NCBI GenBank assembly: GCA_023853785.1
Contig: JAJIRX010000829.1
Location: forward strand, 496,001 to 560,000
Length of the DNA: 64,000 nucleotides
Reading direction: 5' to 3'
Origin: Psilocybe azurescens
Taxonomy: Eukaryota > Basidiomycota > Agaricomycetes > Agaricales > Agrocybaceae
Part shown: positions 1-64,000 of the stretch, in pieces
How the letters are laid out: the number at the start of each line of letters is the position of its first letter
How positions within the stretch are numbered: the stretch's first letter is position 1
The notes under the pieces: model-generated
The model's database searches: none
Seen by the model: only the letters and a program-made list of their open reading frames with translations
What the model was told of the DNA's origin: nothing
Position numbers and translations under genes: made by a program

Positions 1-276
1 TAGTAGTCGGTTGCGTCAGTAGGACACCTTAGCATAGAAAGTCCTGAGGCAATCTCACTATTTTTAAATGAACCTTGTACCGGGGAGGGCAATGATAGTA
101 GTAACTATAATACAACTACATACCTTGACCGTATCATATTTCACGACTTTCAAGGGAACAGGAACCAACGGCAGTGCTAGCTTGTGCTATATAGTACCAC
201 TCGCATGCTTGATAATCCATATAGCACATTGCGTCTGACACAATTCAAACCCGACTATAGCGACCCTCTTTACTAG

Positions 277-1174
277 ATGACCTCTTTGGATGAGCAGCCG
301 CCTATTAATCCTCGACCTCCCGATCCTGGCCGCAATCCACCATCTCATAAGGGAGGGGTATGCTCTGAGGACAACGCTCCCGTGTTCATGGCCTCGATAG
401 TAACGCTTGCCTCGGCTGGAAAAACTATAGCTTTGATGGAATCGATTTTCCATACCACCAGGATAATTGTCGGCGAGAACGAGAACGATGGAGTAGACTT
501 CCGCAGCTTAACACAGAGCCTGGAGGACCTCCAGACATTGATGCACAACGGGCTGTCGAGCATGCCGGTTGCTAGAGTCTCCAGTCTTCACGATTTACTG
601 GAGAATTATCGTGGGTACAAAGTTCTGCCATGCACATCGTGTTTTCAAAAATGGTCTGACTCTCATGAGCATCTAGCGTCATCTCGACTATCCAAAATCA
701 TATACATTCCGGGCCCATGGCTATGGAGCTCGTAGATGAATATGCAAGATATGTCGACGACTTCCGAAAAGAATTTAGAGTAAGTCCATGCGAATATCTT
801 TGATCGCCTTGTGAGCTCTAATTAATTTTGACCGATAGTTGCAAGTCTCCCTAATCGCTGATAATCACCGCGAACGAGGTACGTATGCACGCTCCCGCTT
901 ATGTGCTTTAATAATTATTATCAGTGCTCACACTTCATTTGCGGATGTTATTAGTAGACATGTTCCGTAACTGCAAAAATTTCATCATATCCGGTGGAAA
1001 TTTTGTTGCTACCGTGCCTGATACCCACCCTCAAACTTGCCCCAATGTGAGTCTACATTGGCCCTTTCGTCCTTGCTAAATACGATGTCTGATTTGCGCT
1101 ATCTGCAGGACAAGCTTGTCAAGCTTGCCTATGTACACATCGGCATTTTATTTGGTGCAGCAGGACACGTGTAA
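277..1174 (+). CDS. small lineage-restricted protein (paralogue 1), 5 exons
   Basis: Modelled as exons 277-614, 677-779, 839-878, 958-1046 and 1109-1174, all with GT-AG introns of about 60-80 nt; the frame closes exactly to 211 aa. I do not recognise a named domain. The N-terminus is proline-rich, the middle is helical (an ALMESI-like stretch, then SLHDLLENY), exon 4 carries MFRNCKNFIISGGNF and the C-terminus is a hydrophobic helix ending ILFGAAGHV. A paralogue at 22791-23702 has the same five exons in the same phases, so the model is well supported. The 'FxNCxNxxISGxxF' segment resembles short glycine-rich motifs I associate with small agaric proteins near NACHT-type genes; that link is inference from memory. 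The second ATG choice does not matter, as 277 is the first in frame. No signal peptide is seen. Confidence 0.7.
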
Positions 1175-1835
1175 CAACCTGAGTTATATGGCCTGAGGCC
1201 ATACAACTCTTCATGGAGCTTTGTACCACCAGTTCATTCAAACCACCGTAACAGTACTTTCAGACAGCTTCGTGGCACGTGATCCTGCGCGTGTGTTTCA
1301 CGTCGTGCTTCGTGTTGTTCTTATTCTTTGTCCATATCTTTCATCCTTCCATCCCTCATCCACACTCTTCAGTGCTTACTTGTAACCTTCACCCTCTTCT
1401 CCTCTTTCTTATTGTCTGTCCTTGTCCTCTTACATACCATACTTTGGACTCTTCTCTCCTTGTATCCTCCTCCCTCGTTTCCAGCATTATTCCCTTCTCA
1501 TCATCTTGTTACCTCTCGGACTCCAGCGCCCTTGAATAATACATGTTATCCTTTCTATTTATACTTGACTAGTCTGTACGCGATTTTGGTTCTCCGTTTA
1601 ATCAACGTGTTTCCCTCCACTCTGCTCGCCTGACTTCCTCCTGCAAACTGTCTGATTGTGCTTGTAGCAAGCCTTCCATCCTCTTTTGGAACAAATACAC
1701 AACACACCAGTATCTTGTATGTTGATGCACCATACATCTCTCATGTTAGGATGGCACCGATATGTGGGGTGTTCTAATCAGAGCAGTTTCAACAAATAAT
1801 GTCCCATTTCGACTGTTAGTTCACATCATGCAGTG
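1175..1835. other. intergenic, pyrimidine-rich
   Basis: No gene is supported. The plus strand from about 1300 to 1520 is strongly C/T-rich; its open frames are low-complexity Leu/Ser/Pro and show no intron or homology pattern. Confidence 0.5.
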
Positions 1836-1975
1836 ACAAAACTATAGCTTTGATGGAGTCGATTTCCCATACTACCAGGAGAGTTGTCGGCGAGAATGAG
1901 AATGATGGTCCCGGTCACTAGCGTCTCCAATCTTTATGACTTACTGGAGAATTACCACTGGTACGAAGTTCTCGG
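1836..1975 (+). pseudogene. truncated internal copy of the small protein at 277-1174
   Basis: Bases 1836-1903 repeat the part of exon 1 at about 420-487 (ALMESI to GENEND) with few changes. The copy then jumps over roughly 80 bases and resumes with the end of exon 1 (VSNLYDLLENYHW) and the start of intron 1. It has no start codon, and the joined parts hit a stop (cactag at the junction). The DLLENYHW end is closer to the paralogue at 22791 than to its neighbour, so it may derive from a third member. Confidence 0.75.
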
Positions 1976-2019
1976 GCATTTTGAATGCTGGTATTTCCAA
2001 GACAGGATATTTAGTAAAT

Positions 2020-2024
2020 AAAAA
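2020..2024 (-). terminator. RNA polymerase III terminator of tRNA-Arg
   Basis: A run of five T on the minus strand begins two bases past the discriminator base of the tRNA, the usual Pol III stop. Confidence 0.7.
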
Positions 2025-2025
2025 G

Positions 2026-2106
2026 AACCGACGGTGGGGATCGAACCCACAACCTTTGCCTAACTGAAATTAGGAAAGCAACGCACTACCATTGTGCTAC
2101 GACGGC
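2026..2106 (-). tRNA. tRNA-Arg (anticodon CCT) with a short intron
   Basis: Read on the minus strand: acceptor GCCGTCG pairs with CGTCGGT; D arm GCAC-AATGGTA-GTGC; anticodon stem TTGCT/GGCAA; variable loop AGGTT; T arm GTGGG-TTCGATC-CCCAC. Loop plus intron is 16 nt. The only reading that leaves a 7-nt anticodon loop has CCT at 34-36 and a 9-nt intron (ATTTCAGTT) after position 37, where eukaryotic tRNA introns sit. The D arm has the AATGGTA loop I recall for yeast tRNA-Arg(CCT). Position 5:68 is a T-T mismatch and 1:72 is G-T, which is unusual but tolerable. Confidence 0.85.
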
Positions 2107-2336
2107 TTCTACGGAATTTTCCAAACTAGCATAATCGATGTGACTAATGTGAAAGAGGCGGTGCGTGTTAATTAGCAATGGCCTGATTCAGTGATTTGGA
2201 CAAAAGTCGTTCGATGAGAGAAATACAAAGGAAAATGCAACAAACACGATCTTAATTCTCTTCCACGTCCATCCCCAGGCTCTATATCCCTCTGCATCTA
2301 CACGAACTCACCAGGAAGCTCATAAAACGCAATACA

Positions 2337-5300
2337 ATGTCGACAGACTTGGGGCTCGACCCCTCCGACCCTCTCAACCTCCTTCTCCATAACAGTTCCC
2401 AGAATGCAGACTCTTCGACCAGCAGCGAGTCCTCACAGATGGACAGTAGCCATTCAGAGGATTGGTCAAAATTCAGCGCACTCTGGGCTGAAGTCAGCGA
2501 ACAGTCGAACAACCCAATGAAGCCCTACGCCGATATCATGGACTTTGCGGACCTCAACTCGATGCCTATGAACATGGATTTCAACCCATCCATGTCCATT
2601 GAACCAAGCGCACTGCACTACGACTCCATGAAATTCGCGAACTCTGGCATGAACTTCTCGTACGATGATCAGTATGGGCTGTCCAGTGAATTGCTCGCTT
2701 CGCAGTTTCCTTTCACTTTCCAGTTCAATGGCGAGGACATGTCGAGCTCTTCGTCTTCGGCTTCTCCGCAATCGTCGACCAAGGAACGGAGGTTGAGTAT
2801 AACCTCTTCCTCTTCTTCGTCTGGCGCATCGCTTTCACCGGTACCAGAATCGATACCCAGTCCGCCGACTTATAACGATATGGTTCAAGAACCCACACAA
2901 TATCCGGAAGCTGCTGCAACTTCATTTAGTGACCCTGTTGCGGAGCTTGCCCAACGAGTCCGTCAGTCTGCTGGTGTCATGCTTGCGGTTCCCATGAATG
3001 CTCAATTCCAAGGCCAGGGAGTACAACTATCGGGTATGCTACCTATAGCCTATTTTATATCATTTACTAATCGCCGAACTCAGCAGCAAATGCCTCGCAA
3101 TCAAAACTCCCTATCCCTAGACTTCCCCGACACAACTCCACGACCGCTAAGCCCACTGCATCGACCTCATCTTCGGCCGCATCGACTCCTCCCCCATCCA
3201 CACCTCCACCCGCCAATGCGTTCAAACTGAGTCTCAACACGGCAACAATGGCCCTCGCCCTTCCAGAGGCAGCATCCACACCCGTTGTAACCACCCCTGC
3301 CGGCTCATTGCCGCGCCCAAAGACGAGCCACACCACGATCGAGCGGCGCTACCGCACGAACCTGAACGCGCGCATCCAGAGCCTGCGCATGGCCGTCCCC
3401 GCGCTGCGCGTGCTCGAGGACCGCGAGGGCGGCAACGGCAAGAAGATCAAGAAGAACGTCAAGGGGAGCGTGCCGATCAAAGGCACGACGAGCGGTATCA
3501 TCGACAGCGAGGACGGGTCGGTGGTGGATGTCATCGACGAGAGGGGCTTTGTGGACGGCGTCAAGGTTGCGAGGAAGTGCAGCAAGGCGAATGTCCTGGG
3601 CAAGGCGGTGGAGTATATTAGGGTGCTGAAGAAGCGCGAGCAGAGGTTGAAGGCGGAGCAGGCGGGGTTGAAGATGTTGGTTGCGGGCCTTGTTGGTGGT
3701 CCTGCGCTTGTTCGGGAGTGGGAGAGGGAATGGAGGGCCAAGTTTGGTGGGGAGGAGAAGGACGAGGTCGAAGGAGAAGACGATGCCGACGACGACGATG
3801 ACAGTGAAGATGAGGACGGCGAGGACGGCGATGAGGAAGGCGGCAGGAAGAGGAAGCGCCCGAAAGCCTCCTCCGCGACTGCTGTCAAGAAACCGGTCGA
3901 GAAGAAGAAGCCCGCCCCGCCGCTGGTGCATGTCGGCACTGAACAGGACGGGAACCCGGCGCCTGAGAAGCGGAAGAGGGGTAGGCCGAGAAAGGTGTTG
4001 CCGCCGCCCGTCACCCTCGCCCCAACTCTCTCGTCACAAGAGTCGTCGTCGTCCATGCAGGACGAGGTCATGCACCCTCCTTTGCCCGTGGTGCCACAGC
4101 AGAGTTGGGTGCCGCAGCAACCCCAGCCACAGCAGTTCCTCCTCGCCGTGTTTGCGCTGTTCTCGTTCTTCAACTCTCCTCTGACATCGTCGCCGTCGGC
4201 TTCATCGTCTGCTGGGCATCACCACACAGGGACGGTGCTGTCCTCGCATCCTCCGCTGGCCTATGCACCCGAGATCCTCTCGCTGTTCCCCGAGCCCAAG
4301 GCGTCTGTAGTAGCTCCGTGGGCGTGGAAGGAGTATGTCCAGATTGTACACTTGATTGTGTCGCTTTTGGTGCTGGCGAGCTTTGTGGGCAGCTGGCTTG
4401 GTGCAGGCAAGGCCGTTGCGCGTGGCAGGCGCATGTCACTCCGCGTGGCCAAAGGGGCGAAAGCCGGCCCTGTTGGCTGGTTTAATATTGGCGAAGCGTC
4501 TGTCCTGGAAGGTACTGCGCTCTTCATATATATATATTATGATAATATTTTATTGACGATTTTTTGCGATAGGACGTGCGGCTTCGTTGACTTTCTACGA
4601 GAGGCTGCAGATCTACCGCTCGATTTCTGCGTGGACGAATGCTACTACGTCGCAGCTGGTGACCATCGCTATGACTGTCCAGCATACACCCGGCGTGCTG
4701 GGCGGCGTTGCGCGCATGAAGGCCCGCGCGATCTGGGCTGTGGCGAAAGCACAAGCCCAGAATAGGCTGCCTATTCGCAAATACGAGTCTTTGGTCTTCA
4801 GGGAACTTGATCTGGACGGTGCCTCTGCGCTCCTTTCCACTGCGACGGCCGGCGATAAATCGGATGGCGAGCGAGCCTTTGAGCCTGTTGAGGTTGTCGC
4901 GTGTTTGGTGATCAAGGATCGGATTAAGAAACACCTTGGGAGGTTGTTTGTGAATGTCGTCTCGGCGGAGGATGTGGTTCTAGAGGATGAGAGCAAGGAA
5001 AAGGAGAAGGAAAAGGAGGAGAGGGAGTGGCGCAGGACGATTGATGCGGCGCGCGAGCTTGGTGGGCGGGTGAGCGTGCTCGGCACGATGTTCGAGCGCG
5101 TGTGGAAGGCGTCGCCGAGTGCGCTGGAGGACGCGGAGCTCGAGCTCGCTGAGGGCGAGGGTGGTGAGGATGAGATCAGCGAGATCAGGGCGCTCCTTGT
5201 CGCGGTCATTCTGTATAGGCGGTTGTTTGATTATGGATGTGCGTCGCCTAGCTCGTCGACGTCGACGCTGTTGATGAGCCCGCCGCCGAGTCCGACGTCG

Positions 5301-5501
5301 AAAACGGCGCTGAAGCGCGCGAGGATGATGCTGGCGCTGAGGACTGCGCTTGGGAGCAGGGTGTTTGAGGATACGGAAGCTGAGAAACAGGGCGAGGGAG
5401 AGGAGGGAGAGTTGAGTGTGGGATTGGAGGATGCGAAGGACCGTGTGGTTGATTTGATTGTGGAGTTGGAGAGGAAGGAGAGGCGGTCGACTACGCCTTG
5501 A
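2337..5501 (+). CDS. sre1: sterol regulatory element-binding protein (membrane-bound bHLH transcription factor)
   Basis: Exons 2337-3033, 3084-4511 and 4573-5501 give an unbroken 1017-aa protein. SREBPs sit in the ER membrane and, when sterol or oxygen is low, are cut to release an N-terminal bHLH factor that activates sterol-synthesis genes. Seen here: a Ser-rich acidic N-terminus; a basic region SHTTIERRYRTNLN (about residue 314) with the Tyr after ERR that marks SREBPs; helix 2 KANVLGKAVEYIRVLKKRE (about 398-416); a long acidic tract (about 463-486); an AT-hook-like RGRPRK (about 529); and two hydrophobic spans, about 583-600 and 650-671. The rest matches the long C-terminal regulatory region of fungal SREBPs. 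The loop between the two helices is about 50 residues, far longer than in animal SREBPs. The start is the first ATG after a C/T-rich leader. Confidence 0.93.
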
Positions 5502-5848
5502 ATGAATCAATGAACCTTTTGTTTGTCAAGTTTCGTTTTCTTTTTTGCTATATACCTAGGATCAGCGGAGAGTCCTCAGTCCAGTCCTCCGAACCGTTTA
5601 TAATTATATTTACTTACATACATACATAGCATCGAAACCTTCTTTCTATACTTATGCCCGCTTTGTTGTAATTTGTTCTTTTCTTACCTGTTCTCTTCGG
5701 GTGCCCACAGACCTTTTGAATATAACAAGATCCTTCGTACCCACAATAAAATATAGAATCAGGTTCACGGACTGGATGACATTGACCCAGACATTCGGGC
5801 CGTCATGAGGATGATCAGCAGCGTATTTTGTTCGAACCACACCCTCCC
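5502..5848. other. intergenic between sre1 and aminopeptidase P
   Basis: Holds the 3' end of sre1 (AT-rich around 5520-5620) and the leader of the next gene. No separate gene or clear promoter motif is seen. Confidence 0.5.
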
Positions 5849-8800
5849 ATGTGGTGGCAGGCCCAAGTTTGGTCTCGGATTCCTCAAAAGGGGGCCCTTT
5901 TGCGATTACGATTGCGTCTTCCAGTTCCCAGTGCGATTTGCTCTTCGGCTCCTTTGAACACACTACTACGAACACGAACATTATCCACGGCTACGACTAC
6001 GATGGGTGCAGCGGGCCAGCATACGGTTAACACGTCCGACAGGCTTGCGAAGTTGAGAGCGTTGATGCAAAAGAAGGAGGTCGATGTACAGACATTCGTC
6101 GTTCCGAGCGAAGATCAGCGTGTGTATTTCTTTTTCATTTTTGCGTTTGATTTTTTTAGTTGGGTGTGAGTTGATTGATGACCGGTTTGGGTAGATTCGA
6201 GCGAGTATCTTGCGCATTGCGATGAGCGGCGGGCGTTCATCTCAGGGTTCAACGGTTCCGCAGGTCCGTTCCGCCTCTTTCTGGATAGGATCCAGCTCAA
6301 CTCAATGCGATGTGGTTGTAATTTTGCCAATAGGATGCGCAATCGTCACTCTGGATAAAGCGTATTTGTTCACCGATGGACGATACTTTCTGCAGGCGGG
6401 GAAACAACTTGATCAGTTAGTCGCAATACCCTCGCTCGTTATCATGACCAGAACTCTGATTGGTATGGCGTATGTTATGTAGGAATTGGACGTTGATGAA
6501 ACAAGGTCTTCCTGGTGGGTTTGTCTGTCGCTTTCGCTCGCTGGTATGTGCGTTGACGGTTGACGGTTAGATGTACCGACATGGCAGGAATTCTTGCATA
6601 AGGTACGTTTTGTGATTGGGAGACAGTTTTTGGGTGGATGCTGAGGCTTTGGGAGTAGAATTTGGATCGAAAGACGAAGATCGGGATTGATTCTACTCTT
6701 ATCTCTGCTTGTAAGTGCGCTTTGGCGATTTATGGTTTTACAATTTAACACATAGTTATTGCACAGTCGACGCGGAGAGTCTGAGTAAGCAGCTGGCTCC
6801 TAAGGAGTCTTCGCTTGTCTCGCTTCCCTATAACCTCGTGGATGCTATTTGGGAGGATAGACCTGCTAGGCCGACGAACAAGGTTTTCCACCTTGATGAA
6901 AAGTATTCGGGTATGGATCGTTTGTTATCAGGCTCGGAACACGTTAGTTCATCAGATGAAATAGGTCAATCCCATCTGGATAAGGTGGCGAAGATTAGGG
7001 AAGAGTTGGTGAAGAAGAAGGCTAAAGCTATTGTTGTCACGATGCTTGATGAAGTCGCCTGGTTGTTCAATCTTAGAGGCTCGGATATTGATTTTAACCC
7101 TGGTATGTTACTTGCTAACTACTGTTCGGTTTTGGTGGCTGATTATTTAATCTGATCCAGTGTTCTTTTCGTATGCTGTTGTAACGACAGATAAGGTTAC
7201 CCTTTTCATCGAGGGCAAGCAGCTGGACGATACCGCCAGGGGGTATTTGGAACACCATGTGGAAATCAAACCTTATGATTCATTCTTCGACCATCTTAAA
7301 GGACTAGCTGGTACTCTTGACCTCAAGGACGACACGGTTCGCGTCTCACTGTCCTGTCTCCTACTGAATTAAAATGCTAATTCCATGTGATAGAAAATCC
7401 TTTTGGGAGACAAGGCCAGTCTGGCGGTAGCTGAAGCGCTGGGTCAAGGAACGTACACGATTGTGCGATCACCTGTCACGGATCTGAAGGCTATCAAGAA
7501 CGCAACTGAACTGGAAGGGTTCAGACAATCCCATATTCGCGATGGTACCGCGCTCGCTCGCTATTTCGCGTGGCTTGAGGAACAATTAAATAATGGAGCA
7601 GAGGTCAGCGAAAGCCAGGGGTCTGATCAGCTTGAGAAATACAGATCGTGCGTTCAGTTGTTTTGTTCGCTTCCGTGTCTAGAGTGGCTTCATGTGTTCT
7701 TTTATAAATAGAGAATTGGATTTGTTCAAGGGATTGTCGTTTACGACTATTTCTTCTACTGGCCCTAACGGAGGTAGATTTGTTGTCTTCATCTGTGTTT
7801 CGAAGTGCTTATCTCTGCCAGCCATCATTCATTACTCTCCTGATCCTAACGATTGCGATATAATCAAGAAAGAACAAGTGAGCGTCTTCGTAGATGGCGC
7901 GCGCACTGGCTGACATTTGCTTCAGATCTACCTTTGTGACTCTGGAGGTATGAAGCATAATTGAATCTGTAAGCCTTGGCTAAAACGGCGGACCAGGACA
8001 ATACTTGGACGGAACCACGGACGTTACACGAACTTGGGTTCGGGATCATCCCCTTAACAATAGGTTAACGTACTCACTGTCGCCATGTAGCATTTTGGCA
8101 CTCCCACGGACGAAGAAAAACGCGCATTTACTCGTGTTTTGCAAGGACATATTGCTATCGACACTGCTATATTCCCTGTTGGGACCACTGGTTATATTAT
8201 GTTAGTTCTTTATGATTTTTTCGCTCTTTTATGGCTGAAGATTTGGTTGAAGTGATGCGTTTGCTCGTCGAGCACTGTGGCAAGACGGACTTGGTGAATA
8301 AGGTGTTCCTTTGGCCTTTTTCTATATCACTGAACTCCCTCTTAGATTTTAGGTTAGAATAATCGTTATCTGACGAGATTATGAGGCTCAAAGTTTATGT
8401 AAGGCACGGAACAGGTCATGGTGTGGGACACTTCCTGAATGTCCATGAAGGCCCTCATGGGATTGGCACACGGATAAGTAAGTGCTTTCGCCACAGCGTG
8501 TTGTTTCTTCTCTCATCAGACTGTCGCAGCCCATAACAGCGCGCCTCTGAAGCCTGGCATGACCGTCTCCAATGAGCCAGGCTATTATGCTGACGGGCGC
8601 TTTGGCATTCGGATCGAGAACGTCGTATTGGTCCGAGAAGCCAAAACCCCCAACAACTTTGGAGACAAAGGATATCTTGGATTCGAGAACGTCACAATGT
8701 CAGTACTCACTGTTTTACTGCGGATTTCTTCGCCCGCTGATTGTTCCAATTTTAGGTGTCCTATTCAAGTCAAGCTTATTAATACTGATCTGCTCAGTCC

Positions 8801-8921
8801 GCAGGAAAAGTTGTGGGTGAATAATTATCATAAAGAGGTATTTTCCAAAGTTTCGCCGTTGCTACAAAACGACCCGAGAGCACTGGAGTGGTTGACACGA
8901 GAATGCAAGAATGCCATCTAG
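5849..8921 (+). CDS. Xaa-Pro aminopeptidase P (M24B metallopeptidase), 18 exons
   Basis: Removes an N-terminal residue that precedes proline; binuclear metal enzyme. Exons from the second ATG: 6002-6119, 6195-6263, 6334-6415, 6483-6514, 6571-6602, 6659-6710, 6767-7102, 7161-7336, 7394-7647, 7712-7773, 7822-7877, 7926-7947, 7997-8037, 8091-8200, 8253-8293, 8394-8477, 8530-8698, 8756-8921. They sum to 633 aa with no break, close to human cytosolic APP1. All five metal ligands are in place: Asp of DSGGQY, Asp of TTDVT, His of GTGHGVG, Glu of NEPGYY and Glu of IRIENV. An upstream in-frame ATG at 5849 adds 51 residues rich in Arg, Leu and Ser with almost no acids, which looks like a mitochondrial presequence, so two isoforms are possible. 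The exon at 8394 has the least certain acceptor. Exons of 32, 32 and 22 nt are notable. Confidence 0.93.
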
Positions 8922-9364
8922 GAAGCTGACACGGCTGTCATGTATTTTCTACCATTTCTACCTTATTCTTGAATATGAATCTTCCTTGAGTCATGATTTC
9001 ATTTTTGAAGAGATAAGTATGTAAACCAAACAAGCGTGGGTGATATGAATGATGAGGTTGATAGGGCTTAAAACAAACCCTTAGCTGAACGTAATAATTA
9101 ACCCTGAATCAGTAAACAGAATGTTGGTTGGTCTAAGTACGACTAGAGCAAGACGGCTTCCCGGCCACGCAAGCCCTATTCTTCCTTTAGACCTTCACAC
9201 TTCACATCCACGACCCAGCTGCACGGTTTTCCTCGAGGACGCATCACACACCGTCTGACTTTTGCTTTTCGACCTTTCTTTTCCAAAACTCCAACGTTCA
9301 ACGTTCGACCTTCGTTTTTTACCAAATTATATCAACCCAATATCAACCGCGTTTACTGCTTGCC
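8922..9364. other. intergenic upstream of helicase A
   Basis: The 3' flank of aminopeptidase P and a C/T-rich leader (9180-9350) before the helicase start. No gene is seen. Confidence 0.5.
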
Positions 9365-12300
9365 ATGTCTATCAACCCAACCTATTGTGCCCCATTTTTG
9401 ACGACGGGCTGTTCTTTTGGAGGGAACTGCTCATTGCGACATGACATCTTCAAGTGTTCTTGCGGAAAAGTCATGCTTTTGGTCAACCGAAAAGCGCACA
9501 CCAAAGGAAAGGCCCATCGCCAGGCCCTCCAAAACTCGCGAGCACCAGCCCTTCCTCCTCCGATCTCAACCCAACACAATAATCAGCCGGGCCCATCGAG
9601 GAGTGAGACTGCGCACTATGTTAACAATGTGAGGCAAATTCAAATAACGGATGATCTTCACTACTAATTCCGATCTAATACCCAGAGGGAAGAGCCGTCA
9701 ACCCCTGTCCAAGAGCAGTTGGTGTGCGAGCATTGCCGCAGAAAAGTGGACAATGCTGAGTACGATGCACACGTCGAAGCTCACATCCGGCGGCAACGGC
9801 TGGATGAGGCGCAGGCGGAATTGGAGGAAGCGAAGAACGACAAACAGGGAGTCGTTGTGACCGGGAGGAATGGTATCGATTTTGGGATCTTGGCGGGCGA
9901 CTGCACGGTGGAGACGACGGTTGTGATCACCAGCACCGTCTCTGCGGTTTCTCTCAATCGATGCAGGATCGAGTCGTCTACTCGTAAAGATGGGCATGGG
10001 GCCAAGTGAGTCTAACACCTCTGACACCCTAAAAAAGTTGTGCCAATCACAGCACTTCTTTAGGTTTTCCGCTCATGTGAGAGGAGCAAGAGGCCGGGTG
10101 ATTCAAAAGGAGCTACTAGGCAGGTCTCCATCGTATTCCACCCATCATATGCCGGTAAATACGAAGATACTCTCACTCTCGTTTTCTTCGACCTGGACAA
10201 GCGCTCTACATTCGTCATTACAAGAAGTGTCGAGGCTACCGTTGGAGACCCAGCGGACCATGAGCAACTCAAAGCCAAAGCGCCGTACAAACGTCGAAGG
10301 GTCTTCAGAATCAATCCTATTGGCACGGTAGTCCCGAGCATGAGACCACCCACCTGGTCGAAGACACCTTGGGTAGACAGACTTCTGCAGTTCTATCCTC
10401 CTGAGCGTCTCATCAATATGGCGTTCGGCCCGCCGCCAGTATTGAAGCAGGCGTTATCGAACGTCAAGCGGTACATGCCCTCCGTCTTCAACGAGAATAC
10501 ATATGCGTGGTTTTTCCAGACTTTGCTCTATCTCGAAGAGCATCAAGTCAAGTGGGTACCTAAAAATATAAAGTGACATCTTTGTTGATGATTCTTTCAG
10601 ACTGGATTTGGATGCATACTCGTTGAGTGATGTCGAATTGCAAGCGAACTATCCGCGTTACAAGTGCATTGCTTTTCGCCTTTTTCTTCTTGTTAACTCA
10701 TAGGATTTCGAATAGATTATTAGTCGAAGGACTGGCCGAGAATCGTCCCTCGGTCCTCGTCGGAGATTTTATTCATGTCAGTCATCATGAACCATCCGAA
10801 GAAGTCAACCCGAACCGCACCTGGTTCGAAGGCCGAGTCCACAAAGTACACGAAAATCACGTCACTCTTCTCTTCGGAGACAACTTCAGCACATACAAGG
10901 GCACCAAATTCGATGTTCGCTTCGTCCTTAATCGATTGCCCTTCCGCCGAATGCACCAGGCTCTTGTGAATAAATTCAACCCTAAAAGGCTCTTATTCCC
11001 AGAACCAGCGCATATTCGAGGCGTTACACGTGTGTCTTCCACTCAAATCGAAGATATCTCTCCGGCGTATCGGCCCATCAAAGAAGACGAAGAACAGATG
11101 GAGACGGTGGCGGCTATCTTGAACCAAGCTCCAGGCAGCGTTCCGTTTGTGGTGTTTGGCCCGTATGTACAGAATAAACTTCTCTAATCAAGCACTACTA
11201 ACAAGTGTCTCTAGACCTGGAACAGGAAAGACCATCACCATTGTCGAAGCAATGAACCAAATTCTTGACCGCGACCCTAACGCTCGCATATTGGCCTGTG
11301 CACCCAACAACTCGGCAGCCGATCTCATCGCCATAAAGCTTATGCACCGCGGAACATCAGAAGTATATCGCCTGAACGCACTCAGTCGTAAACACGACGA
11401 CATGGATAGGTCACTCCGGCCCTTCTCGTCTATAAACGACAACATGGTGTTCTCCATGCCGCAGAAGGACTCGCTGTCCAAATTCAGAGTCGTTGTGTCG
11501 ACATGCTTGTCGGCTGGAGTCCCTGCATCCTTAGGGCTGAAGAGAGGACATTTCAGCCATATTTTCATCGATGAAGCTGGGCAGGGCAAAGAGCCTGAAC
11601 TGATGATACCCATCAAGAGCATTTCGGATGATAAAACGAACGTGGTTCTTGCTGGTGACAACCAGCAGATGGGACCGATTATCAACTCGAGTCTTGCGTC
11701 GAACTTGGGATTGAAGCTGAGTTATCTTGCGCGCATCATGCAACGCGAGATATACGACCTGGCGAGATACAAAGGCATCACGTACGCACATCTTCTAAAT
11801 CATATCGTAGACATTATACTTACCCATTTATGTGTCCTTCCAGCATTGTCAAGCTCATCAAGAACTTCCGCTCGCACCCTGATATCCTTCAGTTCTCCAA
11901 CGAGCAATTCTACAACTCGGAACTGCAGACGTGCGGCAATCATGCCTTGACACACTCATTGGTCAACTATGAAGAATTGCCCAAGAAAAAGTTCCCACTG
12001 CTATTCCACTCGATCATCGGCAAAGACGAGCGTGAGTCGAGCTCGCCGTCTTTCTTCAATATCAACGAGGCGACACAGGTCAAGAAATATTGCATTTCTT
12101 TGATTACTAATAGGAAGAATATGATAAGTGCGTTCGAACTTGTTATTCGAAAGTTAATTTTTTCATTGGTTTTGATGTACAGAGGCCGAACATATTGGTG
12201 TGATCACTCCATATCACGCGCAAAGGTGCAAGATCCTGGATCTTCTTCATAAAGATGCCCGACTCCGCGATATCAAAGTAGGAAGTGTGGAAGAGTTCCA

Positions 12301-12867
12301 AGGCCAGGCATGTATTTTATCCTTAGTTCTTCGTGAAAAATAGTTAATTTCTTAACTGCAGGAACGACGCGTCATAATCATATCGACAGTGCGAAGCAAC
12401 ACCGACTTCGTCACCTCCGACATCAGACGCTCTCTCGGTTTCGTAGCCAACAAGAGCCGAATGAATGGTGAGTCCTCATCCATCCATAACTCCACAATGC
12501 AGCCAGCAGCTGACCAACATTGTTTCTAACCACAGTCGCTCTCACCCGGGCACAGGCCCTGCTTATTGTAATAGGCAACCCCATAGTCCTCTCTCTTGAC
12601 CCGCTCTGGCGCGCATTCCTCAACTACGTGCACAGCCGCGGCGGCTGGAAAGGCAAGGAGATTGACTGGGACCCCGAAGAGCCGGTCATCCCCGACGGCC
12701 CCTACGACGCTGCAAGAAGATCGCGCGCAGAGGCGGAAATGGATGACACGATCGCGCGATTACGGGCGATGGTCATTCAGAAACACGGAGACGATGGGTT
12801 TGAGATCGATGAGGACGATGAAGAAGCGGCCGCATTTGAACGACCTATTTTACGGGAAGCGGAGTAA
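9365..12867 (+). CDS. CCCH zinc-finger SF1 RNA helicase, UPF1/MOV10-like (copy A)
   Basis: Exons 9365-9628, 9686-10005, 10064-10551, 10601-10663, 10716-11162, 11215-11781, 11844-12127, 12183-12307, 12362-12467, 12536-12867; about 998 aa. The N-terminus has a C-x7-C-x5-C-x3-H finger (residues 8-26) and further Cys/His pairs (CSCGK...HTKGKAH; CEHCRRK...H). Helicase motifs: Walker A PGTGKT, motif [31 protein letters not shown] and VALTRAQ, which are the UPF1/MOV10/SDE3 set of RNA-dependent ATPases. Such helicases act in RNA decay and silencing; the role here is not shown. One base appears to be missing near 10088-10098: the FSAHV frame and the following GDSKGATR frame are offset by one, and exon phases need that base. 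Intron 8 is GC-AG. Copy B at 35310 shares most intron positions. Confidence 0.85.
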
Positions 12868-13093
12868 AGATGTGCTATAGTTCTTTTACAACTGAGGAGA
12901 GGGATTGAAGGCATTGCTTTGTTTTGGGGTGGAGTTGCTTACTTTATATCAGCAGGCACGACAGGATGTTCTGTGGTATTTTACTTATATATGACGTTCA
13001 AGATGAAGCTGTTGCTTGCTATTATCTTTGGATAATCCATGCTGTATAAAATATACGAAGTGGTTTAGTTTGATGTGTAAACGAGGACTGCCA

Positions 13094-15849
13094 TTAATAG
13101 ATTGCTGAACCGGCTGGGTGTCGAGAGTTTGTAATATCAGTCTCGACATTGATGTCGCTTGTTGGTGGCGAAGTACATTCCGCTCTGGAGTGATAATCCA
13201 TGGCCGCGTTCCCTGCATTAACATACATCTTTGTCTTATGTTGATATTCTCCCTTGATCCTAGGTGATACGCCTACAATAACAACCTGGCACAGATTGGA
13301 GTACACCGGCATATCCTTTGACTCAAGACTGGCTTCCCCGTAGAAGAGCTTGGATATCCATGATTGGGATTGACTTTTGGAAGTGACCAAGGACCAAAAG
13401 GATACCATTGCAACTGATAAGCGACTGGGAAGTGGTGTTGCTGGAAAGCGAAAGTTCAAAGCAGGGAGCCTGTTGTCGGGCAAGCGTATACCACATTCCT
13501 GAGCTGAGGGGTCGTCAATGGTGAAATCCCAGCATGTAGAACCATCAAAGGATGTTTCCACGATCCGGTCCAGGAATTTTGTCCTTTCGAGTCCATGACT
13601 ACGCTCACTGGATGTTGTGCCATTCATTTCTACTATCCCTGAAGGTTCAATTCCTTTCATTCCACATGAAATATTGAACCCGCCGCTTTTAATTGTTTTT
13701 TTTGATGACGAATCATTGATGGTCCTATCAAAAGCTGATGTTCGGTGTGGTGAGATTCCAGTAATGTCGGCCGTTTGAGCACCCGATGAAACCTCAACTC
13801 TAAGATGGTATTGATTGTATGCTGTGTCTCCAGCATTTCTCTTGCTCCCAAATCGGAGGTCGGTAAACTTCACATCCACAGATGGCATTTTTGATTCCTC
13901 GTTTGACGCCTAAGGTAATGTTTAATGAGAAAACCAATGGTGCCCAAAAACAATTCCATCACTCACTCTCACAGAAAATGCACCTCTCATTGAGAGTTTC
14001 TGAAAATCACCTTCTTTTCGCTCCTTTATCCACCAATTATTTGAATAGATTTTGGAAACAATGTTGATCACTACATTGCCTTCTCCTTGACTCTTTGGAT
14101 TGCTTTCTGGGTCACTTTCTGCTTTGCTTTCGGAATCGTCCGTATCGGTAGCATTATCCTGCGCACCGTCATCTTCAGATATATCAGCCTTCTTCTTACC
14201 ATTGCCTTTCTCATTTGTGGAGGCGCCTCCTGTATTATTTTCAGGGACTGTGGGAGACCGATCGGAAGATGTGTTCCCACTAGACGAGTGAGAAAGACCT
14301 ATAATTGGTGGGAGTGTTCCAGAATCTACGGTCGCGGAGCACTGCGGGTCACCTCGCAGTGTTTCGGTGTCGAACTGTTTTGCTGTGTAATAAACAAGCT
14401 CATCCCGTTGCCACGTAGAACCATCAGGTTTATACACTGGAATATCATAGGCAGTCCGGGGGTGAATAGAATGGCAGAATAAGGCGAGAATATCATCCCC
14501 AAGTCAGGCAGTAGAGATGTGTCACCCAAGACTGCTGACGTGACAACGTGAATTTGTTCAAGATAACCCCTCGGCTTTTAACGAGGTACTCATCGAAGCC
14601 AGCAAACACAATATACTGATGCTTCTGAACACCATGGCGATTAAATGCGGCAGCTATCCGGGACTTGCAGCTTTCTGCGTGTTGATGAGCATGCTCCGCT
14701 GCAAGCCAATAAGTTGCTGTTTCTGTGCAAACGGATTATGATATATGAGCAAAATCCTTCTATTAGCATGAGCTGTGAATATACCCTTTTGTTCGAGATT
14801 TCCTGAAATAGAAGATCCTTCTAATGGCTTGTTATATCTCCATTGAGCCGAAGTAGGATACTTTGAACACTCGGGGTTAAATGGAATAGCGGGATTAGGT
14901 ATTCCGAGAGAGAGAGCAGTAGGTTTAGTGGACCAGGTATTATTTTGGCGACTCAGCGTTGGTGTTGGATCTCCCAGGCTGTCTATTGACGAGGTGATGA
15001 TTGAGGGTGCGGATGGTTCCGTCAAGTCAGGACTGAGTCCTCCCGCCTGTCTCAGTGACTGCCACTCTGCCAAAGGGGACGGAGGAGGAGAATACTCTCG
15101 AGGAGAAGTTGTGAATTCGTTTTCCCCCTCCATAGCCGTTAGATTAATCTTGCTGCCCGCAGCACTCGGCAAAAGGCCAGCAAAGAATCCAATAACGGCC
15201 TCCATGCAATCCTTTACGACACTAGACCTGTTGTCGTCACCAGATTTCGTCGAATCACCTCCGTCAGCCCTGTGGTCCGAGCGTTCTGTTTTTGGAGTGA
15301 ATGTCCGCGTTTCTTTGTACTCAGCCTTCTTCAAAAGATCCTCCAGCCGCTCGTATGTCTTAGATGTGCCTCTTCGATGTAGGGGTACCCGGCCAAGATC
15401 AGGATACCGGGTCCGAGAACCAATCACCCGGGGTGGCGTAGTTGGCTCTGGTGGAGAGCTGGAAGAGTTGGAAGCGGAATTAGACGCAGATTGTGCGAGT
15501 CCTGGCGATGTTTCTGTCGGCGAGGGAAAAGTGGGCCGTACGCCGTAGCTCGCCTTTAGCGCAATCACGCATCGTCATTCTCGGCCATAATTAAACGCAG
15601 AAGAAAAAAGTTTACCCTGTCTCGTATGGGGTTTTGGCTTTGTCCGCTGTAGGTGTTCGACCTTGACGGCGGTTCAGACATTGTGCTTGGATAACCGATG
15701 TTGCTGTTGACTTGCAGAAGTGGCCCCTCGGGTCGTGGCTTGCTTAGAGTAGTATTCTGAGATTGTATGACCACTCCAATGGATTTAATGGCTTCCAGTG
15801 GAGGTTTTAGCTTGATGAGGATGAGAACTGGGAGGAAGGTACATTCCAA
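13094..15849 (-). CDS. unrecognised protein, 4 exons, minus strand
   Basis: Exons (5' to 3') 15849-15616, 15553-14785, 14698-13967 and 13909-13094. Start is either 15849 or the more fungal-looking MSEPPSRS at 15681, giving about 850 or 794 aa. I do not recognise the family. The N-terminal third is Ser/Pro-rich and disordered. A conserved-looking middle reads AEHAHQHAESCKSRIAAAFN, then YIVFAGFDEYL, then SIHPRTAYDIPVYKPDGSTW. An acidic Asp/Ser/Glu stretch follows, and the C-terminus is well structured (VKFTDLRFG...CWDFTIDDP...FRFPATPLPSRLSVAMVSFW). Exon 3 keeps phase only if one base is added at about 14551-14555 and one in the C-run at 14497-14500. With both added, phases close exactly. It ends 226 bases from helicase A in convergent orientation. 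The regular beta-like C-terminus hints at a p53-like or NDT80-like fold, but this is a guess. Confidence 0.55.
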
Positions 15850-16183
15850 TTCAGTCTAGCAGTTCTGAAACCAGCCGAAAACAGGGTGTGGCACTAATGG
15901 TCATTACGTAGCTGATAATAAACACATCGGTTACTACAGGCCCCTAATTTCATCGACCAATCTATTGTCAAGTGTATCAGCACTACCACCAGCAATCAAG
16001 AAGGTTTACTCACTATTAGTACTGCAAGAAGAATGAATATGTAGATAAAGAAAAAATTACAAGTACATAAAAGTGAAGTGAAAGAAAGCAATGGATACAT
16101 AGATAACAAAAGTGAGAGCAGATACAAACGCCAGATAACAACGAACAATTCCAAAATGAAAAATCCCCGACAACCAGAAGATC
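15850..16183. other. intergenic
   Basis: A/T-rich spacer between the 5' end of the unknown gene and the 3' end of suz12, both on the minus strand. Nothing recognisable. Confidence 0.5.
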
Positions 16184-19100
16184 TCAGTCATACCAATGTT
16201 CCATCCCTGTGAGCTGTTCATAATGGACTAGAACCTGGGCAACTTCATGGCCGGTCAAAAACTGGTTGGCGAGGAATATCTGTAAATGGGGATGCTCGAT
16301 ATGAGAAAGCTGCAAAGCCATCGTCCTAGGGGGGGAGCTGGCTCACAAATAAGAAATAACGCAGCGCGCTCCATCCGGCTGCTTTGTGGATCATCCTCCA
16401 GTATGTATCGATGAAAGCGATGACGCCTTTGAGGTAGTTCGCAATAAACTTGTTCCTAAGAGTTCACAAAAAACACGCATCAGTTCTCGTTCTAAGAAAA
16501 CATACGAAAAGGCCCAGAGGAGAGCGAGATGCACACTGACCGATTCGCACCCACAAACACCCACCGCGCCCAAAGTGCATGCATAACTTTATACTCCTCT
16601 CGTACATCATCGCTCTCCCAAATCTCGTCCTCGCGATCGACAACCTCCCACGCCAGCACACCGTGCTCCGCCAACGGAAGGGTGCTCAACAGGTCGAAAA
16701 GATATGGCCCAGGGCCGGGACGGCAGCTGTACAGAATATTCTCGCCAGTGTGCCCTGGGACGGAGTCCCCGTCGACGCCGACGCCGGGACCGCCTCCATC
16801 CCCCAGATGGCTGGGAGAGGCAGGGAGATACGGGTATTGCGCAGCGGGCCCTAGTGGAGCATCGGCGGGCGGTGGTGTCGGGTAGCGCGATGTCGGCGAG
16901 CGTGCAAGTGGTTGCACAGGTCTTGTCCTCGATGAGCCTGCCGCGGTTGGCGTGCCGCCGCTGGCGCTGGCATTGGCGTTGCTGGAATTCGTAACGGTAC
17001 CGGGTGTGGTGCCTGTTGTCGAGTGCGAGCGTGATGTTGTGTCCCTAGACGCTGAGGCCGACGCGGTCACTGAATTTCTGGACGCAGAAGTAGAGTCTCT
17101 CATAGTCACAGACGCCGACGCCGAATCTCGAGATACCGACTTCCCCTTCTCCGCTTTACCTGCACCTGCCATGTTCTCATCGTCATCAACATCCAACTCA
17201 TACGCGACCGAGCTTTCCACTCGCTCTTGTTTCCCAACATATATCGCCTTTTTCGTAGTATGTGCGGGTTTCGTCGTCTTATTTGTTGTAGGCACTACCG
17301 CTGCTGTTGATTTTTTGCTCGTAGCTGTTATTGCTTTCTTCGTTGTGAGTGTGGTGGTATGCTGAGGCTGAATCCGAGCTGACAGAGACGGAGAGCGAGC
17401 TAAAGAAGGACGCTGAACCGATGGAGGGGACAACGTTACAGAGGGAAATATCCCACTGTCCTCATAGAAATCGTGCTGTGTGTCGGGTGTTCGAGATGGC
17501 GAGGCCATCCGTTCGTCCTCGCGTTTGACAGACCGGTGTATTTGTTTATCCACATCTTCAGCTGGGGCGCGAGTATTGCCTCTTGCAGGAGTTACAGATG
17601 CATCTGCGGAGAGTGGGACGTTTGTTGCAGGCTCAGGCTCAGGTATCACTAGTTGCAGTAGCCACTCATTGACCTATCCAAAAAAAAAATCAGATTCCTT
17701 TCCCCAGTCAGCAAAGAAAAACCTACTTCGTCTTCATCCGCCTCTAGCTCTGCACCCGGCACCCACTCATAATACACCTCCGCATGATCCCAGCTCAAAT
17801 GGCGGTCCAGCATCTCCCGAGTCGCAAACCCTCTCTCCTCTTCAGATTCTCCACTTTGGAAACAGATCGCAGACCGGACATGCCCACTCATCCACACTGG
17901 CTCGATACACCCCGCCGCCTGCGGTCTCGTACGCGACCTGCATCCGCATCTTCTTCCTCCTCCTGCTCCTCGTGGCGTTGTCGTCCTCGTCGAGGTCGTC
18001 CCGAGAGTCTGGGTATATAGGCACATACAGCACACGACACCTCTCCAAGAACCCGCTCCGCACATTGCGCCTGAGGAACGGCAGCCGGCGCGTCGCACGC
18101 ATACGCATGCTGGAGAGCGAGAGCGCTTCAATCGAAGCTACCAGTGCGTCCGACGGACGGTACTCTTCGTCATCCGAATATTGGGTATGAGTATCATCAT
18201 CACCATCACCCTGCAATGCTTGATCGTGATCCTGAGGTTCAGGCTTTATGGGCAGAGGCAATGGGGCGGTGATCATCTTCTGCTCGTCGAACGCGATGAT
18301 TTCGACGTCTTCGCTGGCATCCCGCATGACTACGTCTCCGTCGACATCTCCGCCTCTGGTGATACGAGGAGGATGCAGTTCGTACTGGTCCGGGTCGAGC
18401 TCGTCTTCTTCCTCCTCCTCCTCGTCTTCTTCGGAGCCAGACACCGAAAGACTGCCCTTGCTCTGCTCCCCCGAGGATGATGAAGATTCAGATTCCTCCT
18501 CTGAGGAAACGTCTACTGATTGTGTCTTGCGTGCCCCGAATTGAGTTTTATATGCCACGTTGCTTGTCGCGAGATGTAGTATGGGGCCTTTTCCGCCTCT
18601 GTATCGTAGATGATTGTCAGATCAAATGAGACATGAAATAATACATCAAGGAGAATACGATGTGGAAAAGAAGGAAAGGAAAAAAAGAATAAGAAAAAGC
18701 ACGCACTTAACAGCAGTCCTCTTCGCCTGCGGCCTGTATCTTTCCTCTTCCTCTTCATCCTCTTCCTCATCTTCATTTTCCTGCTCCTCTTGGTCGGAAA
18801 GGTCATCGACCACAATCTCGCCGTCAACCCTCAATCTTAACCGAGGAGCAATCTGCGCTATAGTCCGATCTGGGTCGTCTACATCCAACTCTTCGTCCCT
18901 TCTTCCCCCATTTCCGCCTCCACCTCCGCCGCCGCCGCCGCCTCTCATTCTACCACCGCCTCCCCACGAGCTCTTTTGTGTCCTCCATCGCCTCCTCCCC
19001 AGCTAATGCCAGCCTCGCGTCGGATAGCAGCTGCGCGCCGAGTGAACCCGACCATGTTGCCCGAGCTATCGCGTTTTTGCAGGAGCATGCGCTGCTCGAC

Positions 19101-19968
19101 TTCGTCGTCGAGCTGCTGCCAGAGGGGCGCAAGGGATTTATACTGCTTCACCCCTGCTGAAGACGATGATGATGTCGTCGTTGTTGTCGAAGTGGTGGCC
19201 TTCGCAGGAGGTCGGGAGGGCGAGGCTGTGATTACGGCGTTGTTATTCTGATTGGAGCGCATGTTGATGGGGGACGTTTTCTTGGAGGATACCAACGCTG
19301 CTGATAGGCGTGGGCGCTGCGGTTGGTTAGATCGGCCAAGTGCAATCGCAGAGGCGGGCATTGACTTTCGCTGCTGGAATTTAGAGTGCATGGTTAGTGA
19401 TTCCGCTACATATGTATCAGATAACAAAGGAAACGGAAAAGACCTACTGAGGTGGCCTTTGAACGGGACGACATCGGTGTGGTGGACTGTGAAATAATGC
19501 CGGTTTTCTGTACGAGGGCTGAAGACGAGGTGCGACGAGGACCGCCAACCGATTTTAACGGCGATATGAATACTCGCGATGGGTTACCGGATTTGGGTGG
19601 AGGTGTCTCTAGGTCGTCGGTTTTCGTGGTAGTTTTCATAGCATAGACAGGGACAGCCGGCACACGAAAAGATGGAGATGAGACCGCAGTTGCTTTGTTG
19701 ACGCTTTTCCGTGCGCGCACTATCCCATCTGTGGCGTGAGCGGTGCTAGTCTGGGGACGACCTAGGGTGGAAGCAGCGGTATTGTCAGATGTAGTAGACA
19801 TAGTTTGTTTTCCAGCTGGGCTTATGGTCTTCCTGCCCAGAGCAGGAGTAGCATCTGTAAGGCGCGTTTCATTGAATGTCAAGTTGGCTGGACAATGTTA
19901 TTGCACATAATCATACTTGCTGCAGTCCCACTCTGCTGTGGCCTATTTCTCGGGTCACTACTAGACAT
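16184..19968 (-). CDS. suz12: Polycomb repressive complex 2 subunit Suz12 (zinc finger + VEFS box)
   Basis: Exons 19968-19917, 19854-19448, 19373-18707, 18598-17727, 17673-16541, 16455-16347, 16279-16184; about 1111 aa. Suz12 is a core PRC2 subunit needed for histone H3K27 methylation. Seen: a C2H2-type finger with CPVC followed by HLSWDH, and, after a long Ser/Thr-rich insert, a C-terminal VEFS box (DREDEIWESDDVREEYKVM, HALWARWVFV, NKFIANYLKGVIAFIDTYW, GWSALRYFLF, NQFLTGHEVAQVLVHYE). Acidic runs occur upstream of the finger. Two single-base breaks: one base missing in the C-run at 18962-18965 and one extra base around 17855-17862, between the cysteine and histidine halves of the finger. Exon phases fit only with both corrections. 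The insert between finger and VEFS box is much longer than in animal Suz12. Confidence 0.88.
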
Positions 19969-20094
19969 GGTTTGAGCTATAGATGCTTAGCTTTAGCGCT
20001 CGTTGTAGTACTCATGGAAGATTTAAAGCCGCAACCGAATCAAAATCAACACGATCTACGTTATCACGTGGTCTCTAATTTACGCGTTTAGGAG

Positions 20095-21306
20095 CTAAAT
20101 ATACCGATACTCGACTCTCCTTGTATCGCTAATAAGGTCGATCGCTGCCTGATTTCCCCGCGCTCTAATCTGTGATTCCAAAATCGCAGCATCCAGGGCT
20201 TCCTGCCCCTTTCTCTGTGCAAAAGCATTCACGCCCGCCACCCGCTGCAGCATCGCTGCATCCGGCACATCTGGCAATACGCTCCGCGGCAAATCACCCC
20301 ACCCCTGTATCTCGGCAGCCCGTACTTTCTCAGCATCCTGCTAAAGTTGCCCCACTCTCTAGAAGGATCAGAAAGCGCTTCCACACGCGCGATTTCGATG
20401 AACCCTGCGCGCGTGATGGCAGGCATGGGCCCGGCCGTGGTGGCAGCGGAGCTCCCGAGCATGGAGGGTTTGAACGCCGACCCAAGCACACGAGAGAACT
20501 GCGCCGAAAGCCCCGTAGGATCGACGTGCGCAGGCTGCTGTCGCTGCAGCAGAATATGGTCGATGGAAAGAGGTCGAACGCATTCTTGAGCGATTTATCC
20601 GCGTTCGACTCTGCTGAGAGCCCAAAGGTGGCGTTCAGCCCCACTTTCCCTGTTCAACCCAAATTAGGTGAAGTCAGTATCTGAATAATACCTCTGCGAG
20701 AAAATGCTAGCACTTACAAGCATTCTCGTGAGGCAAATACCCCATATCGTCCAAAAACCTCGAAAACGTCTCCGGCACAAGATTCCCCAAATTTGTCGGG
20801 TCGAGATAAGTGAAGATATCATTCATAAGCGTGATAAACATAGGCGACGGCGACGAATCGGTGTTGAAAAATGGCTGCCAGCCCGTCAGCGGAGACGATT
20901 GGGTTGGTGAAATAGGACCTTGAGACTGGCCCTGTCCTTGGGATAACGAACGCGCATTTGCGTTCGCGGTGGAGGAGGATCTGCGATTAGGAAGAGGCGG
21001 AGGAGCCACTGGAGCAACCGATCCCTGAGGTGGCGGCGTTACCCCATAATCATACGTCGGCGGTGGAGCAGCAGCACTCGCATGCACATACCACCTCCCC
21101 TCAGCCATCGCCACCCCGCCCCCTCCCGCCGTCTTAAACACCTTCGTCCTATGCCCCGGCGCATGCGGCGGCGTGGCTCGCTCTCCCAGCGCACAGTTCG
21201 CACAGAGGTCGTAGTCGGGACATGCGGGATCGAGACAGTGCACGCGTGGGTTCAGGGGCGGGATGCTGGTTCGACATGCATCGCAGTTGTACGTGAGATG
21301 CGCCAT
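20095..21306 (-). CDS. ZZ-type zinc-finger protein
   Basis: Exons 21306-20718 and 20649-20095; about 381 aa after correction. Residues 1-50 form a ZZ finger: CDACRTSIP, then CLDPACPDYDLCANC, then HRTKVF, a fold that usually binds N-terminal peptides such as histone tails. A Pro/Gln/Ser linker follows, then a helical region (FITLMNDIFTYLDPTN, FSRFLDDMGYL, LNATFGLSAESNADKSL) that I associate with a family of agaric ZZ proteins of unknown function. Two bases appear missing in exon 2: one in the A-run at 20567-20569 and one near 20307. With both added the frame runs cleanly to the stop at 20095. Confidence 0.75.
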
Positions 21307-22790
21307 AGCTGATGATGATGAATAGAGTAGAACAGCCCGACCTGTTAAGAGTCAAGTTAGAACCAGATTGCAAGATGGTATACTTATACTTTTAGCACGA
21401 CACCCAACGCAGGTTATGTAGCTGCATTTACGATGATTTGTCCTCCTCCCTTCCTTATCATCCTCTCACCATACTGCAAGGCACGAATAACGGGAGAAGG
21501 ATTGATACATTTTCGACCTTCTGACAGTGATTAATCCGACTACATGCGCGATGCGCACGTCACGGTGCCATTATGATTTGCGTCCCCGTTCCTGGGCCTG
21601 AAAGCTATGGGGCTCGCTTAAACTTTTGCTACCTCGAGTAGACCATTCAGTAAGATCCGTCAACCCTGTAATCTACTTATCCTCGGTCACAGAGGTCGTA
21701 TATCAGAGAAGATTCAGCTAGATCCAATTGACAGTACCAGGCAGACACGCAGCAAGCGATTGCAGAAACATCAAATCCAGCCAGTCTGAGTACAGTAATC
21801 AAGTGCCTGAGTCCTAGCGATGTCCTTTAAGTTGGAAGGCGTATCGTGAGTCGAGACACGAGCACGTTTGACAATCATCCATCTGAGTCCGATGATAGCT
21901 TTAGTCACAGATGAACAACGCCGTAAAGGACTACATTCCGCCAGTTTCTCGGTGATTTTCGGACTACACTGCAGTTACCTGAATCCGGGAGGATACATAT
22001 AGACTTGGATTAGATTTAGACAGGTATGACCAGGATCACCAGAAAGAATGGGAGAGAGCTGTGCATTGTGTTATAACGAACATGGTGGTCGAGCAAAAGA
22101 AAATGGTTTTGATTTCAAATGCAGTTCGTCTCCCCCCGGGATGAGCCGGCATCGTTATTTGAAGCGCAAGTTGTCTTTGAACTTCAACGTCTTTAATCTT
22201 TACTTGGTCTAAGCCAACTCCAGATAAGTTAACGAAAACCTAACCTAGAATTAAGAATGTTACAAAGGTTTCGGTCTATCGTATTCAAAAATTAACTACT
22301 TAATCCAAACAGCGCTGTTACAATTCTGATCGCCTCGATCGCTTTGTCATCTTCTGGCGGTCGATGCTGTACTTCTCACAGCATCCACTGATATGGGATG
22401 ATCACGCGCTTCATGCCACTTTCTGGGCAATTTACAGGTTATTTGGAGGCTTCTGCCGGTGCGCAGCTGGATCTAGCAATGCCAACTTGACATTGGAAGC
22501 TATCGGACCTTCTTCCCGAAGGGAGAAGATTCGATGTAATGGATGGAAGACGAGAAGCTTCAAGCCTCTCGTCGGGTACTATTGAGATTACCATAACGAG
22601 GCGCCCAACGAGCTGGCATCTCAATGAGACTCGTCAAAGTAGTGTGAGGTGATGATAGTATGGCTATCCCATGACCCAAATATGCACGTTATTATTTACT
22701 AGGGCAGTGCTATTTATTTTGTGCACTATATAACAGCCTCTCGAGGTTACTTCATACTCACTCTCACAATTAACAGGCATATTACAACAA
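21307..22790. other. 1.5 kb intergenic, no gene seen
   Basis: Separates the divergent ZZ-protein and small-protein genes, so it should hold both promoters. Only short, unconvincing open frames occur (for example near 22364). No repeat or RNA gene is seen. Confidence 0.5.
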
Positions 22791-23702
22791 ATGCCTGTTC
22801 CTCCTCGACCTCCCGACCCCAGTGGTAGTGCCCCTTCTTGGGAAGGTGCACTATACTCGGAGAACAACACACCCAAACCTATCGAATGCTCCTTAATCGA
22901 CACAGTTCTATCTGCTGGGGAAATTATAGCCCTGATAAAGTCGATCTCCAAAACCACCAGCCGGATTGTGGACGACCTTGCGGCCGTTGGTGACAATCCG
23001 GCGGATATCCAAACCGGATTTGACAGCCTATCACAGCGCCTGCAACATCTACAGACGTTAATTTACCGACGCATATCGTGTGAATCAATAGCAAAGGTAT
23101 CCAACTTATATGACTTACTAGAGAATTATCATTGGTACGTCTTATGCGTGTTATATATTCTGAAACTTGGTGATCTGACTTGGACTCTCATGAGCGCTTA
23201 GCAGCATCTCTACAATTCGAAGTCATATGCATTCTGGCTTCATGTCTATGGAGCTTCTAGACGAGTATACCAAAATTTCGACGACTTTCAAAGCAAGTTT
23301 GAAGTAAGTGCGAATGTTTTTGAGGAGAGCTTCTTCTGGCAGCCAGATACTAGCTTATTTCGACCTATAGATGTCAGTCCCTGTCGTCACTGACACCGGC
23401 CGCGGTGGAGGTAAGCACACTTCGCTCGTGTCTTCACATTAAAACCGCTTATATCTCATTTGCTATTACTACTAGACATGTTCCCCAACTGTCAGAACAT
23501 TGCCATCTCCGGTAGTCAGTTCGTTTCAGCAGGGGTTATCTATATGAACACACAAGCGTCCGCTTCCATCATTGTGAGTCCAAAAATCCACAATGATCAC
23601 TGGATACTGCTATATCTGATATACGCCACCTGCAAGGACAAGTTGGTCAAACTCGTCTATGTCCAAATCGGCATTTTATTTGGCATAGCAGGGCGCATAT
23701 GA
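22791..23702 (+). CDS. small lineage-restricted protein (paralogue 2), 5 exons
   Basis: Exons 22791-23134, 23202-23303, 23371-23410, 23476-23573 and 23637-23702, about 216 aa. It matches the gene at 277-1174 exon by exon: the same phases, a 40-nt third exon in both, the same VPPRPPDPSG-like N-terminus, the SNLYDLLENYHW motif, MFPNCQNIAISGSQF in exon 4, and the final KLVYVQIGILFGIAG. Exon 2 keeps frame only if one A is added in the run at 23272-23275; paralogue 1 has the intact frame there, which argues for a sequence error rather than decay. Function unknown. Confidence 0.7.
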
Positions 23703-24666
23703 CTTCCTGAGCAATATGTCCTCGGGGCTTCAAACTCTTAGGCATATGACTCATTTATATCACCTCGTACACCTACCTCTTCATTCAAACCGTTTTATGT
23801 GCGTTCTACGTTTCAAAGCCCTGAAAGTCGAGTTGACCCACCCGACAAGATAAATGTTTCCTCTGCTGGGCCGACCGGGGAGGGGATCGCAGTGGGCAAT
23901 TAACTACGACTGCATTTGTTAGGTCTTAGTGGGCCAAAGCCCCAACAGACATAAATTGACAAAAAATTCTGGTGGACATTCTCTTAGTAATACTTTGTTC
24001 AATTTACTTCGTTGCGCCTCTACCTACTGTAGCGTTTACTTTGCATATGTAGCAGTTGTAACTTCTAAACGTTGTATTTTCCCCTCTGGATCTATTATAA
24101 TAGTGAAGCTCATGCCTCTTATCTAGTAAGTTGCTATATGATTGCAATTAATACCGTCACTTCAGTTGTTGGCGGGTCCGTGTCGAAAATCTCACAAGGG
24201 AAATAGCGAAAACTGAGTGGGGTATGCAATTGTAATAGAATCCAAGTACAGATTGATGCAAGAATGATATTTTTCTACATGCTACATTGGCAAAAAGAAA
24301 AGGAACCGAACCTTAAAAAGCAAGATGCAAAGCAGAAGAAAATGGGTAAATGACACAAGAGGGAATGAAGAAGCAATACGATGAACGTGAGTTGTACTAT
24401 TAGAAGAAATGAACAGGGCTGTGAACTTGGAATGTGTTATAAGTGCATGTGACGTCGTACTAAACTGTAATAGGAAATGAGAGTAAACTTGAACGTCAAC
24501 GTCGATCAGAAACGAGGAGGGGCGTGAGCAAGCGGAAGGAGAATGAAGGAAAACAAGGAGAAGTCTAAACTATTGCAAAAGACAGCATAGGGTGCCAAAT
24601 TGACAAAAACCGCCGAGCACTCAGGTTCCAGATACAGACGACTAAACGTCACCCTGTCCTCATCTC
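23703..24666. other. intergenic, convergent gene ends
   Basis: A/T-rich spacer between the 3' ends of the small-protein gene (+) and the kinase gene (-). No gene is seen. Confidence 0.5.
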
Positions 24667-27600
24667 CTATCCATAATTCAACGCATCGCCAGACGCGCCT
24701 TCTTCCGAATCATCGCGGCGCATTGGCGGCGGCGGCGGCGGTCCTCGATGTCGGTCATAATCTCTGCCATCCTTGTCTCCTCTATCCCTATCGCCCCTAT
24801 CCCGATCCCGATCCCTATTAGGAATACCCATCGCAACACCTCCACTTACAGGCCCACTAACGGGTTTTAGCGGTAATCCTGGGGCCAAAGGTAACTTCAT
24901 CCCACCCGACCCCGAAGGCGCATTGCCAGCGTGGTTGTGATGATTATAGTTGCCACCTCCACCGGCTCCTCCCCGTTGATAGTCCCTTCGATCCCCACGA
25001 GGTCCCGGGCCCCTTCCTGGTCCTGGTCCGGGGCCATAACCCTGTTGGAATGGCATCGAATTCGGATGTGGAGGGCGAGGAAGCTGTAGGGTACCCCACC
25101 AGGCCCAGGATTCCCATTCGGGAACGAGCCAGGAATAAGCGGCACTAAACCAGGCTGGAAAGGCGCTGGAGGATGCGGGAGCCCTCCTGGTACTGGTACT
25201 GGTACTGGTTGATTATAATTATGATTAGATGGTCCGTGATTATAGTTACTGCTGTTGTTGTTAAAGTTGGTGTTAAGGTTGTTGTTTGGTGCTCCGAATG
25301 AAGGTGGCGGTGGTAGCCCATGGTGAAGGTTATGATGCGGAGGAGGATGAAGCCCACCGAATGTGGGATGTGGCCCATTTGGCGGCCCTGGAGGAAATGC
25401 TTGTCTAGGTCCTCGTCGATCCATTCCGTCGCCGCCATAAGGATGCTGTTGCTGCTGCTGGAAATGCTGACCTCTTGATGGACCGCCTCTATTAAAGGGG
25501 GGATTTCCATGTGGCCTCTGTTGATTGACATGATGTATTCCAGGTGGAGGACCCTGGGGCATAGGCTGATGATTCCGGTGCCCGCGCTTATCAAATTCAT
25601 GAGAGGCTTCATAGGTAGGCAATCTAGATAAAATTGAAGACGTTTCAACATTTCCACCATAAAATGAAAGGAAGGAAAAACGGACGTCTTAGGATCAGCA
25701 GGCAAGGGGTCCGTCCAAAAGTAATCATGCTCCAAGGCCTGCGCAGCCGTAAGTCGGTCCCTCGGATTCAGCATTAACAATTTATCCAACAGATCTACTG
25801 TTTCCGGCCCAACACTATATATGCGCACGAGGAGATCGACAAGAGGTTTTCAGTACTCCATAACAGCAAAAAAAAATCAAAATACAAGGAAACATGCACA
25901 AACCTTTCATAAGTTTGCCGCAGCCTTCTCGGCTGGCTGTTGAACCGAGTGACACCTTCGCATCCAGGAAGCAGGTCATGATGGGGCCAATTGTGCTGGT
26001 TCGGCGCACCGCAAAGGACCCAAATCTTTTCCAGCTGGTCAAGGTCCGAAGTACCAGGCAAAATAGGTCTTCGCGTGAACATCTCTCCCAACACACATCT
26101 GGAAGGCCGCAGACACATCAGCTTTCGCGTTTTGCAAAGAACGCAGAGAAAAAGTAAACCGACCCGATACCCCAGATATCCACTTCCCCACCATAATGTC
26201 TCGCGCCTAGGAGAAGCTCCGGAGGGCGGTACCACCTCGTGACTACACAATTCGTATACTTCCTATCTCTACTCCGCTGACTGCCATCCGCCCGCGGGGC
26301 ATTCGCCGCACCCGAATCGAATGACCTCGCCAGACCGAAATCGGCAATCCGCAGTGTACCGTCGTTCGAGATGAGCAGGTTGGCAGCCTTCATGTCGCGG
26401 TGCAAGATGTGGTTCTAATGTCATTATCAGCGAAATGAAGGCACGAAGGGGTGTATAAATAGAAACCATACCCGATGCATATATTCTGTCCCTTCCAAAA
26501 GTTGCTTCATATAGAGTTTGATGTGACTTGGCTGGAGCTTTACGCGTTCGTTCTCCAGAAGCCCAGCAAGATCATGGTCCATGTAAGGAAACACCATGTA
26601 GACCGACAAAGGGTCTTTCTCTGTGCCTAAAACCAGCGTCAACGAAAGCTCCAAGAGTGATAAGGAGAAGATTGTTTACTTCGAACAACAAACATATCCA
26701 AAATGCTAATAATGCTTGGATGCTTCAGCGCTTTAAGAATCTTGATTTCGCGAAGGGCCGTTACAGGCATGCCTTCTTTCTCGTTATGCATCAGAATTCG
26801 CTTTAGAGCCACAACGACGCCGGTGGATTTTTGAATGGCTTTATGCACCTCTCTGAACGAACGTAAACAATACATCCAACAAAAGTAAGAGAGAAACGCT
26901 TACCCAAAAGTCCCTTCGCCCAGCTTGGTCGTTGCTTCATAATCCGACTGTAAACCACACCCCACAAACCCATGCCCATAAGCCTGCGTCTCCAACTTCG
27001 CAGGTCGTCGCTGCACAACCTTTCGTCTGATCAAAGGTAGCTTTGGCCGTTCGGGTTCTCTTGGCCGGTCCTTTACCTCACCATGTTCCCTCTGATCCTG
27101 CTGCTGCGAGCGAGAAGTGGCATCCTTGTGTTCCGGCCCATTAGCCATCGCTTTTGCGGTCGAAACAGACGGTAAATCCAAAGGCGGCGGAGAATGTCGA
27201 TCTGATGGCGCATCCGGCCGTTTCATCGTGATCTTCACGTGCGACTGAATAGGAGGAAGTTGTTCGTCCTTTAATCGCGTGTCGGGAGGTGGGGCGGGTG
27301 GAGGGGTAGACGAGGGCGGTCGAGGGCGGTCGTCAGCTGGTGGAGGCGGTGGCGGTGGGGGAGATGTTGAAGGGGAGCTGGCGTTTCAAGAGGAAGAGGA
27401 GGAAAGCCTGGTGGCAGGGGAGGGAGACTTGAAGGAGGAGGGGGAGGGGGAAGAGTTGAAGGCGGAGGAGGCAGGCCAGAGGGAAGAGGTGGGAGATTCG
27501 AAGGAGGAGGAGGTGGTAGTGATGTAGGTGGAGGAGGAAGCGACGGTGGAGGGCTTATTGGGCCTGAGCGAATAGATGGACCAGGAGATGGTGCTCGTGG

Positions 27601-28488
27601 AGACACGGGTCGATAGCTATCTGTGGTGTACTTATTATCATACCGACGGTCATTATATCCTCTATCTGAACCTCTTCTATCTGAATATCCTTCGTCTCTT
27701 GTCCAAGCGCGGCTATCATGTCGGTGGTCGTTGCGGTAATGTTGCCTGTCGTCTCGGTACCTTCGAGGGTAGTCTTCCCGTCGCCCATAGTTATCCCTAC
27801 TCCTACTCCTACTGCGGCTCCGACTTCGAGTCCTGTCACGTTCGTACACTCGTTCACGTCCACGTTCTCGAGAACGATCTCTGGGCTCTGCATAGTGGTT
27901 GAGAGGGCTGAAGTTACTCGGCTCGGGCAATCTGTGCCTGTTATCTTGATGTGGACTAGGAGAGCGACGTCTAGGAGAATAATGAGAAGTAGGTGACCTC
28001 CGACCTCGATCTCGGTGGTCTCTGGTGTTGTCGCGAGTGGATGCAAACTGGCTGCCTCCAGGCAGGGGCGCCATTCTTGAGAGTAAAGAGCCCCCATGAC
28101 CAGGAAGAGGAGGTTCCCAGTGATCGCCACCGTTGGGTTTCCCTGCGTGTCGAGGGAGGCTGCTTGGGCATATCATCCTTCTTTTGGCCTGTTTTTCTTC
28201 CAACTCCTCAAACACATTCAATGTCTTACCCTGCCGGTCGTTTGGCGCAACTCCAACACCACCCTTTGGAGGTTCCAATTTCTTCTTGAAAGGAAACGGC
28301 ATCCCTTTGGTGCCGCTTGTGGTAGGTTTTTGTGGTAATGCAATGGGTAAAATTGTAGGCTTTACTACCGGTGGCGGGTTGTCATCGACCTCTCCTTCTT
28401 CTGGAGACGACGTAATGAGTCGTTTAACATTTCGCGTTGGCTCTGGAGATCGTGAGGCGGGTCTTTTGCGGGGTGGCGGCGAGACCAT
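24667..28488 (-). CDS. bur1: Bur1/CDK9-type cyclin-dependent kinase with RS-rich N-terminus
   Basis: Exons 28488-26904, 26852-26680, 26626-26472, 26414-26164, 26098-25904, 25814-25686, 25623-24667; about 1148 aa. P-TEFb/Bur1 kinases phosphorylate the RNA polymerase II tail and elongation factors. Kinase motifs in order: [26 protein letters not shown] (the PITALRE helix), the [13 protein letters not shown] hinge, [18 protein letters not shown], the T-loop [18 protein letters not shown] and WGIGCVLGEMF. The DHDLAGLL and VVTRWYRP wording fits Bur1 better than Ctk1. The first 500 residues are unusual: Arg/Ser dipeptides ([12 protein letters not shown], about 215-230) then polyproline, recalling animal CDK12/13. 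The C-terminus is Gly/Pro/Gln/Asn-rich. Two single-base losses are inferred, in the T-run at 27384-27386 and the C-run at 25094-25097; exon phases need both. Confidence 0.9.
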
Positions 28489-29358
28489 TGGCAATAACTG
28501 GCAATGGCGCCAAAAGTTGGAGGACGTCGTAGTTTAAGGAGGAAATGCTGACATAATCACTTGCGTTGAAGCTGTGAGTCTGAACCTCATCTCGCCCAAA
28601 TCTCGCCCGATGGGGGCTCCAACCTGGTCACGGTCTCCATTGCGACCTCTTTGTTTTCTACTAAGAACTCTCCTTCAAAGATAGATGTGATGTTTTTTTA
28701 ACACGTCACCAAGAGTTGGGATATCTGATACACTATTTATGAAACTCTGAACTTCGCTCGTTCTGGCCACTGGTACAACACTGGCAAGTAAAATGTCGCA
28801 ACATTACCATAGTGCAATAGATGATAGGTGAATGAAATCAGTACTTGCAACGCCTAATCTGCCTTTAGTTAATACTCTAGAGGACTTTTTGCTATTCCTC
28901 GAGTATCCGACATTGTTGACGAAGTGCTAGGCCGGATGTTAGCACTTCAGATTCACGAATTACAGACGACTTGCATTTGCAGCAAATTTACAGAAGAATT
29001 TGCACCGTAAGTTCTGGGTGCAACAGTACAACAGCAAATAGGTCACCGTGGCGGCCAGGTTAGTGGGAACAGATTCATCGTAGAACTAAGTATTTGTCCC
29101 TGTTACTGGGAAAACAGCTTGCAAGCATCTACAATCACAATCGCGTCGCGTCGCGTACCACCTTTCTTCGCTCGATCCGCCACCTCCAGCGCTCCCCTGA
29201 CACAGAAGGCCTTCATAGGACCTATATACCCTAACACCCACAAAACTCTTCCTGTAGGTTCAGACGCGATCTATGACCAACATACCACCCGGTCTCGAGA
29301 ATAAGGGTGCTCTCAACCAGTATGCAAGTGGCGGCGACGAAAAAACTGGCTCTCGTAC
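28489..29358. other. divergent promoter region of kinase and Nudix genes
   Basis: No gene is supported. It must hold the promoters of the kinase (-) and the Nudix hydrolase (+). A short frame at 29119 has no conserved features. Confidence 0.45.
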
Positions 29359-30204
29359 ATGAAAATAAAGCAATATACCAATGCCTTCATTGTCAAAGAC
29401 GACCATGTGAGATCCCTCTTGTCTGCCACTTGCTGTGGACTTGTTCTGAGTTTTCTGTGTACTATGCTACTTAGGTTCTACTTGGCTATAAGAAACGTGG
29501 CTTCGGAAAAGGAAAGTGAGTATCCTCGCACTATGAGCCTTCTCGAACAGGCTATAATAGATAATCAACTCTACATAGATATAATGGATTCGGTGAGAAC
29601 TAGGGCACTTTGTTCTGCAATGGTGTAAGTATTCTGATAGATCGGATGTACCGTGTACAGGTGGCAAAGTTGAGCCGGAAGAAACATCATTGCAGGCCGC
29701 TGTACGTGAACTAGAGGTATCTCATTGCATATCTTCTCCTGGCATATGTCCTGAAACAAGGGATGCAAGGAAGAATCCGGTGTTACCGCCCCTCTTGAGC
29801 ACGCAGGCAGTCTTCTTTTCGTAAGCGAAGGAGTGGAATGTGCCTTCCAGATCGAAATCTATCGCACAGACACTTATGAAGGAACTATCACAGAGTAAGC
29901 CTCACGACCTCTTCCATCCCTCACTTTCCAGCTCACATTCTCATCGATTACACAAAGATCCGACGAGATGCGACCAGAATGGTTTTCAGCTATTGCACCA
30001 ACCAGCTCTAGCGCCGAAGTGAACTTGAAAGGAGAAGGACAGGCGTCCCCCTCTATTCCTTTCTCCCAGATGTGGGAGAGCGACCCAGTCTGGTTCCCTC
30101 TCTTAATCTCGAAGCAAAAATTTGCGGGACGTGCAGACTTCACGCGAGACGGGGAGGAATTTAAGCTACACAGATGGTGGTATGCGACGGTATCTTCAAG
30201 CTGA
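29359..30204 (+). CDS. MTH1-like Nudix hydrolase (oxidised purine nucleoside triphosphatase)
   Basis: Exons 29359-29406, 29475-29515, 29579-29592, 29661-29716, 29770-29894 and 29958-30204 give exactly 176 aa. The Nudix box GGKVEPEETSLQAAVRELEE followed by ESGV fits GX5EX7REUXEEXGU with every key residue. Flanking motifs match human MTH1: YTNAFIV, LLGYKKRGFGKGKYNGFGG, SDEMRPEWF, QMWESDPVWFPLLL-like. MTH1 cleans 8-oxo-dGTP and 2-hydroxy-dATP from the nucleotide pool. Exon 3 is only 14 nt (codes YNGF) yet is needed to join LLGYKK to the Nudix box. Exon 6 has about 17 extra residues between EWF and PFSQMW compared with MTH1; an unspliced or lineage-specific insert is possible. Confidence 0.9.
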
Positions 30205-30981
30205 ATATCTTCATCGTCGGATATCCTTCATTTTTTGCTCTATTTAGATTGACATATGGAACTTTGTTACCCCTTGTTTACACTTTCTAACAAGAACTCG
30301 TCCAGGATCCTTATTTAGGTTCATTTCTCCTTCCCCGCTCTCCTGCCATTTTTATAGGATCAACTGACCATTCACTAATACAAATGCTATGTGTATATGG
30401 GGTCACGCTCCTGTGCAAGACATTATTGCTACCTTTGGATTAATTTCGATGTTAGAAAGTTTAGTAAACAATCACAAGACTAATTCTTGATACTGAGGCT
30501 ATGACAATCAAATTTAGGCGCCCATCGATCTTCAAGTTCTGGCCATCGCTCGTAGATTACAACTTTGCTCCTCCCTTCATCACTGTTTGTTAGTCCCCTG
30601 TATGTGCTCCCAGTCTTTGCCAACTCCCAAAACTTGATCAGATGGCTCATCGCGCAAGTCGCAACCATAATGCTTCAGATCGGCTATTTGCTTCCAAAGT
30701 GCATGGTAAAGTGAATTGGTCTTCCGCGGTCAGACGTATCAGGACACAGCGCGCATTCTTAGAATTCTCTGGCATCAGCATGGAAGGACCCATTCTGTAC
30801 TCCTAGGTTGAGCCCCAAATCCATGGCAAATCTGTAGTCTCCTATGCGCATGGCCAGACATAAGTAGTAATATAATAGCCAAAATACTGCGTCCTAGTCG
30901 ACGATAAACATCAGCACATAGTATAGATAGATAGATGTCAGTAAAGTACAAGAGGATTCGCCTACTCATGCGGATGGAAAA
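30205..30981. other. intergenic, convergent gene ends
   Basis: Between the 3' ends of the Nudix gene (+) and the membrane protein (-). No gene is seen. Confidence 0.5.
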
Positions 30982-32350
30982 TTATACTGGATTCACACAT
31001 TCATACCATTGTATGACACTGCCGATTAAAAAGCCCAGCCACCCCAAAAAGTCGACAAAGCACTCTCGTATTCTGAGCCGCTGCTCGTCATTGCGGCATA
31101 GCCAAAGGCTCCTGACAAGGTGAATCCAACGGCACCAATGAAATTCCATACTGAAGTTCGGGCTCGATCTCAACAAGGAAATACATAGCGGAGAATAAGT
31201 GGCATGCATACCTCCAACTTGCCATCCGAGAGATGTTATCGTGGGCTTCCACCAAACGTTTTGTGCTTCGAGCATGATGAAGGTCCTACCAAGTATAACT
31301 TGAAAATCAATGGTTTGGAAACTTGAAGATGTATAATTTGGTACTGACGCGCTTATCATGAATCCAGTACCACCAATGACTTGTGGGGTCCAAAATATAC
31401 CATCATTGAGACCTTGGTTATTCATTAATCCTTCTTGAATGTTAGGTATTGCAGTAAACCTTGCACGAAGATTATGAGATCCCATAAGAAAATGGACCAG
31501 CAAAGAGAGCGTACCCGCTTATCCAGAATATACTGGCCGCTAACAATTGAAAGAAGGCCCCAAGAAACCCTAGCTCACGGAAATATTTTCCACTTGCAGA
31601 AAACCAAATCCAACGATGCTTTGGCGGGCCGTCGTCGCGCTTTGTAATGTCTGGAGAAGGAGTCCGTGGCTCATTTCCTGCAGCCGTTTCACTATTTCCA
31701 TTGCTAGTATTTCTGGAATTCGATGTCAAGAGTTCTTTCACATTCCATCCAAATCGTGTAGCGTCTTCTCTGTTCCATGCTTCTAGAATGCCAAATATCG
31801 AGCCTAACTCGAATAAAGTGGCACCCAGGAAGGCCGTCCATCCTTGGCTATTGGGAGCCTTCATGAAGCTCGAGTCACTGAATGGAAGAAAGGCAGCAAA
31901 GCCGTTGATGACCCAGACTATACTGCCTAAAGTGAACCACTGAAGCACGTCGAAAGCATAGCGTAAGTCGGTATCAGAACTGTAGGCGAAATGCAAAATA
32001 CGCACTACGGCGACCCACCAGCTAACGTTCCAGTACTCGAGACGGCGCATATTGGCTAGTCGAAGCCAGAACGAACGAAGCCGAGTCGAAGGCCGTTTAT
32101 ACAGACCTTTGCGATGCCATCGCGAAAACCAATTCTGCGTCGCCCCATCCTCGATTGTAAGCGTTGCATGCGTAGGATGGAAAATATGGCCCAATGGTTT
32201 TGGGAGTGCATTCCTAGCACACTCTTTCACCACTGATGGATGAGGAGTATGGTGCCACCGTGGTATATGGTAGTGGCCTTTATGCTTGACGAAGCGGGTT
32301 CGCAACTGTGCGAATTTCTCTGGGTCTCCTGAACCTGATGGCGACTGCAT
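30982..32350 (-). CDS. multi-pass integral membrane protein, fungal, function unknown
   Basis: Exons 32350-31515, 31459-31349, 31285-31212 and 31150-30982; about 396 aa. The N-terminus is soluble and basic. Hydrophobic spans follow: NVSWWVAVVRILHFAY, LGSIVWVINGFAAFLPF, AFLGATLFELGSIFGIL, FLGAFFQLLAASIFWIS, VIGGTGFMISA, then FIGAVGFTLSGAFGYAAM and FLIGSVIQWYE near the end. This layout fits a fungus-wide family of predicted membrane proteins without known function. In the last exon the good frame (GFTLSGAFGYAAM) and the terminal frame (IGSVIQWYE) are offset by one base; a lost A in the run at 31028-31032 explains it and the exon phases agree. Confidence 0.75.
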
Positions 32351-32909
32351 TGGAATTCAAGATAATAAAGCGGGTGTTCAAGTTCAACGTTAACGTTCAG
32401 AGTCGGACTCGCGTGAGTAGATTTCTCTGAAATACATGATTTACTCCACTACGCTCTCATCGGGGCCTAGGCTGACGTCGGTTTTTAAAATAAAGATAGA
32501 TTTGATCAATTCGGAGAAACATGGAGAAAACCTTGAGAAAAGGGACAGCGTGGGGCGCCCTGATGGCGACAACAAAGCCGAAGTATCATCTGACAATGAG
32601 AAAGAGGAAGTGAGAGTTGGAATACTCAAACCAAAAGAATCGTACGGCTAGAGAGAAAACAAAAGCAATGGCAGATCATTCATTCATTCGCCCTATTGGA
32701 GGTGAGAGTCAAGTGAGAGTTTGATGAGAGCCACTAACCTATATGTACGACTTATAGCTGAGGACGAGTTCAGTATTTGCTTATGTTGACATAGCCAAAC
32801 ATCAGACAGGAGAAACGTGACCAAGTGGACGCGTACGCCATCCAAACTTCGACCTCGATAGACTACAGTGACTTCCACTTTATACATCGCCTGTCGATTC
32901 CACTCTGCT
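32351..32909. other. divergent promoter region, membrane protein and rpt6
   Basis: Leader region of two divergent genes. A small open frame at 32436 lacks any support. Confidence 0.45.
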
Positions 32910-34407
<1,498 letters not shown>

Positions 34408-35309
34408 ACCTCGTTCCTCGCCTTTATTGTATTGTAGTATTCTCGATATCCATTTCCTTTTCTTTTTTCAAAAGTGAACCGAGAAGTGCACTACTGCCTT
34501 GGGTTTCTGCTCGCACACTTGACTTTCAATAGCCTAATATCTGATTTCATTCTGGTGGTATCAATCTGCGAAAACAAAATGTCGGGTTTGTTTGAACAAT
34601 AGAGAGCTTGCAGGTTGCAGCTGTTGGACGATTCGCGAAATGCGCTTCTCCTAGGTACTTTGACCGGCCCTAAATTAACTGTCAAACCGCGAAACGCAAC
34701 GTGAAAACAGAACTTTATCGTCTTTTACTTGCCACTGTCGAAATTGGGTTGACAAAGCTCCTTAATGTTCCCCCAAAGTGTTCTACTGTAATGGATATAA
34801 AACGCTGCTGTCTACAAGGGATGGTCTTGAAATGCTCCAAATGGGTCCGATAAATGAGTAATGGTCTTCTTCGCATTACGCCACCCCAGATGGCAGCGGA
34901 TGCTCGACGAGGAGAAGCTTGATTTTTGCCAAAACCCTATTGGGTTGAATTAAAGCTCCGTGGACCCGTACCTTCTCTCGAGTCTCATGTGTGTCGTACA
35001 ATCATGTCAATATCCAAAAAGACGAATGCGCAAACAGTCACATAATCTTATGCACCATTTGGCTTCATTCCAGACCGCAAGACCTCAGAGCCTTTCGCGT
35101 ATCTTCGCCAGTCTGTGTTAGGCGCTCATGAAGAAGGATTAGGATGAATTCTTGCGGAAGGAAACTCAAAGGGGTGTAACTAGCCGCGTGGTGACGGAAG
35201 AGAAGGATCATCAAAGGCTAAAAAAACTTTGCATAAAAGGGCGCACTTACGTGACCTGTCCGCTTTCTCCGTTTCTTCTTTTTTTCTCGGTTGGACGCAA
35301 CCTGTCGAC
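34408..35309. other. intergenic
   Basis: 900 bp between rpt6 and helicase B, both on the plus strand. No gene, repeat or RNA is recognised. The start of helicase B is preceded by a T/C-rich run at 35260-35290. Confidence 0.5.
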
Positions 35310-38300
35310 ATGGCAGGGAATTGCCCCAACGTCCTCGCTCAGGGCACTTGCTCAGACACCAGCTGCACGTACAGCCATACCATCACCACTTGCGACGCCT
35401 GCAACCTCGTCTTCGTCGACGACGACGCGTACCAGAGCCATCTTTCAAGCACAAAGCATAAAAGCAGAGTTTCTGGATCCTCGGTCGTGTCTCATTGCAG
35501 CGTTTGTATTGCAAATATCACTGGCGGAGAAAAAGGGTGGGACGTACATATCAAAGGCAAACGACACGCCAACAACGTCATTATAAAAGGAGTCTCCGCT
35601 GAAACGCTACCTCAAGCAGCCACCACCACAACGAAGAACACATTTTGCGATTTGTGTCAAAGCATGGTGTATAATCCTCACTGGAATGCGCATATTAAGA
35701 GCGACCGGCACCAATCTCGCGAGTCTTTCACTCGATATAGGAGTGCCTTAGAAGATGCCGAGGCAGACAAAAACGGCGTGACTATCGAAGGAAACTTCGA
35801 CTTCGACTTTGTAGATCCAGCGACTGCCCAAGGCGGAGTGCATACCTATGTCAGTATCATAACTTCTGCGGTTCATTCAAGATGTGTATTGTCCGAGCTG
35901 CGGCTCGCGTCCAGTCAAGGGACGAGGACCATCATTCCTGTGTGAGTGGCTTTTCTCACCTTTTGGGCGCCTTTGTTGAGTTTACTCCAGATTTTCCGCT
36001 GTATTACAAGGCACTGCACGAAGCATCACGTCCCGAAGCCCGTTGACTGTAACTATCACTCTTAGGCAAGGCCATATTGGCCGCTACGAGGACCGGCTGG
36101 AGTTCATCTTTGAAGACACGCAACTCAGGAAAGTCTTCGTCATCATTCGCACCTTGAAGGCAATTGTTGGGTACAAAGCCGATCATGAAGCGCTGCGACC
36201 AAGGGCGCCGTATGTGCCTCGCACACGTTCCGCGTACAAACCCATCACCAATGTCGTCGAAGGTATCAAGCCTCCAGCTCTGAGTGCCGTTAAATATATT
36301 GTTCGTCTTCCTCGGACGGATATACCACATCAATTGCAGGCCATGTTGGCGGCCTCCGAGTCGACACATAGGCTCATGAGCAACATCAAAAGGATTTTCA
36401 TGCCAAATTCTTTAAACAGCGACACGTATGGGAAACACTTCAAGAATCTGCTATGGATTGAGGAATATAAAATGGAGTATGTACCACCATTGATTTCGTT
36501 CCGGCAGTGCGATTCTTATTCAACATCAGGCAGGATTTGGAGAGATATGATATTCTGGAAGCGACATTGGCCAAATACAACAGTTACTACTAGTGAGTCA
36601 ACCACGAACAGTCCAAAGTGTACTTGTATTAATTCCATGTTGACTATTAGCTTGGAAGTTCCAGGGTTAGCAGAGAAACGTCCCAGTGTTTTAGTTGGTG
36701 AGTACATATAGTCGAATGTGACGTCTGTTATTTACGTTAACATCCTGTCCCACAAGGCGACCTTATACTTGTTCAGGAGAGGGGTATTAGAGACGGACGC
36801 TGGTTCGAAGGACATGTACACGTCGTTCGTCAATCCGAAGTTGGCCTTCGATTCCATGGTTCCTTTACGCAGCATCCCGAAGGAAGACGATTCCACGTCC
36901 GCTTCAAACTAAACCGCATTCCTTCCCGTCGCCAACACCAGGCTATGGATAGTGCATTCACCGAAGATCGCGTTCTTTTCCCTCGTGTTTCCCACATTGC
37001 TCCCGGACCTGCTCGCCGACCTGCGAGCGTTGGTATGAAGCTGATTAATCCATTATTAACGTTGAACGCGCCACAACTTCAAGCGGTCGCATCAATTGTG
37101 ACATTACGTCCTGGTTCTCCTCCGTTTATTGTATTCGGGCCGTGAGTTTTTTCCATTACTTACAACTTGAAGTGTATCACCTTTACCTAAATCACCTCTT
37201 CAGACCTGGGACGGGAAAGACGATCACTATAGTAGAGGCTATTCTACAGGTTCTGGAGGCCGATCCTCGGGCTAGAATCCTTGCATGTGCTCCCAGCAAC
37301 TCTGCGGCCGACCTTATTGCCTCTCGCCTTCGAGTGGATCGAGTGACTCGAGAAGATCGCAAGCTCAACGTGAACCAACTATTCCGTTTTTACGCTGCGT
37401 CGCGCTTCAAAAATCAAGTACCTGACGATTTGCTGCCATTCACAGCAACTTTACCTGATGGGCATTTTACAGTTCCGCCTATGCACAAGTTGCGAAACTA
37501 CAGGGTAGTGGTGTCGACATGCGTCTCTGCATCCTTTTCGGCCGGAATTGGCATGGCTCGTGGACATTTTACGCATATATTTATTGACGAAGCCGGCCAG
37601 GCGACCGAGCCTGAGGCCTTTGTTTCTATCAAGACCATGGCAGACAGTAACACAAATATCATCCTTTCAGGCGACCCGAAACAACTCGGCCCAATCGTTC
37701 GCTCCGCTATTACCAGAGAACTCGGCCTAGAGAAGAGCTATCTCGAACGACTGATGGACAGTGAGCCTTATGACCTGAAAAACTCGTACGGTAAAAGGTA
37801 TGTGGCAGGAGTGCCGCTGTCTTCCAAATACCTATCATGTCGACTTATTAGACGTTTTCTCCAAGTGTTGTCAAGCTTGTCAAAAATTTCAGGTCGCATG
37901 ACGCTATATTAAAGTTCCCAAATCAAACCTTTTATGAAAACGAACTGCAGCAGTGTGCCCAGCCATCCATTATCAACGCGTATTTGGACTCTTCGTACCT
38001 GCCTTCAAAGAAATTCCCGGTTGTTTTCCACGCCGTTGCCGGGAAAGATGACCGGGAGGCATCGTCTCCGTCTTTTTCAACATTGATGAAATTACACAAA
38101 TCAAAAGTTATGTGCAGAGGCTGAAGTCTGACCGGGCTTTCCGCACAGGTATTGTGTATTCCTTTCAATGTCGTGTCTTTCAAATCTGATTTGGTTTCTC
38201 TCTAACCATTCAGCTGATAAAGACATTGGAATCATCGCTCCTTACCACGCACAATGCGTCAAATTAAGGGCGGCTTTACGAAATGTCGCAGACGATGTCA

Positions 38301-38860
38301 AGATAGGCTCGGTTGAAGAGTTCCAAGGACAGGTACGTCAGCCGTTAATCTCATCTCATCCATTACGAGAGGCTTATCCATTCATTGTATGTACACAGGA
38401 ACGCAAGATCATCTTGATTTCCACTGTTAGAAGCAGCAAGGAGTTCGTGGAGTACGACTTGAAACATACCCTCGGCTTTGTGGCCAATCCCCGACGCTTC
38501 AATGGTATGTCTACGCTATCTCTCTTTCGTCACATTCTCACCGAAAAGCCTCATCTAGTTGCGGTGACGAGGGCCCAGGCGTTGCTTATCATTGTCGGCG
38601 ACCCACAGGTCCTGTCTCTCGACCCACTCTGGAGGTCGTTCCTCAATTACATATACTTGCAAGGCGGATGGACTGGCCCGGATATTACATGGGACCCTAA
38701 TATTCCTGTGGATGAGGCTGGTGGGTACGATAAGGATGTTCGTCAGACTGCGACGCTTGATATGAATGAGTTTGCGAGGCGTATGGAAGGCCTCGCGTTA
38801 GCTGATGTCGACGAGGATTTGGACGCTAATGTGGATAGACCATGGCGCGATGTCGAGTAG
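35310..38860 (+). CDS. CCCH/C2H2 zinc-finger SF1 RNA helicase, UPF1/MOV10-like (copy B)
   Basis: Exons 35310-35941, 35991-36476, 36530-36592, 36651-36697, 36757-37141, 37204-37797, 37866-38148, 38214-38332, 38399-38504, 38559-38860; about 1005 aa. The N-terminus has a C-x8-C-x4-C-x3-H finger (residues 5-23) and three U1/matrin-like C2H2 fingers (CDAC...H...H, CSVC...H...H, CDLC...H...H). Helicase motifs: [40 protein letters not shown]. The start is the first ATG before the CCCH finger. One base is missing at about 38071, where copy C and helicase A keep the SPSFFNI frame, so this is probably an error. It differs from copy A by an extra intron (36698-36756) and lacks A's first intron. Its 3' part, from intron 3 on, belongs to the tandem duplication. 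Confidence 0.87.
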
Positions 38861-39791
38861 ATGATCCTCAGGTGAGGGTTCCAGTGGGTGCGACTCTTTG
38901 ACTGATTGACATTGACATACGTATGTTATTTTGTTGGTGCCTGGAATGCACTTGCTATTAGCGCCGTTCTACTCTACATTCCCCGTCGTCTTTTAATCTT
39001 TTGCTTCTTGTTTTCCAGTTGCTGTGACGCCTCATAATATTCAAGACTCTTGTTAATATACCACCTTGCATGTGCCTATCTCAAGCCATGTTCAATCTTA
39101 CATCGTACAGCAACGCGACAGGGCCTGGATTACAGCTCTCGAGTCTCAGCAATCATGATGGGCAAGGAACCCGCGGACCCTGAAGTGACATCTAATTTTA
39201 GAACTCGTACTGATTTCAGCAAGTTCAAAGGGAAGAACGCTTTGCAGTAATCGGATACTTTAGCAGCACAGAGCTCAGTCGGCTCTTTTACTTACTTTCA
39301 ACTCATCACTGATGTCATGAATCAGAGTATTGCTATAATTAACAAAACATACTCTGACGAACTGGCGTGAATGGACTTCAGTCAAAGCGGTCTTCCGTTT
39401 AACTCGTGAATCAGGTTGCGAAAAAAAAAAACGGAAATCTTTCCTTGTCTGTCACAGTTGATGTGAGTGAGTCCCTTTTCGCAAAGCTTGCATCACGAAT
39501 TTTGAAAAAAAGCTGTATATTCAAACCGACTTAAAACTCAATATTGATAACTTTATATATATATACTTTTAACACTTTTTCTGATTTCAAAATCAAATGT
39601 GCAAGATACTAACGTGATAATGTGATGAACACCAGATGTTCGTGTTGCCGAAAAGCAGGCCCTTATTCGGTTAGTACAGGTCTACTACAGGAGATGCAAA
39701 TGATCGTTCTGAGCTAATGAAGAGTAGAAATACATCTACAGCGGTATTCGTAGCAGAAACCACAAATATAACAACACAATACACGTATGAT
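38861..39791. other. spacer between convergent helicase B and HNH gene 1
   Basis: A/T-rich, with poly-A and TATATA tracts (39420-39570). Most of it is repeated at 43850-44406. No gene is seen; a short frame at 39050 has no support. Confidence 0.5.
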
Positions 39792-41244
39792 TCACTGCAC
39801 CTTGACCAACTCAAATAGCTTGGTAATAGATTCCTTCAATAATTGTTTTTCCATCACATCCTCTAGCTCTGGCCAGGATCGCACAGGGGGAACATTGCCC
39901 TTGTCATCTTTATACATGTATAAGAGCTCATCGAAAAATTTCCCCGCACCACTCATATTCAAAACTCCAGCTATGGTGGCATGAATGTGAATATATAGAG
40001 GGTTAGGCAAATCAATGGAACGGTTCCTCTTGCGAGTAGAGCTGGAGGGGAAATCATTGCTGCGGTCTCTGAATGTGATACGATTGTTTTCAGGTTTTTC
40101 AGTATTCCTCTGCCATTAAAGACCTTCAGGTCGTATACATGCTCCGTCTAGATGTGTTGTCAACTCAATGGAATGAATCAAGTTTCATACTCCTCACCTC
40201 TGTTTGCTTCAAGCACCAGTGAAAATTATCAAACCCATGGTGTGCATCGTGTTGCAGGATAATGCCGTTGTCGGCGTCATCTATCCTTTCATGCAATTCC
40301 TCCAGATTCTTGACTGGAATACGAGTAAAATTGACTAATATGTCAAATGTTGTCACAGCGGACTTGTACTGCGTGTAATGGATAAACAACGTTTGGCCAA
40401 CAAATACCTTGGTTTGAATGGTGGGGTGACTCACAGATTTAGAGCCATTAAATTGACAGATCGCCCTACGAAGTATGTGAGCGCCGTTCAATCGAACACT
40501 AGGTGTATCATCTGATGGCTGAGGGTGTGACCAGTCTTCAAACCCTGTTAAGACACATGTATATCCGCCTCGCAGCAGTACCTTGAGGGGCGGTCAAACA
40601 AAGCAATATTTGGGTCAGAGGACACCCACGTACATTGTTGCGGAATGATTTTGCCCTGTTGCCCACTCCTTCCCGAAGATGGGTTGTTGTTTCGCCGATG
40701 GTCGGGGTCGCCATGCCAGAAGGAGTTTCATTGCGTTGGTTTTCGTGACCCCTGGTTGTTTTAACTAAAAAGAAATGTCAGATTCCGTTCCAGTGATCAG
40801 GAAATGCCAGCAGGACTGACAGACGAACAGAAGATGAGTAAGCCATGTGGTACCGAGAGCTTGAAGTGCCTCTATCTCGTCCTTCTGTTTGGAACACGCC
40901 ACAATGGCACAGGCCACATATCGCTTTCCACTTTCGCCTCCGTCTTCGTCAGCGCAAGCAAGCATAGCAAGCATGACTTTATCGAGCCCCACAGATATTT
41001 CTTTGAAATCCTTCTTGTATTTGTAGATACTGCTTGGGTGAGATGCGAACTTTTCCTTGATTATCGTCTCTGCTTTATCGGCGAGTTCCTGAATTGGGGC
41101 ATCGCTCTCTTCAAGTTTGAGTGCGTCAATACTTGGCTTGAGTTTTTCCTCGTAAAGTTTGACCGAACTTTCCGAAGAACAAGACGTAAGAGTAGACAAT
41201 GTTGAAGCATTAGACTGTAAGGAGTCATTTCTGTTGTGAGACAT
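39792..41244 (-). CDS. HNH endonuclease-domain protein (copy 1), frame broken once
   Basis: Exons 41244-40821, 40764-40634, 40581-40435, 40368-40198 and 40147-39792; about 409 aa if intact. The N-terminus is a helical domain (KLYEEKLKPSIDALKLEE...). The HNH module matches the fungal HNH_2 type (PF13391): RGGYTCVLTGFEDW, then NGAHILRRAICQF, then DNGIILQHDAHHGFDNFHW. In the last exon a run of five T (40095-40099) replaces six in copy 2, which breaks the frame before the C-terminal NPLYIHIHATIAGVL segment. The metal-site His in DAHHGFD is kept, unlike copy 2. It converges on helicase B. The role is unknown; HNH_2 proteins are numerous in fungi and mostly unstudied. Confidence 0.8.
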
Positions 41245-41561
41245 TAGATACGTCGCGGTTGGTTCGTAGCAAGAGCAAGAGAAGAGATGTGGAATCTGGG
41301 TTGGATGTGGATAAAGCTTGACAAAGCTTGTTATTCATGTCTGAACCAACAGTTGCATTTTTGCAAAAGGGCTAGATGGAAAGATAAGATTAGAGAAAAG
41401 ATTAGATAACGAGTGTGGTCGGATCGTCACACATCTCCCAACCTATGTACTCCACACCATTGCATATCGGACAAACGTCTTGATTTGTCAATACGGCTCC
41501 CCGGACATCGTCTAGATTTATGTACCTGCTAGGAGATCTACTCTCCCTTGCCTGCGCAACC
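41245..41561. other. HNH gene 1 upstream region and duplication junction
   Basis: Likely promoter of the HNH gene. Its end (ctgcgcaacc) abuts the next repeat unit at 41562; the same junction recurs at 46147. Confidence 0.5.
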
Positions 41562-43826
41562 GTGAGTCAACCACGAACAGTCCAAAGTGTACTGGTATTA
41601 ATTCTGTGTTGACTATTAGCTTGGAAGTTCCAGGGTTGGCAGAGAAACGTCCCAGTGTTTTAGTTGGTGAGCGCATATAGTCGAATGTGACGTCCGTTAT
41701 TTATCTTAACATCCTGTCCCACAAGGCGACCTTATACTTGTTCAGGAGAGGCCTGGGTATCAGAGACAGACAATGGTTCGAAGGACATGTACACGTCGTT
41801 CGTCAATCCGAAGTTGGCCTTCGATTCCATGGTTCCTTTACGCAGCATCCCGAAGGAAGACGATTCCACGTCCGCTTCAAATTAAATCGCATTCCTGCAC
41901 GTCGCCAACATCAGGCTATGGATAGTGCATTCACCGAAGTTTGCGTCCTTTCCCTCGTGTTTCCCATATTGCTCCTGGACGTGCTCGCCAACCCGTGAGC
42001 GTTTGTATGAAGCTGATTAATCCACTATTATCGTCGAAGGTGCCACAACTTCAAGCGGTCGCATCAATTGTGACATTACGTCCTGGTTCTCCTCCATTTA
42101 TTGTATTCGGGCCGTGAGTTTTTTCCATTACTTACAACTTGAATTGTATCAACTTACCTAAATCACCTCTTCAGACCTGGGACGGGAAAGACGATCACTA
42201 TAGTAGAGGCTATTCTACAGGTTCTGGAGGCCGATCCTCGGGCTAGAATCCTTGCATGTGCTCCCAGCAACTCTGCGGCCGACCTTATTGCCTCTCGCCT
42301 TCGAGTGGATCGAGTGAATCGAGAAGATCGCAAGCTTAACGTGAACCAGCTATTCCGTTTTTACGCTGCGTCGCGCTTCAAAAATCAAGTACCTGACGAT
42401 TTGCTGCCATTCACAGCAACTCTAACTGATGGGCATTTTACAGTTCCGCCTATGCACAAGTTGCAAGACTACAGGGTGGTAGTGTTGGCATGTGTCTCTG
42501 CATCCTTTTCAGCCGGAATTGGCATGGCTCGTGGACATTTTACGCATATATTTATTGATGGAACTGGCCAGGCGACCGAGCCTGAGGCCTTTGTTTCTAT
42601 CAAGACCATGGCAGACAGTAACACAAATATCATCCTTTCAGGCGACCCGAAACAACTCGGCCCAATCGTTCGCTCCGCCATCGCCAGAGATCTTAGCCTC
42701 GAGAAGAGCTATCTCGAACGACTGATGGACAGTGAGCCTTATGACCTGAAAAACTCGTACGGTAAAGGTATGTAGCGGGAGTGCCGCTGTCTTCCAAATA
42801 CCTATCATGTCGGCTTATTAGACGTTTTCTCCAAGTGTTGTCAAGCTTGTCAAAAATTTCAGGTCGCATGACGCTATACTGAAGTTCCCAAATCAAACCA
42901 TTTATGAAAATGAACTGCAGCAATGTGCACAGTCGTCCGTTATCAACGCGTATCTGGACTCTTCATACCTGCCTTCGAAGAAATTCCCGGTTGTTTTCCA
43001 CGCCGTTGCCGGGAAAGATGACCGGGAAGCATCGTCTCCGTCCTTTTTCAACATTGATGAAATTACACAGATCAAAAGTTATGTGCAGAGGCTGAAGTCT
43101 GACCGGGCTTTCCGCACAGGTATTGTGTATTCCTTTCAATGTCGTGTCTTTCAAATCTGATTTGGTTTCTCTCTAACCATTCAGCTGATAAAGACATTGG
43201 AATCATCGCTCCTTACCACGCGCAATGCGTCAAATTAAGGGCGGCTTTACGAAATGTCGCAGACGATGTCAAGATAGGCTCGGTTGAAGAGTTCCAAGGA
43301 CAGGTACGTCAGCCGTTAATTTCATCCATTACGAGAGGCTTATCCATTCATTGTATGTACACAGGAACGCAAGATCATCTTGATTTCCACTGTTAGAAGC
43401 AGCAAGGAGTTCGTAGAGTACGACTTGAAACATACCCTCGGCTTTGTGGCCAATCCCCGACGCTTCAATGGTATGTCCATGCTTTCTCTCTTTCGTCGCA
43501 TTCTCACCGAAAAGTCTCATCTAGTTGCGGTGACGAGGGCCCAGGCTCTGCTTATCATTGTCGGCGACCCACAGGTCCTGTCTCTCGACCCGCTCTGGAG
43601 GTCGTTCCTCAATTACATATACTTGCAAGGCGGATGGACTGGGCCAGATATTACATGGGATCCTAATATTCCTGTGGATGAGGCTGGTGGGTACGATAAG
43701 GATGTTCGTCAGACTGCGACGCTTGATATGAATGAGTTTGCGAGGCGTATGGAAGGCCTCGCGTTAGCTGATGTCGACGAGGATTTGGACGCTAATGTGG
43801 ATAGACCATGGCGCGATGTCGAGTAG
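41562..43826 (+). pseudogene. truncated SF1 helicase (copy C), N-terminus missing, Walker B changed
   Basis: Corresponds to helicase B from intron 3 onward, with no zinc fingers and no start region. Walker A PGTGKT is intact. Motif II reads DGTGQ instead of DEAGQ (about 42558-42572), which removes the catalytic Glu. The exon that ends ...NSYGK has one A fewer than copy B (about 42771), which shifts the next exon. LACVSA replaces STCVSA. In contrast, the SPSFFNIDE frame broken in copy B is intact here (about 43040). The reading frame to the stop at 43826 is otherwise preserved, so decay seems recent. Confidence 0.85.
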
Positions 43827-44406
43827 ATGATCCTCAGGTGTTCAAAGGGAAGAACGCTTTGCAGTGATCGGATACTTTAGCAGCACAGAGCTCAGTCGGC
43901 TCTTTTACTTACTTTCAACTCATCACTGATGTCATGAATCAGAGTATTGCTATAATTAACAAAACATACTCTGACGAACTGGCGTGAATGGACTGCAGTC
44001 AAAGCGATCTTCCGTTTAACTCGTGAATCAGGTTGCGAAAAAAAAACGGAAATCTTTCCTTGTCTGTCACAGTTGATGTGAGTGAGTCCCTTTTCGCAAA
44101 GCTTGCATCACGAATTTTGAAAAAAAGCTGTATATTCAAACCGACTTAAAACTCAATATTGATAACTTTATATATATATACTTTTAACACTTTTTCTGAT
44201 TTCAAAATCAAATGTGCAAGATACTAACGTGATAATGTGATGAACACCAGATGTTCGTGTTGCCGAAAAGCAGGCCCTTATTCGGTTAGTACAGGTCTAC
44301 TACAGGAGATGCAAATGATCGTTCTGAGCTAATGAAGAGTAGAAATACATCTACAGCGGTATTCGTAGCAGAAACCACAAATATAACAACACAATACACG
44401 TATGAT
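43827..44406. other. spacer in repeat unit 2
   Basis: Near-copy of 39226-39791 with the same poly-A and TATATA tracts. No gene. Confidence 0.5.
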
Positions 44407-45860
44407 TCACTGCACCTTGACCAACTCAAATAGCTTGATAATAGATTCCTTCAATAATCGTTTTTCCATCACATCTTCTAGCTCTGGCCAGGATCGCACA
44501 GGGGGAACATTGCCCTTGTCATCTTTATACATGTATAAGAGCTCATCGAAAAATTTCCCCGCACCACTCATATTCAAAACTCCAGCTATGGTGGCATGAA
44601 TGTGAATATATAGAGGGTTAGGCAAATCAATGGAACGGTTCCTCTTGCGAGTAGAGCTGGAGGGGAAATCATTGCTGCGGTCTCTGAATGTGATACGATT
44701 GTTTTCAGGTTTTTTCAGTATTCCTACACATGTAAAGACCTTCAGGTCGTATACATGCTCTGTCTAGATGCGTTGTCAACTCAATGGAATGAATCAAGTT
44801 TCATACTCCTCACCTCTGTTTGCTTCAAGCACCAGTGAAAATTATCAAACCCGTCGCGTGCATCGGATTGCAGGGTAATGCCGTTGTCGGCGTCATCTAT
44901 CCTTTCATGCAATTCCTCCAGATTCTTGACTGGAATACAAGTAAAATTGACTAATATGTCAAATGTTGTCACAGCGGACTTGTACTGCGTGTAATTGATA
45001 AACAACGTTTGGCCAACAAATACCTTGGATCGAATGGTGGGGTGACTCACGGATTTGGAGTCATCAAATTGACAGATCGCCCTACGAAGTATGTGAGCGC
45101 CGTTCAATCGAACTCTAGGTGTATTATATGATGGCTGAGGGTGTGACCAGTCTTCAAACCCTGTTAAGACACATGTATATCCGTCTCGCAGCAGTACCTT
45201 GAGGGGCGGTCAAACAAAGCAATATTTGGGTCAGAGGACGCCCACGTACATCGTCGCGGAATGATTTTGCCCTGTTGCCCGCTCCTTCTCGAAGATAGGA
45301 TGCTGTTTCGTCGATGGTCGGGGTCGCAATGTCAGAAGGAGTTTCATTGCGTTGGTTTCCGTGACCCATGGTTGTTTTAACTAAAAAGAAATGTCAGATT
45401 CCATTCCAGTGATCAGGAAATGCAAGCAGGACTGACAAATGAATAGAAGATGAGTAAGCCATGTGGTACCGAGAGCTTGAAGTGCCTCTATTTCGTCCTT
45501 TTCTTTGGAACACGCCAAAATGGCGCATGCCACATATCGCTTTCCACTCTCGCCTCCGCCTTCGTCAGCGCAAGTAAGCATAGCGAGCATGACTTTATCG
45601 AGCCCCACAGATATTTCTTTGGAATCCTTCTGGTGTGTGTAGATACTGCTTGGGTGAGACGCGAACTTTTCCTTGATTATCGTCTCTGCTTTATCGGCGA
45701 GTTCCTGAATTGGGGCACCGCTCTCTTCAAGTTTGAGTGCGTCAATACTTGGCTTGAGTTTTTCCTCGTAAAGTTTGACCGAACTTTCCGAAGAACAAGA
45801 CGTAAGAGTAGACAATGTTGAAGCATTCGACTGTAAGGAGTCATTTCTATTGTGAGACAT
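44407..45860 (-). CDS. HNH endonuclease-domain protein (copy 2), open but one site His lost
   Basis: Exons 45860-45437, 45380-45250, 45197-45051, 44984-44814 and 44763-44407 give an unbroken 409 aa. Domain order as in copy 1: helical N-terminus, then RDGYTCVLTGFEDW, NGAHILRRAICQF, DNGITLQSDARDGFDNFHW, then a C-terminal region (ENNRITFRDRSNDF...NPLYIHIHATIAGVLNM). The motif DAHH of copy 1 is DARD here, so the His expected at the end of the HNH metal site is Arg. Whether the protein still cleaves DNA is doubtful. The gene is convergent with truncated helicase C. Confidence 0.85.
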
Positions 45861-46146
45861 TGGATACGTCGTGGTTGATTCGTAGCAAGAGCAGAAGAAG
45901 AGATGTGGAATGTGGATTGGATGTGGATGAAGCTTGTCTATGCTTGTTATTCACGTCTGAACCCATAGTTGCATCTTTTGCAAAAGGTGCTCTTATGGCT
46001 AGAGATGGAAAGATAAGATTAGAGAAAAGATTAGATAACGAGTGTGGTCGGATCGTCACACCCTCCACACCATTGCATGTCGGACAAACGTCTTGTCTAG
46101 ATTTATGTACCTGCTAGGAGGTCTACTTTCCCTTGCCCGCACAACC

Positions 46147-46766
46147 GTGAGTCAACCACGAACAATCCAAAGTGTACTTGTATTAATTCCATGTTGACTA
46201 TTAGCTTGGAAGTTCCAGGGTTAGCAGAGAAGCATCCCAGTGTTTTAGTCGGTGAGTGCATATAGTTGAATGTGACGTCTGTTATTTACGTTAACATCCT
46301 GTCCCACAAGGCGACCTTATACTTGTTCAGGAGAGGGGTATCAGAGACGGACGGTGGTTCGAAGGACATGTACACGTTGTTCATCAATCCAAAGTTGGCC
46401 TTCTATTTCATGGTTCCTTTACGCAGCATCCCGAATGAAGACGATTCCACGTAGCCTCATCTAGTTGCGGTGACGAGGGCCCAGGCGCTGTTTATCATCG
46501 TCAGCGACCCACAGGTTCTGTCTCTCGACCCGCTCTGGAGGTCGTTCCTCAATTACATATACTTGCAAGGCGGATGGACTGGCCCGGATATTACATGGGA
46601 TCCTAATATTCCTGTGGATGAGGCTGGTGGGTACGATAAGGATGTTCGTCAGATTGCGACACTTGATATGAATGAGTTTGCGAGGCGTATGGAGGACTTC
46701 GCGTTAGCTGATGTCGACGAGGATTTGGACGCTAATGTGGATAGACCATGGCGCGATGTCGAGTAG
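46147..46766 (+). pseudogene. internally deleted helicase fragment (unit 3)
   Basis: Begins with the same intron 3 donor region, runs through exons 4 and part of 5, then jumps at 46453-46455 (cacgt/agcc) from the equivalent of about 36900 to about 38550. It then carries the last exon (TRAQALFIIV to RPWRDVE). Similarity to unit 1 continues past the stop to about 46885 and includes the 3' flank that unit 2 lacks. It cannot code for an active helicase. Confidence 0.88.
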
Positions 46767-46885
46767 ATGATCCTCAGGTGAGGGTTCCAGTGGGTGCGAC
46801 ACTTTGGCTGATCGGCGTTTACATACATACGTTATCTTCTTGGTGCCTGGAATGCACCTACTATTAGCGCCGTTCTACTGTACAC
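46147..46885 (+). repeat. tandem duplication unit 3, partial
   Basis: Third, truncated copy of the 5 kb unit. Its downstream flank matches 38861-38975 of unit 1, so it did not come from unit 2 as it stands. Confidence 0.85.
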
Positions 46886-48154
46886 CGCCATTTTCGCCAA
46901 ACATGTCTGCCCTGTGAAGTTCACACGAAGTTGAGGTATTTTTGCAAAGTCAAGCCAACACGTCACGCTTGTTGGCTACAGATTACTTGGAGGATTTGGA
47001 CATCGTGACGGTAGTCAATGTGGGCTGAACGTGTATCTTCATAAGGTGTACACACTTCCGAGGCATAACTATCCGGTGTTTGATAACGTTGTTGACATCA
47101 TTAACGCAGTGTGCTTGACATGAGTTACGGAAGCTCAGCTGGTGGTAGGTGGCTTTGTGCTATCCGTCGTTTTGCCCACAATATGATGTGCCTTCTGGCC
47201 AGATGACCGCCTCATGTAACTTTTCAAGTCAGTCATGCTTGCCAGCAGCTTGTTCAGTGGCAGGCAGCAATGTGCTGATCTTGTTACCTGACTCATAGGT
47301 GTACAGTATTTCTCCAGCCTTTTCTTTGCTTCTAACGTGATAAGCTTTCCATGAATTTCAAGAGCTTGGCTATTCAAGCATACCAACAAGGTATCCACCA
47401 TGTTCAACTCACACTATACACCATTCATGGGATTCTTAGACCATAAAAATTCTGTACTGCTACCATGTTTCTGGCTGCATGGCTGTACAAAGTTACTGTT
47501 TATGACTCTGTCCATAATTTACACAATTCAATTAGGTGTTTCTGCAGCTTGTTTACTGGTTGATATAAAGGAATAACTGAGATGAAAGATGTGCTGAATG
47601 GCTCATTGTATTTAATTGTGGGGGTAGTATTTATGAACACAGAATGTGCAAAAGAAAGTTTCTACTCGTGCTCACCATAAAGGTGTCGCTTATGTAAGAA
47701 ATGCGGATGCGTGATGTTTTTGTGTCTGGATTTTACAACAAATACACCGTATAATTCTTGTCAAAATTCTTGTTATAACGTCTTCTTACTCTCATCTTAA
47801 TACTCCAACAAAGAACAGAATTGTAGGATGTGCCCAAGCCACAGGAAATGCAAGGAGAACATTTGATCTAAGTGTGGGAAATTTTGATGATGCAACACTT
47901 TTTATGGTAAGCATGAGTAATAACATGCCCTTCTGTAATCTATGGACCCTGCTATAATCTACAGACCCTTCTATAATCTATTACCTCTATATGTCAGGCC
48001 TGTATGATGATTACTCTTCACATGCTGTTCCAGCAACCACTGCATCGACTCTCTGTTGCAACTTGCCAGGAACGACATCTCCAATGGCATAGTTGTCATC
48101 TACCCCAAAAGCAGCTTGATCAGTCTTGAGGATCTCAGTGAAAGCTCTACATGT
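46886..48154. other. A/T-rich intergenic
   Basis: No gene is supported. Around 47930-47990 a short imperfect repeat (ctataatctacagacc and variants) occurs three times. Confidence 0.45.
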
Positions 48155-48414
48155 ACAGTAGCTCAAAAAACTGTCCCAATGTTTGGCACTTTCTCACTAA
48201 TTGTTTAATAACTTGGGAAATAAATTATGTAAAAGTCTGAAAATATTATATGTTATAGTTTAACATGTGACTAACATATTTCTCACCAAGGTCACATGAT
48301 TTTAACAAAAACTGATTAAGTAATGGAATTTACAAAATAATAGAGCATTGGGACAGTTTTTTGACTCTCTATCTAGTACTTAGTATGGCCTCCCTTTGCC
48401 TTGATAACCACATA
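48155..48414 (-). mobile_element. remnant of the 3' end of a Tc1/mariner-like element
   Basis: A 19-bp perfect inverted repeat (tcaaaaaactgtcccaatg) lies at 48163-48181 and 48346-48364. The left end is preceded by TACAGTAGC, like the outer end of Tc1-type elements. On the minus strand, codons at 48414-48373 read YVVIKAKGGHTKY then stop, a C-terminus I recall from Tc1-like transposases. The rest of the transposase is not seen upstream, so only the tail and terminal repeats remain. Confidence 0.5.
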
Positions 48415-49518
48415 CTGATGTTACACTGTAGTATAGTATATGATACAAAGTACAATTACAGTGTAGCATTCCATATGGATTCAATAATTCCTTTGAGCCA
48501 CCCAATGTATCCTATCTTTAAATAGCAATCCACACTGTACCATATTATATGGGCCAGTGAATGGAGGCAATCCAACCACTTGATGGGTACATACCCCATA
48601 TATCCATTGCACGTCAGGGTTGCTCTGGCCAGGACATGGTTTGCACATTCCGCTGGTCGGGTCAGGACCGGGTCGGATGCCGGCTTTCTGACTTCATTTC
48701 ATATATGGGCTGGATTGCACTAAATTTTCAATATGCATGAAACCATACCTCTTCTATCTCCCATTCGGTCCAAAGTTCAAACTATGCACCCAAAAATATG
48801 TGCTCTCCGGCCTGTGTCCAAACTTTACCGGGGGCCTGAGTGAGGCCATTAGTTTTACCAAGATGGAAGTGATAAACCTTACAGGGAGTCCGTGTAAATA
48901 AATTGTCCGACCCATGTCCGAGCCGAAAGGTTCAATAGGGTCTGCAACACTTGAGGAATGTAGTCTCTGTCTGCTAGGCAAAAATTAGAGGTATATTTCA
49001 GTGGTATATTGACAGGTTGGGACAGGCTCGGGACGGGCGCGGCACGGAACACGGGCCAGGACAGTTGGACATGACGATCTCACTTACTGCATGACATTGC
49101 TCACTTCCCACATGGTGTGAAAATGGCCGTCTCTGTTATCTCAAATCCACATGTCGGGTCGGGCTCGGGGCGGACACGGCATTCTCATGTTTCAAAATTC
49201 CTGTTTGTCTTCAGGTAGATACCCTTGTCATTCATGCTCAGGTACTGTATACGAAAATTCACATCTCGGATTGGGAACGGGCCGGGTGTGGTAATCTCAC
49301 TACTGTTCTGCATGGATTGAAAACACAGACATTTTTATGAAGGCAGAAAGGAAGCAGTGTGTGATAATATGAAACGACACGGAAAGTCAGAGCGTATGCC
49401 GGGTCCGTCCCGGTGCCGGCAGCGGTGGCATTTCAAAATGACTAGTGACTTTGCGGCATCTTAGTTCCATTGAGTCGCTGCCAAAAGTAATCACCTGAAA
49501 TGAGATGCATTCACTGAT
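48415..49518. other. no gene; CpG-rich patches in A/T-rich DNA
   Basis: Contains short runs of permuted CGGG/GGTC (near 48655, 49025, 49155, 49270 and 49400) in otherwise A/T-rich sequence. A short minus-strand frame at 48754-48981 is not convincing. This may be the edge of the mobile region to the right. Confidence 0.4.
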
Positions 49519-50321
49519 TCAAAAACAGATAGAGCATTCAACTATTCGTGAGAGAATCCGGCCCTTTCCCTTGCCTTTGCCCGAATTATCATATTCCGGA
49601 GCACCAGTTGCGTTCTTTTCTGGCCATGCCGTTTGCGATCCTTCAATCCCATCATCCATGTCCGCTGTATTCGCATCAGTATGCACATTATCACAATATT
49701 TTCTCTCGAATTCAATCAAAGTGTTTTGCAGGCGCTGTGACTCATTAGCAAGACCTTTCTTGTGAAGGTCCACGGCTTTCAACTTTGCAACTTCAGCCAG
49801 ATACAGGCGATTTGCTGCATCCTTATAGGAGGCTCCAAGCTGGTTTGTGGTCGCGAACGACTTCGGCATGAATATTGAGACGCTCCTCATTGCTTAAATC
49901 CTTATAATCATTAGAATAATGCTGATGCAGTACCGGTATTGAGCTTACGGGATTGGGTGGAACCCTGATGTGCTCCTCTGCAATTTCAACAAACGGCCGA
50001 TTAAGTACCTGAGAGCTCTAACCATATTTAGCATGGGACGGGAAACAAAATAAAACTGGGACGGAACAATAAAACCGGGACGGACCCGAACGGAGTGTAC
50101 TAAATCATCCCCGGGCCCAGTGCCGGGTCATGTTGAATACTGACCTTGCGTTCCGCTATAGTCGTCTCCATTTTTTTCTTCTCACGGTACGCCTGAAAGG
50201 ATTGGAGGAGATTGGGAAGTATAAATTGAGGGACAAGATATCCCTCTTTCTTGTCTGCTGCTTTAGGGATAATAACATATCCCTCTGGGACTGAAGATGT
50301 ATGTGTCTCGGGGTTAGGCAT
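49519..50321 (-). CDS. hypothetical coiled-coil protein in mobile region
   Basis: Exon 1, 50321-50145, starts MPNPETHTSS and codes VPEGYVIIPKAADKKEGYLV then a Lys/Glu-rich helix (AYREKKKMETTIAERK). Further exons downstream include PFVEIAEEHIRVPPNP, then HYSNDYKDLSNEERLNIHAE, and a long coiled-coil frame (YKDAANRLYLAEVAKLKAVD to about 49519). The last two blocks are offset by one base near 49830, like the other single-base breaks in this window. I do not recognise the family. Exact middle exons are uncertain. Confidence 0.4.
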
Positions 50322-50529
50322 GGTGGTTGTAAAGTAAGTCACACTGAGTGTTTAGGGGTTACGACGCGATTGTGGCTGCAGTGTTGATGCTTATTTTTCA
50401 GATTGATGGCTGGTTGATGTTTACCATCACCGCATTTTTTCCGCTCTTCAATTACCGTAACTTCCCTGTGCCGATCCGCCAACTTTCGCATGCAAACCTG
50501 CTTCCCACTTACCAGTTTCAACGCAAAAT

Positions 50530-53172
50530 ATGTCCAATAAAACCATCTTCGCGAATTCCGATGCTCTTGTCGGCTCCTTGTTGCATCTGGACGACTTGAT
50601 GCAAAAAGGCGCTAATAACGGCAATATCCTGGACGTTCTGAAGGCACAGAAGCAGGGTTTGGTAAGTACATTTGCCATGTTAATATTATATGTTCTGACC
50701 AAAGATTTAGAGAAATGTTTTAATTGCCGACAACGAAGGTCTATTTAAAGAAACAATCGACGCCTCACGGCCATCTTTTCTTGTGGGCCCCTATGTACGA
50801 ATACTACGAAACTTACAAGAACCCAGATTTTGACCCCGCCCGGTTTGGCGGAAAAGTACAACAAACGTCAGCGCCCGAATCCAGGGAACAATCAGGGGAG
50901 GTGATGGGACACTCAGAAGGGAGTGGTTTTGGAGTTGGCAAGGCAGGCTGGAAGGGCAAGGAGAGCACGGTCCGGTCAGGCGAACGGTCAGGCAAGGTGA
51001 TTCAAGAAGGAGTGTCAGTCGGGGATGATCGAGGTGCAGCAGGAATGGGGCGTAGGAATGGGCGCGAGGCAGGGGCGGACAAAAGGAGTGGAGGAAAGAT
51101 AACAGGGCCGGCTGCCGCCCCAGTCCTGGTCCCGGTTCCGGATCTTGTTTGCCAACGCCCGACGCAGGTAATGCAGGTGAACACAAACCCGATCAAATCC
51201 AAGATATCTGGACCAGGGTAGCATCAGGCGTCGGGATCGAAAGGGCGACCGCAGCCTCAGAAAGCGTCGGGGTCAAAGCCTCGACCAAAATCAAAGCCCA
51301 CACAGGACCGGGATACTGTCCCAGTTCTATCAACCGGTATGCGCCACCATTTATTGGCATTACAAGCATTTGATGACCCAGAACCAGCGTCATCCCACCC
51401 ATTTCGATATATCACACCCCCGCCACTGCCAGCGCCCTCTCAACGAATCCGTCCCCCCTCCATTGAGCTTTCCAGAATGTCAATCACGCCTAATGTCAAC
51501 AAGAGATCGCAGGCACTTCGTCCAGTGCAAGAGGACACAGAGATGGGAGACGGCATGGACTCCGAACCGGCACACCGTCCCGCTCATACAAGGCCGGGCG
51601 CCGGGAGCAGTGACGGGAAAAAAAGCGCAAAAGGTCCCCCAAGCCAGTTGAGGAGGAGAAAGACAGCGAAGACGAGGATGCAGAGGGCGACGACGACGAC
51701 GACGATGACACCAGTGACGACAATGACGACGACAACGATGATCCTCATGTCGCAAAAACATTACCTGGATCCCGGCGACAGATCGGCACGGCAATCTGGC
51801 CACCACACCCGCCACCCAAACATTCCAATAGAGCCTACGCAGTGACGTGCTTGCGATGCAAGAGGAAGAAACTGTCCTGCATGCAGGTAGAAGGCTGCCG
51901 TGAGTGGCGGGTCATGCTATCACTGAGCCTTATCGCACGAAGCATGTTGGACGGGACAGGAAAAAGACGGGAAGAAGGACAAGGGAAAGGGAAAGGCGGA
52001 GGGGGAAGGGGGCGGCTGCTAAGCCGGGAGCAAAGCGGGCAAAGATCGACGCATCCATGTCCGACCTTGGTTTCAACCCGGCTTTGGCAGGTAAGTGATT
52101 CACTTGTTTACATTCCGGTCATAAAGCTAATGGGATCTGCAGGCATCACTGCAGACGACATCGATCGCTGGAAGGCATTGGACGAAATCGTTCTGCGGCT
52201 GGAGGATAGGATTGAGAAGCTGGAGGAGGAGGTGGCCAGCCATCGAAGGTCAACGGACAAGGCGCCGGGAACAAATCAGGAAGAATATGGGAGTCATCCA
52301 AAAATTCAATGACGAAATCTGCGACATCTGCGATGCAATAACGCAGCTGGAGGATCGTGTAGCTAAGCTACAGAGGCAAGCTGCTGGAACAAGGACTACA
52401 TCCACGTCCAGTGCCGGTACATCTGAGGCCGGGATGGCTTCCGGGGCCGGGGGCATCGTCCGGAGGTGTCTTCCTCCGACCTCCCAATGTCCAATCTACT
52501 CCACATAACGTGGGTCATCAGCCAACGCCTGAACCTTCCGCTGGACCAACCGCGCCTCATTCTCCTGCCTCCCTATCCACTATCGATCCGTCGTCAAATG
52601 TCGCCCACGGACTGTGCGCCCAGCAGTCAATTGTCATCCGGGCCAACTATCCCGCCCGAATCTGTCGGTCCGGCACAAACGCCGGATACATATCTTCATC
52701 GTAAGTACAATCCCAACCGTCCAAGTCATGGATGTATTTATCACAATATTACTGGCGACATCATTTGGCAGTACAATCCAGCTCCCACTACAGTACCCCC
52801 CGCCAACAAGCAAAGATGTCGATATGGAGCAACATGCACGTCCACTGCAGGCAACGATGCCCCCAGCTGATCAAATGGAAACGGAGGAGGACAAGCAGCC
52901 GCAGTCGCCTGCTCGCTCCGAGCTCAGCACACCGGGCGCAAACTTCTGCTGGATCGCAGCCGTCGCTTCCGATAGCGACCTCGAGCTCTGAGGACCACCG
53001 CCCCCGGGCCTCACCTGCGTCCGGCTCCGGCACAGACTCTGTCCCGCTCAATTCGAATAGTGACTCCCGGACTGCAGTTGTTATCACACGGAGGCCCACA
53101 CCAGTCAGTCCGCTCAGTCGTCGACACGACTTGGTCGACCACGACATGGAAGACGAGATGGATTCCGATTAG
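50530..53172 (+). CDS. hypothetical Zn-cluster/coiled-coil DNA-binding-like protein
   Basis: Exon 1, 50530-50660, codes MSNKTIFANSDALVGSLLHL and ends at a gtaagt donor; the next block begins near 50740 (KKQSTPHGHLFLWAPMYEYY, then FDPARFGG). A long disordered, charged region follows, with an Asp-rich tract. The segment ending at about 51889 reads TCLRCKRKKLSC, like half of a fungal Zn(2)Cys(6) cluster; a partner CYHC may follow after the intron at about 51890-51930. After an intron at about 52090 comes a coiled coil (RLEDRIEKLEEEVASHRR) and, one base out of frame, a second (DAITQLEDRVAKLQRQ). The C-terminus is Ser/Pro-rich. Several frame changes make the model incomplete. It probably belongs to the mobile region. 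Confidence 0.45.
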
Positions 53173-53671
53173 GCAGACATTAACGAGATTGGATTCTGTG
53201 GGCGAAGTTTTTTTTTGACGGTACATATGCTGGTGGAATGTGGTGATGTCTGGGCGAGTATTTTTGTTGGTACATATAGTGGGATTTGTAATTTGTCTTG
53301 CTACATACTGAGCTGTTTTTTATTTTTGTCATATAAACAGTATGTATTTTTGTGCATCCAATAGAACTGGTCTTTCTCGTGAAAATATGAGGGCTAATAC
53401 TGTTATTCTCGAATTCTCCTTATGCGTTTGCACGGGCCATTGACCCAGAGTCTGTCCGACTCGGACTCTAGTAATGCCAGTGTGTCTGAAGTCCGGACTG
53501 CCCTCTTCGCAGCAGTGACAGCCTTACCATGAAATGCTTGCTGATGAGGTCGTTGTGTAGTTGTTTCATCAGTGATATGAGTTCCGGTACCGGCCTCGGG
53601 TGCCGCCTCCAATTGACTCTTGCTGGTCATGTTGTTGTGTAGTCGTTTCATTAGTAATATCGCGTCCGGTA
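53173..53671. other. spacer between convergent mobile-region genes
   Basis: Contains A/T-rich 3' flank and a short repeat: 'tgttgtgtagtcgtttcat' at about 53632 recurs with few changes at about 53553. No gene is supported. Confidence 0.4.
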
Positions 53672-56200
53672 TCAGCACCGGATTCCGCCTCCGGTCACTG
53701 GGCTGGCTATAGTGTTAAATAAGTCCGACATTGGAACTTCTAGGTCGACAGATGATGACTGAATAGGAGCCACAGTTTTTGACTTTCTTTTCGTTTTTGG
53801 AGGCTCAGCATGGGACGCAATGTGGATTAATGATAGGTCGATATTGCTTGAGCCATCCACCATCTGTTGTTGATCATGGTCCAGCCCGGACAACGGGACG
53901 GCAACAGTGTTTGAGAAAGTGCTGCCATTGCCATTTAAATTGGACATAAAAGCTTGTGGTTGTGCATTTGGAATGTGGTAGTGGTTAAAATGTTCGTTAT
54001 CAGACACTGCCTGACTGTTGTGGAACATGTTTTGGCTGGCACTAAAGCTCCTGATATATGCCATGTTGTCAAGTCTGTCGTCCGGATCGTCATTCAAGGG
54101 TCCCATTGTTATTTCGGCATTGGATGGCCCCGCAGCGACTGAATGTGCAGTTGCCAAGCCGGCATTGTAGCTATATTCCGGATAAGGTCCCACATTCGCT
54201 CCCCAATCCCAAGCATTCGGTTGTTCATGTCTGCTATGGACGTTGTTGCCCGGATAAAACTGTGGCAAATGAAAGAGTGTTGTTTGTGAAGTCAAAAGCT
54301 CCGGATAGCCATCTTCAACATCTCCCTGAATGTTTGGGACCGGGCGCAATGGCTTTCTCTTTACCTTTGCCAACTGTGAGGGATATGTTTGCCGATAGAT
54401 CCGGATCGGAATCCGGGCGGGACTCATTTGGAGGAGCATATCTCCAATCCTGAACACATTTTGGCCATCTGGATTTTGTACTTTGCTGTTGTCTTTTGAA
54501 GCTTTGGTGTTTCCCCGTTTTTTGGAATGTTTCGGTTTTTTTGTGCTTGGAGGAGGAGTCGCATTGGGATTGGGATTGGGATTGGGATTGGGACCGGGAT
54601 CAGACTCATCATGCGCACTGTCGTCCGGATAACGTGTCCGGATAGGTTCGTAACCTTTTGTTTGGCATTGACCATTGGAAAGCGAAATACATGGCTTATG
54701 GGATGTGTTTTCTGTCACCCCAAAATGTGGTCTATCAGTGATATTAAGTTGGGTAAAGATAAGTCGCGAGGGTCTTTCATTTTGAATCCACTGGGCAGAT
54801 ATTCAGCGGTATGAACAGTGCCTGATTTTTCTGTAGTTGTCTGTATGGGACTTGTTGGCTTTGACCGTGTGTTGCCAGCTCTATTCAAATTTTCGGTTAC
54901 ACAGTGCCGGCAAAGCAATGAGGTGTACGCACTGTAATGTTTTGCAAGGTATTTTGAATCATTTCATCGAGTTCTTTCTTGACAGGTAGGTTGCCTGACT
55001 TTGTGTCCAATCCTTGAGGCAGGATCGGGAATCCGTCGTCGGCGAATTGCAGGCCAAGATCACATACAGCAGTGCCAGTGCTGGTGGACATCCATGGTGC
55101 AGGTGCAGGGTTCAGGATCTTCCTCATTTTGGTTATATATTCCATGACATAAAGCTTCATTTGGTGAACCTGGGGCCTATATTGACTTTCAAATAGTGGG
55201 GCATCGACATCCATAATTTCTGCCATCTGATCAAGACTATAAACTGCGAGTAAGAACAAAGAATGCTGGTGCCGGGCTCGGGAGCCGGCCGGGACTTGAG
55301 AGAAGTTTGCTTACACTTGAACAACAAGCTTGCCCAATGAGTCCGTGTACGCAACAAATGAAAGGGAAAGAACCCCATTTCGTTCCAATGACCTCTGCGC
55401 CTTTCAACAACCATGAGATGGCATTTTTTCGGCCAGCCTATTTTACACATTGATTCCGCTGGCACGCAAAGAAGCATATAACTCACTGTTGTCTTCTGTC
55501 CTCATCTTGATTATCTGCGGAAACAATCTCTGCACCTTTTATATCCAGGTGTTCCAGCTGCAGTGCTGACATTTGTTGCAAGATATTTCCGAGGGCCTTC
55601 ATGCGAAAGTCAAACCAATTAGGCGTTTGGGTGGATGCGGAATCAAGTCCCATTAGGCTTGCAATCTCTGCAAAAACATCGTCCTTGCGTGTCCGCCATA
55701 AAACTTCAGTCCTTTTCATTGCTGCCCCAGCAATCACTGTTTCTGCGACTTTAGTTCCTCGCCATGTGTTTTGCATCCAAGCAATTAGCTTCTATATAAT
55801 GTTCAAAGTCCAAAAAGGCGCCCAAATGTATTTTTAGAACATTGAACTCTAACTTTCAAAATAAAATGAAAGCTTAACGTACCCTTGTTTGTGTTCGTGA
55901 GTCTCCAATATCCTGGCCTATACTTTCCTAGTACTGAAATATATTGGGCAGAATGTATGTCTTCGCCAAGCTTTTGCGTTCCTCCACTGATTTTGATGCA
56001 AGATACCTTGCTTTGTGGGCGTCAAGCACTTTCCTTTCTTCAGCGTTGTACACAACTTGACGCCCGATCTGGACGAACAAGAAACTCCGGGATGACAGGA
56101 TTGGGGATCGGACCAATATCGTCGTTCACGTCGTCCGGGTTTACCTCATTGGTGGATGTGCTTGTGAGGCAGGAGGATGTTCGATAGTTGCAGAGTCCAT
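53672..56200 (-). CDS. KDZ-adjacent hypothetical protein, divergent from the transposase
   Basis: Starts at about 56200 (MDSATIEHPP), 187 bases from the oppositely directed transposase start. Blocks in order: VYNAEERKVLDAHKARYL then ERKSLAKTYILPNIFQY; KLIAWMQNTWRGTKVAET; FAEIASLMGLDSASTQTPNW; a Pro/Asn-rich region with an (NP)n repeat and Lys-rich PSTKKPKHSKKRG; then a long Ser/Asn/Gln-rich tail ending at 53672. The first part (short basic helices around 'ERK...A..ILP.IF.YW') looks like a family I associate with KDZ-bearing loci in agarics, but I cannot name it. Introns are many and some joins are uncertain. Confidence 0.45.
54563..54593. repeat. GGGATT microsatellite inside coding sequence
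   Basis: Four to five copies of the hexamer, coding the Asn-Pro repeat of the minus-strand gene. It is not a telomere repeat (TTAGGG). Confidence 0.8.
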
Positions 56201-56386
56201 ATCTGCAACAAAAGTGTAATGGCAGAACAATAAAGAGCCAAGCAGAGGAAGCTGCAATCGGATGGAAATTTTCACAATGTGATTTCAAATAAAGCACCGG
56301 ATGTTGTCTACCGGATACCCTATGATGCGGTCATATGGTAAATTTTCATGTGCAATCTTAAAACATCTCTCTCTCCCCTTCTCTCA
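56201..56386. promoter_or_regulatory. shared divergent promoter of KDZ transposase and minus-strand gene
   Basis: The only space between two divergent start codons. No specific motif is assigned; inferred from layout. Confidence 0.4.
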
Positions 56387-57030
56387 ATGCCCTCTCAAAG
56401 ACAAAAAAACAAGAAAGAGGCACAGCGAAATGTTTTGCGTGAAGGGGACGTCGAGGCCGCCGCCGCCATTACATATGAAACAAGGAAAACTGTCACACAG
56501 AATGGGGCGAATAAAGACAAAAAATATGCAGTTGCACTGAACCATGAACCAACAGAGCCTACTGCCGGGCCTTCTGAGCCGAGAGACATGGATCCAGATA
56601 TTGAAGACAATCCATTTTATGACATGGACGTGGAAGTGGATGACTCTGTTGTAGAGCCAAAATCACGGAAGGTCAGACTGTTTTAAATACATCCATTCAA
56701 TTCACATTTTGACCAAATTGAAGACACAACGGGATTATATATTACAGTTCGTGGAAAGAGTAGATGATTTACTGGGGGCATTGCTTAGCCGGGAATCACT
56801 ACGACCCGAGCTCTCTGAGTGCATTCATTGTGCTTCAAACCTACGAGCAGTCTGGCGTTGTCAGGACTGCAGTATGCCTATAATGCTATGCAGATCCTGC
56901 ATGCGCGAGACACATCAAGACAATCCTATGCACAGAATTCAACGGTGGACCGGTTCCCATTTCCGCAAAGCCGAGCTTTGGGAAGTCGGAAGTTACCTTC
57001 TAATAACCCATCATGAGGGTAATCCTCTGT

Positions 57031-57038
57031 GCACAGCC
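57031..57038 (+). repeat. target-site duplication, left copy (gcacagcc)
   Basis: Eight bases identical to 58264-58271, directly flanking the inserted element; eight bases is the hAT hallmark. Confidence 0.85.
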
Positions 57039-58263
57039 GAGGTCTTTACACTCCCCACAGGTACCGATCGGAACCGGTCGGAATCCGACCGGTTCCGACC
57101 GAATTTTATTTGGCAGTGTCCCTGCCAAATTAGCAGTAAATGTCCAAATTTTTCCGACCGGATTCCGACTGGATTCCGATCGGAACCACCGGTACCGACC
57201 GGTTCCACTGTTAACAAGTCCGACTAAAATCCGATCGGAATCCGACCGGAATCCGACTGGAATCCAAGTGGAATTCATCAAATTTGAAACCCAATTAGAC
57301 CCAATTCCGAGTGGAATCCGAGTGGTACCAAGCGGAACTATATTATGTCAGCATACTATTTACAGCTCACCAAGTAATAATACGAAAAGTATACATAGAT
57401 CTCAACAGTTTGTGACAAATTTGGTATTGTTAGAATTGTAAAATTTAGGAGAATATGTTTATGTAATAGTTATATAAAATTAAAAATTTTCTAATAAAGA
57501 AATACCTATTTTTCATATAAATCTGTGCTTATATAATCTAAATGTCTTGAATAAAATTAATCTTTGTATTCCATTAATTTCTATTATTGTAAAACTATTA
57601 ATATATAGCTAACAGAGTGCTATTTTGTTGCAAAATGTAGTTTACAATATCTATATATATTTAAATTTACAGTATTTTGTATATTGAACATGCTGACATA
57701 ATATTATGATGATGGTGTAATTACAGATGCATTGCCCTCAATTTTCTGATCATTTTGATATATAATATGTGGGTATAGCTTCAGAGGAAGTGCCAGAATC
57801 TATTGTTGGGTGTTGTAAAGAATAGTATATAATTCATAAAATGTTGATAATACCACAAGCAATAATAGTGTAGTTGGTAATGTGTGTATAGAATTAATAT
57901 ATATGAAGCTGTTGATTCAATTCCTGTTGAGTGCATTTTATAATTTCGCATTTATTACAAATATCATGTGACCTGAATGATTACTTAAGAGCTTATGTAA
58001 GAAATATTATGTAATACTGACTAAGCAGACTATATCATGTGATTTCAATACATTACTATAAGTTTATGTAAGCAATTATTATGTAATGCTGACTAAGCAT
58101 TGTATTATACACTGATTAAGTACATTATGAGAAATTCCGACCGGATTCCGACCGGTTCCGAGTGGGTCCGAGTGGATTCCGATCGGATTCCGACCGGTTC
58201 CGATCGGTTCCGACTGGGTCCAAGCGGTTCCGACCGGTACCCGTGGGGCACTGTAAAGTACTG
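57039..58263. mobile_element. non-autonomous hAT-like DNA transposon, 1,225 bp
   Basis: Both ends form an imperfect inverted repeat: left GAGGTCTTTACAC then CCCCACAGGTACCG; right, on the minus strand, CAGTACTTTACAG then CCCCACGGGTACCG. It is flanked by the 8-bp direct repeat gcacagcc. The ends (CAG...-like) and the 8-bp duplication fit the hAT superfamily. Inside each end are many copies of a short motif (CGGAATCCGACC and CGGAACCGGTC variants, both orientations). The core (about 57350-58130) is A/T-rich with no open frame, so a transposase must act in trans. It sits inside the KDZ CxC2 exon; removing it plus one repeat copy leaves an open frame. Confidence 0.85.
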
Positions 58264-58271
58264 GCACAGCC
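58264..58271 (+). repeat. target-site duplication, right copy (gcacagcc)
   Basis: Identical to 57031-57038; the KDZ reading frame continues from here (CTALKFQTKY when joined to the left side). Confidence 0.85.
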
Positions 58272-61200
58272 CTCAAATTTCAGACCAAATATTTGGAGTC
58301 ATTGGAGTGGCCCAAAGACGAGAGGGAGCAGACAGAAGAACTCCAGCAACAGGGTGCAGGATTTCAGAATGCGCGTCCGGAAGGGCGAACCCGGTGGCGG
58401 TTCGGGTCCAACCCAGCGCGATGACAGTCGTGCTGGTACTCACCAGCAAGAATGGACAGATAGACCTCAGCCAGCCGACTATAATTTTAACAATCAAGAA
58501 TTTGATTGCTACCTGCAATCGTTGCAAGACAATTCCAACGTGGTACAAGATGAAACGGTGCCGGATGAGGAGCCCGACGACGCGACAGAAGTCACAAATG
58601 CCGATGCCGATGTCCATTTTATCCCGGACTATCTCGAAGCACTAAACATTGGTGATGCCGATCCCACAACAGCCTTTGCAGGGAGCATTCCCACTGCTGA
58701 TGGTTTGAATAATTCGTATGTCCGTGTCGTTCACACAAACGGACTTCACCACTTGGCAATGGTTTCTTGTTCATGCCGGGGGCCTGACGTTCTTCCACTT
58801 GATTTGATGGCGAGCAGGCTGATACCGACAAGCTTCTATCATGTCCGGACATTGTTTTCCGGCTCAAATGCTTGATTTTTTCGTCTTTCAAATCTTGAAC
58901 TCAAGGCATCAGCATATCAATTTTACACTCTATTGGCGCCCGGATAACGAACCCAATTGCTCCCTCAAGTGTGGTTGATCTGTACAACGAATTTCGCCGT
59001 ATGACCCGTCTGTGGAGATGGATGAAGAAACTCAAATGGTCAGGATTTGCAGGTCATAATGGTAGAAGTGCGATGGACGTCCGGAAAGGTGAACTTGCAA
59101 ACTACTGCCTGGCATGTCCACAGGTCGGGGTTAACCTGCCGGACAATTGGAAAGACGACCCAAACCGCTGGGTGTATAAACAAATTTTTGTGGCCGATGG
59201 AAATTTCAAGGCCGATCATGTTCGAACGGAGAAGCCGTTGCAGGATATATGGCTATCGGAAGGAGGAGGCATGATTCCGCTTCGTGAAGAGTATGATATG
59301 TTCCTGAAACATGCTATAGAACGATTAACGGTCAGTTTGCCGCTCCAATGCCGTCCCGACCCAATCCCGACCCGACTAAACTGTGTACACAGGGCACACC
59401 TTGTGAGAACACATTTAAGGCTATCAAGAACACTCTGATCGCCTCATCCGCCTCCGCGATATCACCGGAATTGTTGCATTTGCGTGTGCTCGACATGGAT
59501 GCTTTGCTCCTAATTCTATGGTCGATCTTTTCAAGGGTGAACAGCAAAAAAACATTGATTTTTCATTTTTAATGGCACTGGCTTCCACTCTAGTCCACCC
59601 GGACCAAGGAGCTATGGTGATATACGACATTATATGTCAATATTTTATTTACCTGCTGCTCCGGATTGGACATTTGCTGCTGTCCGGTCTCAAGATTGAT
59701 CGAGCAATTGGTATGTTTCACGTTCATGCCCATAAAGACAAATGTTTTTTTCCGGCTATGCGCCCCACGTTTATCCCGGGCACGGCCACTGTTTGTGGTG
59801 AAATATTGGAATCATTGTGGTCAAACTTAAATCCAATCTCCCGGGCGGCACGGACAGCAACTCTGGCGCACCGCTGCAGAGCTCCCTCGACAATCATGCC
59901 TGCAATTCGAACCATAAAAGACTCTGGGAATATGGAAATATCTTTCCAAACGTTTTGTAGAAGCTGACCTGCACAGAGACAGGTTTCACAACTGCTTCAT
60001 GAAAGTTAGTGCCAGCGGCCGGGGTGGACACAGTCGACATGTGGACGGGGAAACAAATTGAAGATGCAGAATCTCAGCAACTGCATAATCCCAAGGCGAT
60101 GGATGTATATGCTGCCAAACGTCTGGCCGATATCGGATCCGGGGTTGACAGTACCTCAGAAGCTGACCTGGACCCGACCCGGTGCCGGTCCACTATCGAA
60201 TCTTGGTTAGAATTTGCACTGCTAGTGGAAGAAAAACAGTAAGTCAATATTCATTTCCTATGTAATCAATCAAATGACCCGGCTTCAGGTTGGACATTCA
60301 AATTAGGACACGGCACCTGATTAACGAGGATCGCATCGACAACAGGGATAAAATGAACAAATTACGGGAAGAATTGGCTGCGGAGATGACACAGCTCGCT
60401 CACTTGCAAGGCCTTGCGGGAGCTCTTCAGATATCTGGTCAGAGTGTTATTATACCGGACCAACCACTGGATATTTGGGAAGACGGGGATGACATCCCGA
60501 CCCGACCCATTGCCGCCCGAACTCCACGATGACATTCACCTCCACTTACTATGTCTACCATCCAATGGTAATTGCAGCGAAAGCTACAATGATGCCGGAA
60601 CTTAAAGCACAAATCAAGCAGGCTACCAGTCATTTGAATCAAATCTGCGAACTCATTGCAGAGAAGTCCTTCTTGTATTCGAGTGTATACAGAGATGCCC
60701 TGAACAAGGGGGTCCGGACCCGGGCCCGTACAACAATTAAAGCAGCTAATCACAAAATATCTTTTCATTCCCAGGTATATACTCATTGCCGTTGCCCGGC
60801 TAATCCGGCTGAATGCCGACAATATCACCCTCGCGCAAACTCCGTGTGCTAAAGAAGGAAGATGTTAGGGGAAGCACCATGATTTTGAATCCCAATCTTT
60901 CAGGCTCCACAACACTTCGCCTGTCTTGGATTTGGCATTCAGTGAGCCAACGCCTTTTGCCCCGAGTGAGCGGCCAAAATGCCGGTCCCGGTACCGTGCC
61001 GACTCGGGATGACGATGAAGGAGACTTGGGTATGGAAGAAGAAACGGATCCCACAACTATTCTTGAATGTAAGCCATTTATTTCAAATTGTGTGACGTCA
61101 TGCTAAATAATATTAGTTGAACGTGTACATTGGCTTCGTGCAAGGGCACAGTTCCAAAGATGGGACAAAGAGAAGACACTTGTTTCATATGAGATGCAGT

Positions 61201-61458
61201 GGACCGTATCCTATTTTATGAAGAAAAGCCAGTCGTGGAAATTAGCAGCAGCGGGTCCGGGACGGGATTCGGCTCAATTGCCACCCGGAGTCGTTGCATA
61301 TGCACACCGGCAGTCTGAAATATGGCATCAATTGGCAATTATTGCTGACCAATTGTATCAACAATCAAACCCTAATTATAAATCAATGTAACCAAATTTG
61401 ATGACACCTTATCTTTCATTTTTCAACCATCTACTATTGCTACTCAAATCCACAAGTT

Positions 61459-61863
61459 ATGTCACAGAACAATACTATCCAACCCTTCAATCCCTTTAGC
61501 TTGCACTCTGGTGCTGATGACTCATGGCACCGCAATGTTTTGAGGTATATAGCATATGGTGATTCTCGACTTCGTACGGCTTTGGTCAAGATGTCAGAAG
61601 CCGAGAATCGGCATCAAGTTTGGATGCAGACATGCCTCTTTAAAGAGTCCGTAAGTGCACATATCTGTTGATTCAAACATATCGCCCAAAATTCACACCT
61701 TACTGCACAGAGATTTTTCTTGCAGTATGTCGGCATCGCCGCTGCCATGGGCCTGGTATTTGACACTCTGGTCATTTTACGTTCTTTGGCCGTTTTCTCT
61801 TTGCCAGGCATCATCCAGTCAATTGCCGCTCCCATTCGATTCAAAACTTATTGCCATCCTTGC
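61459..61863 (+). CDS. small hypothetical protein with a hydrophobic span, downstream of KDZ
   Basis: Exon 1, 61459-61650 (MSQNNTIQPFNPF... to CLFKES), ends in phase 0 at gtaagt. Exon 2 from 61726 codes a hydrophobic segment (YVGIAAAMGLVFDTLVILRSLAVF) and a Cys-containing tail. The frame stops near 61880, but another frame (LPLPFDSKLIAILAASTRSDQ) opens just upstream and continues for 600 bases, so this may be the first part of the next gene joined through a one-base break. Family unknown. Confidence 0.4.
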
Positions 61864-63205
61864 TGCGAGCACTCGATCTGACCAAGCACATCATACTTTA
61901 TCACAGTACAAGTACGATTGGTGGAACAAAAATACGGCGATGACAACACTAGACGAGAAGAAGCTACACATTGCCCTCGCATTCCATTGCGACCAACTAA
62001 CATTGATCCATCCAACGACAGCACCCCCGGACCATGACGGCCCCCAGTTCCGGCCTCCCTCACCCACTCCTCCACCGATTCCAAGCATAGATCTACTGGC
62101 CGTGCCTAAGATTGCTGTTTCCGTTCCCAGTGCTGACCCGGACTGCCCTATGTGCGACATCTACCAAAAGATGGCCGCTGACCTGTACCAAATGAATGTC
62201 GATGCCGTTCGACATAACAGGCAACTTTTCTTGCTGGCCGACACAGAGAGCGCTCTCTGCGAACGTCGCATTGCTGGATTCTACGAACTGCACAAGGCCG
62301 CCGTGCTTAAGGAAACCGCAAACGTTCCGGTGCAAGGTACGGAAACGGGGCCAGCACCGGCATTGCATGCCCCTGCTCGCTCTCATTGGACATGGGGTGA
62401 AAGCCTCACCCAAGAGGACGTTCTTGCCCTTGGACGATCTCACCAAGCCGGAGATTCACACCGGGTATGGAATCGAGTTGGAAGACGGGAATATAGGTGG
62501 GAATGATTCTGAAACGAGGAATACAGTTGGAACTTGTGCGTTGTCATTCTCGCTATTCATAGATGAGCTTTACTAATGCCATGAACAGGGCGTGAGAAGA
62601 AAATGTGCTGCTAAACAGCCAGGACGATGTCTGGGACTCTATCGGAAACATGTCTGGCAATGTCAGAGCGGCACATATGCCGGAGTCCGGTTCACCACCA
62701 TCAATTCAACAAGGCGGCGGCCAGAGCCGGGCTGCCATTGCAAATATGTCCGACGACGAAGTGGAAATTGTCCCGCCACCTTCCATGCAACTAGGTGGCA
62801 CCCGGACCCAGGTCGCGCTAGTTAACACGTCTGACAACGAGGTCAAAATTTTGTCTGCTGCCCCTGCACCGCATAGTCGTTCACAGGCTGCCTTGGCCAA
62901 CATGTCCGATGATGATGAGGTGGAGATCATCTCATCAATTAACGTTGGCCTGACGTAGGGCGGCACCCGGTCCCGGTTCGCGTTGGCCAACATGTCCGAC
63001 GACGATGAGATCGAAATTTTATCTGCTGCCCCTGCACCGCAGAGTCGTTCACAGACCGCCTTGACCAACATGTCCGATGATGATGAGGTGGAGATCATCT
63101 CATCATCTAATGTCGGCCTGACAGCAAGCAACGCCCTCAACAGTGTGTCGGACAATTCCAACATCCAATTCCGGGCCCGCGCCGCTGTTAGAAAACATGT
63201 CCAAT
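61830..63205 (+). CDS. hypothetical protein with repeated acidic SUMO-interaction-like motifs
   Basis: First block (61830-62340) codes SKLIAILAASTRSDQAHH, WWNKNTAMTTLDEKKLHIAL, a Pro-rich stretch and CPMCDIYQKMAADLYQM, with two Cys in a CxxC. After uncertain splicing near 62540-62600 comes a repeat block: ANMSDDEVEIVPP, NTSDNEVKILSA, ANMSDDDEVEIISS, ANMSDDDEIEILSA, TNMSDDDEVEIISS. Each has an acidic run next to a V/I-x-I-V/I/L core, the form of a SUMO-interacting motif. A TAG at 62956-62958 splits the repeats but the frame goes on beyond it. It lies directly downstream of the KDZ transposase on the same strand. No start codon is firmly assigned. Confidence 0.45.
62854..63120 (+). repeat. 168-bp imperfect tandem repeat coding acidic motifs
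   Basis: Sequence from tctgctgcccctgcaccgca at 62854 recurs at 63022 with few changes, carrying the SRSQ-AL-NMSDDDEVEIISS segment. Less similar copies lie on both sides, including DNMMSDDNEPISL and DNIMSDNNDPN at 63270-63380. Confidence 0.75.
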
Positions 63206-64000
63206 GACTCCCCCAATGACTCGCCCGTTCCTTCTCCATCCCTTGCCCATACCTGTGCTCGCGTAGCATTAGACAATATGATGTCTGATGACAATGAGCC
63301 AATATCTCTCCCGGCAGACACCCGCTCTCGTGCTCACGTAGCACTGGACAATATAATGTCTGACAATAACGATCCCAACCCCCCGCAGAGCCGATCACTC
63401 CCCGGCAGACTTCCATTCCCGTGCTTGTATTGCATTGGCCAACATGTTGTCTGATGATGACGAGCCCAACCCCCGTAGCCCCTGGCCCCCACGCTCACCC
63501 CGCTTTGAATGCGCCCCGGCATTATATCCGGACTTGTCCCACTCCCCGCCCCCGTCCCGCCCCCTGCCATCATGATGTCCGATCACGATGAATGCCCTGC
63601 ACATCGTAATCCATATCCTTACTCCCTTCCTCCTGATTCGGCTGGAAGGTGAGGCTGGCCCTCGCAAGAAAGCAAGGCGATCAAAAAGGTATATCGGCCA
63701 GAAGACTTTGAGGACATGGATGATGAATGGTTTGCGTAGTTTAGTGTCTAGGTCGTCTTCATTAATGTTTTTTGACAATATAATTATTATCTTCGGCATC
63801 ACGAGTGCTGCAGCAGAACAGGACAGGCCGGGCTAACTGAACGGGTCGGGACCGTGTCGGCGCATACAACACCGGTATTAATATGGAATACACTAGGTCG
63901 GGAAGCTGAACGGGTCGGAACCGGGTCGGCAAAATCTAAAGTGCCACCTGCAAAACTGCACTGCAAAAACAACCAAATAACCTGGTTCGAACCCTGGATG
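63206..64000. other. degenerate continuation of the repeat gene and window end
   Basis: Further decayed repeats of the 'AL.NM.SDD.E' type on the plus strand up to about 63480, then Pro-rich frames and CGGG/GGTC patches (63840-63930). No intact gene; the mobile region appears to run past the window. Confidence 0.45.

Follow-up and report, generated by a model that had tools for sequence, protein, structure and literature searches.

In the Ac/Ds elements of maize, an 8-bp target duplication and short terminal repeats are described together with many short copies lacking a transposase and with subterminal CpG-containing repeats (AAACGG) within the terminal 200 bp (PMC3260210). Among agarics, a description of Marasmius oreades includes MarorhAT-4, -11 and -12, short non-autonomous hAT elements of 597-631 bp that share ends, carry no transposase and have a longer known relative, of 3,396 bp, in which a hAT transposase domain is present, and for a hAT family of the same fungus it names low-methylated copies as likely sources of new insertions (PMC9674265). 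Zisupton elements, which are of the KDZ type, combine target duplications of 8 bp with inverted repeats at their termini (PMC12730594). Here, we describe a transposon family of Psilocybe azurescens, one copy of which lies inside a KDZ gene within the window, that is, the whole stretch of 64,000 nucleotides analysed (contig C713, 496001-560000), and we have followed this family through the searched genome of 70.4 Mb in 937 contigs.

The Ac/Ds features listed above recur in this family, with no transposase gene visible in its short copies, but its CpG-bearing unit is CCGANNGG, arranged in clusters mostly spaced 10-11 bp, and no autonomous partner was found among the places compared. The Ac end sequence also differs from the ends of this family. 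The MarorhAT elements, likened here by description only, have in common with it an agaric host, short length, shared ends and an apparent lack of a transposase, and differ in their smaller size (about 1.2 kb here) and in their known longer relative. The likeness to Zisupton, in duplication length and inverted repeats, is likewise one of description and not of end sequence, and no KDZ domain lies between facing ends of the family among the ends and places listed.

Our reading, held with high confidence, is that a 1.2-kb DNA transposon without a visible gene was mobilised in trans and inserted into a KDZ transposon of which many copies already existed. The transposase acting on it would probably recognise its short terminal repeats together with the CpG-bearing arrays directly inside them, as the Ac transposase does with AAACGG in Ac/Ds. 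The element entered one KDZ copy after the KDZ multiplication, duplicating 8 bp of target. Taken singly, this is an insertion of an ordinary kind. The locus is nevertheless a clean nested case of one DNA transposon in another in an agaric genome, in which the paralogs of the host serve as built-in empty sites.

The insertion and its boundaries

The following features delimit the insertion in the window, with the basis of each in brackets.

57031-57038, no strand: target site duplication, left copy, GCACAGCC, 8 bp (direct repeat; 8-bp duplications throughout the family)
57039-58263, + strand: non-autonomous DNA transposon of 1,225 bp, GAGGTCTTTACA...TGTAAAGTACTG (boundaries shared with other copies; empty sites)
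57039-57061, + strand: left terminal inverted repeat, GAGGTCTTTACACTCCCCACAGG (inverted ends; pattern matches in the genome)
58240-58263, - strand: right terminal inverted repeat, reading inward CAGTACTTTACAGTGCCCCACGGG (inverted ends; pattern matches in the genome)
58264-58271, no strand: target site duplication, right copy (direct repeat)

An earlier note on this DNA had reported an 8-bp direct repeat around a 1,225-bp element with imperfect inverted ends, and this description holds: GCACAGCC is present at both sides, and positions 57053-57082 and 58219-58248 are 87% complementary over 30 nt. An isolated 8-mer repeat is weak proof by itself, since the window has three matches of this kind against a mean of 1.9 in shuffles. 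With the agreement among other copies and the empty sites given below, the insertion is confirmed as real and well bounded.

Joined at a single copy of the repeat, the flanks read ...EGNPLCTALKFQTKYLESLEWPKDE..., and the uninterrupted reading that the note derived from this join is matched by 18 of 19 KDZ paralogs, which read continuously across the site. Its term "frame-preserving footprint" does not apply, as the element is still in place and the site is an occupied one without an excision scar; whenever an element inserts precisely into an exon and duplicates its target, the flanks will join cleanly in this way.

The family across the genome

The left 322 bp of the element have 40 long matches in the genome, the window's own included, at 91-100% identity (40 scored of 159 candidates); 38 are near full length and two begin at base 47. 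Patterns made from the ends gave 155 occurrences of the left-end pattern GTCTTTACACTCCCC at no more than one mismatch (8 for the reversed control) and 168 of the right-end pattern CAGTACTTTACAGTGCCCCA at no more than two mismatches (none for the reversed control); the family comprises roughly 150 related copies. Complete copies number 24, namely the window copy and 23 of the 39 others fetched; the remaining 16 were dropped, 14 for having no right end inside the fetched stretch and two for lacking the first 46 bp.

The 24 complete copies measure 1,165-1,229 bp and have the same two ends, and none shows boundaries other than those of the window copy. Copies beside different 8-bp repeats, for which the earlier note had proposed a search, are present: the flanking repeats are perfect in 14 copies and have one mismatch in seven, and all 21 differ in sequence, whereas left and right flanks taken from different copies match with no more than one mismatch in only 2 of 552 pairs. 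The exceptions are L056, with two mismatches, and L050 and L075, which with five and six mismatches have no recognisable 8-bp repeat. Three longer copies outside the 24 (C603, C669 and C808) have perfect 8-bp duplications. Facing ends no more than 10 kb apart, taken from the 100 of 155 left ends and 100 of 168 right ends listed, form 58 pairs, of which 42 are spaced 1.0-1.3 kb and 16 fall outside that range.

Empty sites also exist away from the KDZ gene. Among the 22 other copies tested, five have a paralogous locus, within the set fetched, at which the site is empty and the 8 bp occur only once, and the longer copy at C603 has such a site in L010. The family is thus dispersed, with fixed boundaries, duplications of fixed length that differ from site to site and empty sites, the features by which DNA transposons are recognised. 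Word searches of the literature, made without comparison to a repeat library, returned no published description of it; as far as seen the family is new, and it is of a known kind, a non-autonomous cut-and-paste DNA transposon.

KDZ genes as a favoured target were considered and found no support: in none of the other 39 copies did the flanks used, namely 800 bp on the left and also the right side if the right end had been fetched, match the KDZ proteins used. At greater distances, L067 has a DNA match to the KDZ locus L035 at 828-1130 bp beyond the right end, and KDZ domains are found 1.6 kb from the family copy at C551 and 1.3 kb from that at C779.

The host gene, its empty sites and the order of events

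The host gene is represented in the window by three parts.

56709-57038, + strand: left part of a KDZ-family exon; B-box-like zinc cluster at 56820-56924, under the Pfam cut-off (paralogs, Pfam)
58272-58872, + strand: right part of the KDZ-family coding sequence; CxC2 match (PF18803) at 58711-58857, under the Pfam cut-off (Pfam)
59431-59883, + strand: KDZ transposase domain (PF18758) of the host element (Pfam)

The predicted gene at 56709-59883 has the domains of a KDZ transposase with a CxC2 cluster: PF18758 scores 75.1 bits (cut-off 26.6), and CxC2 scores 21.3 bits in the window copy (cut-off 27) against 51 bits in the paralog L046. The insertion does lie in a KDZ exon, as the note had placed it, but between the B-box-like zinc cluster and the CxC2 match, not within the latter. 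The repeated KDZ unit spans at least 55187-59840 of the window, and the host KDZ element is accordingly larger than the gene.

A search with the left flank returned 22 KDZ places besides the window's, of which 19 were read, leaving out one at C551 and two pieces at C603. The 18 with an uninterrupted site include the five closest paralogs, which share 97.4-97.8% identity with the window copy where the two were compared and have GCGCAGCC at the site; in L048 the site reads GCACAGCC. The nineteenth, L041 (C257, reverse strand, also L088), breaks into unrelated DNA at nearly the same site, and in the 10-kb stretch fetched around it neither the right flank nor the 1.2-kb element was found. None of the 19 paralogs read contains the 1.2 kb. 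Of the 120 protein-database homologues listed for one paralog, 113 have alignments that cross the site, with no more than nine extra residues near it, and the other seven do not extend as far. As boundaries agree across copies and the sites are empty, the KDZ multiplication came first and the element arrived later in one of the resulting copies, the order of insertion that the note had read from the window.

The note's further view, that the KDZ gene was likely coding when hit, is unsupported. In a comparison with the five nearest copies, for which L048 served as the outgroup, the window branch carries 31 substitutions over 3,238 aligned bp and the branch of the five nearest copies 10 more. 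Of the window-branch substitutions, 27 are C>T or G>A, and the 17 inside the ORF spans are distributed over codon positions 3, 1 and 2 as 7, 5 and 5. In addition, five of the six ORF-span indels that separate the window copy from the five nearest, unpolarised by the outgroup, are not multiples of three. Judged by substitutions and indels, the pattern is that of a dead copy, and death before the insertion or because of it would both fit. The element in the window differs by 1.31% from the majority sequence of the 24 copies, the second lowest value in a range of 1.24-5.25%; the insertion looks recent by this measure, and the KDZ window branch and the element both look recent.

Two other accounts of the interrupted gene were weighed. 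The insert might act as an intron, in the manner of introners, and be spliced out to leave the KDZ gene unbroken; by inspection, a donor CACAG/GT (57060/57061) and an acceptor supplied by the duplicated site (CACAG, ending at 58269) are available, and such splicing would leave 24 extra nucleotides, in frame. This acceptor, however, hinges on one particular target site, the combined length of insert and duplication is divisible by three in 10 of the 24 copies, close to the one in three that chance would give, and the window KDZ copy has five other frame-breaking indels (unpolarised). An intron of 1.2 kb would also be unusual in agarics, and we regard this account as highly improbable. Equally hard to credit is that the KDZ paralogs once held the element and lost it by excision. 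hAT excision leaves short scars, which we counted for this account, but none of the 18 continuous paralogs retains a trace of a duplication, and the element persists in the window copy.

Subterminal arrays and CpG decay

The interior of the element divides into two CpG-bearing arrays and a core.

57060-57339, + strand: left subterminal array, made up of CpG-bearing units (CCGANNGG) that are clustered, mostly at spacings of 10-11 bp (unit counts)
57369-58123, approximate, no strand: AT-rich core, almost without CpG in the majority sequence of the 24 copies (GC 0.26, CpG observed/expected 0.08)
58136-58241, + strand: right subterminal array of CCGANNGG units, mostly 10-11 bp apart (unit counts)

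The majority sequence contains 21 units, 12 in its left 330 bp and nine in its right 140 bp, against a mean of 0.5 and a maximum of 4 in 1,000 shuffles, a control for a unit that was picked after viewing the ends; 13 of the 20 spacings are 10 or 11 bp. The observed/expected ratio of CpG is 1.29 and 1.42 in the two ends, 0.08 in the core and 0.92 in the remaining window. Left end, core and right end hold 25, 1 and 17 CpGs in the majority sequence and 25, 2 and 17 in the window copy, and the old copy L074 retains 12, 0 and 4. Rfam gave two matches only, both on the left repeat array and both under their gathering scores, which we take as chance.

Across the copies, C to T changes occupy 177 of 961 CpG cells against 104 of 3,877 cells of other C, an excess as expected if the copies were CpG-methylated. 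The decay is similar for CpGs that belong to the units and for those that do not (268 of 803 cells, 33%, and 43 of 141 cells, 31%), so the units are seemingly unprotected after insertion. The CpG-rich ends of the majority sequence suggest that it is copies with such ends that transpose, in a sample whose selection by likeness to the window's left end favours copies that are CpG-rich there.

A tentative proposal, on balance doubtful, is that the phased CpG-bearing arrays are putative transposase-binding sites and act as a switch gated by methylation, with a transposase possibly of the KDZ type. Copies with intact, unmethylated, CpG-rich ends would then transpose, and methylated copies would deaminate, lose CpGs and drop out; this would account for CpG-rich ends beside a nearly CpG-free core, although after insertion CpGs within and beyond the units decay to a like extent. 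As the copies form a series from nearly intact to strongly CpG-decayed, the family could be used for asking whether CpG methylation of the ends controls transposition in fungi.

Which transposase moves the family

The searches for a transposase of the hAT type gave 20 places with the dimerisation domain, and 31 and 17 matches for two hAT proteins; the KDZ domain has at least 170 matches in the genome. From these, 29 hAT places (the 20 with the dimerisation domain and nine protein matches) and 118 listed KDZ places were compared with the listed ends of the family, and none lies between a pair of facing ends among the ends listed. Four places have one end facing them at no more than 8 kb and no listed partner for that end, namely hAT at C520 and C257 and KDZ at C438 and C779. 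For other types, searched in the genome only, DUF659 has one place (below the cut-off) and MULE two, and P-type RNase H had none in a genome search run without a positive control.

The longer copies C603, C669 and C808 were rejected as autonomous partners, as their extra DNA is other sequence inserted in the AT-rich core. Their longest stop-to-stop frames have 158, 96 and 125 codons, respectively; among the longest frames of C669 and C808, four were compared with Pfam and gave no match, and the window ORF across the left end has no relatives at E 0.001 or better.

The consensus of hAT ends is 5'-YARNG, and P elements, like the family described here, make 8-bp target duplications. The ends of the element, GAGGT at the left and CAGTA at the right, fit that consensus at bases 2-3 (AG) on both sides, at base 1 only on the right and at base 5 on neither. 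A source on the P superfamily gives YARNG as its consensus as well (PMC2820524). Because Zisupton shares it by description (PMC12730594) as P elements do, an 8-bp duplication is not diagnostic for hAT. The label "hAT-like" in the earlier note is therefore unproven, the more so as the ends miss YARNG and no hAT place lies between listed facing ends.

By analogy with Ac/Ds, as far as its description goes (PMC3260210), a hAT transposase is still the likeliest mobiliser, and we consider it somewhat probable that the element is a hAT moved by a hAT transposase of the same genome, which is a specific form of our main reading. This would agree with the 8-bp duplications, the short inverted ends with AG at bases 2-3 and the subterminal repeats, all as in Ac/Ds, with the 20 dimerisation-domain places in the genome, and with the described fungal hAT of Marasmius oreades and its shorter non-autonomous relatives (PMC9674265). 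It sits less well with the lack of G at base 5 of either end and the G at base 1 of the left one, and with a hAT of the same genome (L009 and L011) that appears to end in TAGTGATCACC, fitting YARNG unlike this family. Moreover, in the 20 dimerisation-domain loci, each with up to 1.5 kb of flank, ends of the family's type are present but none 3' of the domain faces it.

The element could instead be a non-autonomous, Zisupton-type member of KDZ, a KDZ passenger in a KDZ gene, which we think unlikely. Its 8-bp duplication and inverted repeats agree with the description of Zisupton (PMC12730594), KDZ domains are far commoner in the genome than hAT dimerisation domains, and right ends at C779 and C438 face KDZ domains at 1.3 and 7.7 kb. 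Against this, none of the 118 compared KDZ places lies between facing ends among those listed, Kyakuja families of Laccaria are described with 7-bp duplications and no inverted repeats (PMC12730594), and putative nematode Zisupton elements are reported to have inverted repeats without a duplication (PMC9297572). Kyakuja itself, described by a 7-bp duplication, CA..TG ends and the absence of inverted repeats (PMC12730594), was rejected, as the element has 8 bp and inverted ends. That the mobilising transposase belongs to a kind other than hAT or KDZ is somewhat unlikely.

Nested and neighbouring elements

Several related or nested elements were seen along the way. Near position 860 in the AT-rich core, L090 (C669) and L091 (C808) contain the same other sequence of about 2.4-2.5 kb in opposite orientation, a stretch of which is also present in L085 (C169), and L089/L051 (C603:36907-40759) has near the same position a different 2.6-kb element with ends GGGTTGAACAATC and a repeat some 10 bp long. 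Near a hAT domain, L014:2304-2712 contains a relative of 409 bp whose ends, CAGTATTTTACAC and GAGGTCTTTACACTG, are of the family's type and which is partly similar to the core and left end of the family. In L012, from position 1728 on, there is a related right end (CAGTACTTTACCATGCCCCAC) whose subterminal repeats are different; it adjoins an ORF with a hAT dimerisation domain, and a related element may have hit this hAT gene. The hAT relative with apparent end TAGTGATCACC is present in two copies, L009 and L011, and in L011 it stands beside a partial copy of the 1.2-kb family.

Elsewhere in the window, two groups of helicase-like ORFs of the same type, at 11147-11947 and 37142-38857, share PF13086, with PF13087 in the second, and are perhaps related. 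A helix-loop-helix protein is encoded at 3248-4762, with agaric proteins as its named relatives, and the named relatives of a window protein come from agarics such as Candolleomyces, Blastosporella and Tricholoma.
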